Source: a virus
Direction: 5' to 3' (one strand)
Length of the DNA stretch: 51,102 bases
Virus record (IMG/VR): IMGVR_UViG_3300042382_000381
Location: 1-51,102 of that record
Position 1 is the stretch's first letter; every line of letters begins with the position of its first letter. Made by a program: the position numbers and the translations under genes. The notes beneath the pieces are model-generated. The model saw only the letters and a program-made list of their open reading frames with translations. It was not told the DNA's origin and made no database searches. This document shows positions 1-51,102 of this stretch, piece after piece.

Positions 1-110
1 TAGCATGTATGTAGTGGTATTGTGATATACCTAGCATTTGTATCTCTGGGAGATAGTTCTTATTTTGCGGCGATCTGGAATCTATTATTAAAATAAAGAT
101 AGATGCCGGC

Positions 111-158
111 AGAAAATAAAAAGCTAGTATAGGCCCAACCACTAAGCCCATACTAGCT
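111..158 (-). terminator. Rho-independent terminator
   Basis: A 9-bp inverted repeat (122-130 with 150-158, AGCTAGTAT/ATACTAGCT) with a partly paired loop is followed on the minus strand by a T-rich tract at 111-121. It lies just past the stop codon at 173 and would end the minus-strand transcript of the HicA-like gene. Confidence 0.8.
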
Positions 159-172
159 ATCAGATGCAGATA

Positions 173-388
173 TCAAACTGGAAGGTCTACATTATACATT
201 CGTTTAAAGTCTCGTCTCATGGGATGCAGAGCGGACTCTGTGCCATGAGTTGTGTACATGGGTCCTTCGATAGTTGAAGGGGGTACTATTTTCCAGACCC
301 CTGATTTACTCCGATTTACTTTAAAGCCTAACCGGTTTAACTCGGCTAGAACCTTCTTCATTGCTGAAGATTGATGTTGGCGAGGCAT
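173..388 (-). CDS. Small HicA-like double-stranded RNA-binding-fold protein
   Basis: A 71-aa basic protein. I chose the ATG at 388 because AAGGAG lies 8-9 nt upstream; a longer frame back to 463 has no such site. The middle and C-terminal part (KKVLAELNRLGFKV, then GPMYTTHGTESALHPMRRDF) follows the HicA pattern of a helix, a GF turn, a basic strand, a conserved His-Gly segment and a final helix. HicA proteins are mRNA interferases or related RNA-binding proteins. No HicB-like partner is adjacent, so it may be a lone phage effector or only a fold relative. The gene ends at a strong terminator. Confidence 0.6.
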   Translation of the reverse strand: MPRQHQSSAMKKVLAELNRLGFKVNRSKSGVWKIVPPSTIEGPMYTTHGTESALHPMRRDFKRMYNVDLPV

Positions 389-531
389 GCTCGTATTCTC
401 CTTCGGTTGAACTTGCATTTTACCTGACTCATATATGTTATCACGTATATTAGCAGGATGCAACTCACCTACGGGAATATTTCGCGGACTCCAGCACGAA
501 CAAAAAAGTTCGGCTGTCGCCGCTCTAGTAA

Positions 532-586
532 GAAAAAAAGGGGGATACTACCGTACAGTCCATTATAGACATATACGATAGTATCC
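532..586 (-). terminator. Rho-independent terminator
   Basis: Inverted repeat GGATACTA/TAGTATCC (543-550 with 579-586), extended by further pairs inward, with a run of seven T on the minus strand at 533-539. It lies downstream of the 735-1736 gene and upstream of the HicA-like gene. Confidence 0.75.
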
Positions 587-663
587 ACTCCTGTTCATCA
601 ACTATAAGTTATTATAACTTTGTATGAAGTTTAAAAAGGGCATGATTGTGATAGTTCGTTGAG

Positions 664-708
664 TGTCCCCTGATTGTCAGCGCTTCTCGTCTGATATATC
701 AGGGGACA
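664..708. other. 11-bp inverted repeat after the 735 stop codon
   Basis: TGTCCCCTGAT (664-674) and its perfect complement ATCAGGGGACA (698-708) flank a 23-nt loop. It sits 27 bp past the stop of the minus-strand gene ending at 735. There is no T tract on either strand, so it may be a 3'-end stabilising hairpin, an RNase site or a protein-binding dyad rather than a simple terminator. Confidence 0.6.
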
Positions 709-734
709 ACAACTATGTTAGGTGCAAGACCTAG

Positions 735-1736
735 TTAGAATGGCATCTCATCAGTTGCAGCAGGTGCTACAGTTGCTGAAGAGTTTGCCTGAGCCGAGTT
801 AGACCAGAGGTCACAAGGAACATCAGTGCCATTTACAACCATGGTAAAGCGACCACAAGGGGCGTTTACTGGATCATAGATGTCCTGCTTTTCCTGTGCA
901 CCAGATGGTGTAACCTGAATGCGTTGCTGACTGCCCGACCAGTTGGAAACCCATTGGCGTGAGAGCTGCAAGAGCTTCTGACGCTTCTCTTCGGCTTCCT
1001 TGATCTTAGCTTGGCTGAGTGTTTCCATCTTCTCACCAAGTACATGTGCTTGCAAACGCAAACCATATACACGTTGGAAGGTGTCAACTGCAGCATCAAC
1101 AAGATTCAAGAAGCCTTGATTTGTGCGGGACTTACTACGGTCAGTGGTGCCGAGCTCAAATGAGTTCAATGCAACACCAGTCTTATGCTGATAGGCAGCA
1201 ACAATGCGACCCGGGGTTTCAATACGACCAGTAACGTCAACTGCGCCTGCAGCCTTGAATGCGTTAATAGCGTGCTTGAATCCATCTTCGTTAGCACCGA
1301 ACTGCTGGAAGAACAATGGCATACCGTTTGCGAAGTTCATACCCAAGCTACCAAGGCTTGCTACGAACTTGTCACGGTCTACAATTTTACCAGAATCAGT
1401 CAAGAAGCTGTGCAAGAGATCAATAATGTTGATTTCCTGTCCTTCGTTGGTGATGCTGATGTCCATCTTTACTGGGTTCATAACGCCAGTTACAAGATAG
1501 TATTCTTTACCAGTGTATGGGCTTTGCTGACGAAGAACCGAAAGGCGGCTCAACGAAGCTTCTTTCAAAGTGACAGATGATGGAACTTCTACTCCATTGA
1601 TGCTGCCTTTGAAGTTTGTTTTCTTGCCTACAACAAGAGTCTGAGTCCGAGAAGTGGACTGCAGGCTATCGATGTTTTCAGCAACTTGCGCAAACAAGTT
1701 ACTGTCAAGATTGAATTTGTCTGTTAGAGTTGACAA
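735..1736 (-). CDS. Putative ssDNA-binding or recombination-associated protein with SSB-like acidic tail
   Basis: A 333-aa protein starting at a TTG (1734-1736) with AGATAGG upstream. I do not recognise the family from the body: a probable beta-rich N-terminal half, then helices with an AKIKEAEEKRQKLLQLSRQW stretch near residues 240-260. The C-terminus is a disordered Ala/Ser/Thr linker ending ATDEMPF. Bacterial SSB ends in DDDIPF, which docks partner proteins, and phage T7 gp2.5 ends in acidic residues plus Phe. The tail therefore suggests a DNA-replication or recombination role; that is inference. The AAAAGAAGGG leader motif lies about 63 nt upstream. Confidence 0.5.
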   Translation of the reverse strand: MSTLTDKFNLDSNLFAQVAENIDSLQSTSRTQTLVVGKKTNFKGSINGVEVPSSVTLKEASLSRLSVLRQQSPYTGKEYYLVTGVMNPVKMDISITNEGQEINIIDLLHSFLTDSGKIVDRDKFVASLGSLGMNFANGMPLFFQQFGANEDGFKHAINAFKAAGAVDVTGRIETPGRIVAAYQHKTGVALNSFELGTTDRSKSRTNQGFLNLVDAAVDTFQRVYGLRLQAHVLGEKMETLSQAKIKEAEEKRQKLLQLSRQWVSNWSGSQQRIQVTPSGAQEKQDIYDPVNAPCGRFTMVVNGTDVPCDLWSNSAQANSSATVAPAATDEMPF

Positions 1737-1799
1737 TTTATTAACCTATCTTTCTATGTGATAATTGTGTATAAGGTGATTTGTAATTGGGTTGTTAGA

Positions 1800-1809
1800 C
1801 CCTTCTTTT
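1800..1809 (-). promoter_or_regulatory. Copy of the AAAAGAAGGG leader motif
   Basis: On the minus strand AAAAGAAGGG is followed by TCTAAC, upstream of the 735-1736 gene. It matches three other noncoding copies at 3773, 4567 and 4807, all in the same orientation between minus-strand genes. Function unknown. Confidence 0.4.
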
Positions 1810-1810
1810 T

Positions 1811-1960
1811 TTAGTTGCTGGAAGACTTAACACCATCAACGAATGCATCTTTGAGCGACTTGCTCTTGTTTGCAGTCTTGGTTGGTGCGTTCTTTACAAT
1901 TTTGAACGTCTTGCCAGTGATTTTGCCTGTTGTCTTTGCTAATTTGTCTGAAATTGACAT
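1811..1960 (-). CDS. Small basic hypothetical protein
   Basis: A 49-aa Lys- and Thr-rich protein (MSISDKLAKTTGKITGKTFK...) with AAGGAG 6 nt upstream of ATG (1958-1960). No family recognised. The high positive charge and absence of a membrane segment would suit a nucleic-acid-binding or host-interacting peptide. First minus-strand gene after the tiny-gene cluster and directly before the 735-1736 gene. Confidence 0.6.
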   Translation of the reverse strand: MSISDKLAKTTGKITGKTFKIVKNAPTKTANKSKSLKDAFVDGVKSSSN

Positions 1961-1996
1961 TATTGCTCCTTGTGTTAGTGTGTGAATAATTAGTTA

Positions 1997-2068
1997 TTAT
2001 TGTGTTTCATTGTTATTAAAGATAAGTTCAAACATATCCTGAAATATCTGTATTAACCAGTCGATCAT
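1997..2068 (-). CDS. Tiny amphipathic peptide
   Basis: A 23-aa frame (MIDWLIQIFQDMFELIFNNN...) that could form one amphipathic helix. Its ATG overlaps the TGA of the frame ending at 2065 (ATGA) and GGGGGTGA lies upstream. Overlapping start/stop junctions are the rule in this cluster, which is the main support. Could be noncoding. Confidence 0.35.
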   Translation of the reverse strand: MIDWLIQIFQDMFELIFNNNETQ

Positions 2069-2148
2069 GAGTCACCCCCTTCGCCCTTCTTTTCTGAACG
2101 AACTTTAGAAGTGACCCATGAAAGACTGATAACTTTAATTCCATCCAC
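2065..2148 (-). CDS. Tiny basic peptide, start uncertain
   Basis: A 27-aa frame starting at GTG (2146-2148) and reading VDGIKVISLSWVTSKVRSEK..., open further upstream to a TAA. It overlaps the 2135-2266 gene and its TGA overlaps the next ATG. There is no convincing ribosome-binding site, so either the start is unusual or the frame is reached from the upstream gene. Weak call. Confidence 0.25.
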   Translation of the reverse strand: MDGIKVISLSWVTSKVRSEKKGEGGDS

Positions 2149-2266
2149 CGTTAGTCGGATGATAGTTTCTTGAGCTTAGTCTTTGGTTTTGTTTTGTTAG
2201 AAGAACTAGATAACCAGTTACGAACATTGCATAACAGGTTACAAAGCCTAGAAAGAATGCTAACAT
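2135..2266 (-). CDS. Small single-pass membrane protein
   Basis: A 43-aa protein with one hydrophobic segment near residues 2-23 (LAFFLGFVTCYAMFVTGYLV) then a short polar tail. GGAGAAAATAAC precedes the ATG (2264-2266), which sits 2 nt past the previous stop. Such peptides in phage early regions often act at the host membrane or in superinfection exclusion; no specific role can be read here. Confidence 0.55.
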   Translation of the reverse strand: MLAFFLGFVTCYAMFVTGYLVLLTKQNQRLSSRNYHPTNGGWN

Positions 2267-2268
2267 TG

Positions 2269-2355
2269 TTATTTTCTCCTTAGTTTATAGGTTAAGCCGG
2301 CAACAATAAAAGCTATTGTTGTTACGACTGAGCCGATAGTGATTTTCTTTTTCAT
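2269..2355 (-). CDS. 28-aa membrane peptide
   Basis: MKKKITIGSVVTTIAFIVAG... gives a charged N-terminus, one hydrophobic segment and a basic tail (KLRRK). The ATG overlaps the TAA of the preceding gene (TAATG), implying translational coupling. It is part of a string of minute membrane proteins. Confidence 0.5.
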   Translation of the reverse strand: MKKKITIGSVVTTIAFIVAGLTYKLRRK

Positions 2356-2666
2356 TAGATACTGTCGCTTTTTGATTCTGCAGTAATCCAACCTTCAACC
2401 ATTTGTGCATACATGTCTACGACTTGCTTAGCTCGAGCAAACGAGTTAATAGCCGGCATGTGATACGTTAAATGATCTGAAGAATCTGGTGAATCACCAC
2501 TTGGACTTTGGATATGCATTTCTATTTCTACTGACATATCACTGAATTGTTCTGCTTTGAACGAAGAGATCATGCCTTTAGGTAGTGAATGACCACTGCG
2601 GTTATACACCATGAATCCATAAGCACGCCACCCTTCATCTTGAGTTTCGAATTTTTCTATTCTCAT
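2355..2666 (-). CDS. Hypothetical protein
   Basis: A 103-aa soluble-looking protein with AAGGAGAAAGTAGC before ATG. N-terminal beta pattern (RAYGFMVYNRSG...), a Ser/Asp-rich middle (SPSGDSPDSSDH) and a C-terminal helix. No family recognised. The start overlaps the stop of the upstream gene (ATGA) and its stop overlaps the next start (TAATG), so it is coupled on both sides. Confidence 0.65.
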   Translation of the reverse strand: MRIEKFETQDEGWRAYGFMVYNRSGHSLPKGMISSFKAEQFSDMSVEIEMHIQSPSGDSPDSSDHLTYHMPAINSFARAKQVVDMYAQMVEGWITAESKSDSI

Positions 2667-2842
2667 GCTACTTTCTCCTTATTTGTGTAGTGATTGATCA
2701 TTTCTTGCATTTTGTCACTCATTTTAGGTACGTTAAGTCGTTGGTTTACCTTAGCTTGTTGTGTTGCGCGGATAAAACCTACAATCATACCTGCTATGAT
2801 ATTAAAAGTAAGATAACCATAGAATAGTTTCTTGTAATTCAT
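2663..2842 (-). CDS. Small membrane protein with polar tail
   Basis: A 59-aa protein: basic N-terminus (MNYKK), hydrophobic segment around residues 6-24, then a helical polar tail (KVNQRLNVPKMSDKMQEMINHY). The end of its frame contains the AAGGAG site for the next gene, and its TGA overlaps that gene's ATG. The start overlaps the TAA of the upstream gene. Confidence 0.6.
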   Translation of the reverse strand: MNYKKLFYGYLTFNIIAGMIVGFIRATQQAKVNQRLNVPKMSDKMQEMINHYTNKEKVA

Positions 2843-2943
2843 TAGTTACCTCCCATTGACTTGTTGAATATCCTGCGAATCCATACCATCATGGTAAGTC
2901 CGCCGGCAATAAACGATGTTAAAGCTAACATTGTTGATTTCAT
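2842..2943 (-). CDS. 33-aa membrane peptide
   Basis: MKSTMLALTSFIAGGLTMMV plus a basic tail (WIRRIFNKS): one hydrophobic segment. GGAGAATCAACA precedes the ATG, and start and stop both overlap neighbouring genes (ATGA and TAATG). Confidence 0.5.
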   Translation of the reverse strand: MKSTMLALTSFIAGGLTMMVWIRRIFNKSMGGN

Positions 2944-3116
2944 TGTTGATTCTCCAATATGTTGTCGATTTGATCTTCTAATTTTGTAATACGGTCATGT
3001 AGTTTGGCAATCATATTGTTCTGTGATTCACAGATACCAATGAGTGCTTCTGTACGCTTGTTCATTTCTTTTGCTACATCAATAACTGTGTAGTTGATTT
3101 TGTCTGGATCTAACAT
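2940..3116 (-). CDS. Small coiled-coil protein
   Basis: A 58-aa protein, almost wholly helical, with a heptad-like C-terminal half (IAKLHDRITKLEDQIDNILE). No membrane segment. It sits among small membrane proteins and could bind one of them. Weak AAAGGA-type site upstream. Its TGA overlaps the next ATG. Confidence 0.55.
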   Translation of the reverse strand: MLDPDKINYTVIDVAKEMNKRTEALIGICESQNNMIAKLHDRITKLEDQIDNILENQQ

Positions 3117-3118
3117 AA

Positions 3119-3313
3119 TTATTGTCCTTTCTTTTCTGAGTAATATTCGATTGATATATCACGGTTACATGCACTACAGAAAGTGCCACGTGAATCATGA
3201 TCTTCGAAATAAAGCTCATGTTTATTACAGTCGTGGTTGTCTCTTATGTAGCGAATGGTTCCGGTGACAAAGATTGCTGAAATAACAATCATTATAATAA
3301 TTGGTAGTATCAC
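3119..3313 (-). CDS. Small membrane protein with zinc-ribbon-like tail
   Basis: A 64-aa protein: hydrophobic N-terminus (MILPIIIMIVISAIFVTGT), then a polar part with Cys/His residues (HDCNKH, later CSACN) that could bind one metal ion. The ATG overlaps the TGA of the upstream gene (ATGA). Unknown function. Confidence 0.6.
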   Translation of the reverse strand: MILPIIIMIVISAIFVTGTIRYIRDNHDCNKHELYFEDHDSRGTFCSACNRDISIEYYSEKKGQ

Positions 3314-3492
3314 TTTTGCTCCTCTATTTGTTTTTGGATATTGTCTAATTTGCCGGCAATATTAAGCATTGATGCTGTAAGACGGCTTACGTTGAATTCA
3401 CTTGTAAATCCATGCTCTAGGTTTAGAACACGGATATCAACAGCTAGTTCATCTAGTTGTTGTACTACTCGTTTGATATCTATTTCTGGCAT
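3310..3492 (-). CDS. Small helical hypothetical protein
   Basis: A 60-aa protein beginning MPEIDIKRVVQQL, chosen over a longer frame to 3561 because AAGGGAG lies 6 nt upstream of ATG 3490-3492. Two predicted amphipathic helices ending KLDNIQKQIEEQK. First gene of the tiny-gene operon that runs to 1997. A 5' untranslated stretch of about 280 nt precedes it. Confidence 0.55.
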   Translation of the reverse strand: MPEIDIKRVVQQLDELAVDIRVLNLEHGFTSEFNVSRLTASMLNIAGKLDNIQKQIEEQK

Positions 3493-3772
3493 GATGCTCC
3501 CTTGTTGGTTGTGGACGGTATATTGATACAACGCTTTTCCTGCATATACCAGACAGTACAATAATGTCGCCCTTGTACCAGTGGCCTAGGCTATCCTAAA
3601 TGTTTAAGAGTGGCTATAGCTCCACTGTTCATTGTCAGCTTTACACCGGTAGAACGACCGTATGTATATATAAGTGTTGACTACTCAGCCTGATTCGACA
3701 TCCATTGGTTTACAGGCTACCAGTACATAGGCTTTTATATGTGTCCTATGATTATTTACACAGATCGTGAGA
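3493..3772 (-). other. Long leader without recognisable gene
   Basis: Between the leader motif at 3773-3785 and the first gene start at 3492 I see no credible ORF. A 13-aa frame (MNSGAIATLKHLG) is too short to claim. AT-rich TATATATACAT near 3660-3670 could be a minus-strand -10 region. Probably 5' UTR or promoter. Confidence 0.35.
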
Positions 3773-3785
3773 CCCTTCTTTTCCC
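3773..3785 (-). promoter_or_regulatory. Copy of the GGGAAAAGAAGGG leader motif
   Basis: Minus-strand GGGAAAAGAAGGG followed by TCTCACG. The same 13-mer occurs at 4567-4579 and 4807-4819. This copy follows the terminator at 3804-3868 and heads the tiny-gene operon. Confidence 0.5.
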
Positions 3786-3803
3786 AGTTTGGGGTTTAGA
3801 ATC

Positions 3804-3868
3804 TAAAAATAAAAAAAATATAATAAGATAGAGCCGGCATAGCAACCACACTATACCGACCCTACCTT
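3804..3868 (-). terminator. Strong Rho-independent terminator
   Basis: An 18-bp stem (3825-3842 with 3851-3868; Watson-Crick with a few G-T pairs, no mismatch) with an 8-nt loop is followed on the minus strand by a T-rich tract at 3804-3824 containing eight T in a row. It separates the structured-RNA region from the tiny-gene operon. Confidence 0.9.
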
Positions 3869-3911
3869 ATGGTACTAGGGAGGCAAAAACTTGAAATCTT
3901 GGTTCTATAGG

Positions 3912-4020
3912 AAAAAAGGGTAAGCCCCGCGTGAGCAGTCCAAACCAGAAGACTGGGCGCGAGGTACGAAGTACCGAGGCAAGTGTGAACACGTCCCGAA
4001 GGGGCGGGTGAGCACTTGCG
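3912..4020 (-). ncRNA. Candidate structured RNA with three hairpins
   Basis: This GC-rich stretch lacks a credible ORF. On the minus strand it folds into: a stem GCAAGTG/CACTTGC (4013-4019 with 3979-3985) enclosing CGTCCC/GGGGCG; a GGTAC-TTC-GTACC hairpin (3963-3975); and a CGCG/CGCG stem (3928-3931 with 3958-3961) enclosing CAGTC/GACTG. It ends in CCC plus six T (3912-3920). It lies between two terminators, so it could be a separate small RNA or a processed 3' end of the 4092-4517 transcript. GGTAAG after the stop of that gene could also pair with CTTACC near 3920, closing the whole domain. It is not a recognisable tRNA or tmRNA. Confidence 0.5.
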
Positions 4021-4080
4021 AAAAAAAGGGGGATTCCCCAAAGGAATACTCGTTAGAGCACTCCAATGGGGAAATCCCGA
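4021..4080 (-). terminator. Rho-independent terminator of the 4092-4517 gene
   Basis: Long hairpin: GGGATTTCCCC pairs with GGGGAATCCC (4068-4078 with 4030-4039), and an inner perfect stem GGAGTGCTC/GAGTATTCC (4056-4064 with 4043-4051, G-T pairs allowed) closes a TAAC loop. Seven T follow on the minus strand (4021-4027). Confidence 0.9.
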
Positions 4081-4091
4081 GAGTCTTACCG

Positions 4092-4517
4092 TCAGAACGG
4101 TTGGTCACCAGCAACTACGGTAGGGGCTTCAACGCGCTTAGCGTCAAAGTTCTCCGCATACTTACGGGCCTCATCAGTTACCACAATGGCAACTGGCTTG
4201 AGTGCTTCCTGAGCAGGAGCCTCCACAGTGATGTTACCACCGAGAAACAACTGACGCTTAGGCACCTTCAACTCAACCAACAGGCCAGTAGCCATATCGG
4301 TGTAAGTTGTCTGGACCTTGGACGCAGGTTGAACTTGCTCAACCAACAAGGTCATACCTTCCCGCAGACTGGATGCGGTGGCGTTAGGAAGCCAAGCCCA
4401 CTCACGAACGCCGTCACGCGTAAGGAATGAAATGCTGGTTGCCTTAGGGCCGGGAGAGTTAATCCCAGCAACTACGAGTTGAACTGCCGTAGTCGCAGTG
4501 TTGAGCGTCTCGCTCAT
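4092..4517 (-). CDS. Putative SSB-like protein with DQPF tail
   Basis: A 141-aa protein with a perfect AAGGAGGT site before ATG 4515-4517. Residues about 10-100 are beta-rich and could be an OB-like fold (LREGMTLLVEQVQ, then GLLVELKVPKRQLFLGG). The C-terminal third is Ala/Val-rich and ends VVAGDQPF, resembling the SSB C-terminal peptide. A second protein in this window (735-1736) ends in a similar tail. A single-stranded DNA-binding role is an inference from the tail. A leader motif lies about 50 nt upstream and a strong terminator follows. Confidence 0.5.
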   Translation of the reverse strand: MSETLNTATTAVQLVVAGINSPGPKATSISFLTRDGVREWAWLPNATASSLREGMTLLVEQVQPASKVQTTYTDMATGLLVELKVPKRQLFLGGNITVEAPAQEALKPVAIVVTDEARKYAENFDAKRVEAPTVVAGDQPF

Positions 4518-4566
4518 AATCTACCTCCTTGGTAGGTTAGTGGTTGTGGAACCCACGGTTGTGAGT

Positions 4567-4579
4567 CCCTTCTTTTCCC
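4567..4579 (-). promoter_or_regulatory. Copy of the GGGAAAAGAAGGG leader motif
   Basis: Minus-strand 13-mer followed by ACTCAC, about 50 nt before the 4517 start. Here the first half also forms a TTTCCC-TTATT-GGGAAA hairpin. Confidence 0.5.
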
Positions 4580-4630
4580 AATAAGGGAAACTTGGACCAG
4601 TTTAGAGACTTGGTCAAGGTCTGCCGATAA

Positions 4631-4768
4631 TCAGTCGGCTGAGTGCACCGCAAAAGGGTTGAACTCAGGAATAGAGGCTGTAACTTGTACAAGCAAGTCC
4701 CGTGCGGCATCAAAGGATGCAACAGCAGAATCAAGCCGTTCGCGAACAGCCACGGTTGGATGTGTCAT
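4631..4768 (-). CDS. Small hypothetical protein
   Basis: A 45-aa protein (MTHPTVAVRERLDSAVASFD...) with GGGGGT about 10 nt before ATG 4766-4768. Largely one helix with Asp/Ala. It contains a CGG codon (4736-4738) read as Arg with no frame change, unlike the late genes. Unknown function. Confidence 0.5.
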   Translation of the reverse strand: MTHPTVAVRERLDSAVASFDAARDLLVQVTASIPEFNPFAVHSAD

Positions 4769-4806
4769 GGTAGTATACCCCCAGTATGTGAGTGAAAGAG
4801 CACGAG

Positions 4807-4819
4807 CCCTTCTTTTCCC
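4807..4819 (-). promoter_or_regulatory. Copy of the GGGAAAAGAAGGG leader motif
   Basis: Minus-strand 13-mer followed by CTCGTGC, about 38 nt before the 4768 start. Third identical copy of the element. Confidence 0.5.
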
Positions 4820-4968
4820 AGTAAAGTCTGACGCAGTTAGTCATACTTTGTACGAGCAAAATATAAGTAACCACGGCAGAGTCTGTAACAGAGTTTAGAA
4901 GAGACCAAAGGCTCCCCCAAACTCCCCCGCCTCGTTTAGAAGCTTCAGCATGGGGAGATCTATTGGGG

Positions 4969-7900
4969 TCAGCTTATAATAAAGCGCTGGTATGCACGAA
5001 TCAACCAGTCAATTGGTAGTGCATTCAACTCTGGGTCCACTACAAACAACCACTTGTCATGATTACCCATAGGCTTGGCAGTCTTGGCAATGAAGCCTTG
5101 ACGGAACAGACGGAGCATCTTGCGGTCTGTGTATGCCTCACCCTTCTCTTTATCACTCTTCTCAAGAGTTTCTACCAGCTTCTTGGCCCAGTCCTTGGTT
5201 GTTCCGTCTGCAGTTACAGCATAGAACCACTGAGTGATTTGAGCAAATTCAGTTGCTGCAAGCTTACGTTCCTCGTTGTCCATGGCCATGTTGGCAATGC
5301 ATGCTGGCATATATGGAGTGTTTGCCCATTCAAGCAATTCCTTGTAAGCTGCACGTACAATTGCCTCACGTACTTGCATCATCTCAAGAATTGGAGAGTT
5401 CTCCTTATCAGCCACAAATGAGAAGTTCTTGCCCCAATACTTGAATTCAATACCAACGCGCATAGGTACACGCTTTGACTTAATCCAGTACTGGTCAATA
5501 CGTCCACCAGTAGATACCATCCACCTCTTGATTTCACGATAGAACTCATCACCAGACTCAGAGATAAGCTTCATGTCACCTGGTGTACCAAGGCCTTGCT
5601 GCACAGCGTCAATGATCTGCTCGTTGGATACAAGCTGGTCAGTGATTACTTTACCGGTAATTGCATAGGTCAGCATCTTAGGGAGTACTGTTGCACCGGT
5701 ACCACCAGGCATTGCAGATGCAGACTTACGCATGCGTACCTCGTCTTCAATACTGTACACATCACCAATCTCAAGTGTCGATGCTCCTGGCAACTCTTCA
5801 AATGAGTAGTTGATCCTGTTATTCTTCAACATGTTGCTGAGCTGCTCAACCTTAGCCCTGAGCTCTGCCTCAATCACAGTTGGCACATTGCCGTATGTGT
5901 GATAGCAGTGTTCAACTTCACTAGGAGCTACTGGAATAGCACTCCATTCACCAAAGTCGTTAGGGTTACGCATAAGCAATGCCTTATAAGAACGCTTACC
6001 TTCTGCATTCACAAAGTCACGGATCATTACGTTGATCGAGTCATCCAAGTCAGGACCACCGTGGTTAGGATAGTTCTCTACAAAGAATTCACCTGGTACC
6101 ACAAAGCAGTGTGTCTTATCATGGTAGAAGCCCTGCATACCTTTATTATTAAACTTGTATCCAAAGATTTCAAGTACTTCACGAGTCATGATGTGTGCAC
6201 GATATGCAAATGGCACTGGCATACGAGTACCAACACCACGCTGAGTTGCAGCATCACCTTCAGGAACCATCTTACCTTCTGGGGTAAGAATACCGAACAT
6301 CATTGCCACACCACGAGCCTTGAGATACATAAGTAGCTGACTGGATTCAATACCAAGGCCAATCTCATTCAACTTATCAGCAAGTTGGTCAATCCGCTTG
6401 ATCATGGAGTTCTTGTTAGGGTTCATGTCATCTTCGTTATCGATGTTCATGGCAACTTCCTTCCTCCAATCAGAGTCTGAACCATTCTTGTAGTTGTCCA
6501 CAAGTTCATTCATTGCATGCTGAAGAGTTGACAACATGAGCCATGGATCAATCACACCCATAACATCACGGTAGATTGCCAATGTCAAGTCATCAGAGGA
6601 CAACGGGAGCTTGCCATAGCTACCTTCTGCAGTTGCCCAATACCATCCGTCAGTCTTGATCTCAGCTTTCACGTTTGGTGTAAAGGTACGAATGTCATAC
6701 CCGTTCATCATCTTGTCTGGAAGCACAATGGCATTACCCTTGATCAAGCCCTGTGGCGTGAGTACACGGAGTTGCACAATGCTCATTTTACCAGACTCAA
6801 CACGCTTGATCATGGATTCTTTCCATTCGTCAGATGCGTTTTGGTTGTTCTCAATCATATTGACCATGATAGTCCTGCTGACTGCACTGATGCCGTCAAC
6901 ATACTTCTCATCAACTCCAAGAACTGCTGGATCCATGATTTCAACATCAAGGTTATTGTAGAGTCCATACATGCAACTCTGACGTGCAAATTCCTGTGAA
7001 CGCTTGGCAAACTTCTTACTGTTACCAATAGTCAATCCAATCTTGTTGAATGCATCCAACCAACCATTATTATTATTCACAATGATAGTGAACTGATGGT
7101 CTGCGGTTGACCAGCGGATTACTGTATCTGGTGTGATTTCATCCTCTGGCAATGGTGCAGCTGTGATAAGGCTATGCTTGATGTTGCGAACCTCTACACG
7201 GTATCCTTGTGGGAAGAATGTGTCAAGGAATGCAAAGCTGTATGCACCCTGCTTAAATTCTTCTTTCACTGATGCATCCATTCCTGTCAATGGCATTGTT
7301 GTAATTAACCTCATGTTACCTCCGATAACTTTCATACCGCCATCAATCATTGGGTCGCTATAACCCGATTCATAAGCAGCGGTCCTCCGTTGGATATATT
7401 CACGTGTGATCCCATACTTTGCACAAAGCTTGTCAAGCATAAGGGTGCACACATTCTTTTCTTCAGCAGGTGTGTTCTTGTGGTCTTCACGGCTCTTGAT
7501 GCCCTTGATCTTTGACCACACCTTGTCTGATATTCCATCAACAGTTGTGACCTCCATCACCTCCTGCCAGATGTCCATATAATCGACAATTCCATGGAAG
7601 AATGTCTGTGTATTTCCTGGCACGTACATTGCTACCTCCTTCTTTGTTTGTTCGATGATTGTATTCATTGGTTTCTCTTCTTTCATTTGTTGTGGGTTGT
7701 TTGGTGTTTTAGGCATGTCTTTACCGCTTTCTCCTCCGTTGTCCTTCAAACTATCTCTAATTTCCATAAGCATTGCTCCTAGCATGTTTTTCCCGGTAAC
7801 ATCATTGCATACAGTTCCGCATATACATTGACCCCAGAAATTGTCGTGCCAAGTGTTGGTTTCAATTAGCTCAACATCTCCAGTTGCCAGTAGTTTGGCT

Positions 7901-9156
7901 GCAAGTTCAGTGCCAGGTTCAAACTTAATGACTAATGCATGCCGCATAACATCCATTTTAATTTCGTTCCAATCTTTGCGTATTGCAAATGTCCTTGCAA
8001 ACTTCTTCGCCTCAAAGCCATTCATTGATTTGATTTGTTCTCTGATACTTTTATTTTCAGTTTTCATAGCCATATAGAACGATTCAACACACTTGTATCC
8101 AACAATATCAACTGGATACATGTTCGACAGAAACTTGTATTCATCTTGCTTAAACATAGGTACAGCTTTCATATCTTTGTCCTTTTCTGTTGGGTTCATT
8201 GGTTCTACTGGGCCTTCGGTGTTCTTCATATTTCCTCCTTCAGGGTTGATAATAAATGTTTTAATTCCATTTGTTCTGCAATAGTTATAGCACTGTGCAG
8301 TACCTCTGCTTGTAGGGTTATATACCCACACCACATCAGCACGGTCAGCCATCCATTCATTGCGTACAAAGTTTGAGTGCTTGCCATCAACATAGATGTT
8401 CTTACCACATACATAGTGGACAGCACCTGTGTTGTTTGCATAACGAGCCAGCTCCTGGAATGTATCCATGCGGTCAATCTTAAGCACTGAGTTATTGCGC
8501 CAGTAGTAGGCAGAGTAGCCTTTGTTAGGAATTGCTGCAATGAGTGTTACTCCAACGCACATAGCTGCACGTGCAAGAACTTCATCAAAGCCTTCTGCCA
8601 TTCCAGAGATAACAACCAGATTGTCACCGTGCTTAGCCTTGGCCTGTGTGAGCAGGTCGATAAGGTACTCTTCTACCTTGTTCATCTTGTCTTCATCATT
8701 GACGAGAGACCGTGATCCAGTCCCTGCAATTACGAACTTGCCATCAAGTTGTGGCATATCTGATACTTTCATTACCTTCTCCTTTGGTTGTGGTTGTGGT
8801 TTCATTACTTGCTCCTTTGGTTGTGGGTTTGGTTGTGATTTCATGTTCTCTTCCTCGCTTTCGTTGTGGTAGTTTTTAATAAGTTGAGCCAACAATTCAC
8901 CTGAGTAAACATACGCATGCAAATTTCCATTGCTTTCAAGCTTGTATATATCACCCATTTTCTCACACACTGCAAATCGAATACCTTCAGTGTAGATCTG
9001 CCTGTACTCTTCAACACTGCACTGCCAGAATACATCTTCGTCATGCCATTTAATAATGGTGTTGGTTGTTGTTGGTGTTGACATTGCTGCTACCTCCTTG
9101 GTAGTTGTTGGGTTGTTGTTTAATTGAATATTCATTGGTTCATCTCCCTCTTGCAT
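4969..9156 (-). CDS. 1,395-aa multidomain protein: SLOG, NADAR and large unknown C-terminal region
   Basis: Residues about 25-105 are a small unknown domain. Residues 137-305 are a SLOG/DprA-like Rossmann domain (GTGSR, SGMAEGFDEVLARAA, RNEWMADRADVVWVY). Residues 330-475 are a NADAR domain (FLSNMYP, VESFYMAMK, LLATGDVELIE, WHDNFWG). Residues 510-1395 are unrecognised. NADAR proteins remove ADP-ribose from guanine and related adducts; SLOG domains bind nucleotides in conflict systems. The C-terminal part contains GPDLDDS (about 1034-1040), faintly like the metal-binding DxDGD of two-barrel RNA polymerases, which is only a hypothesis. The start at 9156 has AAAGGGG upstream. Each domain is also preceded by its own ribosome-binding site and in-frame ATG (9084, 8805, 8772, 8229, 7629, 6450), so shorter products are likely. 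Confidence 0.75.
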   Translation of the reverse strand: MQEGDEPMNIQLNNNPTTTKEVAAMSTPTTTNTIIKWHDEDVFWQCSVEEYRQIYTEGIRFAVCEKMGDIYKLESNGNLHAYVYSGELLAQLIKNYHNESEEENMKSQPNPQPKEQVMKPQPQPKEKVMKVSDMPQLDGKFVIAGTGSRSLVNDEDKMNKVEEYLIDLLTQAKAKHGDNLVVISGMAEGFDEVLARAAMCVGVTLIAAIPNKGYSAYYWRNNSVLKIDRMDTFQELARYANNTGAVHYVCGKNIYVDGKHSNFVRNEWMADRADVVWVYNPTSRGTAQCYNYCRTNGIKTFIINPEGGNMKNTEGPVEPMNPTEKDKDMKAVPMFKQDEYKFLSNMYPVDIVGYKCVESFYMAMKTENKSIREQIKSMNGFEAKKFARTFAIRKDWNEIKMDVMRHALVIKFEPGTELAAKLLATGDVELIETNTWHDNFWGQCICGTVCNDVTGKNMLGAMLMEIRDSLKDNGGESGKDMPKTPNNPQQMKEEKPMNTIIEQTKKEVAMYVPGNTQTFFHGIVDYMDIWQEVMEVTTVDGISDKVWSKIKGIKSREDHKNTPAEEKNVCTLMLDKLCAKYGITREYIQRRTAAYESGYSDPMIDGGMKVIGGNMRLITTMPLTGMDASVKEEFKQGAYSFAFLDTFFPQGYRVEVRNIKHSLITAAPLPEDEITPDTVIRWSTADHQFTIIVNNNNGWLDAFNKIGLTIGNSKKFAKRSQEFARQSCMYGLYNNLDVEIMDPAVLGVDEKYVDGISAVSRTIMVNMIENNQNASDEWKESMIKRVESGKMSIVQLRVLTPQGLIKGNAIVLPDKMMNGYDIRTFTPNVKAEIKTDGWYWATAEGSYGKLPLSSDDLTLAIYRDVMGVIDPWLMLSTLQHAMNELVDNYKNGSDSDWRKEVAMNIDNEDDMNPNKNSMIKRIDQLADKLNEIGLGIESSQLLMYLKARGVAMMFGILTPEGKMVPEGDAATQRGVGTRMPVPFAYRAHIMTREVLEIFGYKFNNKGMQGFYHDKTHCFVVPGEFFVENYPNHGGPDLDDSINVMIRDFVNAEGKRSYKALLMRNPNDFGEWSAIPVAPSEVEHCYHTYGNVPTVIEAELRAKVEQLSNMLKNNRINYSFEELPGASTLEIGDVYSIEDEVRMRKSASAMPGGTGATVLPKMLTYAITGKVITDQLVSNEQIIDAVQQGLGTPGDMKLISESGDEFYREIKRWMVSTGGRIDQYWIKSKRVPMRVGIEFKYWGKNFSFVADKENSPILEMMQVREAIVRAAYKELLEWANTPYMPACIANMAMDNEERKLAATEFAQITQWFYAVTADGTTKDWAKKLVETLEKSDKEKGEAYTDRKMLRLFRQGFIAKTAKPMGNHDKWLFVVDPELNALPIDWLIRAYQRFIIS
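6448..6467 (-). promoter_or_regulatory. Internal RBS and start in the 1,395-aa gene
   Basis: GGAGGAAGGAAGTTGCC-ATG, encoding WRKEVAM. It would start a 493-aa product (residue 903 onward) that carries the DLDDS motif. Confidence 0.5.
7627..7641 (-). promoter_or_regulatory. Internal RBS and start in the 1,395-aa gene
   Basis: AAGGAGGTAGCA-ATG, a consensus site encoded within KKEVAM. It would start the region after NADAR at residue 510. Another ATG lies at 7668. Confidence 0.6.
8227..8241 (-). promoter_or_regulatory. Internal RBS and start before the NADAR domain
   Basis: GAAGGAGGAAAT-ATG, encoded as PEGGNM at residues 305-310, exactly between the SLOG and NADAR domains. It would give a free NADAR protein or NADAR plus the C-terminal region. 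Confidence 0.65.
8770..8818 (-). promoter_or_regulatory. Two tandem internal RBS-start modules before the SLOG domain
   Basis: CCAAAGGAGCAAGTA-ATG (ATG 8803-8805) and CCAAAGGAGAAGGTA-ATG (ATG 8770-8772) are near-duplicates. They encode the repeated linker QPKEQVMK / QPKEKVMK. The second starts precisely at the SLOG domain. Confidence 0.65.
9082..9099 (-). promoter_or_regulatory. Internal RBS and start near the N-terminus
   Basis: AAGGAGGTAGCAGCA-ATG, encoded as KEVAAM, gives a start at residue 25. This may be the main start, with the upstream 24 codons a leader. Confidence 0.6.
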
Positions 9157-9182
9157 TACTCGACCCCTTTCTTGGCGCTACA

Positions 9183-11318
9183 CTACTTGGTCTCCTTTTT
9201 GGTTGTAAGGGTGTTGTGCATCCACTTGCGGATGTTCTTATCCATAGCTGGTTCAAGCTCAGCATTGTACTTACCACGTAATTCTTCTACATGGTAATCC
9301 TTGGTGAGACGTGCATGACCAATCCATTCATTGGTATCTTTGTCTTTAAAGCCAATAATGTAGCATTCTTTATTAGCTACTCTTTCGTTGTACGCAGTGC
9401 CAATGCAGTTACCTTGTGCTGCACCCCATTCAACTAAGTCATGAGTTGTCTTTGGTGCTACAAATATAACTCCTGGCAATACCTCTTTGCCATTGAACGA
9501 GTTAATCAGCTTAGTGTTAGGAGTCTTTCGTTCAACTTGTGCATACTTGCGTGCCTCAGCAATAACAAAGTTATGTATCTCTTCTGGGTTCATCTTCTGC
9601 TGTTTAACATGAGCCACAATAGTCTTGCGCGCATTACCAAGAGGAATCTTCTTCCAGCTGTTCATTGTGTCAACAACTATGTCCACATGGTATCGTGTAT
9701 CACCAAGTGTTTGAGCAAGATATCCTTGGTACCACTTAATCGTTGAGTTCCTAAATCCAAATGTCTTAAAGAACTTATTGAAGTGATTTATTTCTTCAGT
9801 TGTAACATTAACAATTGCATCAACATGATATCGTTTTGTCTTATGATTAAAGTATCCGTCCCAACTTGCTTGCCTGTCTTTGTCAGCATCTGTTGCAACC
9901 CAGTTCTTACCTAGTTCAGTATCTGTTACAACCCAAGAAATATCCACATTGTCAAAGAACTCTCTTGGGAACAACTTAAACATTCTTACAAGAACAATTG
10001 CAGCTTGTAGTTCCTGGAAGTGCTTGAGCTTCTTCATGCCTCCAAATGCGTTCTTTGTTAATCCCTCTTGTCCAGTCTTACCATAAGCCCGGTTAAGTAT
10101 ATCTACCAAGCTAGTCCTTCCATTAATCCAATACATGTCTCGTGCGTTAAAGTCATGCAACTGATTAAAGGCAGGTGTGCTAATGGCATAATTGGCTTCA
10201 GCATCTACCTTCGGCAAGTATTCAGCTATTGGCATTACATCTTTCTGTGAGTACATGCCTTCAAGCATCTCCACTATGTGCTGAGTAATGTAACCTATTT
10301 CATGTGCATGAAGCTTGCCAAACTCTTTTTGCTGCTGAAGTGATTGCCCCCACTTAATAGCCTTAGTCTTGGTATCTTTCACGAGCATTCGTACACCAGA
10401 AGGAGTCTTTGTTACAATCAGGATATGATTAAAGTTTCTCCTATGCGGTGGGATACTGCTATTCTTTGCAGATCCAGTCTTTGACCTATAGCTAGACTTA
10501 TTGGCGTATTCTTCATTGGCCAAATAGCATGAAGTAGTTGAGGTGTTCATAATCCACCCAGTATCAGTTTCAATTAACCTAACTTCATATACTGTAGACC
10601 ATTGACCCAGCTCTGCAGAATGTTCAGTCGCACGGAATTGATTAAATGTCCGTGTGTAATAACCATAACGATCCCAACGCTCTACCGTAGGCACAGTTTC
10701 ATTATTATATCCAAAAGGATCATAAATGTCATTTGCGTGGTAGATTGCATTAACAATTTCAAATGCAGACATTTCATCTGCTGGTTTCATCTTACCTCTT
10801 TCTTCTGGTGGTGTAAACATTTCATTCATCTCCTCTAGTGTTGTTTCTGGACTTTTCATTGCTTTCATGGCTATTACCCTTTCGTTATTGTTGTTTGATA
10901 TTGCTTGCATGTACATTGCATTGATTGCTGGATCTTCTAGCTGCATTTCTTTTCCTCCTTGTTTGATTATGGCTATTACCACAAATGCATCTTGTGTTCT
11001 ATATGCTCCACTGCTCCATCCATCTACTGAATCGTCGTGCCAATCTGGATATGGCGCATCATCGTCATGGAACATTGTGGCTGGATCAAATGGTCGGACC
11101 AAATAAACATTGGCAGTTCCACCATTCTTTAGTGCTGCATTAGCTGCATATCGTTCAGCTTCTGTGATGTGGATAGTTGCATGAGCAAAGTCTTTCAACT
11201 GCTTGAGATATTTAGTTGAGTAGTTAATTGTTCCACCATGTTCAATAGCAGGGAGGATAAGGTCTCCCTCATTAAACTTGCGGTTTGTTCCGTGGAACAG
11301 GATTGTTGGCTTATTCAT
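9183..11318 (-). CDS. 711-aa protein: Arr-like ADP-ribosyltransferase domain plus PcfJ-like C-terminus
   Basis: Residues 1-120 match rifampin ADP-ribosyltransferase (Arr)-type enzymes: FHGT at 8-11, GD at 18-19, NYSTKYL, VYLVRP, and SGAYRTQDAFVVIAII near 107-122. Arr enzymes transfer ADP-ribose from NAD; H9 and a Tyr near 33-36 are the expected NAD-binding residues. The middle region is unrecognised. Residues about 622-700 look like PcfJ: GNCIGTAYNERVANKECYII, then VEELRGKYNAE. The start overlaps the stop of the upstream gene (TAATG) with AAAGGAG. An internal AAGGAGGAAAAGAA-ATG at 10946 falls exactly after the Arr domain, so a separate second product is likely. It is transcribed just ahead of the NADAR gene. 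Confidence 0.7.
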   Translation of the reverse strand: MNKPTILFHGTNRKFNEGDLILPAIEHGGTINYSTKYLKQLKDFAHATIHITEAERYAANAALKNGGTANVYLVRPFDPATMFHDDDAPYPDWHDDSVDGWSSGAYRTQDAFVVIAIIKQGGKEMQLEDPAINAMYMQAISNNNNERVIAMKAMKSPETTLEEMNEMFTPPEERGKMKPADEMSAFEIVNAIYHANDIYDPFGYNNETVPTVERWDRYGYYTRTFNQFRATEHSAELGQWSTVYEVRLIETDTGWIMNTSTTSCYLANEEYANKSSYRSKTGSAKNSSIPPHRRNFNHILIVTKTPSGVRMLVKDTKTKAIKWGQSLQQQKEFGKLHAHEIGYITQHIVEMLEGMYSQKDVMPIAEYLPKVDAEANYAISTPAFNQLHDFNARDMYWINGRTSLVDILNRAYGKTGQEGLTKNAFGGMKKLKHFQELQAAIVLVRMFKLFPREFFDNVDISWVVTDTELGKNWVATDADKDRQASWDGYFNHKTKRYHVDAIVNVTTEEINHFNKFFKTFGFRNSTIKWYQGYLAQTLGDTRYHVDIVVDTMNSWKKIPLGNARKTIVAHVKQQKMNPEEIHNFVIAEARKYAQVERKTPNTKLINSFNGKEVLPGVIFVAPKTTHDLVEWGAAQGNCIGTAYNERVANKECYIIGFKDKDTNEWIGHARLTKDYHVEELRGKYNAELEPAMDKNIRKWMHNTLTTKKETK
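10944..10961 (-). promoter_or_regulatory. Internal RBS and start after the Arr-like domain
   Basis: AAGGAGGAAAAGAA-ATG, encoded as QGGKEM, at residue 125, right at the end of the ADP-ribosyltransferase domain. It would start a 587-aa product ending in the PcfJ-like region. Confidence 0.65.
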
Positions 11319-11632
11319 TATTTGTCTCCTTTGTTGTTAATGGTTCGATATGGACGGCCATACTTTTCAATGAAGATGGCGTTCACTATTGCCATACCTT
11401 CTTCAAATGTGCATGGTTGATCATCAAGACCAAGAGGTAGTTGTGCACCACCGTTAGTCCTCATGTTCTTCTTTGCTGCTGCTTGATTCATTGTCTTCCT
11501 CCAGTTAATCTGCTTTATTAGCCTTGCAGCTTTCAATGGAGCATTTACTTCCTTATGCTTAGGACAGTTCTCACTGCGTAAGCATTGCTTACCTTCTTTT
11601 GTTACTGAAGCACATCGTGGTGATGTACGCAT
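11318..11632 (-). CDS. Small zinc-finger-like protein, possibly two fused genes
   Basis: A 104-aa protein with AAGGAGGATAATC before ATG. Residues 7-27 carry C-x8-C-x5-C-x2-H spacing (CASVTKEGKQCLRSENCPKH), like small metal-binding domains in phage proteins. Residues 48-104 (MNQAAAKKN... FEEGMAIVNAIFIEKYGRP) have their own ribosome-binding site GGAGGAAGACA-ATG at 11489-11502, so a 57-aa second product is likely. The stop overlaps the start of the 711-aa gene. Confidence 0.6.
   Translation of the reverse strand: MRTSPRCASVTKEGKQCLRSENCPKHKEVNAPLKAARLIKQINWRKTMNQAAAKKNMRTNGGAQLPLGLDDQPCTFEEGMAIVNAIFIEKYGRPYRTINNKGDK
11489..11502 (-). promoter_or_regulatory. Internal RBS and start in the 104-aa gene
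   Basis: GGAGGAAGACA-ATG encoded as WRKTM. Same style as the internal starts of the two long genes downstream. Confidence 0.55.
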
Positions 11633-11681
11633 GATTATCCTCCTTAGGATAGTTTGTGCTAGAGGTTATCCTTCTAGTCAT

Positions 11682-11719
11682 AAAAAAAATATCCCCAGGG
11701 ACCGAAGTCCCCAGGGATA
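11682..11719 (-). terminator. Strong Rho-independent terminator
   Basis: A 13-bp stem (TATCCCTGGGGAC with GTCCCTGGGGATA, G-T pairs included) closes a TTCG tetraloop and is followed by eight T on the minus strand. It ends transcripts from the 11749-12207 gene, so the fused-domain operon below must have its own promoter. Confidence 0.92.
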
Positions 11720-11748
11720 CTCTTATTACCCGTGTGTGTATAAGGTTG

Positions 11749-12207
11749 TTATTTCCTTATTTTTGTTTTGCTGCTGGATTGTGGACGAGGCAAGCAGTTG
11801 TGAACACAAAGACTTGTGCTCGCGCTGTTACCATGGCATTGAGGGCCATGTTTCTTGTCCACCTTGGAGCGACGCTTCTTATTTTCCAACTCCTCTTGAA
11901 ACAAGAGTAATTGGTTAAGATTATCGTCCTCTAAGCAATCATCGAAGGAATCATCAATGTCATCAAAGCGTTCGCTATCTGTAATAGCTAAGCCTTGACG
12001 GATTGAAAGCCCATCTTTGACCAACTTATCCATCTTTATTTGCAACTCTAATTTATCTAGAGCAGCAACAAAGTGGTCAGCTGCATCCTGGATAAGATCC
12101 TGGATAGCTGCCTTCTTCTTGTCCGCAACAAGAGTAAGCACAGCAGAGATGATCTGCGGTGTGTATACTCCGATGAAGAAGACAAGAGCCAATGTATATA
12201 TCGTCAT
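11749..12207 (-). CDS. Membrane-anchored acidic/basic hypothetical protein
   Basis: A 152-aa protein starting MTIYTLALVFF (ATG 12205-12207, GGGAGGT upstream; a longer frame has no site). One hydrophobic segment at residues 3-30, then a helical region (KKKAAIQDLIQDAADHFVAALDKLEL), an acidic stretch (DDIDDSFDDCLEDD) and a basic tail (KKRRSKVDKK). Topology suggests a cytoplasmic domain behind one N-terminal anchor. Family not recognised; holin or exclusion protein are possibilities only. Confidence 0.6.
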   Translation of the reverse strand: MTIYTLALVFFIGVYTPQIISAVLTLVADKKKAAIQDLIQDAADHFVAALDKLELQIKMDKLVKDGLSIRQGLAITDSERFDDIDDSFDDCLEDDNLNQLLLFQEELENKKRRSKVDKKHGPQCHGNSASTSLCVHNCLPRPQSSSKTKIRK

Positions 12208-12310
12208 AGTGTACCTCCCAGTACCTAATAGATATACACACACGGGACTCTATGTTTAACCTGCTAGAGTTAACGCAGGGATCATGAATTTAACGTCTAC
12301 CAATAGACGG

Positions 12311-12336
12311 GGCAGTTTAACGACGTACCCAGGTCG
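12311..12336 (-). repeat. 26-bp intergenic direct repeat, copy 1
   Basis: GGCAGTTTAACGACGTACC (plus strand) followed by C and AGGTCG; 25 of 26 bases match copy 2 at 12647-12672. It lies 6 bp past the stop of the LysM-like gene. An adjacent CGTCTA-CCAA-TAGACG hairpin lies at about 12294-12309. Confidence 0.75.
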
Positions 12337-12341
12337 ATTAC

Positions 12342-12611
12342 TTACTTAGTTGGGAATATAACCAATTGTCCGTGACGGATCTGGTCTTGCCCACCATTGA
12401 ACTCGATGAGCTGACTTATTCTGTCCTGCTTGTTCAACCCGCCCTTGCAATCAGCTTGGGAATCAAGGGTCCAGAAAGAGTCGCCATAAGTAGCAACGAC
12501 ACTATCCTTACTGCAGGTTACTGACTGAACACCCCATATACCGAACAAGCCAATGGCAAGGCCGGCAATAAGGGCAACTAACATACCAACAAGCGCTTTG
12601 CCTGTAGACAT
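12342..12611 (-). CDS. Membrane-anchored LysM-like protein
   Basis: An 89-aa protein with AAGGAGATATCC before ATG. Residues 5-30 form a membrane anchor or signal segment (ALVGMLVALIAGLAIGLFGIW). Residues 40-89 resemble a LysM domain: YGDSFWTL, then RISQLIEFNGGQDQIRHGQLVIFP, matching the usual GDTLW...ISQLVEWNG...GQ pattern. Two Cys (33 and 55) may form a disulfide outside the membrane. LysM binds peptidoglycan, so a role at the cell wall (exclusion or lysis) is plausible. Confidence 0.65.
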   Translation of the reverse strand: MSTGKALVGMLVALIAGLAIGLFGIWGVQSVTCSKDSVVATYGDSFWTLDSQADCKGGLNKQDRISQLIEFNGGQDQIRHGQLVIFPTK

Positions 12612-12646
12612 GGATATCTCCTTTGTTTGTGGTTGATTATAAGGTA

Positions 12647-12672
12647 GGCAGTTTAACGACGTACCTAGGTCG
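12647..12672 (-). repeat. 26-bp intergenic direct repeat, copy 2
   Basis: Second copy, between the 12684 stop and the LysM-like gene. On the minus strand a perfect TATAAT (within CTACCTTATAATC) starts 5 nt after the repeat, so it may be part of a promoter, although no TTGACA-like -35 is present. Confidence 0.75.
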
Positions 12673-12683
12673 TAGGTAGCTAA

Positions 12684-13259
12684 TTAGCTAGCTATCCTGT
12701 ATATGCACTTATGGATGTTGATACCATTGTGCTCTAGTATCCACTGGCGTGAGTACTCAGGAATGCGCTCATTCTGCATCATTTCCCTGTACTGCCATGA
12801 TCCTAGTTTTGTCATGGTGGTTACCTGTATCTCACCTCGGTTACCTGATATGTAATTCAGCCAAATTACAGTACCATTCTCCTTAGCGAATACGTAGTAT
12901 GCACCGTTACCAAACAGCACACGATTAGCCATAGCAGCCTCCACCAATTGAGCAACGAAGTACTCCATTGATGAACCAGTATGTGTAGCCTCATAGCTCT
13001 CTGTGTGTGCTGTACGTAGGAAGTCAAGTAGGCTAGATGCTACATGGTGTTCAGTGTGCATGGTACCCTCGTAGTGAGGCACCTCTTCTACTGTGTTGTG
13101 TATAGTATCTACTACTAGCTTCTTGCCATACTCATTGATGTACCATAGGGCACCATTACCGTAGTAATAGCGTCCCTCTAGTGCAGCGGAGATTACCCGC
13201 ATGAATAGGTCATATGCTGTATCTGACAGCACATGTTTGTTGGTTGTGTAAGTAGCCAA
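12684..13259 (-). CDS. Hypothetical protein with internal duplication
   Basis: A 191-aa protein starting at TTG (13257-13259), with AAGGAGG 8 nt upstream. Two similar units: residues about 10-60 (AALEGRYYYGNGALWYI) and about 100-150 (AAMANRVLFGNGAYYVFA). Each has a helix, then a GNGA turn and beta strands. This indicates an old tandem duplication. No family recognised. First gene leftward from the divergent control region, so probably an early gene. Confidence 0.65.
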   Translation of the reverse strand: MATYTTNKHVLSDTAYDLFMRVISAALEGRYYYGNGALWYINEYGKKLVVDTIHNTVEEVPHYEGTMHTEHHVASSLLDFLRTAHTESYEATHTGSSMEYFVAQLVEAAMANRVLFGNGAYYVFAKENGTVIWLNYISGNRGEIQVTTMTKLGSWQYREMMQNERIPEYSRQWILEHNGINIHKCIYRIAS

Positions 13260-13348
13260 GTAAGGCCCTCCTTAGTACACACTATTAAGGCTTGTGTGTC
13301 TCCTAGTTAACTTGTTTGACTTGGGTTAACCAATAACCAAGGGTCACA

Positions 13349-13439
13349 GACATTTAATGTCGATCTGATGAGACATACTAAGGGGTATACCCCCGTGGGC
13401 GCGTTAAAGATATTTAAAGTATCTATACTACCCTTAGTA
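13349..13439. promoter_or_regulatory. Palindrome-rich divergent control region
   Basis: In the gene-free stretch 13260-13619 are GACATT-T-AATGTC (13349-13361), GGGGTATACCCC (13382-13393) and a 9-bp inverted repeat TACTAAGGG (13376-13384) / CCCTTAGTA (13431-13439) around a near-palindromic AGATATTTAAAGTATCT. GTTAAC occurs twice nearby. Genes diverge from here (12684-13259 leftward, 13620 rightward), so operators and promoters for both arms are expected. No single promoter stands out. Confidence 0.55.
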
Positions 13440-13619
13440 CCATCTCACTATTTTCTAGTATTTTCATAAGCTTAGAGTTTTATACATGTTTATAGAAGTC
13501 CCTTCGCCCTCAAAAAATTTTCCCTAAAAAAATCCCTATTAGGAGTTGTTTTTGTGATACACACCTGCTAGTGTGATTCGCGCATGATACAAACCACACA
13601 AACCAAGGAGAATAACATC

Positions 13620-13790
13620 ATGTCAGACATACACAGCTACTCAATGCCAATAGAAGATATGGCTAGAATAGAAACGCCCGAAGAAATGAGAGAGTTTCTA
13701 GAGTCCTACGATATGGGGTCCTTTGACCTAGATGATAAAAGATATGACTACGATATGGACAACTACGAATACGAATCATACAACTACTAA
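13620..13790 (+). CDS. Small acidic Tyr-rich protein
   Basis: A 56-aa protein (MSDIHSYSMPIED...) with AAGGAGAATAACATC before the ATG. Very acidic, with a C-terminus rich in Asp and Tyr (RYDYDMDNYEYESYNY). This may be a DNA mimic or a host-protein inhibitor, as many small acidic phage proteins are, but nothing specific is visible. Confidence 0.6.
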   Translation: MSDIHSYSMPIEDMARIETPEEMREFLESYDMGSFDLDDKRYDYDMDNYEYESYNY

Positions 13791-13841
13791 TATCTTATTA
13801 TTATTTTAATATCAAGCTCAACAAAAGAAAGACAACTACAA

Positions 13842-14396
13842 ATGGAAACAACAATGCCTAATAACTTAGTGATATGTTCAGATAAGTTCTTGAGAACAAA
13901 AGCTCCATGGAAGATAGATGATAGCTTAATGGGTCAGCTCAAACACGACCACATGGTAGCTACCTTTGATTCATCTCTCTATGGTGGTGATTATGATCAG
14001 TTACGTAAAGACATAGCTAAACCTATAAAAAATATTACAAACAAGTACGAGTTTGATCACATCGTGTTCATTGGTATTGGCGACGACTGTCAACTGGCTA
14101 GTTCTTTATATGTTAGAAATGGTGTTGAGATAGATACAATATTTCTAGTCAATAACCCATTTGACACAAAGCTATATAATTCAATCTTTGCGCAGTGTGC
14201 AATTTACAATTTATATACCCGTCCAGAACTATCCAATAGATACTTCGAAGGAGCAGAGGCTAATCAGTACATTAAGACGCGCATACCAGCTCACATGTCC
14301 AATAGAGTGGCATTAGAGATCAGTGGCTTGTTAATGTACGATAGATACTGTGTAGATTACTTTACACCAGTAGAGTCACAATTAGTAACTCTCTAG
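13842..14396 (+). CDS. Hypothetical protein with Rossmann/alpha-beta-hydrolase-like core
   Basis: A 184-aa protein. The stretch FDHIVFIGIGDDCQLASSLYVRNG followed by IDTIFLVNNPF looks like a strand-turn-helix-strand nucleophile-elbow or Rossmann arrangement, but the hydrolase GxSxG serine is absent (GIGDD). It converges with the 14393-14683 gene, overlapping by 4 nt at the stop codons. Function unknown. Confidence 0.55.
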   Translation: METTMPNNLVICSDKFLRTKAPWKIDDSLMGQLKHDHMVATFDSSLYGGDYDQLRKDIAKPIKNITNKYEFDHIVFIGIGDDCQLASSLYVRNGVEIDTIFLVNNPFDTKLYNSIFAQCAIYNLYTRPELSNRYFEGAEANQYIKTRIPAHMSNRVALEISGLLMYDRYCVDYFTPVESQLVTL

Positions 14397-14683
14397 TCGA
14401 AGTCGTTCTTATTAAACTGTAATACATTAGGCAAACTTACATCCATATTGCGGACCACCTCTTCAGGAGACTGAGAGGTGAGTTCGCTTATATCACATAC
14501 CATCATCCACTGATCTTTGGTAAATACCGTCATTGTATAGATCTCATCATCATCAGTGTGAACTGTGACTATAACGTCTTCTAAGGCGTCATCGGTTTCA
14601 AACTCGAAGTCAGGCATTGGTTCCTGAGCGTATTTACGCCCTTCTAAAAACTTCTGTATCATCTTAAAGAAGAAATCCATCAT
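14393..14683 (-). CDS. Small acidic hypothetical protein
   Basis: A 96-aa protein: a short amphipathic N-terminus (MMDFFFKMIQKFLEGRKY), then an acidic beta-rich region (DVIVTVHTDDDEIYTMTVFTKDQW). AGTAGG lies upstream of the ATG. No family recognised. Confidence 0.6.
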   Translation of the reverse strand: MMDFFFKMIQKFLEGRKYAQEPMPDFEFETDDALEDVIVTVHTDDDEIYTMTVFTKDQWMMVCDISELTSQSPEEVVRNMDVSLPNVLQFNKNDFD

Positions 14684-14770
14684 AGAGACCTACTTTGATA
14701 TTTTAAAAAAAATAAATGAAATTTTTGGCGGCGGACGACTTCTTCAATAGTACTTCAAAAAGAAGTAAGA

Positions 14771-15058
14771 TCAATCATTCCTATCACGCTTATAGAGATA
14801 AACATCATCAAGCATCAAATCGATAGCGTCAGCCAAAGAGTTGAGACGAGCTTCCAATTTATCTATATCAAAACCAGTCTTTTCCTTAGGCTTAGGTTCA
14901 ATACGTCTTTTAGCGACTTTTGGTTCATATACGGTTCTGTGTTCAGATATCATGTCTAATAGGTGATTAACATCATAATCTTTTTGGATACGATTCCAAG
15001 CTTCTGTATTACTCCAGTTTTCGAAATCTTTCCACATATCTTCAAAATCTTTACTCAT
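14771..15058 (-). CDS. Hypothetical helical protein
   Basis: A 95-aa charged protein: N-terminal helix rich in Trp and Asp (MSKDFEDMWKDFENWSNTEAW), a basic linker (KVAKRRIEPKPKEK) and a C-terminal helix. The start overlaps the stop of the 15051-15212 gene by 8 nt, so it is in the recA operon. Confidence 0.6.
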   Translation of the reverse strand: MSKDFEDMWKDFENWSNTEAWNRIQKDYDVNHLLDMISEHRTVYEPKVAKRRIEPKPKEKTGFDIDKLEARLNSLADAIDLMLDDVYLYKRDRND

Positions 15059-15212
15059 CTACTAACTCCGTCCACTTTTCTCCGCATTCACGGCATTCGA
15101 TTCCATATTTAGTATTATCATCTTTTTTACCCAAGTGGGTAACTATAAAATTAGTTGGAATTGGGCAATCTGCACAAGGATCAATTTCTAGGTCAATCCT
15201 ATTACTTGGCAT
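15051..15212 (-). CDS. Small zinc-ribbon protein
   Basis: A 53-aa protein (MPSNRIDLEIDPCADCP...). CADC at residues 13-16 and CREC near 39-42 form two CxxC knuckles, a classical zinc-ribbon spacing. It overlaps the end of recA by 11 nt and the next gene by 8 nt. Probably a small DNA- or protein-binding accessory protein. Confidence 0.6.
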   Translation of the reverse strand: MPSNRIDLEIDPCADCPIPTNFIVTHLGKKDDNTKYGIECRECGEKWTELVDE

Positions 15213-16185
15213 CTCGAATCTTCTCTTTCATCTCCATAAAGGTATCTTCATTCTCTCTAAGGTGATTAATAGCATTTTCTCTACCCTGAGCAAACAATTC
15301 GCCGTTGTAATAGATCCATGCGCCCTTTTGAGTTAAAATGCCGGCATCTAGTGCAACATCTAAAACGCAACCATGCTCATCAATGCCTTTGCCATAAAGA
15401 ATGGAGAACTCGGTTACTTTCATAGGTGGTGCCATCTTATTTTTAATAATCTTAACTTTAGATACAATACCTACTGAGTTGCCGGCCTTATCCTTGATAT
15501 CTTCTCTTTTTCTAATATCAATACGAACAGATGCAGCGTACTTTAGTGCCATGCCACCTGGAGTGGTTTCTGGGTTACCAAACATTACACCAATCTTGTT
15601 TCTAAGCTGATTTATAAACACTAGGAGCGTCTTATGGGTATTTGCCTGTCCAACTAGCTTTCTCATGGCTTTGGCCATCATACGAGCTTGTAGACCCATC
15701 TGAGCCGATTCCATGTCACCCTCTAGCTCTGCTTTTGGAATTAAGCTTGCAACTGAGTCAATAATGATGACTCCAAGCTCTCCTGTAGCAACTAGCTTGT
15801 CTACGATCTCTAGTGCTTGCTCGCCGTAGTCTGGCTGGGTAAAGACTAATTCATCTACATCAACTCCAACAGCTTTCATATAAACTGGGTCCAATGCATG
15901 TTCTGCGTCTACATACGCGCACGTGATACCAAGCTTTTGTGCTTGAGCAACAATTGATAAAGCAAGTGTTGATTTACCAGAAGACTCTGGTCCATAGATC
16001 TCAACTATTCTACCTCTTGGTAGTCCGCCAATTCCGAGTATTCTATCAAGTGATAAAGCACCAGTTGGGATTGATGGCCACGGTTCAAAGTCTGATGAAC
16101 CCAATTTCATTACCGAGCCGGCACCATATTGTCTATCTATTTGAGCTATGGCCAACTCAAGTTGTTTTGATATTGCTTCAGTCAT
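15202..16185 (-). CDS. recA: RecA recombinase
   Basis: A 327-aa bacterial-type RecA. Walker A GPESSGKST (65-73), the YVDAEHALDP motif, Walker B VIIIDS (139-144), loop L2 NQLRNKIGVMFGNPETTPGG and the C-terminal domain are all present. The usual acidic C-terminal tail of about 20 residues is missing; the protein ends KEKIRDAK, which may relax autoinhibition. RecA drives homologous strand exchange with ATP. A phage copy probably supports replication-linked recombination and repair. It is the second gene of a leftward operon with a 58-aa coiled-coil protein. Confidence 0.96.
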   Translation of the reverse strand: MTEAISKQLELAIAQIDRQYGAGSVMKLGSSDFEPWPSIPTGALSLDRILGIGGLPRGRIVEIYGPESSGKSTLALSIVAQAQKLGITCAYVDAEHALDPVYMKAVGVDVDELVFTQPDYGEQALEIVDKLVATGELGVIIIDSVASLIPKAELEGDMESAQMGLQARMMAKAMRKLVGQANTHKTLLVFINQLRNKIGVMFGNPETTPGGMALKYAASVRIDIRKREDIKDKAGNSVGIVSKVKIIKNKMAPPMKVTEFSILYGKGIDEHGCVLDVALDAGILTQKGAWIYYNGELFAQGRENAINHLRENEDTFMEMKEKIRDAK

Positions 16186-16204
16186 GACTATAGTTTATCA
16201 CTTT

Positions 16205-16381
16205 CTACTGACGTGAATCAAGCTGCTGCTCAATTGTTTTGATTTTATAAATTATATTTTGTTTTATCTGTAAAAACTGTCTTCTTGTTTGCGGATCAGA
16301 ACCAAGCAAAGCATTTGACACTTTATTTAAAAGGGTATATAACTTTTTCAATTCTTCGTTGTTTGTGTTAACTCTATACAT
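16205..16381 (-). CDS. Small coiled-coil protein upstream of recA
   Basis: A 58-aa helical protein (MYRVNTNNEELKKLYTLLNK..., ending IIYKIKTIEQQLDSRQ) with GAGGAAAAG before ATG 16379-16381. It ends 19 bp before the recA start. It could modulate RecA or be unrelated; no family recognised. Confidence 0.6.
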   Translation of the reverse strand: MYRVNTNNEELKKLYTLLNKVSNALLGSDPQTRRQFLQIKQNIIYKIKTIEQQLDSRQ

Positions 16382-16400
16382 CTTTTCCTCGAAGGTATCG

Positions 16401-16409
16401 TGATATAAT
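16401..16409 (+). promoter_or_regulatory. Extended -10 promoter TGATATAAT
   Basis: Perfect TGnTATAAT, 35 bp before the ATG at 16445. The same 9-mer recurs at 31851, 45410 and 50473, each just upstream of a plus-strand gene. No good -35, as expected for extended -10 promoters. Confidence 0.65.
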
Positions 16410-16444
16410 GAAGGCGCAAAGTATACACCATAAACGGAGAAGTG

Positions 16445-16597
16445 ATGAATAGAAAAATAGACCTAAACCCTGATTACATCAGAGCTGTGCATCTACTAGA
16501 GAACAAGATTAAGAACCCGTTTGATTTAATTAAACTTTGGTCGATTTTTGGCCCTTGTATAGAAAATCATCCAGACATCGAAAATATTCGTAGATAA
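16445..16597 (+). CDS. Small hypothetical protein
   Basis: A 50-aa protein (MNRKIDLNPDYIRAVHLLEN...) with CGGAGAAGTG before ATG 16445-16447 and an extended -10 promoter upstream. Mostly helical. No family recognised. It heads the rightward arm. Confidence 0.55.
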   Translation: MNRKIDLNPDYIRAVHLLENKIKNPFDLIKLWSIFGPCIENHPDIENIRR

Positions 16598-16598
16598 C

Positions 16599-16628
16599 TT
16601 GACAAGAATTTGACAGTGTGTGTATACT
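16599..16628 (+). promoter_or_regulatory. Sigma70-type promoter for the Clp/late operon
   Basis: TTGACA (16599-16604), 18-bp spacer, TATACT (16623-16628). A second TTGACA (16610-16615) with TATACG (16632-16637) at 16 bp overlaps it. This is the best -35/-10 pair in the window and lies about 135 bp before the first late gene. Confidence 0.75.
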
Positions 16629-16694
16629 GGGTATACGAGAGCTCTAGCCAAAAGAATACGCTAAAGTCTTATAATATTTTGTGTATGCATACAC
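16622..16694. promoter_or_regulatory. Operator-like palindromes
   Basis: GTATAC-TGG-GTATAC (16622-16636) overlaps the -10 region, and the perfect palindrome GTGTATGCATACAC lies at 16681-16694. Both share the GTATNC core, which fits two sites for one dimeric regulator. Confidence 0.45.
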
Positions 16695-16763
16695 TGTCCT
16701 AATTCTGACCAAAGTAATACTTTTGAATTACTATTAAGTAAGAATAAAAAGAATCGAGGACAA

Positions 16764-18230
16764 ATGAAGATATATCAGATATATGTTCCTGAACTTGCCA
16801 CGTATGCAAAGTTCAAAGTCCTAGAACCAGAAAGTTTAGAAGACTTTATTTCTGAATACAAAAAAGAAAGTAAGAAGATAGATATTCTTTCTTTCAGGAA
16901 AAAAGTAATTGAAACTTTTGTTTTTAACCTAAAGTCAGATATTACAGATGCCTTGCGTTTAATGACTAAGCAAGCAGCTCAAGCATGTCTAGATTCCTTA
17001 TTTACCGGATGCATTATGCTGAACCCCGGCTTAGACATTGACATGTGGCTAAACATAGCCTATACAGGAGTGCCTGAAGATATTGGTCCTATGGACCTAG
17101 ATGACGACATTTCATCGGCATTTTTAAACTCACTAAAGAACATGCGTTCTAAGTTTCCAAAACTAGATGCTGAAGATTACCCATTTGACACTAAGGGTAA
17201 AACAAAGCCTAAGATTAAGCAAATTTCAAAGCAGAAGTATCTTGGTTTAAAGAATCACCTAAATTCTAATATTATTGGACAAGATGCTGCAATAGAATCT
17301 GTTGTTTCATCTCTTAGGAGGTCACAAGCTGGTTTAAGCGATAATGATAGGCCACTTGGTGTATTTCTATTTGCTGGTTCTTCAGGAGTCGGAAAAACTC
17401 ATTTGGCAAACGTTTTGCATAAATATCTATTTGGAAGTGACTATCCTATGGTTAGAATTGACTGTGGAGAATATCAACACAAACATGAGAACCAGAAGTT
17501 AATTGGCTCCCCTCCAGGATATGTTGGACACGACGAAGGTGGACAATTAGTTAATACAATTAAACAATTTCCTTCAAGTGTAGTATTGCTTGACGAAGTT
17601 GAAAAAGCTCACCCAGATCTTTGGAACACATTCTTGAGAGTATTTGATGACGGTGTTTTAACAGATTCAAAAGGTGAAGTGGTTGATTTTAAAAATACAA
17701 TTATTATTATGACCACAAACTTAGGAAATGATAAAACTAGCGAACATCTTCTTGCCGGCGGTACTGGCTTTAATAGAGATGTTAATTATAAGACTGGTAC
17801 TAAAAAAATTCCAGAAAGATCTATTCTTGAAAGAAATACGAATGACGGCATTAAAAAGCACTTTAAACCAGAGTTTTTAAATAGAATTGATAAAGTTGTT
17901 ATATTTAATTATTTATCTGAATCAGATTGTCAAACGATTGCGCAGTTAGAAATGTCAATCATTGCAGACAAGATGAGAAAGAAGGGTTATTCTTTTGAGT
18001 ATAATCAAAATGTAATTGAAGGTTTAATAGACAAGGGCATAGATAGCATTAAAGGCGCACGTGGTTTGGCTCAAATAAGAAGAGAATTGATGGAGTCTCC
18101 ACTTGCTGACAGCATGATTAATACCGTAATTCCAAGAGGAAGTATATTCCAGATGTACTATGAAGATGAGGCTTTTAAATTTAGTATTCAAAAACCTATC
18201 AAAAAAACAGGTCTATTAAAAGAAGTTTAA
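16764..18230 (+). CDS. ClpA/ClpB-type AAA+ ATPase
   Basis: A 488-aa single-ring AAA+ protein. Residues 1-150 are a phage-specific N-terminal domain. The AAA+ core has Walker A GSSGVGKT (205-212), pore loop GYVG inside GSPPGYVGHDEGGQL, Walker B VVLLDEVEKAH, sensor 1 MTTNLG, arginine finger FLNRID and sensor 2 GARGL near the C-terminus, as in the D2 ring of ClpA/B. These unfold or remodel proteins using ATP. There is no Clp N-domain and no ClpP in the window, so it may act as a stand-alone remodeller (head maturation or host takeover) or feed host ClpP. First gene of the late region. Confidence 0.9.
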   Translation: MKIYQIYVPELATYAKFKVLEPESLEDFISEYKKESKKIDILSFRKKVIETFVFNLKSDITDALRLMTKQAAQACLDSLFTGCIMLNPGLDIDMWLNIAYTGVPEDIGPMDLDDDISSAFLNSLKNMRSKFPKLDAEDYPFDTKGKTKPKIKQISKQKYLGLKNHLNSNIIGQDAAIESVVSSLRRSQAGLSDNDRPLGVFLFAGSSGVGKTHLANVLHKYLFGSDYPMVRIDCGEYQHKHENQKLIGSPPGYVGHDEGGQLVNTIKQFPSSVVLLDEVEKAHPDLWNTFLRVFDDGVLTDSKGEVVDFKNTIIIMTTNLGNDKTSEHLLAGGTGFNRDVNYKTGTKKIPERSILERNTNDGIKKHFKPEFLNRIDKVVIFNYLSESDCQTIAQLEMSIIADKMRKKGYSFEYNQNVIEGLIDKGIDSIKGARGLAQIRRELMESPLADSMINTVIPRGSIFQMYYEDEAFKFSIQKPIKKTGLLKEV

Positions 18231-18268
18231 CATTACTATTACTACAATCAAACAAACTAAGAGGTTTT

Positions 18269-18484
18269 ATGGTAGCTAGTTTAAATCCACGTGCAATAGC
18301 TTCACGAGTTATGTCAATGCCAGTTTCTGGTAGATCAAGTGGAGCAATGGCATTTGCTAAGAAGCATAAAAAGAAAATGATGATGGGCGCTGGAGCAATT
18401 GGAGTAGGCAGAGCCACTATTGGTGGACGTAGATCTGGCTTGGATAAAACTCCTGGCAGACCAACAGGCATGTACAACTACTAA
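18269..18484 (+). CDS. Small basic Gly/Met-rich protein
   Basis: A 71-aa protein with AGAGG upstream. Basic cluster (KKHKKKMMMGAGAIGVG) and a Gly/Arg-rich C-terminus. Possibly a minor virion or DNA-binding protein, given its place ahead of packaging genes. Confidence 0.6.
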   Translation: MVASLNPRAIASRVMSMPVSGRSSGAMAFAKKHKKKMMMGAGAIGVGRATIGGRRSGLDKTPGRPTGMYNY

Positions 18485-18493
18485 GGAGCCAAT

Positions 18494-18814
18494 ATGCCGG
18501 CAGGAATAGGTAGAAAATATATAGGCGACATGTTCGCAGCTATAGGTAGCCGAACAAAAGCTGGAAAAGCTATATCATCAGGCGCACGTGCAATGGCAGC
18601 TACAGCACCAGCTGGAATGGTAACACCAGCTGCCATGAGTGCATATTTGCGACCTGGTCACATAAAAGCCGGCAAAAGAATGACTGCTTATGGAGTATTG
18701 GGTGCCTCAGGCATGAACATGGCTTACAGCAATAGAAGAGGCAATTCATATAGACCACCATCGCAGCCAATTAACCCGATATCGTCACCACAAGGCTCTG
18801 GAAGATACGCATAA
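18494..18814 (+). CDS. Small Ala/Gly-rich protein, probable virion component
   Basis: A 106-aa protein with AAGGAG before the ATG. Basic and Ala/Gly/Met-rich (KAGKAISSGARAMAATAPAG), with a Pro/Ser tail. It resembles in composition the larger Gly/Ala-rich proteins at 23693-25872, suggesting the same virion compartment. Confidence 0.6.
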   Translation: MPAGIGRKYIGDMFAAIGSRTKAGKAISSGARAMAATAPAGMVTPAAMSAYLRPGHIKAGKRMTAYGVLGASGMNMAYSNRRGNSYRPPSQPINPISSPQGSGRYA

Positions 18815-18832
18815 TACGCTATCATTGATGAT

Positions 18833-19246
18833 ATGAATAATTGGAAAATGTACATAAATGAAAATGATGATTTTGAGCTACCTAATTTTCTTTATAGAAC
18901 CATAATGGAGTTGATGAAGCAATCATTAGATATGGGAACTCTTTTATCGAGTGATCAACAAAAACTAAGAGCCTATAAAGAGCAAACTAAAAAGTTGTTT
19001 AAAAACAAATGGTATGAAATAGCCAAAGCTCTTGAAGCCTTTTCTATTATAGATCCTTGTATATGTTCAATGGAAGAAAAAGAAATTTATTGCGATTTAT
19101 GCAAAGGTGCAAGGTATCTTATTAATTCTTCTTTAACTCCAGATGAAATGAGAGAAGTAGGATTGATAACCAACGCAGGAACCAATGCTGAAATTATAAG
19201 TAAGCTGCAAAAAAGTTTAAATGAAATATTGTCAGAATACCCTTAG
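18833..19246 (+). CDS. Hypothetical protein with CxC...CxxC cluster
   Basis: A 137-aa helical protein. CICS followed by IYCDLCKG around residues 76-92 gives four Cys suitable for a zinc site. The context (before the packaging genes) suggests a packaging or assembly accessory. No family recognised. Confidence 0.65.
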   Translation: MNNWKMYINENDDFELPNFLYRTIMELMKQSLDMGTLLSSDQQKLRAYKEQTKKLFKNKWYEIAKALEAFSIIDPCICSMEEKEIYCDLCKGARYLINSSLTPDEMREVGLITNAGTNAEIISKLQKSLNEILSEYP

Positions 19247-19257
19247 ATCGGTGAAAA

Positions 19258-19977
19258 ATGTCAGAATTAGAAAAGCCAGATAATAAGAATAATTTCATGA
19301 AACAATTTGAGTCTTTGAGACCAGACTTGTTTTTTCCAGATCATTGGACTGATGATCAAAAAGAAAAAGCAGTAGATTTAATTAGGCCGCAAAAAACTAG
19401 AAGTGCAATGTTTTCGTCTATACCAATGAACTGCGAAGCTGAAAAATGCATCTTTGCTTCAACATGCCCATTAATGAAAGAAAACCTTGCTCCCAAAAAC
19501 AAACCATGCCCAATTGAAATGTCAATGGTTGCCCAATTCACCGCAGAGTATTTAGAACAACTAGATGTTAATCCAAATAACTTAGTAGAAGTTTCAATGG
19601 TTAGAGATTTAGTAGATCAAGAAGTTCAATATCTGCGCAAAACAAAACTACTTGCAAAAGAGCATTTTATTCAAGAAAATATAATTGGAATTGACAGAGA
19701 TGGTCAACCAATTCTTAAGAAGGAATTGCATTTAGCTGTTGAGTTAGAAGATAAGCTTCACAAGAGAAGAAAAGATTTAAGAAACCAACTATTAGCCACC
19801 AGAGAAGCTAAGGCTAAAGTTGGACAAGTTCAACTTGATACAGCTCAAGCAATTTCTGACATTATAGGAAGAGTGCAAGCGGTAGAAAGCCAAAGAGAAA
19901 AACTATTAAGAAAAAAACTAGGTACATCAGAATTAGATGATTATATCATTGACTCTGAGGTGGTTCCAGAACCATAG
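19258..19977 (+). CDS. Putative terminase small subunit or packaging accessory protein
   Basis: A 239-aa protein. A Cys cluster at residues 58-83 (NCEAEKCIFASTCPLMKE ... CPIE) is followed by helices (MVAQFTAEYLEQLDV) and a long charged coiled-coil to the C-terminus. I recall similar Cys-cluster proteins before TerL in some Gram-positive phages, where they are called small terminase subunits; that is the basis of this call. It could instead be an Fe-S or zinc regulatory protein. Confidence 0.45.
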   Translation: MSELEKPDNKNNFMKQFESLRPDLFFPDHWTDDQKEKAVDLIRPQKTRSAMFSSIPMNCEAEKCIFASTCPLMKENLAPKNKPCPIEMSMVAQFTAEYLEQLDVNPNNLVEVSMVRDLVDQEVQYLRKTKLLAKEHFIQENIIGIDRDGQPILKKELHLAVELEDKLHKRRKDLRNQLLATREAKAKVGQVQLDTAQAISDIIGRVQAVESQREKLLRKKLGTSELDDYIIDSEVVPEP

Positions 19978-19985
19978 GATAAACC

Positions 19986-22900
19986 ATGCCAAGAAAAAAA
20001 ACTAAAGCTCAATTAGCAAAAGAAGCTGCAGACAGGAAAAACCTGTATGGTTACAAGGGCTTAAGTGTAGGAACAATTGCGAGCCCAAGAATATATACTG
20101 GTGATAGAACAAAGCCAGGTCCATTTAGTGATTTGTACAGTATGTACGAAAATCTTGGAGAAGAAATTTTTGGTCCCCCTACTAGTAGAGACAGATTATC
20201 TCAAGCTATTGCGCAAAATATTGAATCGCCAATAAGAGCTTCGTCACCTGCTTATAGATCTGTTTATGGTACAGTAGAGGACCAATTAAGTTCTTATAGA
20301 GCTTTTGAGGCAGACTACAGACTTGCATTGAGAACAGAATTAGATCAAGGAGTAGCTCTCAGTGCAGGTAGAATAAAACAGATTGAAGCAGGGCTTTCAG
20401 AATATGCACCAATAGATCTTAGCTTAATTTCAAGCCTACAAGCAAGAAGTCAGCTAAGAGAAATTTTTAATACTAGAGTAATAAAAACAAAACCTTTAAT
20501 AGAAAACCTTGGTCTTCCCGGTTTATATACTCCATCTGGAAACCCAGGAAGATTAACATCAAGATATATGGCATCTACTGCAGATGGATATGAACCAATA
20601 ATAGACATTCTCCAAGGTGCTACTTTTTCAATTGATCCAAATGCAACAACATTATCAAACATTTCACCACAAGCTTCTTTTAGAATGGGAATGCAATCTC
20701 TCCCACCTTCTATATCATTGACGCAAAGAGTTGCTAGAGGTGGAAGACTATCGCTATCAGATTTGCCAGATGACGCAATTCTTCATTCGTTAGACATTGA
20801 AGCAGAAGACGTAACACCAGACGCTTTAATGAGATCTGTTTCAGCAGGAACTAGTAGATTAAGTAAATATTCCGATGGTTCTGTAAAAATTAGAAAAGTG
20901 GGTGGAATTGAAAATCAAGAATTAGGCGCAGCATTAATTACGCCAAGAATGAAAGGGCTACCATCAACTGACCCTGCAGATCTAAACAGAGTAATGGATT
21001 TTTCAAGCGCAACTGCCATAAGAGAAGGTTTAGTTGGCCTACCTGGAACAGATAAAAAATTTGACATAACAACTAAAGTTGGAAGAGTACAGGCAGCAGA
21101 TCACTTTAGAGGGATGTTAAGAACATTTAATCAATCAGGACATTACTTGGTTACAACATTTGGAGAAAGTTATGACATACCAAAAATGGCTCAAACTTTT
21201 AGAACAATGGAAGAATTTGCAGCAGAAGGAGGAGAAGAACTTCTAAAAGAATTTGAAAGAAAAATGGCTAGTGGTGGAATGATAGACACTCTAGGTTTAG
21301 TTAAAGAAAGATTAAACAATAGAATAGTTGATCGTTTATCAGCAGCAACAACAACAACTGAACAAAAAGCATTACTTGCGTTTCAAGGACTACTTTCTCC
21401 ATCTGCCATGCATAGAACAAGGGTGGCTGGTGAAGCAGTTTCTCCATTTGGTTTAGGAAACCTAATTCAATCAACTAATTTTTTGCAACTGTTAGCTGAA
21501 AAAGGTGATTCTGAGTTAATAGAAACATTAGCCACAAGCCAAGGCGCACACATAGCAAGTGTTGACAAAGATATATCACTAAAAGTACTTGAATATTTAG
21601 AAGAGTTGGATATAGCAGATCCAATAAGTGGCTTAGACCTAAGTGGTCTTGCGCCAGAGATGCAAAGATTAATTGTAAGAGCCCAAAGAAGACAGCGTGG
21701 ATCAAGTGCAGTTACAGTAACTACAAATATAGCCGACGTAAGAACATTAACAAATTCTGTATTTGATAACTTAACACAAACTGGTGCAATTAAAAGAGTT
21801 CAAATTGACATAGATGCTGCAGCAAAAGAGGGGATTGATCCAGCGCTAAGTGGATTAACTGGAACTATAAAGTTTGATCCTAGCTCAAGATCGTTTAGAC
21901 TATATTCTGGACCAGAAGCTACGCCTTCAGCTTTACCTTCTGGTTTTAATGCAGAAGAATACATAAGAAGAACTTTAAAAGATGAAAGAAGGCTTAGGAT
22001 TGGCCAACGTCTTGGAGATAATCAATCAATGGTTATATCAACAGGAATAAATCCTATAGATGCTGGGAATATTCAATCTATCAACACTTTAGTCACAGAT
22101 GCTGCAACAAGCAGATCCAGACCTTTAATCGATGCTGTAACACCACAAATAAATGATACCAATGAAGCTCAATTCATATCGGGAATGTCATCAACTAAAA
22201 CAAATATAGGTTACCCTTATATGTCAAATACTGAAGGAGTATCTTCATCTATAACTGGTTTAATGAGAGATCAACTTACTGGAGTAGATTTGAATGCTGC
22301 GAATAGCTATATGAAATCATTGAGAGATGCAGGAGTTGGATCCATTGGAATTAATCCTGAAGTTAGATCATTAATGGTTGGTTTATCAGAAATGACTGCT
22401 AGCCAAGGTGCAAGAAATAGAACGTTAATTGCCTCTGCCTTAGGGGTAGCTCGAGAAGATACTAGAGTAAGTGTTTTATCTGAAAGACTTTCTGACACTA
22501 TGAAATATTTTAGTGAATTAGGAATATTTCATGCTGGTACACAAAAAGAATTAGTTACCACAGACAGCGTTCTATTGCTTCCAACATCTGTATTAAAAGA
22601 TATGACAACATATACTTCTTCTGGAAAAAAAGTTAAATTATTAGATCCAGAAGCATTAAAATTAAAATCTCACTCAGTAAGGTTGTCAAGAGCTACTAGG
22701 GCGAAAGAAGAATTAGAAACAGTAAACTTTATTATGGGTGGAGAAATAGCTAGAGGTACTGGTCCTTTAGCTCAAAAACAAGCAAGAGAAGAGGCCACAT
22801 CAGCATATCAAGCAATACACACCATGCTTCAAGCTGGAGGCAATACGCCTAAAGCAGCAATTGACGTAGGTCTTGCAATAGGTGATGAACAAGCACTTTC

Positions 22901-23690
22901 TGTATTCGGAGAATTTCGTGGAGCACCCGGTACAGATGCGGCAAAAGCAAAAATAGAATCTATGACACAAACTATAATTAGGCATGGATTTGGCGGCGCT
23001 GCTGCAGAGCCAGGAGAAGCATCTCGAGGAATAGCTCAACTATTATCAGTAGCCGGAGAAGGTGCTGACGCAGACACAATAGCTTCAGGAAAAGGTGTTG
23101 CATATAGCATCGCTAATGTTTCAGAAGAAGGTGTAACATTAGTGCCAAGAGTTTCAGAAGCAGCCCTAAGAGAAGCAGATAGAGTTAGAAGAACTCCTGG
23201 AATAGCATCAGATGCACTTGAAGCCGCTACAGATATAAAAACAAGAGCTTCTGCAACCTCACAGCTTGGCATGCTTCAAGCCGGCATTAGAAGAGCAGAT
23301 CAAAGTCAGGGATTTCTAGATAGATTAAAAACATCTTATGAGTCAAGTTCAAGTGCAACCAACACAGATTTGCTAAATAGATTAAAGGTAATTAAACCTA
23401 GAGTTTATAAATCAGTTGGAGCTGTGGCTGCGCTAAGTGCGGGTTACTATTTAGCTAGAAGGAAAGCTAAATCAGATCCAATAGATGAAGTTATGGAACA
23501 GCAGCCATTGGAACAAGATGGTCCAATGTCAATAAGTGACTTCAATAGAGCAGATCAAGCCTTAGCACGTCAAACTTCTTCAAGAAGAGATCCACTAGTT
23601 ACAGCTGGAGTTGTAGGGAATTTAGATAGAAACAAAATAGGCCATACCCAAATGGGCGCAAATAAATATAATCACTTATACGGAGCATAG
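19986..23690 (+). CDS. 1,234-aa protein with DnaQ-like (DEDDh) exonuclease signature
   Basis: A large protein with AGGATAAACC before the ATG. Residues 265-535 show the DEDDh order: Exo I LDIEA (D270, E272), Exo II SYDIPKM (D397), an IDTL strand (434), and Exo III GAHIASVDKDISLKVL (H522, D527, the exact H-x4-D spacing). The core has a large insertion between Exo I and II. The rest is Thr/Ser/Ala-rich without recognised domains, and a hydrophobic segment sits near the C-terminus (VGAVAALSAGYYLARRK). Position between packaging-type and Gly/Ala-rich genes suggests a virion or ejection protein with nuclease activity, perhaps acting on host DNA or on incoming DNA ends. Confidence 0.65.
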   Translation: MPRKKTKAQLAKEAADRKNLYGYKGLSVGTIASPRIYTGDRTKPGPFSDLYSMYENLGEEIFGPPTSRDRLSQAIAQNIESPIRASSPAYRSVYGTVEDQLSSYRAFEADYRLALRTELDQGVALSAGRIKQIEAGLSEYAPIDLSLISSLQARSQLREIFNTRVIKTKPLIENLGLPGLYTPSGNPGRLTSRYMASTADGYEPIIDILQGATFSIDPNATTLSNISPQASFRMGMQSLPPSISLTQRVARGGRLSLSDLPDDAILHSLDIEAEDVTPDALMRSVSAGTSRLSKYSDGSVKIRKVGGIENQELGAALITPRMKGLPSTDPADLNRVMDFSSATAIREGLVGLPGTDKKFDITTKVGRVQAADHFRGMLRTFNQSGHYLVTTFGESYDIPKMAQTFRTMEEFAAEGGEELLKEFERKMASGGMIDTLGLVKERLNNRIVDRLSAATTTTEQKALLAFQGLLSPSAMHRTRVAGEAVSPFGLGNLIQSTNFLQLLAEKGDSELIETLATSQGAHIASVDKDISLKVLEYLEELDIADPISGLDLSGLAPEMQRLIVRAQRRQRGSSAVTVTTNIADVRTLTNSVFDNLTQTGAIKRVQIDIDAAAKEGIDPALSGLTGTIKFDPSSRSFRLYSGPEATPSALPSGFNAEEYIRRTLKDERRLRIGQRLGDNQSMVISTGINPIDAGNIQSINTLVTDAATSRSRPLIDAVTPQINDTNEAQFISGMSSTKTNIGYPYMSNTEGVSSSITGLMRDQLTGVDLNAANSYMKSLRDAGVGSIGINPEVRSLMVGLSEMTASQGARNRTLIASALGVAREDTRVSVLSERLSDTMKYFSELGIFHAGTQKELVTTDSVLLLPTSVLKDMTTYTSSGKKVKLLDPEALKLKSHSVRLSRATRAKEELETVNFIMGGEIARGTGPLAQKQAREEATSAYQAIHTMLQAGGNTPKAAIDVGLAIGDEQALSVFGEFRGAPGTDAAKAKIESMTQTIIRHGFGGAAAEPGEASRGIAQLLSVAGEGADADTIASGKGVAYSIANVSEEGVTLVPRVSEAALREADRVRRTPGIASDALEAATDIKTRASATSQLGMLQAGIRRADQSQGFLDRLKTSYESSSSATNTDLLNRLKVIKPRVYKSVGAVAALSAGYYLARRKAKSDPIDEVMEQQPLEQDGPMSISDFNRADQALARQTSSRRDPLVTAGVVGNLDRNKIGHTQMGANKYNHLYGA

Positions 23691-23692
23691 AT

Positions 23693-24307
23693 ATGTCAAT
23701 TCTTAATCGAGCAGGAAGATTAGTAAGTCAAGCCTCTGGATTTAGTGGTATGGGCACAGCTGGAAAAGTTGGCGTAGGCGCTCTATTGGCTGGCATGGGA
23801 ATAAAAGGAATGTATGATCAAGTAGCTCCAGCTGCAATAGATGCAAGCATGGATGTTGCTTTTGGTGATCCACAAGCAGACCAAAAAGTAATAGGAACTG
23901 ATCTAACTCCCTCAATGATGTATGGTGCGTCAGGATTGCCAGGATCAACTGCCGCAAGAAGACTGTTTCCATCTAATGCTATAAGACATGGCGTAAATGT
24001 TGGAGGACGAGGAGCATTAATTGGAGCACCAATGGTAGGTGCAGGTATTGGTGGTTTTGGTGCAGCTTTGCTTGGTAAAAAATTAGGCCTCAAGGGCAAG
24101 GGGTTAGCTGCCGCTTCTGCAGCTGGAGCATTCATTGGTGGAGGAGCAGGATTAGCCGGAGGAGTTGCTGGTCCGATTAATACAGCAAGGGCTAACCAAC
24201 AAATAATGACTCAATCACCATTTTATAATCAGTCAGCTTTAAATGCAGAAAGATTAAATGCAAGCGGAAACATAGTTTTAGGTATGCATAATCAGAGGAG
24301 GGGCTAA
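23693..24307 (+). CDS. Glycine-zipper-rich putative internal virion protein
   Basis: A 204-aa protein with several Gly/Ala hydrophobic stretches (VGVGALLAGMGIKG; GALIGAPMVGAGIGGFGAALLG; AAGAFIGGGAGLAGG) typical of glycine zippers that insert into membranes. Starts 2 bp after the previous gene. Candidate ejection or channel protein. Confidence 0.6.
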   Translation: MSILNRAGRLVSQASGFSGMGTAGKVGVGALLAGMGIKGMYDQVAPAAIDASMDVAFGDPQADQKVIGTDLTPSMMYGASGLPGSTAARRLFPSNAIRHGVNVGGRGALIGAPMVGAGIGGFGAALLGKKLGLKGKGLAAASAAGAFIGGGAGLAGGVAGPINTARANQQIMTQSPFYNQSALNAERLNASGNIVLGMHNQRRG

Positions 24308-25872
24308 TGTCTGACATGGGTATGAACCCAGGTGCACAGCAGCCACCAGATGTAAGTAGTCCTTACGACTTTGCTATGTTCACGCCTGGAATCATGCAGT
24401 CCGCCTTAATTAACTCTAGGCGCTATGGAAACACGATGCTTAGAGGTGGTTTCCACGACGTTGCTGGTGTTGGTAATGCCCGTCAAATAGCTAGAGCTAA
24501 AAAGTTTGGTGGAGTTGTAAATGGTCGAATGTATCAACCAGGAGGTCCATCATCATTTTTAGGTGGAGCAAGTAGAAGTCCACACAATATATCACCATTT
24601 TTGTCAAGAAGAGCAGCTAGAGCATCAGCAGCTGGTAAAACAGCAAGGGTAAATCCGGGTAGAACTAACATCTTCAACACAAGAGCAGTAAATAGAATGA
24701 ATAGCGTTGCCGCACTTGGTGGTGGAGATATAAAAGGAGCATATAATCCTTTTCAAACTTTTAGCGGTGGAGTAAACTCTATTGTTGGAAAACTATCAAA
24801 AAATGAAGGCTTTAGAAAAGCAATGGGGATCGCAGATGATTTTGATCCAAAAACAGATAGAGCATTTAGTGGTGGTGTACTAGGTAGAATAGATACTCTT
24901 AACAAACTTTCTGGAATAGAAAAAACAATTGCTGTTGGTGAAGCTAGAGGAGGAACTAGCGCCTTAAGGGGTAGAGAATTAAAAAGATTCACTAGAGCTC
25001 AAGCCCAAAGAGCTAATATAGTAAGTAATATAGGCCAAGTTCAAAGCGCTGCAAATCCAGCAATGAATACAATAGTGAATGGACGAGCAGTCAACGCTGC
25101 GGCCACATCTGCAAGAGCAAATGTAAGAGCAATGGCAAGCTTGGCTCCACCTGGAATGATAACAGATGACGCTTTAAGATTAAGCGTAAGAGCAGCTGGA
25201 AGAGGCGCAGTTACAGCCGGTAATGCTGCAGCTGTAACTAATGCAGCAGCAGTAGCTGCAAATCCATCTGCTGCAGTTGCCTCCACTATGACTAGAGGAA
25301 CTTTAAGCAATAGAATAACAACTGCTTATCACGGAATTCTAAATGCTGGCAATATGACCAGTGGGCAAAGAGTTGTTGCAAAAAGAGTTGCAGGAAGATT
25401 GGGCGGAAGAGCTGGAGTTGCTCAATTTATGGATGATTTTGGTACAGCAGGAAAATACGCTGGAAACTTTATTAATAGGGGCCAAGGTGGTGCCAAGATG
25501 ATGGGAATGGCAGCTCAGTACGCTAGATCTGGTGGAAGTAGAGTAGTTGCAGCAAAAATGGGAGCAATGGGCGCAGTAAGACTTGGTGGTGCAGCATTAG
25601 GTCCACTTAACGTGTTATCGACTGGCCAATTGATGTATGATATAGGTAAGGGTATTGGTAAAATGGCAGTTGGTGGAATAAACTTTGCTAAAGATGCCAT
25701 GAAGTCAATGCAAGGAACTATTAATAAACCAATGTTTGGTACAGGATTTAAAGACAACGAAGTAGCAGCAACTTCAAGAGCTAGAGGTGTTATGGCAATT
25801 CAAAATTCAAGACTTAATGCACGAAGCTTACTTGGATCAGAAGCTAGTATGATGGCAGCCCATTTTGGATAA
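24307..25872 (+). CDS. Ala/Gly-rich putative internal virion or ejection protein
   Basis: A 521-aa protein whose ATG overlaps the previous stop (TAATG). Long low-complexity Ala/Val/Asn stretches (AAAVTNAAAVAANPSAAVAS) and a C-terminal hydrophobic helix (LNVLSTGQLMYDIGKGIGKMAVGG). Composition and position between the nuclease-like gene and TerL suggest a membrane-active virion protein. Confidence 0.55.
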   Translation: MSDMGMNPGAQQPPDVSSPYDFAMFTPGIMQSALINSRRYGNTMLRGGFHDVAGVGNARQIARAKKFGGVVNGRMYQPGGPSSFLGGASRSPHNISPFLSRRAARASAAGKTARVNPGRTNIFNTRAVNRMNSVAALGGGDIKGAYNPFQTFSGGVNSIVGKLSKNEGFRKAMGIADDFDPKTDRAFSGGVLGRIDTLNKLSGIEKTIAVGEARGGTSALRGRELKRFTRAQAQRANIVSNIGQVQSAANPAMNTIVNGRAVNAAATSARANVRAMASLAPPGMITDDALRLSVRAAGRGAVTAGNAAAVTNAAAVAANPSAAVASTMTRGTLSNRITTAYHGILNAGNMTSGQRVVAKRVAGRLGGRAGVAQFMDDFGTAGKYAGNFINRGQGGAKMMGMAAQYARSGGSRVVAAKMGAMGAVRLGGAALGPLNVLSTGQLMYDIGKGIGKMAVGGINFAKDAMKSMQGTINKPMFGTGFKDNEVAATSRARGVMAIQNSRLNARSLLGSEASMMAAHFG

Positions 25873-25875
25873 CCT

Positions 25876-27753
25876 ATGAACTCCTTGCAAAGTAAAACGA
25901 TAGCATTTAGAAAGTCATTAGAAAAACTTTCTAGAGAAGATTTAATTGAAATTATTAAAGACCAAGATGTTGAAACATTCAAACAAATAAATAGAATTGA
26001 ATGGGTATTTAAAAATAAATTAAATCATCTTAATTGGGCTAGCGGTGAACCAATTATGGAAAGACCATTAACAAATAGAGAACTAGCACTTTTGGTTGAT
26101 GAGCCATTTGAATTAGATCTTGAATTAATGGATTTAGGAATTTCAGCTGAACAACAAAGGCAAATACACATAGCTAAAGATCCTTGTGTTTGGGCTAGAC
26201 AATTTCTTGAAGCAGAGACTAGGGTCTATCAAACTCTAATTCTTCGTGACCCATCAGTAAGAAAAGTTCTTAGAGCTGGTCGTCGTCTTGGTAAAACTTT
26301 TAGTATGGCTATTGCACTTATCCACTATAGCTATACGCACAAGGACGGAAGATGTCTTGTTATTGCGCCAATGAAATCACACGTCGAATTAATCTATCAA
26401 GAAATTTTAAGACTTGCTTCTAAGAATGAAATTGTTACAAACTCAATAACAAGAAAAGTAACAAGCCCTCAATTCATGATTCAATTCAGTAATGGTTCAA
26501 CCATTAGATTCTTTACATCAGGTATGCGCTCAGGTGGTAAATCAGACGTAGCTCGTGGTCAGGAAGCACATATGATTGTGTTAGACGAAATGGACTACAT
26601 GCATGCGGACGACCTGGATGCACTTTATGCAATGCTGCAAAAAACAGCAGAAGACCAACCTGATAAAGTTTTGATCGGTGCCTCTACTCCAACTGGTAGA
26701 AGAGAAAGATTTTGGGAATGGTGCAGAAGCGAAAGATTTAAAGAATTTTGGTTTCCATCGTATTGCAACCCATATTTTTCTAAAGATCAAGAAGATGAAT
26801 TTAGAGAACAATATTCAGAAATTGGATATAGGCACGAAATTGAAGCTGACTGGGGCGAAGACGCAGAAGGCGTCTATCCTAGAAAATATGTTGACAAAGC
26901 ATTTATGGAACCAGGTTGGGACTATCACCCTGAACTTACTTCAGCAAGAAGCTTTCACACAATAGGTGTTGACTGGGATAAGTATGGAGCCGGAACTAAT
27001 ATAGTTGTTTTAGAAGCATGTTCTGATTCTTATGAAGAAGAAAGATTTAGAAACAAAGTAAAAATTTGCTATAGAGAAGAAATACCTAGATCAGAATATA
27101 CTTTGACTAAAGCTGTATCTAGAATAGTTGAACTTAATAACATCTTTAAACCAAAACATATTTATGTTGACAGAGGCTATGGAGAAGTCCAGGTCGAACT
27201 TCTGCATAAGTACGGTGTGGAAAATCCTGTGAGTGGATTGAAGGAAAGAGTTAAAGGCGTCAGCTTTAGTGAAACTATAGATGTTAAAGACCCATATACA
27301 AAACAAAATGTTAAAAAAGAAATCAAACCGTACATGGTCGATAATCTTAGACAATATCTAGAAAAAGAAGTTTTAGCTATTTCTGAAAGAGACGCAGAAA
27401 TATACATGCAATTGATTTCCTACGTTGTTGTAAGAACTACCCAAACTGGAAGACCTGTGTTTGAGGCCGGCGGCTCAGCAGTGGATCACGCACACGATGC
27501 TTTAATACTGGCACTTTTGGCTATTACGGAAAATTATAGTGACCTACACAAAGCGCGTTTTGCTTCAAGAACAGAATCATTTTCTAACACATTTTTTATG
27601 CCAAAGCCAGTAAATGATAATGATGACGATAAAGATGATAAAATAGGAACTGGTTTAACTGGAAGAGCAGATAAACTTATGCCATCAAAATTTGGTTATA
27701 AAAAATCTTTTGGTGGCAGATCTAATTCAAAGATTAAAAGAAAGACATTCTAA
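25876..27753 (+). CDS. terL: Terminase large subunit
   Basis: A 625-aa packaging motor. ATPase: Walker A RAGRRLGKT (K140), Walker B MIVLDEMD (D237, E238) and a motif III-like LIGASTPTGR. Nuclease domain: GVDWD (D366), IYVDRGYG (D432) and AVDHAHDALIL (D537, D541), the acidic set of RNase H-fold terminase nucleases. It pumps and cuts phage DNA at the portal. Weak ribosome-binding site; starts 3 bp after the previous stop. The portal lies unusually far downstream (32396). Confidence 0.95.
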   Translation: MNSLQSKTIAFRKSLEKLSREDLIEIIKDQDVETFKQINRIEWVFKNKLNHLNWASGEPIMERPLTNRELALLVDEPFELDLELMDLGISAEQQRQIHIAKDPCVWARQFLEAETRVYQTLILRDPSVRKVLRAGRRLGKTFSMAIALIHYSYTHKDGRCLVIAPMKSHVELIYQEILRLASKNEIVTNSITRKVTSPQFMIQFSNGSTIRFFTSGMRSGGKSDVARGQEAHMIVLDEMDYMHADDLDALYAMLQKTAEDQPDKVLIGASTPTGRRERFWEWCRSERFKEFWFPSYCNPYFSKDQEDEFREQYSEIGYRHEIEADWGEDAEGVYPRKYVDKAFMEPGWDYHPELTSARSFHTIGVDWDKYGAGTNIVVLEACSDSYEEERFRNKVKICYREEIPRSEYTLTKAVSRIVELNNIFKPKHIYVDRGYGEVQVELLHKYGVENPVSGLKERVKGVSFSETIDVKDPYTKQNVKKEIKPYMVDNLRQYLEKEVLAISERDAEIYMQLISYVVVRTTQTGRPVFEAGGSAVDHAHDALILALLAITENYSDLHKARFASRTESFSNTFFMPKPVNDNDDDKDDKIGTGLTGRADKLMPSKFGYKKSFGGRSNSKIKRKTF

Positions 27754-29327
27754 TGGCACAATATGGTTTAGGACAAAGTAATCCTGTAGAGGATGTATTT
27801 TCCGATACAGCAAACGAGTCATCAAGTCTTCTTTCGCTTGGAACTAGAAATTCTATAAATAGCATGTATGGGAATAATAGTCCAGACACAAGGTATATAA
27901 CAACCTTGTCTCATCCGGCAATTACAGAAGTAAGAAATAATGTTTATTACTGTGAGTCTGTGATTACCCAGTTGTTAAAAGAAATAGAATCAAACCTAGA
28001 CCAAGTAAATATCAATGCCTATTGCAATATTGATTTAGAGAATTCACATAAGGCCGTGTGGCAAGATGCTCTAAAGCATAACGAAAAAGCCAGCCTACTC
28101 TCTTTTCCAAATTTTATTCCATATACAGAATATCAATATGCATCTAAGCACCTCTGTAGATCATGTAGAGAACTAATTAAGCAATATGATCTAACAATAA
28201 ATTACACATCTTTTGGTCATTTGGCGGAAACTAAAAAAGTATTGTCATATTTAAGAAACGAAATATTAACAATTAAGAATATAGTTACACATCAATTTGG
28301 GGAGGAATATAGGGATGAAACAGAAGGCGAAATTGCAAGGCACTTATCCGATTGGGCAAAAACAGCACTCCACTATACGAAACAGCTTGCCAAGGAAATC
28401 ACAGACCCGCCCACATCAATTCCCCAATCCGAACTGGATCAAATCTCTAAAAAACAAGCAGCCCAATTCCAAGCTTTTTTTTCGATCAAAATAAACTCGT
28501 ATATATCAGAAATACAATCTTTATCTAATGGCCTAAAAAGAGATACAGTAGATACCTGTGGCGTGTTTTACTCTAACTACTTATTGCCAGCTCTTAGCTT
28601 TAAGTCAAAGGTTGTAGAACCATTAATGTTAGACTTCACAACAACAGCTATAGCAAATGAGTGTCCAACTTTACTTGGCGAAATAATTGTAGCAAGAAAT
28701 TCTATAACAGGAAACTTAGGCTCTGTTACTTCTGACTATGTCGAAAGAAGAGCACAAATGAGCAAAAAGCTAGATGCTCTTTCCCAAATGATAAGACTTA
28801 AGAGAAGGTATGTAAACTACATAACCCAGTTAGAATCTTTGGCCGCACAAAGAATAAAGGTTCTTATTACTGTAGAAACAGAAGAATTAGAAAAGTATAA
28901 ACAAATATTCTTTGACATTCCTATTGATTCAGAGAAGAGAATGGGCCTAAGATCATCGCACGGTGACCTAGATGATTTAGAGGGAGATGCTCATCCGCAG
29001 TACCTAAGAAGAGATGGTGGGATAATCACTGGAGATATTGATGTAGCCGAAGGTGTAAAAATTGGTGGCATAATAGTATCTAATCACTCACATTCTGGTA
29101 TTGATGGATCAATGCCAATTAGCGCATCTGTAATAGATTACTCTTCTGCTAGAGACGCATACTATAATGCAGCTTTAACTAGCCCTTATAGCAATCTAAC
29201 TTTAACCAATTTAACTCAAAGTGTTTTAACTGGTGGCGGCATAGTATTTGACGCAACTTTTGAAGTAGAAATAGAAGATGATAAATTAAACTCATATGAG
29301 TTTGAAATATTGTATAATGAGGTATAA
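27753..29327 (+). CDS. Virion protein with fibre-type C-terminal motif
   Basis: A 524-aa protein coupled to terL by TAATG. The N-terminal 400 residues are helical and unrecognised. The C-terminal part has HGDLDDLEGDAHPQYLRRDGG, the H-x-L-x2-L-x-D-D/A-H-x-Q-Y-L motif common in phage tail-fibre and baseplate proteins, then a beta-rich end. Probably a tail or neck component. Confidence 0.65.
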   Translation: MAQYGLGQSNPVEDVFSDTANESSSLLSLGTRNSINSMYGNNSPDTRYITTLSHPAITEVRNNVYYCESVITQLLKEIESNLDQVNINAYCNIDLENSHKAVWQDALKHNEKASLLSFPNFIPYTEYQYASKHLCRSCRELIKQYDLTINYTSFGHLAETKKVLSYLRNEILTIKNIVTHQFGEEYRDETEGEIARHLSDWAKTALHYTKQLAKEITDPPTSIPQSELDQISKKQAAQFQAFFSIKINSYISEIQSLSNGLKRDTVDTCGVFYSNYLLPALSFKSKVVEPLMLDFTTTAIANECPTLLGEIIVARNSITGNLGSVTSDYVERRAQMSKKLDALSQMIRLKRRYVNYITQLESLAAQRIKVLITVETEELEKYKQIFFDIPIDSEKRMGLRSSHGDLDDLEGDAHPQYLRRDGGIITGDIDVAEGVKIGGIIVSNHSHSGIDGSMPISASVIDYSSARDAYYNAALTSPYSNLTLTNLTQSVLTGGGIVFDATFEVEIEDDKLNSYEFEILYNEV

Positions 29328-29329
29328 AT

Positions 29330-30310
29330 ATGACCTGGTTTACTTACACAAAATCTTCAGCAACAATAACTCCTCCTGTAAGAAGGAAGATAGTATTTCC
29401 ATTTTTAAATGAGTATTTAAAAGTAGGAGATTGGCTTCAGGTTAATCTTAATGATTTAGATTTAAATAGATATTATTATTTTGAAGATGGCCTTATTAAA
29501 AATAAAGCTGATTCAGATTCTTATGTTGTAGTTTATGAAACAGATACTACATATACAGTTACTCAAAGTCTTTTAGTTGGCACACCATCACTGCCTAGTT
29601 ATAAAAACAATCTTTGGTTCAAATCAGCTACAGCTGTTAGTGCAAGCGAAAAGCCACTAGGTAATTACTATATTTATTATCATAAAGATGATATACAGTA
29701 TTTATCGTTGTCAGGCAACAGCTATGTTTCAACAACTAACCCAGGTGGAGCAAATTTTATAGGAAGTGAAAGTCAAGGATTAGCCAACAGTATAAATTTC
29801 TATTCAACTTTAGTTACTGGAGATTCTTTAAACGCAAGAATTGCAAATATAAGCTATTTAGGTGATACTGGAATTTGGAATAATAAAAAAAGTTCAACTC
29901 CTGGTTCAAAACTAATGGGAAGTTTTTCGGGTCCAAACTTAAAAATATACGCAGAAAAAAGTCCAAGTTCTGGAATAGCAACTTTAAAAATAGTTAAGAC
30001 TTCAGCCAACGGTGCTGGTCAAAGTATTGTAAAAGAAAATATAGAATTAGATTTGTACGCATCAACAACCCAGGAAAACCAATTAATATATACGTTTAGT
30101 GTTGAAGATCTAAACATGTTTTCAACTTATGATGAAATATATGGAGAATTTACTTTTGAAATTGAAGTAAAATCAAACAAGAACACAAGCTCTACAGGCA
30201 ATGACATAAAAATAGAAAATTATTCTTTTTCTAAAAACTATTTGCTAGAGATGGATCAAGAAGAAATTAACCCAAGCATATCTTTTAAAACAACGGGTAG
30301 TGTGAAATAA
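29330..30310 (+). CDS. Hypothetical virion structural protein
   Basis: A 326-aa beta-rich protein, Ser/Thr/Tyr/Asn-rich, without recognised motifs. Starts 2 bp after the previous gene, and its stop overlaps the next start (TAATG). Probably tail or adsorption apparatus. Confidence 0.6.
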   Translation: MTWFTYTKSSATITPPVRRKIVFPFLNEYLKVGDWLQVNLNDLDLNRYYYFEDGLIKNKADSDSYVVVYETDTTYTVTQSLLVGTPSLPSYKNNLWFKSATAVSASEKPLGNYYIYYHKDDIQYLSLSGNSYVSTTNPGGANFIGSESQGLANSINFYSTLVTGDSLNARIANISYLGDTGIWNNKKSSTPGSKLMGSFSGPNLKIYAEKSPSSGIATLKIVKTSANGAGQSIVKENIELDLYASTTQENQLIYTFSVEDLNMFSTYDEIYGEFTFEIEVKSNKNTSSTGNDIKIENYSFSKNYLLEMDQEEINPSISFKTTGSVK

Positions 30311-31842
30311 TGGCAAAAATAGTTAAAACAATAACAGGATTAAAACCTGATCAAGATTACCTAGTGACGTTAAAGGTTAAAAATACTGAAATATCAGCAA
30401 TAGATGATCCTTATGAATCTATCAGGATTCACACACCAAAAGATCAAACTATTCCAGGCGCAATAAATGTAAATACATTTTATATTTATGGAAATTATAA
30501 ATCTGTTATGTTTGATTTTCAACCAACAGTAGAATTAGATGTTAATGGGTATAAATATGAACTTTATTCAGACGCTCTTGGCACAACACTTATTTCTTCA
30601 GGGATAGCAACAGCAACAGTATTTTCAATAGACGTTCCAGACAATAGCAACGCAGCTAATCCCGATGCAGCGCAAACTGATGTCATTTATTATGGACGAG
30701 TAAAGACTATTGACACTTCCGGCAACGAAAGCGGTTGGACTCCAAGTTCTGGCCTTAAAGCTTCAACTGCAACAGACATGATTCAGGGTTCACACATTTC
30801 AAGTTTAACAGCTGCAAAGATTACTGCTGGAACAATTGGTGCACATGAAATAATTCTAAAGCAACAAGGTGCTCAGTCAAACATCGTGGCTCCAGCAAAT
30901 ATGGCAATCATAAGATCATCTAACTATAATGGTAGTTTTAATGAAAGTACTGGAATTTGGACTTCTGGAACAACTGGATGGGTCATTAGTGGTGACGGAA
31001 GAGCAGAATTTTCTACAGCTTCAATTAGAGGGACCGTAAAAGCCGGATCAGTTTTTATTGATGCTAATAACCGTTGGAAGAGTAGTGAGTTTGGTGACAC
31101 AATTGCAGATGCTATATTCAAAGTTGGAAATTCAACTAATTATATGTTTTACAATGGCGTTGACGCTCTTGAAGTAAAGGGAACAGTAAAAGCTACAGCA
31201 GGCAAAATAGCTGGCTGGGAAATCAGCGGAGATAATCTTACATCTGGAGGAGGCTATAACGGAGATATGACTATTGGTCCAGGCGCTGGTCCAGCTTCAG
31301 AATATCCCGGAGCTGGAACAACAGGAGCAGTAACCATATCTGCTGGAACATCTACACCTGGTCGAATCGCACTTGCAACGTTTAGTGGTTATGGCACAAC
31401 TCTAGAGCGTGGAGGTTATGGTCCTGATCTTGCAACTCGATATCAATTTGATGGGGTAAAATATCAATATGCAGAAGATAAATTTGAGTTTAGATTAATT
31501 GACAATACTCCATATATTGTAATAAATGGTACTCAATTTCCTTTAACTACTGGCGCAGGCACGGATGCTGGCGGAGACAGTGGTGGTAGTAGTGGTGGCT
31601 CTGGCTCTGGATCTGGAGGAGCATTGCCGGCTTGCTCTTGTACGAATAGCGCAACATCGACTGGTGTTTGTGATGTTGAACTTATGTGTAATGGACCAGG
31701 ATGTTGGGATGGTTGTAGGTATAATACTTACGACTACTACACAGTTAGTTGTGTAGTGTCATCTGGATGCACCTGCACTGGATCAACATGCAGCGGCACT
31801 GTTGTTACTAGAGGTTGTTCCGCACCAACAGTATGTCAATAA
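30310..31842 (+). CDS. Tail-tip-like protein with fibronectin-III-like start and Cys-rich end
   Basis: A 510-aa protein. The N-terminus (ITGLKPDQDYLVTLKVKN) and residues 55-140 look like fibronectin type III repeats. The middle (LTAAKITAGTIGAHEIIL, GWVISGDGRAEFSTASIRGTVKAG) matches the C-terminal part of phage tail-tip host-specificity proteins. A Gly/Ser linker (GGSSGGSGSGSGG) leads to a 70-residue tail with 12 Cys, suggesting a disulfide-bonded knob for receptor binding. The 44788-45389 gene product has a comparable 12-Cys pattern. Confidence 0.65.
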   Translation: MAKIVKTITGLKPDQDYLVTLKVKNTEISAIDDPYESIRIHTPKDQTIPGAINVNTFYIYGNYKSVMFDFQPTVELDVNGYKYELYSDALGTTLISSGIATATVFSIDVPDNSNAANPDAAQTDVIYYGRVKTIDTSGNESGWTPSSGLKASTATDMIQGSHISSLTAAKITAGTIGAHEIILKQQGAQSNIVAPANMAIIRSSNYNGSFNESTGIWTSGTTGWVISGDGRAEFSTASIRGTVKAGSVFIDANNRWKSSEFGDTIADAIFKVGNSTNYMFYNGVDALEVKGTVKATAGKIAGWEISGDNLTSGGGYNGDMTIGPGAGPASEYPGAGTTGAVTISAGTSTPGRIALATFSGYGTTLERGGYGPDLATRYQFDGVKYQYAEDKFEFRLIDNTPYIVINGTQFPLTTGAGTDAGGDSGGSSGGSGSGSGGALPACSCTNSATSTGVCDVELMCNGPGCWDGCRYNTYDYYTVSCVVSSGCTCTGSTCSGTVVTRGCSAPTVCQ

Positions 31843-31850
31843 CTTGTATA

Positions 31851-31859
31851 TGATATAAT
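31851..31859 (+). promoter_or_regulatory. Extended -10 promoter TGATATAAT
   Basis: Same 9-mer as at 16401, 45410 and 50473, 22 bp before the 31882 start. Confidence 0.6.
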
Positions 31860-31881
31860 AGGTGATTAAAAAGGAGAAACC

Positions 31882-32109
31882 ATGACTCAGAACAGAATGC
31901 CATCAACATGTTTTGCATATGTTATAGATGGAGAAGTAGGCCATTTACATTTTATGGCTAATATTGTAGAACACGCTATCGCGGCAATGAAATCAGATCC
32001 AAAAGTTATAGAAGTTCCAGAAGAATTAATTCCCTTAATGGAGCCAACAGTTGGTTTTGGCTGGACTTATGTAGATGGTAATTTTGTTCCACCACCAGAA
32101 ACAATATGA
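31882..32109 (+). CDS. Small hypothetical protein
   Basis: A 75-aa protein with AAGGAGAAACC before the ATG. FAYVIDGEVGHLHFMANIVEH, then IEVPEELIPLMEPTVGFGWTYVDGNFVPP; the C-terminal GFGWTYVDGNFVPP type of ending is common in phage tail-fibre-associated or chaperone-like small proteins. Own promoter. Confidence 0.6.
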   Translation: MTQNRMPSTCFAYVIDGEVGHLHFMANIVEHAIAAMKSDPKVIEVPEELIPLMEPTVGFGWTYVDGNFVPPPETI

Positions 32110-32116
32110 TATTTTC

Positions 32117-32125
32117 TGCTATACT
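32117..32125 (+). promoter_or_regulatory. Extended -10 promoter TGCTATACT
   Basis: TGnTATACT, 31 bp before the 32157 start. Variant of the extended -10 set. Confidence 0.5.
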
Positions 32126-32156
32126 ATAAATTATTATTTGACAAAAGGACAAAATC

Positions 32157-32339
32157 ATGACTGAAGAAGTAGTAGTAACAGAACCTAAAAAAGAATTTAA
32201 AATTGAGATCACCCTTTCGGAAGCTAACGTAGCATACAAGAGTGATTTTCCTGAATCAGATACCGTTTTTTGGCTTGAGTGGGTAAAAACCATCATTTTG
32301 CAGAAGACTCTTAGCAATTTAAATCAAGAAGCTAATTAA
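32157..32339 (+). CDS. Small hypothetical protein
   Basis: A 60-aa charged protein (MTEEVVVTEPKKEFKIEITLSEANVAYKSD...). AAAAGGAC before the ATG and a promoter-like element upstream. No family recognised. Confidence 0.55.
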   Translation: MTEEVVVTEPKKEFKIEITLSEANVAYKSDFPESDTVFWLEWVKTIILQKTLSNLNQEAN

Positions 32340-32395
32340 ATTAATATAAAGGTCTACTATATCTTAGTATTCCCTCGTATTTAGGCGGCTAAAGA

Positions 32396-34033
32396 ATGGC
32401 TATTAAAAAATATTTTCCTGTACGCAATGACGAGTCCGCAGGGGACTTTGTTGCTAAAAAGGTAAATCCAGAAGACTCAAAGTCAATAAGCAAAATATTC
32501 AAGGTAGCCTCATTGGCTCTTGGATATCAAGGAACAAATTACTACTACGCAGGTAGAAGTAATTTTGAACCATCTCCTTATGACTTTGAAAGAATCCTTC
32601 AAGCAGTAGATACTGACTCATATGTCAAACAAGCTGTTTCAAAATATAAAGATCTATTTTGGAAAGAAGGCTGGAAAATAGTTGGAGAAAATCAAGAAGC
32701 TGTTTCTTATCTATACCAAAGAATAGATTACATGGAGATGGCAATGAAGAGACCATTCTTGGATCTCCTTATTGAAATGTCGGATCAGCTGATCAAGTTT
32801 TCAAATGTCTTTGCTGTAAAAGCAAGAGGAGACTTGAATGATTATTTCCCAAGAAATCTTACCCCAGTAAGTTCTACTCAACCAATAGTTGGTTATTATT
32901 TAATTCCTACTGAGCAAGTAAGAATTATGAGAGATAAGCATAATAGACCTAAGACCTATTTGCAAAGAACAGATCCATTGACTTATGCTCCTACTGATCG
33001 AGACCCAGTTTGGTCAGCTGACAGAGTAATACATTTATTCTTCGACAGAAAACCAGGCAGAGCTTTTGGTACGCCATACTTGTCTAACGTAATGGATGAC
33101 GTAGTTGCCTTAAGACAGATGGAAGAAGATATTCAAAATCTTGTTCACAGAGAATTATTTCCTTTATACAAATACATTATTGGAACGGCTGATCAACCAG
33201 CAGAGCCAGATGAAATAGAAAAGGCCGCTTCAGAAATAGAAAATCTAAGATCTGAAGGCGGATTAATTCTTCCATACAGACATGATGTTGATGTAATTGG
33301 AGTTGGTAAAGAAGGTCTCGATGCAACTAACTATCTGCAACACTTTAAAGAAAGAGTGTCTGTTGGCTTAGGTGTTGCTCCGCATCACCTTGGCATGACC
33401 ATGAATGGTGGAAATAGATCTATGTCAGAAAGATTAGATACATCGCTTTATGACAAGATCAAGCAATTCCAAAAACAATTTGCCGAGATGGTTAGATTAC
33501 ACATATTCAATGAACTTTTATTTGAAGGTGGATTTGATCCAATTGAAAATCCTATGGAATCATCGATGTCTGACAGATGCTACTTTAAGTTCAACGAAAT
33601 AGATACTGATACTCAGGTGAAGAAAGAAACACATATCATTCAAAAGTATGTTAATTCATTGGTTACTTTGACTGAAGCTAGAACTGAAATGGGAATAGAT
33701 CCTGAAGCTAATATGGATGATTTGTTTAGCGCAATTCAAACAGATCAGCAAAAAGATATTATTGATGCACAAGCCACAGCTAACCCTCCAGCTCCTGCTG
33801 CTACAGTCGCAGGCGACAAACAAACGCCAGCTAAAAAAGGCTCTAGAAACATGCCTTCAAAAAGAAAAGGCGTTGGCAATGTTATTAGACCACAAAATCA
33901 AAATGGAAGAAAGACTTCTCCAAATATAAAAAGATCAGATCCCGATTGGATTAATACTGTTGAGAACTTGCTCCAAGAGCAATATGATGTTAAGATAGAA
34001 GAATCAAACTTAACGATTCAGAGTGAGGAATAA
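32396..34033 (+). CDS. Portal protein
   Basis: A 545-aa protein with portal-type features: DTDSYVKQAVSKYKDLFWKEGW near residue 70, the stem/clip pattern VIHLFFDRKPGRAFGTPYL, ALRQMEEDIQNLVHRELFPLYKYIIG, and GVAPHHLGMTMNGGNRSMSERLDT, which is the conserved tail of many portals. The C-terminus is disordered and basic. It forms the dodecameric DNA gateway and the docking site for TerL. Confidence 0.85.
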   Translation: MAIKKYFPVRNDESAGDFVAKKVNPEDSKSISKIFKVASLALGYQGTNYYYAGRSNFEPSPYDFERILQAVDTDSYVKQAVSKYKDLFWKEGWKIVGENQEAVSYLYQRIDYMEMAMKRPFLDLLIEMSDQLIKFSNVFAVKARGDLNDYFPRNLTPVSSTQPIVGYYLIPTEQVRIMRDKHNRPKTYLQRTDPLTYAPTDRDPVWSADRVIHLFFDRKPGRAFGTPYLSNVMDDVVALRQMEEDIQNLVHRELFPLYKYIIGTADQPAEPDEIEKAASEIENLRSEGGLILPYRHDVDVIGVGKEGLDATNYLQHFKERVSVGLGVAPHHLGMTMNGGNRSMSERLDTSLYDKIKQFQKQFAEMVRLHIFNELLFEGGFDPIENPMESSMSDRCYFKFNEIDTDTQVKKETHIIQKYVNSLVTLTEARTEMGIDPEANMDDLFSAIQTDQQKDIIDAQATANPPAPAATVAGDKQTPAKKGSRNMPSKRKGVGNVIRPQNQNGRKTSPNIKRSDPDWINTVENLLQEQYDVKIEESNLTIQSEE

Positions 34034-34356
34034 TGCCATTCATTATAACATCAGACACTTCTAAGCAATACCTTAGAGAAGATGACGCAGTAAAAGGTTT
34101 TGAAATTGCAGTAGGCAATGGTCAGAGTCGTATGGCTCTTACAATTCTTGTTGACGTGATCAACGGAATCATGGACATCTTTAATGCTCTTGAAGATGAA
34201 TTAGCAGAAGAAGAGGAATCAGCACCAACACCAGTTGCTGTTGAGGAGCCTAAGTTGCAAAAGCAAGTTCAAGTTGCAGAAGCTACAGAAGAAGAAGTTT
34301 TGCCAGTAGCTAAGCCAGTAGCCAAAAAAGAAACAAAAACAACTGAAGAAAAATGA
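34033..34356 (+). CDS. Small acidic protein after portal
   Basis: A 107-aa protein with its start overlapping the portal stop (TAATG). Residues 1-60 are folded-looking (DAVKGFEIAVGNGQSRMALTILVDVINGIMDIF), then a long Glu/Ala/Pro/Lys tail. Possibly a head-assembly accessory. The stop overlaps the next gene (ATGA). Confidence 0.6.
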   Translation: MPFIITSDTSKQYLREDDAVKGFEIAVGNGQSRMALTILVDVINGIMDIFNALEDELAEEEESAPTPVAVEEPKLQKQVQVAEATEEEVLPVAKPVAKKETKTTEEK

Positions 34357-35138
34357 AACTAATTATAGGTTGTCCTATATATAAAAGAGAATGGATTTTT
34401 CCATACTGGGCAATGGCTATTGAAAGACAGTCAGTCCCTCTTAACGATGTAGGTTTTATTTTTGTTGTATCTTCTTCCGATCAAGGAACTATTTCCATGA
34501 TTAATAGATGGAAAGAAGTTTCAAAAAATTCAATTGGATTTGTTGACATTGTAGTCAAAGATGATCTTGCTCACCATGAGCATGATCCTAAGTCTAGACA
34601 GTGGACAATGTCTAAGTATCACAATATGGTCAGTTTAAGAAATACTCTTTTGGGTGAAGTAAGAAAATATCAACCAGATTATTTCTTTAGCCTAGATTCA
34701 GATATTATTATTCACAATACGTCAACTATAGAATTGTTAATAAGCCACATCAAAGATGGGGCAGACGCAGTTAGTCCATTGATGTTCATGACGCCAATTG
34801 GAACAGATTTCCCAAGCGTTATGACATGGTTGGACAAATCAGGCGATAAGGCCAACAGAGCCAGAAACTATCCACTTGGAAGTTATTTCAAGTCAGATAT
34901 TATTATGGCTGCAAAAATGATGTCAAAAGACACATATAATAAAGTTGATTACGTTTTTCATTCACAAGGAGAAGACCTTGGATGGTGTGCTAATGCCCGT
35001 GAAAAGGGCATAACAGAGCTATATTCAGCATCATATATATATGCCCCACACATCATGCACCAAGAAATGCTCGAAGCCTTTACTAAGGGTGGAGACCCAA
35101 GAATTTCTGTTGCATTTGAAAACATGGTAAAAATATGA
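34353..35138 (+). CDS. GT-A-fold glycosyltransferase
   Basis: A 261-aa protein. MKLIIGCPIYKREWIFPYW start, then the DxD-type motif FSLDSDIII near residue 110 for binding a nucleotide-sugar with metal, and a C-terminal GEDLGWCANAREKG acid motif. It resembles family-A (GT2/Anp1-like) transferases. In a structural cluster it probably decorates capsid or tail proteins, or host wall glycans. ATGA overlap with the previous gene. Confidence 0.75.
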   Translation: MKLIIGCPIYKREWIFPYWAMAIERQSVPLNDVGFIFVVSSSDQGTISMINRWKEVSKNSIGFVDIVVKDDLAHHEHDPKSRQWTMSKYHNMVSLRNTLLGEVRKYQPDYFFSLDSDIIIHNTSTIELLISHIKDGADAVSPLMFMTPIGTDFPSVMTWLDKSGDKANRARNYPLGSYFKSDIIMAAKMMSKDTYNKVDYVFHSQGEDLGWCANAREKGITELYSASYIYAPHIMHQEMLEAFTKGGDPRISVAFENMVKI

Positions 35139-35161
35139 TATCTTTATATAAAATTGTTTAA

Positions 35162-35170
35162 TGTTATAAA
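35162..35170 (+). promoter_or_regulatory. Extended -10-like promoter TGTTATAAA
   Basis: TGnTATAAA, 45 bp before the protease/scaffold start at 35215; nearby sequence is AT-rich. Confidence 0.4.
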
Positions 35171-35214
35171 AACAAATTTACTATATATACAGATTTTAAA
35201 AAATGGAGAATTAA

Positions 35215-36931
35215 ATGGCTTTTAACTTTGTGGAAACCTTTACGGTTCAGCTGCCAGATTTTGCTGATATGGATTTAGACTTCTCAGAATCACAAAATGC
35301 AAACAAAGGTTTAATCATTGAAGTTGCAGCTATCCATGAACGGATTGACTGGCAACTATAATAACTATTCTGCAATAGAATTAGAAAAAGCTCTCCAGTC
35401 ATGGGTTGAGCCTTATCCTAAGCCAATCATTTTGAACCATGATCTTAATTCAGAGCCAATTGGCCGTGTTATGGCAGCAAAGATGGATAAAGAAGAAGAT
35501 GGTTCACATTTCGTTCGTTTACAAGTTGCAATCACTGACCCAGTAGCAATCCAAAAAGTTCTTGACAAAAGATACTTGACGGGTTCAGTTGGCGGAAGAG
35601 CTGGGAAAGCAGTCTGCTCAATATCTGGAGACGACCTAGCATCTGAAAGTGCTGACGGCAGACCAAAGGTTCAAAAGTTTAAAAGAGGCCAAGTTTACAA
35701 AGGCAAGTTGGCATTTATCGACATGCAAGACATTTCCTTTAAGGAATATTCATTCGTCAACCAGCCAGCAGACTCTAAGTCTGGAGTAAGAAAGTCTTCT
35801 TCTGGAGATGTTAAAGTAGAAAACTCTTCAGATGACTGGGTAGCAAGAAGTTCTGCATTCGTACTTAATATGGATGAAGAAGATATATATTCAGTAGAAG
35901 AGCATAAATCGATTCTATCAGGTTTAAAATCTAAAGAATCTAAACCACTTTATCTACATCTAAAGGGCTCTTTCCTTACGGCTATTGCTGTTCATGAAAG
36001 TGAAAATTACAAATACAATAGCAACTCATTACTATCTAATGAGAATGATAATAATGAAGATCATGAGGAGAATTCAAAAATGGAAGAAAGCGTTCAGAAT
36101 GAGGATGTTTTGGCTGCTGTAGAAAGCCTTAGCCAAGATCTCTCAACAATTACCGCAGTTTCAGCTCAGGAATCGCAGGAACCTGTTGCAGAGCCAGCAG
36201 AAGAAGTAGTGGAAGTCAAGCCTGAAGAAGTTGAGACTGCAGAAGAAAAAGGCGCTGATTCAGAGCCGGTAGCAGAAAGCCAGGATATGGTTTCTGTATT
36301 AAAGCAAGCACTTGTTTTGGCTACTGAAGTTAAAGATCAAGATTTGGTTGACATCTTGACAGCAAAAATAGCTGCACAAGAAGAAGTAAAAGAAGAAAAG
36401 ATTTCTAATGAAACTTCAGAGTCGGTAGAAGAACAGGCTGAATTAGCTGTTGAATCTGTAGACGCTGAGGTTACTGAAGAAAACAAAGCAGTTGAAGAGC
36501 CAAAGGCAGAGCTCACTAGTCCAGAACAAGCTTCTGAGCAAGATGCCGATGACGCAAGTAAGAAGCTTCAATTGCTTGAAGAAGAAAATCAAAAACTCAA
36601 GAGCGCATTGCACAGAACTCTCGCAGAGAGAGTTGTGGACACAAAGATTGCAGCTGGAATTGAGGGACCTGAATCAAGAGAAGAGTCAATTGCAGAGCAC
36701 GTAAAGCGCACTGCATCATCGTTGGCTGATTCTCTAAGAGATCTAGCAGGAATGCCAGTAGCCAAAAAGGCTAAGGGCACAATGCCAGAAATCAGCTCGG
36801 AAATTGAAGCTGTTGAAAGTGAAGACAATGTCATCACAATTGACGGAGAACAAGAAGAGTCGAAAAAACAGGTTACCAATACTTCAGAGCAGCTTTTTGT
36901 AGATGCTCTCATGGGTCGTCGTAAACTTTAA
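35215..36931 (+). CDS. Prohead protease and scaffold, interrupted by +1 frameshift at CGG
   Basis: The ATG at 35215 (TGGAGAATTAA upstream) opens 42 codons ending IIEVAAIHE; then CGG at 35341-35343 leads to a stop at 35359-35361. Skipping the C gives GLTGNYNNYS and a frame open to 36931, for a 571-aa product. The junction IHE-GLTGNYNNY is the usual protease N-terminal pattern, followed by PKPIILNHDLNSEPIGRV (His of the active site), YLTGSVGG (Ser) and a disordered acidic scaffold region. A start within the second frame (ATG 35336) is possible but has no ribosome-binding site. The protease matures the capsid, and the acidic part acts as scaffold. Confidence 0.8.
35341..35343 (+). other. Apparent +1 frameshift site at CGG (site 1)
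   Basis: CAT GAA CGG ATT; skipping C gives GAA GGA TTG. Frame 35215 continues into frame 35342. First of four such sites. Confidence 0.75.
36080..36931 (+). CDS. Nested scaffold protein (internal start in the protease gene)
   Basis: GAGGAGAATTCAAAA-ATG, with the ATG at 36080 in the protease frame, would give a 283-aa product (MEESVQNEDVLAAVESL...) made of the acidic, Glu/Ala-rich helical C-terminal part. Nested scaffolds from an internal start are known for lambda C/Nu3 and relatives. The excess scaffold would direct capsid assembly and be cleaved by the protease. Confidence 0.6.
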   Translation: MEESVQNEDVLAAVESLSQDLSTITAVSAQESQEPVAEPAEEVVEVKPEEVETAEEKGADSEPVAESQDMVSVLKQALVLATEVKDQDLVDILTAKIAAQEEVKEEKISNETSESVEEQAELAVESVDAEVTEENKAVEEPKAELTSPEQASEQDADDASKKLQLLEEENQKLKSALHRTLAERVVDTKIAAGIEGPESREESIAEHVKRTASSLADSLRDLAGMPVAKKAKGTMPEISSEIEAVESEDNVITIDGEQEESKKQVTNTSEQLFVDALMGRRKL

Positions 36932-36958
36932 TCAATATATATTCTTAAGGAGAATTAA

Positions 36959-37720
36959 ATGTCATTAGCAAAATTTCGTAAAGTAGGAACTAAAACTGGT
37001 TCTGGTCGCTTTGTAGTTTCTGAGGGTATCGCCCCAGCAGCTTACTTGCTCCCATCACAGGGCCTTCCAACTTGGTACCTCGACAGTGAAGATGATCGTT
37101 TTGAAATCGTCATCACCAAGGGCACCATTCTTTCAGTAGTAGCTGACGCAAATGGTGATGCAAGAATTGTACCTGCAAACGGTAGTGGTTCAAGTGTTAC
37201 TTGGGGTGACGCGATGCCAGCATCGTGGGATCCATTGAATGGCGCAACACCAGCTTATTCGTCAGGTGCAACCGATTCTGTAGCAGTTGCTTCTTACTCG
37301 GTTCCAGTTGGCGTAGCACAGTATGACCTCTACCGTCCATTCGATAAGGGCACCTCACAGGGTGCAGGCTTTATCGCACGTGGTTATGTAGAGTATCCAA
37401 TGGTTTCATTGGTAAATGATGATGTAACGGTCGGTTCTTTAATCAAGGCTGATCATATGGGTCGCCCAGTGTCGTTAACAACGGCGTTGTGTGGTACAAA
37501 TCCTTACCTCCAGGTTGGTAAGGTTATTGAGGTAGAGAAATTTGCTACCAACTTTGATGACGGTCTGCTTTCATACATGCAGTTGCCATCAGATCCAGGT
37601 GCACTGAAGACAGTTTATGAGCTTACCCGCTCAGGATCGTTCTCAGGAAAACTGGGTATCCGTTCTAATCTGGATGTAAACAATGTTATTGGTGCATTCC
37701 GCGTCAATTTAACACTTTAA
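36959..37720 (+). CDS. Capsid decoration or head-stabilising protein
   Basis: A 253-aa beta-rich protein with AAGGAGAATTAA before the ATG, directly before the major capsid gene. GTILSVVADANGDARIVPANG and SVPVGVAQYDLYRPFDKG suggest a decoration-type beta fold. Richer in CGT/CGC and other high-expression codons, like the capsid gene, consistent with an abundant virion protein. Confidence 0.6.
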   Translation: MSLAKFRKVGTKTGSGRFVVSEGIAPAAYLLPSQGLPTWYLDSEDDRFEIVITKGTILSVVADANGDARIVPANGSGSSVTWGDAMPASWDPLNGATPAYSSGATDSVAVASYSVPVGVAQYDLYRPFDKGTSQGAGFIARGYVEYPMVSLVNDDVTVGSLIKADHMGRPVSLTTALCGTNPYLQVGKVIEVEKFATNFDDGLLSYMQLPSDPGALKTVYELTRSGSFSGKLGIRSNLDVNNVIGAFRVNLTL

Positions 37721-37753
37721 TTAAGAAAATAACACAGGAGGAATATTCCTAAG

Positions 37754-38809
37754 ATGAGCAAGACAATCCAAGAGCTCCTCTCGGGTCTCCCAGCATGGGA
37801 GACTGCACTAACCGAGGATGGACACGTAGATGAAAATAATAGAGTGACTATTAAAGAGGCTTTTTCGTCCCCAGACGCAGCAGCACTCTTTCCTAAAGTT
37901 ATCTCTCGTACCCTAAAGGAAGCAGCAGAGCCACAGTTACTCGTTACTCCGTTGCTTTCGACAGTGCGCCTAGGGAAAGGACGCTCCTTGGAGTTTCCAG
38001 CAGTTAATGCAATTCAGGCAGCAGAAATTCCTGAAGGACAAGAGTACCCAGAACAGGCACTCGCATTTGCTAAGCAGATTGAAGGCAAAGTCTCGAAGAA
38101 GGGCGTTAAGCTCTCCTTCACCGAGGAAGTCATTGCTGACTCCCTCTGGGACATTGTAGGTCTTCATGTTCGCGCAGCAGGTCGTGCAATGGCCCGTTTG
38201 AAGGAACAAATTGCCCTCAGTCGTTTCAAGGATGCAGCAAGCATTGTGTTCGACAATGAGAGTGGCTCATATGACGATACAACAGGTCGTGGGATTGACG
38301 GTGCGTTTAACAAAACCGTTACCTGGGATGATGTTATTGACATGGCAGCAGTTCTTATGGCAGAAAATCATATCCCAACAGACTTTATCCTCCACCCATT
38401 AATGTGGTCGGTATTCTTGAAGGATGCGATTTTCCACACTGGTGGCTCAGCAGCAGCAGTTAACACGAGTTGGGGATACCGTCCAGATTCAAAGGAAGGT
38501 GCTTTAAACAACACCGCTCCTATGGGTTTGAATGTTATCGTCTCACCTTTCGTTAGCTTCACTGCAAAGTCTGGCTCAACTCCAGCAATGTCAGACCTTT
38601 TCTTGATCGACCGCAATGAAGTGGGAACACTTCTTGTGAAAGATGACATGAGCACGGATCAGTTCGATGATCCTTCGCGTGACATCCGTCAGATGAAGAT
38701 GAAAGAACGTTATGACATCGTAATGCTTGGTGACGGTGAAGGTATCACTGTTGCTAAGAACGTTAGACTTGCTCGTAATTACGAGGTTCAAGTTACAAAC
38801 GAGATGTAA
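37754..38809 (+). CDS. Major capsid protein
   Basis: A 351-aa protein with AGGAGGAATATTCCTAAG before the ATG. The N-terminal arm is helical; TPLLSTVRLGKGRSLEFPA, KKGVKLSFTEEVIADS and HPLMWSVFLKDA fit the HK97-fold axial/peripheral pattern of phage capsid proteins. Codon use is the most CGT/CGC-rich in the late region, as expected for the most expressed gene. Position after protease/scaffold and decoration genes, with a strong terminator directly after, supports the call. Confidence 0.85.
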   Translation: MSKTIQELLSGLPAWETALTEDGHVDENNRVTIKEAFSSPDAAALFPKVISRTLKEAAEPQLLVTPLLSTVRLGKGRSLEFPAVNAIQAAEIPEGQEYPEQALAFAKQIEGKVSKKGVKLSFTEEVIADSLWDIVGLHVRAAGRAMARLKEQIALSRFKDAASIVFDNESGSYDDTTGRGIDGAFNKTVTWDDVIDMAAVLMAENHIPTDFILHPLMWSVFLKDAIFHTGGSAAAVNTSWGYRPDSKEGALNNTAPMGLNVIVSPFVSFTAKSGSTPAMSDLFLIDRNEVGTLLVKDDMSTDQFDDPSRDIRQMKMKERYDIVMLGDGEGITVAKNVRLARNYEVQVTNEM

Positions 38810-38852
38810 TAATAAAAACCTTAGGGTAGTTATAGTTACGGTTACCTTAGTG

Positions 38853-38888
38853 ACAAGGGGCGGCGAAAGCCGTCCCTTGTTGCTTTTC
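38853..38888 (+). terminator. Rho-independent terminator after the capsid gene
   Basis: A 12-bp stem ACAAGGGGCGGC/GCCGTCCCTTGT (one G-T pair) closes a GAAA tetraloop and is followed by TGCTTTTCT. It lies 44 bp after the capsid stop. Confidence 0.88.
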
Positions 38889-38936
38889 TCGGAAAAGTTT
38901 GTTACTAATTAGTTAGTTTTTTGTAAGGAGAATATT

Positions 38937-39722
38937 TTGTCACTTCCTTTAATAGATAGCATAGTCGCCATTGACGTCAATATGGTGGTAATCAAATTCG
39001 GGAAAACAATTAAAATTAGTAGTTTAAAAAATGAAAACTTTATTGTTCAAACAAATGCCGCAACACCATCTGCTGTTAGCAATCCATTTGCACCTATTCA
39101 AACTTTAGTTGATTATAATCAAATATCAAGAACATTAAGACTCTATTGGGATGATCAAGTTGAACTTGCTTCTGATCAAGAATATTTAATTAGATTAGTT
39201 AATTTTTTAGACGCAGTAAATGAGTCGATAGATGAAGAGCAGGTGTTATTTACCTGGAAAGGCGATGACGCAACCCCATCTTCATTTTCTTCCGTTAGAG
39301 CACCAGATGTTACAGAAATCTTAGTTGAAGACAAGTCAGTAAGAACAGACGCTTACACCAGCATCCAAATTCTTGCTAAGAACCCAGAGTTCTTTGTTTC
39401 TGAAGTATACCCAGTAAATGGTGACTTTTACTTAGGTAATGACTTTAATATGGGAAGAGCAGTCATAGTATTTAATGCAAGGCCAGCATCGAACTACCTA
39501 AGTAATACATACTTTAAATGCCAAAGAAAAAAGATACAAAGAACACCATCAAGATGGGAAAACATCTCTACAGTAATCCAATTGCATTCTTGGAAACCAG
39601 AAGTCTTTATTGATTTCCCGTCACTATTAGACGCAACCCCAGCATATTATACTGAGGACAAAGAGTATTTTGAAAGTGGATACAAATACAGAATTGTAAT
39701 ATCTAAAGATATTGGTGTTTAA
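38937..39722 (+). CDS. Virion protein with Ig-like N-terminus
   Basis: A 261-aa protein starting at TTG with AAGGAGAATATT upstream. The N-terminal 100 residues (VVIKFGKTIKISSLKNENFIV ... LRLYWDDQVELASDQEYLIRLVN) resemble SbsA-type Ig-like domains. The rest is unrecognised. Probable head or tail surface protein, starting a new transcription unit after the terminator. Confidence 0.6.
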   Translation: MSLPLIDSIVAIDVNMVVIKFGKTIKISSLKNENFIVQTNAATPSAVSNPFAPIQTLVDYNQISRTLRLYWDDQVELASDQEYLIRLVNFLDAVNESIDEEQVLFTWKGDDATPSSFSSVRAPDVTEILVEDKSVRTDAYTSIQILAKNPEFFVSEVYPVNGDFYLGNDFNMGRAVIVFNARPASNYLSNTYFKCQRKKIQRTPSRWENISTVIQLHSWKPEVFIDFPSLLDATPAYYTEDKEYFESGYKYRIVISKDIGV

Positions 39723-39724
39723 AA

Positions 39725-40135
39725 ATGGCTAATTTAGTTTATGGCAAAGCTAAAACTGGTCTTTTAACAGGATTAATAAACACTTCTGCTTCTCAATATG
39801 CTGTACTGCTAATCGATAAAAGACTTTATTCAATCAATGCAGTAAATGATGAATTTGTTTCAAACATTCCAGCATTAGCTATAAAAAAAAGAACTGGAAA
39901 TATCAGCGGGATAACAGTCAGTAATGGCGTGTTAGACGCAAGTGATTTAACAGTTGTGCACGATGGCTCCTACTTTGACGCAATTATCTGTTATCAAGTA
40001 GGTAGCACAGATGCTAATTCGAGATTGTTTTTTTACATAGATTCTTCAACAGGTCTACCATACGAAGGTAGTAATTCTAGTTCTTCAATTACTATTGTGT
40101 GGAGTAACACAGTTAGTAAAATATTATCATTATAG
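39725..40135 (+). CDS. Hypothetical virion protein
   Basis: A 136-aa beta-rich protein (MANLVYGKAKTGLLTGLINTSASQYAVLLID...). Starts 2 bp after the previous stop. No family recognised; probably head-tail junction or fibre-associated. Confidence 0.55.
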   Translation: MANLVYGKAKTGLLTGLINTSASQYAVLLIDKRLYSINAVNDEFVSNIPALAIKKRTGNISGITVSNGVLDASDLTVVHDGSYFDAIICYQVGSTDANSRLFFYIDSSTGLPYEGSNSSSSITIVWSNTVSKILSL

Positions 40136-40142
40136 GAAAAAT

Positions 40143-40481
40143 ATGGCCACTCAATATCCAGCATCTTTAGACAATTTCGTTAATCCAACTTCAACTGATA
40201 GACTCGATTCTGTATCTGTTCCCCACCACAAACAGCATACAGACATTAACGACGCTGTAGAAGCCTTACAGACCGTTATAGGGTTGAATCCAGCAGGTTC
40301 ACACCTAACTGTTAAAGATAGAATAATTGCAGCTGAAACAAATATTTCCGCTCAATCAGTTTTAAATGGTTTGACCGATGTTACTATAAATACAGCTGCT
40401 AGTGGACAAATTTTACGTTACAACGGATCTCAATGGGTCAATTACGCAGAATCAGATCTTGTTGATGGAGGAAATTTTTAA
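40143..40481 (+). CDS. Small fibre-attachment-like protein
   Basis: A 112-aa protein; the ATG at 40143 is chosen because it starts the conserved MATQYPASLDNF module, with AGGAAAAAT before it. The pattern PASLDNFVNPTSTDRLDS ... HTDINDAVEALQTVIGLNP is familiar from phage tail-fibre N-termini, and it ends with ASGQILRYNGSQWVNY, a motif repeated in the fibre genes that follow. Confidence 0.65.
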   Translation: MATQYPASLDNFVNPTSTDRLDSVSVPHHKQHTDINDAVEALQTVIGLNPAGSHLTVKDRIIAAETNISAQSVLNGLTDVTINTAASGQILRYNGSQWVNYAESDLVDGGNF

Positions 40482-42023
40482 ATGTCTAATATTTTAAGAA
40501 TTAAAAGAAGAGTCGCTAGCGGTTTACCAGGTGCACCAAGCTCTTTAAAGAACGCAGAATTAGCATTTAACGAAGCTGACAATACCCTTTACTATGGTTT
40601 TGGCGATGATGGCAACGGTAATGCAAATAATATTCCAGCAATTGGTGGTATTGGTGCATTCGTATCACTTACGACTTCTCAAACGCTAACTGGAGATAAA
40701 ACCTTTTCTGGAACAGTTGTTGTTCCAACGCCAACGGCAAACGCTCATGCTACAACAAAACTTTATGTTGATCAACAGGTATCTAATGTTAGTAACATTG
40801 TTGCAAACGTTGCTACGGCATTTACAGTTTCGGGCGACTCTGGATCAAACCAAACAATTACTTCAGGCACTGATACACTAACAATTTCTGGTGGTACTGG
40901 CTTAAGTTCTGTTGCAGGTGCGACTGATACAATCACGATAAACCTTGACAACACCACAGTAACTGGTGGCTCATACGGTGGCGCAGGAACTGTTGCGACA
41001 TTCACTGTTGATGCCCAGGGTCGTTTGACAGCAGCTGGTAATACGGCAATTTCTTTGACTTCTTCAAACCTTGACAATACTGCGGTAACTGCTGGCTCTT
41101 ATGGAGCTGCAAATTCAGTGGCAACATTTACAGTAGATGCAAAAGGAAGGCTGACAGCAGCTGGTAATTCGGCAATTGCAATTACCGGATCACAAATTAG
41201 CGACTTGTCAACCGCAGCAGTAACCTCACTCACTGGTACCGCAAATGAGGTTACAGTATCTGCAGCAAGTGGGGCAATTACGATTGGCTTACCAGACGAT
41301 GTAACGATTGGCAATAACTTAACCGTAACTGGTGATTTAATTGTGAATGGAAATACAACAACTTTAAATACAGCAACTCTTGTTGTTGAAGATAAAAATA
41401 TTGTTCTAGCTAACGCAGCATCGCCTACAGATATAACAGCTGATGGAGCTGGTATAACAATACTTGGTTCAACAAACAAAACTTTCAATTGGGTTGACGC
41501 AACAGACGCTTGGACATCGTCTGAACATTTAGATCTAGCTGCTGGAAAAGTTCTAAAAATAGGAACATCTGAAGTATTATCAAATACTACTCTAGCTTCA
41601 AGTGTTGTTAACTCAAGCTTAACTTCAGTAGGCAATGTTACCTCAGGAACCTGGAGTGCAGGGACAATAGCTATCACTTATGGTGGCACTGGTGCAACAA
41701 CTGCGTCTGGTGCTAGAACCAATTTAGGTTTGGCTATAGGAACTGATGTTCAAGCCTATGATGCAGAACTCGCAGCAATAGCTGGCCTTACATCAGCAGC
41801 TGACAAGCTCCCGTATTTTACAGGAGCAAATACTGCAGACTTGGCTACGTTCACCACATTTGGTAGAAGCCTTGTAGATGACGCTGATGCAGCAACAGCA
41901 AGAGCAACTATTGGTGTTGGAACTATTGCAACACAAAATTCAAACAACGTTACAATTACAGGTGGATCTATTTCTAACTTGACGACATTTGATGGTATCA
42001 CATTTGATGGTGGAACCTTCTAA
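40482..42023 (+). CDS. Tail fibre protein
   Basis: A 513-aa beta-rich protein. The N-terminus (LRIKRRVASGLPGAPSSLKNAELAFNEADNTLYYG) is a fibre anchor type; the body has repeats of the form TVTGGSYGGAGTVATFTVDAQGRLTAAGN, as in cyanophage and actinophage fibres. Host-recognition role. It starts right after the previous stop. Confidence 0.75.
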   Translation: MSNILRIKRRVASGLPGAPSSLKNAELAFNEADNTLYYGFGDDGNGNANNIPAIGGIGAFVSLTTSQTLTGDKTFSGTVVVPTPTANAHATTKLYVDQQVSNVSNIVANVATAFTVSGDSGSNQTITSGTDTLTISGGTGLSSVAGATDTITINLDNTTVTGGSYGGAGTVATFTVDAQGRLTAAGNTAISLTSSNLDNTAVTAGSYGAANSVATFTVDAKGRLTAAGNSAIAITGSQISDLSTAAVTSLTGTANEVTVSAASGAITIGLPDDVTIGNNLTVTGDLIVNGNTTTLNTATLVVEDKNIVLANAASPTDITADGAGITILGSTNKTFNWVDATDAWTSSEHLDLAAGKVLKIGTSEVLSNTTLASSVVNSSLTSVGNVTSGTWSAGTIAITYGGTGATTASGARTNLGLAIGTDVQAYDAELAAIAGLTSAADKLPYFTGANTADLATFTTFGRSLVDDADAATARATIGVGTIATQNSNNVTITGGSISNLTTFDGITFDGGTF

Positions 42024-42043
42024 GTAAAAAGAAAGGTTTTATA

Positions 42044-44785
42044 GTGGCAACACCTAGCATTACCCAAGGGCAAATAGCACTTGATCCTATCAATAGAATA
42101 TTTTATTATCTAGACAGTAACGGAACTTTAGTTAACTCGTCATTAAATTTATTGCAAGAATCAAACACTTCTATTACAACAGAAGAAAACTTAACAGTAA
42201 ATAACATAACTGTTCTTGGCAACACGACTGTTATTGATTCTACTGTAACGACAATTAAAGACCCTATCATTACACTTGGTGGAAAAACTGCACCAACAGT
42301 TGATGACAATAAAGATCGTGGTATTGAGTTCCGTTGGTATGACGGTTCACTTGCTACTCCAGCTGCAAAAGTTGGATTTTTTGGTTTTGATGATTCATCT
42401 GGAAAATTTACTTTTATACCAGATGCTACAAACACATCAGAAGTATTTTCTGGAACAATTGGAGAACTTGCCGCAAAGATAGATTGGGACAATCTTCTTA
42501 ATAAGCCAACATTTGTCAATAGCATTACTGGCACACCAAATGAAATAGATGTAACTGCAACGACTGGCAATATTGTCATAAGCCTACCTGCAACGGGTGC
42601 TATGAACATTACTGGCACAGCAGCTGGATGGACAACTCCTAGAAAAATAACTTTAGGTGGAGATCTAGAAGGAAACGTTTTAATTGATGGCGGCGCAAAC
42701 GTAACATTAAATGCATATGTTGTTGCAAATGCCGTTACACTTGGTACTGATACAACAGGTGACTATGTAGCATCACTCATTGCTGGAACTGGCATAACGC
42801 TCACAAACAATTCTGGTGAACAGGCTCAGCCAACAATTGCAGTTACTACAAATACTTATGATGCCTACGGCGCTGCAACAACAGCAGAACTAAATGCTGC
42901 ATCTGATGCATCTATCAAAGCTAATACGGCTTATACAAATGCTACAACATATGTTAATACTCAATTATCTTCATTTGGCGTAGATAGTTTATCTGATGTA
43001 ACAATTAATACTTCACTAGCCAATAGCTATCTAAAGTACAATGGCTCTGCTTGGGTTAATGATCAAGTTGATCTTGGTACTGACACAACTGGCAACTATG
43101 TTCAGTCATTAGTTGCCGGCACTGGAATTTTAATAACTAATAATTCTGGAGAAGGAACAACTCCAACAATCCAGGCTAATATAACTTTAAACCAATTGCA
43201 AAATGCAAATATAACACTACCTGCTAATAACCAAATTTTAGCATATGACGTCAGTTCTAATACTTGGATAAATAAGTCAACAGCTGACTTAACCATACCA
43301 ACCGGAGTACAGTACAGTGAAGTCATTGGTAATGGAACAGATACCATATTCACGATCACGCACTTATTAACTACAAGTAATCCATTTGTAGTTGTGTTAA
43401 AGAAAAACGCAAGTGATAACTTTGAAGTAGTTAATGTCCTGTGGGAAATCCATAGTAATACACAAGTAAAAGTATATTTCGAAACACCTCCGGCAACTGG
43501 AACAGCAAAAGTTATTGTTTTTGGTGACGTAGCAACTGCCTCTATCGCTATTACATCTTTGAGTCAACTACCAGACGTTCTAGCATCCAGTGCTTCAGCA
43601 GGAGATGTACTTTATAGGGATGGATCTTACTGGGTATCACATGCACTGTATCTCAATGATTTGGCAGATGTGCAAGGTACAAACTCAGCGGCTAATGGAC
43701 AATTCTTGAAGTATAATGGATCAGCTTGGGTCAGCGCTAATATACCAACAATCAACACACTAGATGACGTTGGTGACGTAACAATTACTTCAGCAGCTTC
43801 TGGTGATATTCTTAAATGGAATGGCACAGCTTGGGTTAATGATTCAGCTCTTCTTGCAGCAAAAGCACCTCTATCTTCACCAACTTTTACCGGAACAGTT
43901 TCTGGTATTACAGCAACAATGGTTGGCCTTGGTAATGTCAACAACACTGCCGACACTGCTAAACCTATTTCTACTGACCAACAAACTGCTCTTGACCTAA
44001 AAGCAACAATTGCATCACCAACCTTTACTGGCACGGTAACAATCCCTGCTGGTGCTTCTATTTCTGGTTTTGCAACACTTGCCTCACCGGCCTTAACGGG
44101 GATACCAACGGCTCCAACAGCAGCACTATCGACAGATACAACACAGCTTGCCACTACCGCATTCGTCCGTGCAGAAGTAGCAAACCTTGTTAACAGTGCC
44201 GGTGCAACACTCGATACCCTTGGAGAGATTGCCACTGCACTTGGAAACGATGCTGCTCTATCCACAACTCTTACAAATAGTATTGCTCTTAAAGCACCAC
44301 TCGCATCACCAACATTTACTGGTAACGTAACCCTTCCTACGAATACAGTTACATCTTCAATGATTTTAGATGGGACTATTGTTGATATTGATATTAATTC
44401 TTCTGCAGCAATTGCATATAGTAAATTATCATTAAGCAACTCTATTACTACAACTGACTTAGTTTCTGGCCCAGCTAGGGCAGGATTTAATTCCACCCTA
44501 AACGCGCAAACTGCAAGCTATACTTTACAGGCCACAGATTTAGCTAAATTGGTTACAATTGATTCAGCTTCTAATACAACAGTGACTGTACCTGATATTT
44601 TATCTGTTGGAGATAGAATAGACGTTTTAAGAAAACATCTTACTGGTGAAGTAACTTTTGTTGGAGGAGGTTCAGCCACAGTAGTAGGTACTCCTGGACT
44701 TAAGTTGCGCGCTCAATGGTCAGGTGCTACACTAGTTAAGTTAGCTGCGAATACTTGGGTAGTAATGGGTGATCTAAAGGCTTAA
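42044..44785 (+). CDS. Large tail fibre protein
   Basis: A 913-aa protein starting at GTG (AAAGG upstream). Repeats: SLADVTINT..., ASGDILKWNGTAWVND, LKAPLASPTFTGTVT (typical collagen-free fibre repeats), and a C-terminal beta knob (LKLRAQWSGATLVKLAANTWVVMGD). Paralogous segments to the 40482 and 47604 genes. Probable receptor-binding fibre. Confidence 0.75.
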   Translation: MATPSITQGQIALDPINRIFYYLDSNGTLVNSSLNLLQESNTSITTEENLTVNNITVLGNTTVIDSTVTTIKDPIITLGGKTAPTVDDNKDRGIEFRWYDGSLATPAAKVGFFGFDDSSGKFTFIPDATNTSEVFSGTIGELAAKIDWDNLLNKPTFVNSITGTPNEIDVTATTGNIVISLPATGAMNITGTAAGWTTPRKITLGGDLEGNVLIDGGANVTLNAYVVANAVTLGTDTTGDYVASLIAGTGITLTNNSGEQAQPTIAVTTNTYDAYGAATTAELNAASDASIKANTAYTNATTYVNTQLSSFGVDSLSDVTINTSLANSYLKYNGSAWVNDQVDLGTDTTGNYVQSLVAGTGILITNNSGEGTTPTIQANITLNQLQNANITLPANNQILAYDVSSNTWINKSTADLTIPTGVQYSEVIGNGTDTIFTITHLLTTSNPFVVVLKKNASDNFEVVNVLWEIHSNTQVKVYFETPPATGTAKVIVFGDVATASIAITSLSQLPDVLASSASAGDVLYRDGSYWVSHALYLNDLADVQGTNSAANGQFLKYNGSAWVSANIPTINTLDDVGDVTITSAASGDILKWNGTAWVNDSALLAAKAPLSSPTFTGTVSGITATMVGLGNVNNTADTAKPISTDQQTALDLKATIASPTFTGTVTIPAGASISGFATLASPALTGIPTAPTAALSTDTTQLATTAFVRAEVANLVNSAGATLDTLGEIATALGNDAALSTTLTNSIALKAPLASPTFTGNVTLPTNTVTSSMILDGTIVDIDINSSAAIAYSKLSLSNSITTTDLVSGPARAGFNSTLNAQTASYTLQATDLAKLVTIDSASNTTVTVPDILSVGDRIDVLRKHLTGEVTFVGGGSATVVGTPGLKLRAQWSGATLVKLAANTWVVMGDLKA

Positions 44786-44787
44786 TT

Positions 44788-45389
44788 ATGGCAATTCCAA
44801 TAGGTAGTTCAGGCCGGTTCAAGAAAAAGAGCTAAGCCTACTATAGCAGCACGGAACTGACAAAGATGCAGCTAATGCAACAATTACCAATGCTGGGTTT
44901 GTTGTTGGAACTGTAAGTACAACTCCTGGCAACGGAGCTGCTGTATTAAACACCTTAAGTTCAGAAGTGAATGATTCTACAGTTGTTCCACTTGGAACAG
45001 TAATAAATTATACTATCCACAGTCCTTATTTCCCACCATTCTTTCCACCATTTTTCCCACCAAACTTCTGTGTTTGCGATGGAGTGGCCAGAAGACAGTA
45101 CGGTCAGTATTCGTACTTAGATCCAGCTGGGTATGGCTGGACATGCGATGGAACAATGAGCTACGAGTACTACGTATACGGAACTTGTGGTGGAGGATTA
45201 TGCCCTGGTGAAGGTGGAACTAACGGCGCATATAGAGATGGAGTTTGTGGATATACGGCTCCTGCTCCTGTTATCGCTCCTGTTATCGCTCCTGTTATCG
45301 CTCCTGTTATCGCTCCTGTTATCGCAGCGTGCGAAATCTGTTGCGCCGGATGCATTATTGACCCTAAACTAGGTCCGATCTGCTGCTAA
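44788..45389 (+). CDS. PASTA-like, Pro- and Cys-rich protein with two +1 frameshifts at CGG
   Basis: ATG 44788 opens MAIPIGSSG, then CGG at 44815; skipping C gives GSRKRAKPTIAA, then CGG at 44852; skipping C gives GTDKDAANATITNAGFVVG and a frame open to 45389, about 199 aa in all. Unshifted reading stops after 15 codons. The NATITNAGFVVGTVSTTPG part resembles PASTA domains. Next come FPPFFPPFFPP and a zone with 12 Cys, interrupted by five identical APVI units. It looks like an exposed, disulfide-linked adhesin or fibre-tip protein. The alternative is a pseudogene or sequence error. Confidence 0.6.
44815..44817 (+). other. Apparent +1 frameshift site at CGG (site 2)
   Basis: TCA GGC CGG TTC; skipping C gives GGC GGT TCA, continuing as GSRKRAKPTIAA. 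Confidence 0.65.
44852..44854 (+). other. Apparent +1 frameshift site at CGG (site 3)
   Basis: GCA GCA CGG AAC TGA; skipping C gives GGA ACT GAC, continuing as GTDKDAANATI. Same gene as site 2, so two successive +1 shifts are needed. Confidence 0.65.
45264..45323 (+). repeat. Tandem 12-bp repeat (APVI x5)
   Basis: GCTCCTGTTATC repeated five times without change, encoding APVI. Identical codons suggest recent expansion by slippage and likely length variation. Confidence 0.95.
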
Positions 45390-45409
45390 TAGCTAATAAT
45401 TTTTTATTG

Positions 45410-45418
45410 TGATATAAT
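45410..45418 (+). promoter_or_regulatory. Extended -10 promoter TGATATAAT
   Basis: 29 bp before the GNAT gene at 45448; T-rich stretch upstream. Same 9-mer as at 16401, 31851 and 50473. Confidence 0.65.
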
Positions 45419-45447
45419 ATAAAAATATTTAAAATGGAGGCTTAAAG

Positions 45448-45975
45448 ATGAGCGACACAAATGAAATTTGGGCACCAAGAGAACCAACAGATCCAGAATA
45501 TACATTTCAAGGTTGGCTTAATTGGGAAAACAAATTTGGGGAATTCGGCACACCCGGCTACCACGACGTAGAAGAGTTTCTAAAAATTCCTGGTGTCTTC
45601 GGAGACGATACACCAAGAAAAGTTTACTTTCAACTCTACAGACAGGAAGGTGATGGTCTTCTTCTTTCCATGTACGCCAGATGGGAAAATGACGAAGGGT
45701 TGCGACAACCGCTGTTGATGTTGGTTCATCCCGACCATCGTGGAAAGGGAATAGCCACTCAGGTTTTGCTCCGAAGTGAAGAACACTTTATGGACCAACG
45801 AGCGGCTTTTTATGGATATACGCCTGAAGAATTTAGAGCTCTTCCAAGAGCGCAACGAGCCTCCGAAGTTATCCCCGCTCACTTGGATGTTTCTGTCAAT
45901 GAAGCAGGGGCAGGTCTAGCAAAGCACATGGTTAATATTTTTTACACAGTTGAAAAAGATTTTACAGGAGAATAA
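45448..45975 (+). CDS. GNAT-family acetyltransferase
   Basis: A 175-aa protein with GGAGGCTTAAAG before the ATG. Motif A VHPDHRGKGIATQVLLRSEE (residues 93-112) contains the R-x2-G-x-G/A acetyl-CoA loop. The C-terminal beta part (SVNEAGAGLAKHMVNIFYTVEK) fits motif B. Substrate unknown: a virion protein, host protein or small molecule. Located between fibre genes. Confidence 0.8.
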   Translation: MSDTNEIWAPREPTDPEYTFQGWLNWENKFGEFGTPGYHDVEEFLKIPGVFGDDTPRKVYFQLYRQEGDGLLLSMYARWENDEGLRQPLLMLVHPDHRGKGIATQVLLRSEEHFMDQRAAFYGYTPEEFRALPRAQRASEVIPAHLDVSVNEAGAGLAKHMVNIFYTVEKDFTGE

Positions 45976-45979
45976 TTAA

Positions 45980-46207
45980 GTGACACCGTATCAAGAATGG
46001 AAGAAAAAATTAGGGACAACTCGTCCTTGGGACATGGTAAATCCAAACGTAGAACATGTTGTCGATGAAGAAGCTCAGTCTAGATACGACATATGCTTAG
46101 CGTGCGACAGACTACTGCCTGTTACTCACCAGTGTAAAGAATGTGGTTGTTTCATGAAGATGAAAGTTAAGTTGAAGAAAGCTGTGTGCCCTCTAGGTAA
46201 GTGGTAA
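45980..46207 (+). CDS. Small zinc-ribbon protein (DUF6171-like)
   Basis: A 75-aa protein starting at GTG with GGAGAATAATTAA upstream. RYDICLACDRLL, QCKECGCFMKMKVKL and AVCPLGKW give the Cys set CxxC...CxxCxC...C, as I recall for the small phage zinc-ribbon family (DUF6171) common near tail genes of marine phages. Function unknown. Confidence 0.7.
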   Translation: MTPYQEWKKKLGTTRPWDMVNPNVEHVVDEEAQSRYDICLACDRLLPVTHQCKECGCFMKMKVKLKKAVCPLGKW

Positions 46208-46208
46208 C

Positions 46209-47507
46209 ATGATATTTAAAGATGAGTTGTACCCATTACCAGATTTGGGTGTTGAACCACATCTTATAAAGAATTTTTTTTCAGAATCAATGTTTGAAGA
46301 TGTTAAAAAACAAATTAAAGAAACTGGTATGGGAACCAAAAATGGTCATTACCACACAATGATGGGTAGATGGGCAGCTGGAATAATACCCAATAAAGAT
46401 ATTGAAGAGTATGCATTAAATAAAATAAGAAAAATATTTAATAATGATAGTCTTGTCCCGGCATATCACTACACAGTAATGTATCAAAGAAAAGATGGAT
46501 GTATTCCAAATCTTTGGGAACATTTAGATCAAAATGGTTCTCAAATATCAATTAATATAGCTATAGAAAATACTGCAAATTGGCCTCTAATAGTTGAAGG
46601 AAAAGAGTATTATCAAGATCCCAATGATGCAGTAATTTTTTGTGGTCAACAGCATATGCATGCAAGACCACCATACCCAACAAGGGATGAAGCAGCAAAT
46701 ACAACTCAATTGTTTATGCACTTCAGTACACCAGACCATTGGATCCAAAAAGACAAAGATAGAATTAATAAATTTGGTCAAGATGGTGATATTAGATTCT
46801 TTAATCGTAATAGATATTTGCCACTTCCCGATCCACCAGTAAATCAACCAATAGGTTCGGACCAAGACTATTCGTCAGTTTTGACATATTATAATGCTAT
46901 TGCTGGAGATGCAATAGATAGTGAGCCAGAGACTGTAGATATGACCATATTGGCAAAACAAGAATTAGCACCAGGAATAACTAAATACAAAATTGCCAAA
47001 GGATCAACTCGCATATTAAAAGGCTTAATCCAAAATTCAATGTTTAAACAATGGATGCCAGCTAAATCAGACTCTGGTACAAAAGCAATGTATAATTATT
47101 TTTTAACAGAAAAGCAAAGTGACTGTCATCCTCAAGACCCAATAAGAAGAGCTGCAGAATCGTTACAGGTAGGTTTAGACGCAATTGCAGAAGATTCCAG
47201 GCGCAGATACAGTGAAAGACCTTTGATATCAAGCCACACTGTTTTATTGCGCTATGAAGAAGAAAATACTTTTTATAGCCATATTGACAACCAGCCAGGA
47301 AATCCAAGAGTATTGTCAGTATTAATGTTTTTAAATGATGATTTTGAAGGTGGAGAACTAGAATTTAAAGAGTTTAATATTAAGATAAAACCTGAAGCTG
47401 GAGATGTCATAGCTTTTTGCTCAGCATTTCCTTACATCCACCAAGTCCATCCAGTCACAAAAGGAATTCGATATTCTGCAATAAGGTGGTATGAGTTTCA
47501 AAAGTAA
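46209..47507 (+). CDS. Tandem 2-oxoglutarate/Fe(II) oxygenase, prolyl-hydroxylase-like
   Basis: A 432-aa protein with two oxygenase-like halves. The C-terminal half has the full HxD...H...R set: SHIDN (H358, D360), VHPV (H414), GIRYS (R421), as in prolyl 4-hydroxylases. The N-terminal half has WEHLDQ (H105, D107) and QHMHARPPY (H149 or H151, R153), suggesting a second, possibly active, domain. These enzymes hydroxylate side chains using oxygen and 2-oxoglutarate. The neighbouring Pro-rich 44788 protein (FPP and APVI repeats) is an obvious candidate substrate, by inference. Confidence 0.8.
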   Translation: MIFKDELYPLPDLGVEPHLIKNFFSESMFEDVKKQIKETGMGTKNGHYHTMMGRWAAGIIPNKDIEEYALNKIRKIFNNDSLVPAYHYTVMYQRKDGCIPNLWEHLDQNGSQISINIAIENTANWPLIVEGKEYYQDPNDAVIFCGQQHMHARPPYPTRDEAANTTQLFMHFSTPDHWIQKDKDRINKFGQDGDIRFFNRNRYLPLPDPPVNQPIGSDQDYSSVLTYYNAIAGDAIDSEPETVDMTILAKQELAPGITKYKIAKGSTRILKGLIQNSMFKQWMPAKSDSGTKAMYNYFLTEKQSDCHPQDPIRRAAESLQVGLDAIAEDSRRRYSERPLISSHTVLLRYEEENTFYSHIDNQPGNPRVLSVLMFLNDDFEGGELEFKEFNIKIKPEAGDVIAFCSAFPYIHQVHPVTKGIRYSAIRWYEFQK

Positions 47508-47540
47508 ATATTTTTTTGATTTTAAACTATTTAATAACTG

Positions 47541-47549
47541 TGGTATCAT
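47541..47549 (+). promoter_or_regulatory. Weak extended -10 TGGTATCAT
   Basis: TGnTATCAT, 54 bp before the fibre gene at 47604. A weaker match to the set. Confidence 0.3.
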
Positions 47550-47603
47550 TACTATATATTAAGAACTAGTTTGGAAAAAAGAGTCGGAAAAAAGAGGTAG
47601 CCA

Positions 47604-50475
47604 ATGGCTTATAGTGGATCTAAATTTGCGGTAAATAATACACTTCTACTTAGAAGGTCAGATGAAACTGGCGTTTCACCAAGTACGCTAGCTGAAGGCG
47701 AATTAGCAATCAACGTTGTTGATGGTAAGCTTTTTTACAAGAACAAAACAGCAAACGCCGTAATACGGAGTTAATTTAATATCCAACGTTGTTGGAACTG
47801 CAAACCAAGTCTCGGTAACAGCTAACGCCACCTCTGGAGTTTACACCCTAAGTCTTCCATCCACAATACAGACTACTCAGGCTAATGTCTCAACTTTATT
47901 TGTTGACGGAATTGAGATTAACACAAATGGAGCTACCACCAATCAAGTTCTAAAATTTGATGGAACTAAGTTTGCTCCTGGCACAGACACTGGTTTAGCT
48001 GGAACTGTAAGCGTTTCCACCATAGGTAACGGTAGTGCTACTAGCTTTACTGTTACCCACAACCTTGGAACACGTGACGTTGTAGTTGTTGCCCGCAATG
48101 CCGCAAGTCCATATGAAGTTATTGATGTCCGTTGGGAAGCCACAACAACTGGAACAGTTACTCTCGATTTCTCTTCTGCACCTTCTTCTAACTCAGTCAG
48201 AGTAGGCGTTTATGCAGCTGTTGCTGGTAGTACAATTAACACTACTCTAGCAGGTCAAACAGATGTCACCCTAACCACACCTGCTAATGGCGACTTCCTT
48301 CGTTATAATGGAAGTGTTTGGATTAACGATGCCGTAAATCTTTCAACAGATACTATTGGAGATTATGTTTCTAGTTTAGTAGCTGGAACTGGGATCACCC
48401 TTTCCAATAACACTGGAGAAGGTTCTACCCCAACCATAGCCGTAACGGCTAATACTTTTGATGCTTTTGGTGCAGCTTCATCTGCACAAACCGCAGCACA
48501 GAACTATGCAGCTAACTTAGTTGCAAACGTTGCAACTGCATTTGAAGTTGCTGGTGACTCAGGAACAAGTAAGACAATTACTTCTGGTTCAGATACCCTC
48601 AGTATTTTGGGCGGCACAGGTCTTACCTCGGTAACTTCAAACACCGATACAATTACCCTCAATCTTGACAGTACTGCAGTAACAGCTGGTTCATACGGCA
48701 ATGCAAACACCGCAGCTAGCTTCACTGTAGATGCACAAGGTCGTTTAACTGCAGCATCACAAAATGCAATTAGCATTTTGGCTAGTCAAGTTTCAGACTT
48801 CACCGCCAACACAAGAGCGCAGATTAGCGTTGCAGGAGATCTTGCTTATAACTCAAGCACTGGTGTAATTAGTTTTACGAATGACGCTGGAGATATCGAA
48901 TCAGTAACAGCTGGCACAGGTCTTACTGGTGGCGGCACTTCTGGTGCAGTTACCCTGGACCTGGCTAACACCACTGTTACTGCAGGATCATACGGTTATG
49001 CAAACACAACTCAATCTTTTACCGTAGATGCTCAAGGACGTTTAACTGCAGCTACACAAAATCAAATCAGCATTGCTGCTTATCAGGTAAACGATCTTTC
49101 TTCTAGTGCGGTAACATCGCTTACTGGTACTGCAAATGAAGTTGAAGTTTCATCTTCTGCTGGCGCGGTTACGATTGGTCTTCCATCAAACGTAACAATT
49201 GGTCAAGACCTCGTTGTTACTGGTAACTTGACAGTTAGTGGCAACGTAACAACTGTTAATACAGAACAGTTAGATGTTGAAGATAATATTGTTACACTAA
49301 ACTCTGGTGTCGTCGGTTCCCCAACATTAAATGCTGGCTTAGAAGTTAATAGAGGAACATCAACAGATGTTGGTATCATTTGGAATGAAACTACAGATAA
49401 GTGGACATTCACAAATGATGGAACTAACTATGCTAACCTTGGAGACGTAACTGCAGCTGCTCTTATAGCAGCAGCTGGTGGTGATGGAACCGCAGGACAA
49501 GCTCTTACGACTAATGGTTCTGGAGTATTAGACTTCACGACAATTGTTGGCACAACAGAAGCTTCAATCATTTCAGCAGTAGGTGCTGACGGAGCTAATG
49601 GTGCAGTCTTAATGACCAACGGTGCTGGAGACCTAACATTTACTACTTTGACAGCAGCAAAGATCTCAGACTTCACTGCAAACACGAGAGCACAAATTAG
49701 CGTTGCAGGCGATTTGGCCTATAATTCTTCAACTGGTGTTATTAGCTTCACAAACGATGCCGGAGACATCGAATCAGTAACTGCTGGCACTGGTTTGACT
49801 GGTGGCGGTACTACAGGCGCAGTCACTTTGGATCTTGCCAACACCACTGTTACGGCAGGATCATATGGTGCAGCAGGAACTGTATCAACCTTCACCGTAG
49901 ACGCTCAGGGACGCCTCACGGCAGCTTCTAATGCGGCTATCTCGATTACTGCCAGCCAGGTCTCAGACTTCACTGAGGCAGCTCAGGATGCCGTAGAAGG
50001 CGCGATAACGGCAGGTACGGGTGTAACCAAGGCCTATAACGACAATGCTAATACAATTAGCCTTTCAATTGGCCAGGACGTTGCCACCAATGCAGCAGTT
50101 ACCTTTGGTAGCGTAGCAACTGGAGCAATAACGCTTGATTCTGGAACTGGTGAACTCAACACTTCGACTCAGCTTGTCACCGTGAACACGGTCACAACAG
50201 TTGACAGCTTTGATAAAACAGTCTACAGAACAGCTAAGTACCTTGTTCAAGTAACTCAAGGTTCAAAGTATACGACTTCAGAAGTATTGCTTGTCCATGA
50301 CGGAACTGATTCTTACCTGTCAGAATATGCAGTAATTGAATTGGGCGGAACAGTTATTCCTTTAACAGTATCAACTTCAATCTCGGCAGGAAATGTGTTG
50401 CTAAGAGTGACAATTACAGACGCTGCATCAACAAATGCAACAGTCAAGGTAGCAAGAACACTTATAGCAGTGTGA
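47604..50475 (+). CDS. Tail fibre protein interrupted by +1 frameshift at CGG
   Basis: ATG 47604 (AAAGAGGTAGCCA upstream) opens 54 codons: MAYSGSKFAVNNTLLLRRSDE ... KLFYKNKTANAVI. Then CGG at 47766-47768 and a stop at 47775. Skipping C gives GVNLISNVVGTANQVSV and a frame without stop to 50475, for 956 aa in all. The body has repeats VTAGSYGNANTAASFTVDAQGRLTAA, as in the 40482 gene, and an internal 65-residue duplication. Without recoding, the second frame has no good start for hundreds of bases. Probable receptor-binding fibre. Confidence 0.8.
47766..47768 (+). other. Apparent +1 frameshift site at CGG (site 4)
   Basis: GTA ATA CGG AGT; skipping C gives ATA GGA GTT, joining the anchor part of the fibre gene to its body. 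Confidence 0.75.
48781..48987 (+). repeat. Fibre internal repeat, copy 1
   Basis: Encodes SDFTANTRAQISVAGDLAYN and on to LANTTVTAGSYG, nearly identical in protein to 49665-49867 but with many synonymous differences, so it is an old and protein-constrained duplication. Confidence 0.8.
49665..49867 (+). repeat. Fibre internal repeat, copy 2
   Basis: Second copy of the 65-residue unit; its amino-acid sequence is almost unchanged. Confidence 0.8.
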
Positions 50476-50481
50476 TATAAT
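50473..50481 (+). promoter_or_regulatory. Extended -10 promoter TGATATAAT
   Basis: It begins in the stop codon of the previous gene, 62 bp before the GTG start at 50544. Same 9-mer as the other sites. Confidence 0.6.
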
Positions 50482-50543
50482 AATATAAGTTTTACAATTT
50501 AATAATACAATTAAATTTTAAACTAGAGGGACAGTGAACTTTA

Positions 50544-51102
50544 GTGGCGAATAAAGACTTTGTAGTCAAGAATAGCTTAATCGTTGGCGACACCGCTACG
50601 ATCAATGGCGTACAAATTGATCTTTCTAACGCCACTTCTGGTCAAGTTCTAAAATTTGATGGATCTAAATTTGCTCCAGCAGCAGACAATATAGATCCAG
50701 TAGTCAGTACCTACTCCCAAACTATAGGCGATGGCACAAACTCTACATATGTTGTAGATCATTATTTGGGTACTAAAAATATTTCTGTTATAGTCAGAGA
50801 TGCAAATAGCCCTTATGATACTGTTGCGGTTAGATGGGAAGCAACAACAACTAACTCTATAACATTAGACTTTTCTACAGCTGTATCAGCTTCATCTAGA
50901 AGGGTTTTTATAGCCTCAGCTGGAACACTTAGTTACTACACCTCAACCATAGGGGATGGAACAAGTTCTAGCATAGATCTAGTTCATAATCTAGGCTCTA
51001 GAGATGTTTACGCTACAGTCGTAAATTCAGATTCTCCTTATGAAATTGTTGAAGTTGGAGTCCTTGCACCAAGTGCAAATAAACTTACTTTAGACTTTAG
51101 CA
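50544..51102 (+). CDS. Tail fibre protein, cut by the window edge
   Basis: GTG start with AGAGGG upstream at a long spacing (13 nt). 186 codons are visible. MANKDFVVKNSLIVGDTATI is a fibre N-terminal type, and ATSGQVLKFDGSKFAP repeats a segment of the 47604 fibre. Two paralogous TIGDGT...HNLG units follow. Continues beyond 51102. Confidence 0.75.
   Translation, partial: MANKDFVVKNSLIVGDTATINGVQIDLSNATSGQVLKFDGSKFAPAADNIDPVVSTYSQTIGDGTNSTYVVDHYLGTKNISVIVRDANSPYDTVAVRWEATTTNSITLDFSTAVSASSRRVFIASAGTLSYYTSTIGDGTSSSIDLVHNLGSRDVYATVVNSDSPYEIVEVGVLAPSANKLTLDFS

Follow-up and report, generated by a model that had tools for sequence, protein, structure and literature searches.

Three consecutive genes on the minus strand of a virus record (g1, g2 and g3) raise the question of why long open reading frames carry strong Shine-Dalgarno (SD) sites, each followed by an in-frame ATG, inside their coding sequence. 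The window, meaning the whole stretch of DNA analyzed, was the 51,102-base virus record IMGVR_UViG_3300042382_000381, positions 1-51,102. A first-pass annotation had listed eight such sites (11491, 10946, 9084, 8805, 8772, 8229, 7629 and 6450), and all 8 were real: at each, an SD lies a few nucleotides before an ATG that is in frame, and there is no stop. Site strength was expressed as anti-SD duplex energy in kcal/mol, and gene calls for the window and its relatives were heuristic.

Table 1. Genes, domains and SD-ATG sites of the three-gene locus, and gene arrangements in relatives (slashes join domains of one gene; semicolons separate genes)
Feature	Position	Strand	SD (kcal/mol)	Description
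g1	4969..9156	-		1395 aa; N-terminal domain/SLOG/NADAR/RNA-polymerase-like core
N-terminal domain of g1	8845..9084	-		80 aa; DUF4326 in its place in L008
SLOG (YspA-like) domain of g1	8242..8772	-		Separate gene in G018, G036 and L009
NADAR domain of g1	7744..8148	-		Missing from L002; joined directly to core-like part in G036
Core of g1	4972..7629	-		Predicted QDE-1-like two-barrel RNA polymerase
Insertion at N-terminus of g1 core	7321..7578	-		About 85 aa; missing from L002 and stand-alone genes
g2	9183..11318	-		711 aa; Arr-like ART/PcfJ-like protein
g3	11318..11632	-		104 aa; no function assigned
SD and ATG 11491	11489..11509	-	-9.3	In g3; unsupported as joint
Joint SD and ATG 10946	10944..10967	-	-11.4	In g2, ART/PcfJ boundary
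Leader and ATG 9084	9082..9121	-	-12.6	In g1; aaacaacaacccaacaactaccaaggaggtagcagcaATG; kept in L002
Joint leader and ATG 8805	8803..8837	-	-7.9	In g1; cacaaccaaacccacaaccaaaggagcaagtaATG
Joint leader and ATG 8772	8770..8802	-	-8.7	In g1, before SLOG; tandem copy of 8805 leader
Joint SD and ATG 8229	8227..8247	-	-11.1	In g1; aaccctgaaggaggaaatATG
SD and ATG 7716	7714..7737	-	about -9	NADAR-core linker of g1
Joint leader and ATG 7629	7627..7652	-	-12.3	In g1; aacaaacaaagaaggaggtagcaATG; equals stand-alone core start (MFHGIV)
SD and ATG 7314 (GGNM)	7312..7332	-	-8.9	End of the core insertion; absent from first-pass list
SD and ATG 6450	6448..6471	-	-9.3	Within g1 core
Window and L001				ART/PcfJ; N/SLOG/NADAR/RNAP (ART-PcfJ split over two ORFs in L001)
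L002				Window arrangement minus NADAR
L008 (G003)				PcfJ; PIF1/DUF4326/SLOG/...
G030				PcfJ; PIF1/SLOG/small/oxygenase-like/core-like
G034				G030 arrangement minus PIF1; 57% identity elsewhere
G036				PcfJ; SLOG; NADAR/core-like
G018				SLOG; RNAP
G014				48 aa/RNAP
G022, G025, G028				RNAP alone

The annotation had placed all of its sites at domain borders, and this was correct for six (10946, 9084, 8805, 8772, 8229 and 7629) but not for 6450, which lies within the C-terminal domain, or for 11491. The unlisted site at 7314 was likewise found at a domain joint, and further in-frame sites were present at 8844 (-7.5) and 10820 (-9.1 kcal/mol). The Met at 6450 is lacking in other core homologues and its SD strength was matched in 36% of synonymous shuffles; it is probably fortuitous. 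For 11491, no equivalent Met was seen in L008 (alignment read by eye), the SD strength was matched in 40% of synonymous shuffles, and the site is probably a chance SD. Site 9084 probably serves as the principal g1 start, not as an internal one.

The domains joined in g1 and g2 were recognized with differing certainty. NADAR was matched in g1 at 2e-23, the SLOG match in g1 was weak in Pfam and clearer in relatives, and g2 matched PcfJ and, under Pfam's cut-off, an Arr-like ART. The g1 core of about 890 aa had no match in Pfam, PHROG or PDB sequence searches. An AF2 model of the 781-aa core reached a pLDDT of 40 with 7 sequences and 81 with a 17-homologue alignment, and in a Foldseek search with the model the top match was QDE-1, the RNA polymerase of RNAi (E 4e-5, prob 1.00), at a low whole-chain TM of 0.3-0.4. 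Entries 8f72 and 8f5m, which represent an RNA polymerase of a phage and what is likely its counterpart, came next (E 0.03-0.04), and in a viral library a P23-45 protein followed after two close relatives. The model thus predicts a two-barrel single-chain fold. The window motif HGGPDLDDS reads DLDD, not DxDxD; its first two D residues are invariant in the 17 homologues, and G036 has DQDGD. On this modeling, the core is a probable RNA polymerase. Several relatives (L112, L114, L115, L116, L118 and L121) also encode a paralogue of about 850 aa that has 19-25% identity to the g1 core and may represent a second RNA polymerase in these jumbo phages.

Strong sites were concentrated in the locus. Of 13 in-frame ATGs in the window with an SD of -8.5 or stronger, 10 were in g1-g3, which hold 2,213 of the 14,141 window codons (16%). 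When the g1 protein was held fixed and synonymous codons were permuted, 2.8 strong sites were expected in g1 and 7 were observed (p 0.003-0.007). Part of this excess sits in the protein itself, as KEV, PKE or GGN before Met, which is expected of a translated leader. Placement was assessed in 8 genes (window g1 and g2, plus 6 genes of 5 relatives) whose domain starts were set independently by homology. Of the 14 domain starts, 13 had a strong SD-ATG no more than 30 codons upstream (p<0.0005), and the best upstream SD-ATG averaged -10.2 at domain starts vs -2.8 +/- 0.95 at random positions, with 0 of 2,000 as strong. Flexible K/E/P/N-rich linkers whose codons happen to look like SDs could give such sites by chance, and single sites were indeed matched by 10-40% of synonymous shuffles; chance is accepted for 6450 and probably for 11491. 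For the set as a whole, the total exceeds the shuffles and the sites are placed at domain starts, and we regard a chance origin as very improbable. Assembly error is also unlikely because other assemblies, made independently and with differing linkers, show the feature too. Among the 14 strong sites of window g1 and L008, 4 had an out-of-frame stop in the form TAATG, compared with 1 of 77 other Mets; these stops, too few for a firm reading, are suggestive of relics of old gene ends.

A scan with the terminase yielded 80 related contigs of up to 203-210 kb, and the window therefore belongs to a jumbo-phage family; scans with the core alone returned just two close relatives. These records represent few independent lineages, with near duplicates being L001, G017/G018, G021/G022, G036/G037 and G031/G034. 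The records differ at the joints (Table 1). In L002, NADAR is gone between two joints and the linker residues are retained; the DUF4326 that replaces the g1 N-terminal domain in L008 lies between homologous linkers; and PIF1, found in G030, is missing in G034. The core-like parts of G030, G034 and G036 have only about 20-23% identity to the window core, and the oxygenase-like assignment is weak (E 0.03). A search for stand-alone versions, which the annotation had proposed as a check, found SLOG and the C-terminal core as single genes and PcfJ without ART. The stand-alone polymerase gene starts MFHGIV or MPFHGIV, and in L002, which is without the 85-aa insertion, the corresponding position lies 8-10 codons downstream of the KEVAM ATG, the counterpart of window site 7629. 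The suggestion that once-separate genes were fused with their ribosome-binding sites kept is thus supported by the stand-alone genes and by whole-domain gain, loss and replacement between joints. These comparisons argue strongly for in-frame fusion of separate genes.

Several joints contain the same leader that precedes genes of this phage, namely an A/C-rich stretch followed by AAGGAG and ATG. In L008, for example, genuine gene leaders read aacaacaacaacaacaaaggagaaatatcATG and aaacaacaacaacaaaaaaggagaaaaataATG, and an internal joint reads aaaaacaaacaacaacaaggaggtagtagaaATG. We searched six genomes for a composite pattern (at least 9 A/C, AAGGAG, 3-11 nt, RTG), with expectation taken from dinucleotide shuffles. 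Four of the six (the window, G002, G003 and G036) held 21 copies vs about 0 expected, a result that also stands against chance; none was found in G034 or G030, whose leaders are without the A/C run. All copies but one, at the end of g2 (9183), were at a gene start or in frame within a fused gene, and one G003 copy coincided with the GTG at which the g3 homologue of 104 aa starts (L008 2696). ACA motifs upstream of the SD are known to increase translation in enteric bacteria (PMC3879156).

Such joints could instead be conserved as DNA, with short linker homology kept for recombination and the SD incidental. The exchanged domains are flanked by homologous linkers, the phage encodes RecA, the 8805 and 8772 linkers are tandem copies, and a role for conserved boundary sequences in phage mosaicism has been proposed (PMC3029335). 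However, the linkers differ between clades (KEVAM, PKEDxM, PKEGxM) and retain the SD, the spacing and the ATG, and the A/C and structure biases at the joints are those of start regions. We consider this explanation quite improbable.

Whether the starts still work was addressed through codon choice and conservation. Nine window joint sites were compared with 300 synonymous shuffles, with 30 other Met codons of g1 as the control. The joints had higher A+C (0.691 vs 0.631) and weaker mRNA structure (60-nt MFE of -3.5 vs -7.3), with no shuffle as high in either. Their SDs were also stronger (-10.0 vs -6.8, p 0.003), a comparison that is favored because the joint sites were partly picked by SD strength. 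The control Met codons had no A+C, structure or SD signal. At the joints of relatives, the A+C and SD signals held and the mRNA-structure signal was not significant (p 0.195). Synonymous divergence between the window and L002 was about three-fold less at joints (8.8%) than elsewhere (24.6%, p 3e-5), for which recombination at linkers could be an alternative source. A gene on the plus strand served as positive control: 35318-36931 has one internal SD-ATG, 36080 (M255), whose position and strength are conserved in G002, G030, G034 and G036 at 55-98% identity. That gene is a putative head maturation protease (phrog_18299, E 0.006) and looks like a nested protease/scaffold gene.

The same comparative data would also fit leaders that survive as linkers after fusion, with no useful initiation there now. 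The annotation had named, as a refuting outcome, relatives that conserve the protein but not the internal SDs. When this was checked, the SD was kept at nearly all joints shared by the window and L002, and distant relatives kept it at several of theirs; at others it was weak, including some in G030. The internal start position was likewise conserved between the window and L002 at nearly all joints, and in G011 at 10946; the ATG at 8229 is GTG in L002, where the next domain (NADAR) is missing. Against such fossil leaders stand the codon-level signals, the reduced synonymous divergence at joints and the strong SDs at differently sequenced joints of distant relatives. Moreover, the 10946 SD was kept in L001, L002 and G011 despite amino-acid changes, the codons reading KQGGKEM, KQGEIEM or KEGEKKM with the SD intact throughout. 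Loss of function at the retained leaders is, in our judgment, unlikely, and codon choice and conservation suggest with moderate confidence that the internal starts still work.

We therefore favor, as the probable reading, fusions with retained and still-active leaders that would give the full fusion plus a nested C-terminal set. The internal starts of g1 would yield proteins of 1267, 1086, 886 and 781 aa, nested because all end at the stop at 4969. The first-pass proposal of separate domain products is ruled out by logic, since with a common stop no domain but the last could be made on its own, and SLOG and NADAR would be made only attached to downstream parts. A protease-processed viral polyprotein was also rejected, domain searches having found no protease domain in g1-g3; a host protease may cleave the products.

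The family's gene leader probably acts as a portable unit, consisting of an unstructured A/C-rich stretch, AAGGAG, a short spacer and ATG. Accessory genes (SLOG, NADAR, DUF4326, PIF1 helicase, oxygenase-like, ART) would have been placed in frame ahead of a core gene, the QDE-1-like RNA polymerase in g1 and the PcfJ protein in g2, with the intervening stop lost and the downstream leader kept. The kept leader would now be translated as an N/P/T/Q/K/E-rich linker, and linker-linker recombination would add, remove or swap whole domains in frame. Retained leaders would still initiate, giving the full fusion and nested C-terminal products, of which the main short one would be the polymerase alone from 7629, its start as a separate gene in relatives; keeping this leader would preserve the original supply of free core after domain addition. 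From sequence, we infer that the internal starts are used, that recombination is the mechanism and that dual output is of benefit. That one portable leader is both recombination joint and translation start, so that a single gene gives nested polymerase fusions in a graded series, is a more tentative proposal that falls short of probable.

The annotation knew of no described phage system with so many nested starts. This overstates the case: a single in-frame internal start is common among endolysin genes (PMC9430671), although these are not several domains deep. Two-polypeptide endolysins (PMC9430671, PMC4777826, PMC12203907) likewise have an internal SD and ATG between domains of a fused phage gene and a common stop, giving full-length and C-terminal products. 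Their single start, between catalytic and binding domain, is experimentally proven, whereas the system described here, predicted from sequence, has several joints per gene, non-lysis enzymes and domain exchange at the joints. Its proposed mode of action is that of such endolysin genes, but the arrangement is multi-domain and recurs across the phage family. Cas11 also arises as a separate C-terminal subunit from an in-frame internal start, in cas8/cas10 (PMC11899642), but the site is single, the gene belongs to cellular defense, and neither domain exchange nor a leader-like linker is involved. Domain shuffling in phage proteins (PMC10684548) similarly exchanges whole domains in frame at short homologous boundaries (PMC3029335); in g1 and g2, a gene leader that is itself translated and includes SD and start codon forms the boundary. 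Single-chain two-barrel RNA polymerases include QDE-1 and phage P23-45 gp64 and tape-measure-fused gp96 (PMC10770324). The predicted g1 core fold is like theirs, relatives carry a paralogue, and the P23-45 polymerase is also fused to another protein; the g1 core differs in its N-terminal fusion to SLOG/NADAR-type enzyme domains and in having DxDD. Reviewed jumbo-phage RNA polymerases are multisubunit (PMC7598289), and a search of open-access papers turned up nothing relevant on jumbo-phage genes that are fused or polyprotein-like and contain internal starts.

These data suggest a route from separate genes to a multidomain protein without losing the old product, the leader staying inside the fusion, with stages readable within one phage family: separate genes, a short N-terminal extension, and two to five domains. 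They also suggest a predicted phage RNA polymerase with NAD/nucleotide-type enzyme domains in fused and free forms, and warn that gene callers hide internal products of fused phage genes.

Other observations concern the gene content. The Arr-like ADP-ribosyltransferase of g2 and the NADAR of g1 are encoded by adjacent genes of one operon together with SLOG, and relatives add DUF4326. NADAR proteins remove ADP-ribose from DNA, and the ART/NADAR/SLOG/DUF4326 group is a possible NAD/ADP-ribose counter-defense set. The phage-encoded RecA lies at 15202-16185 on the minus strand (Pfam RecA, E 2e-116), and a ClpX/ClpB-like AAA ATPase at 16764-18230 on the plus strand adjoins structural genes. Between g3 and g2, relatives carry variable small genes including a HAD-like phosphatase (L001 2789-4309, L008 2696-4172), mostly with short SD junctions, at what appears to be a cassette-like insertion spot.
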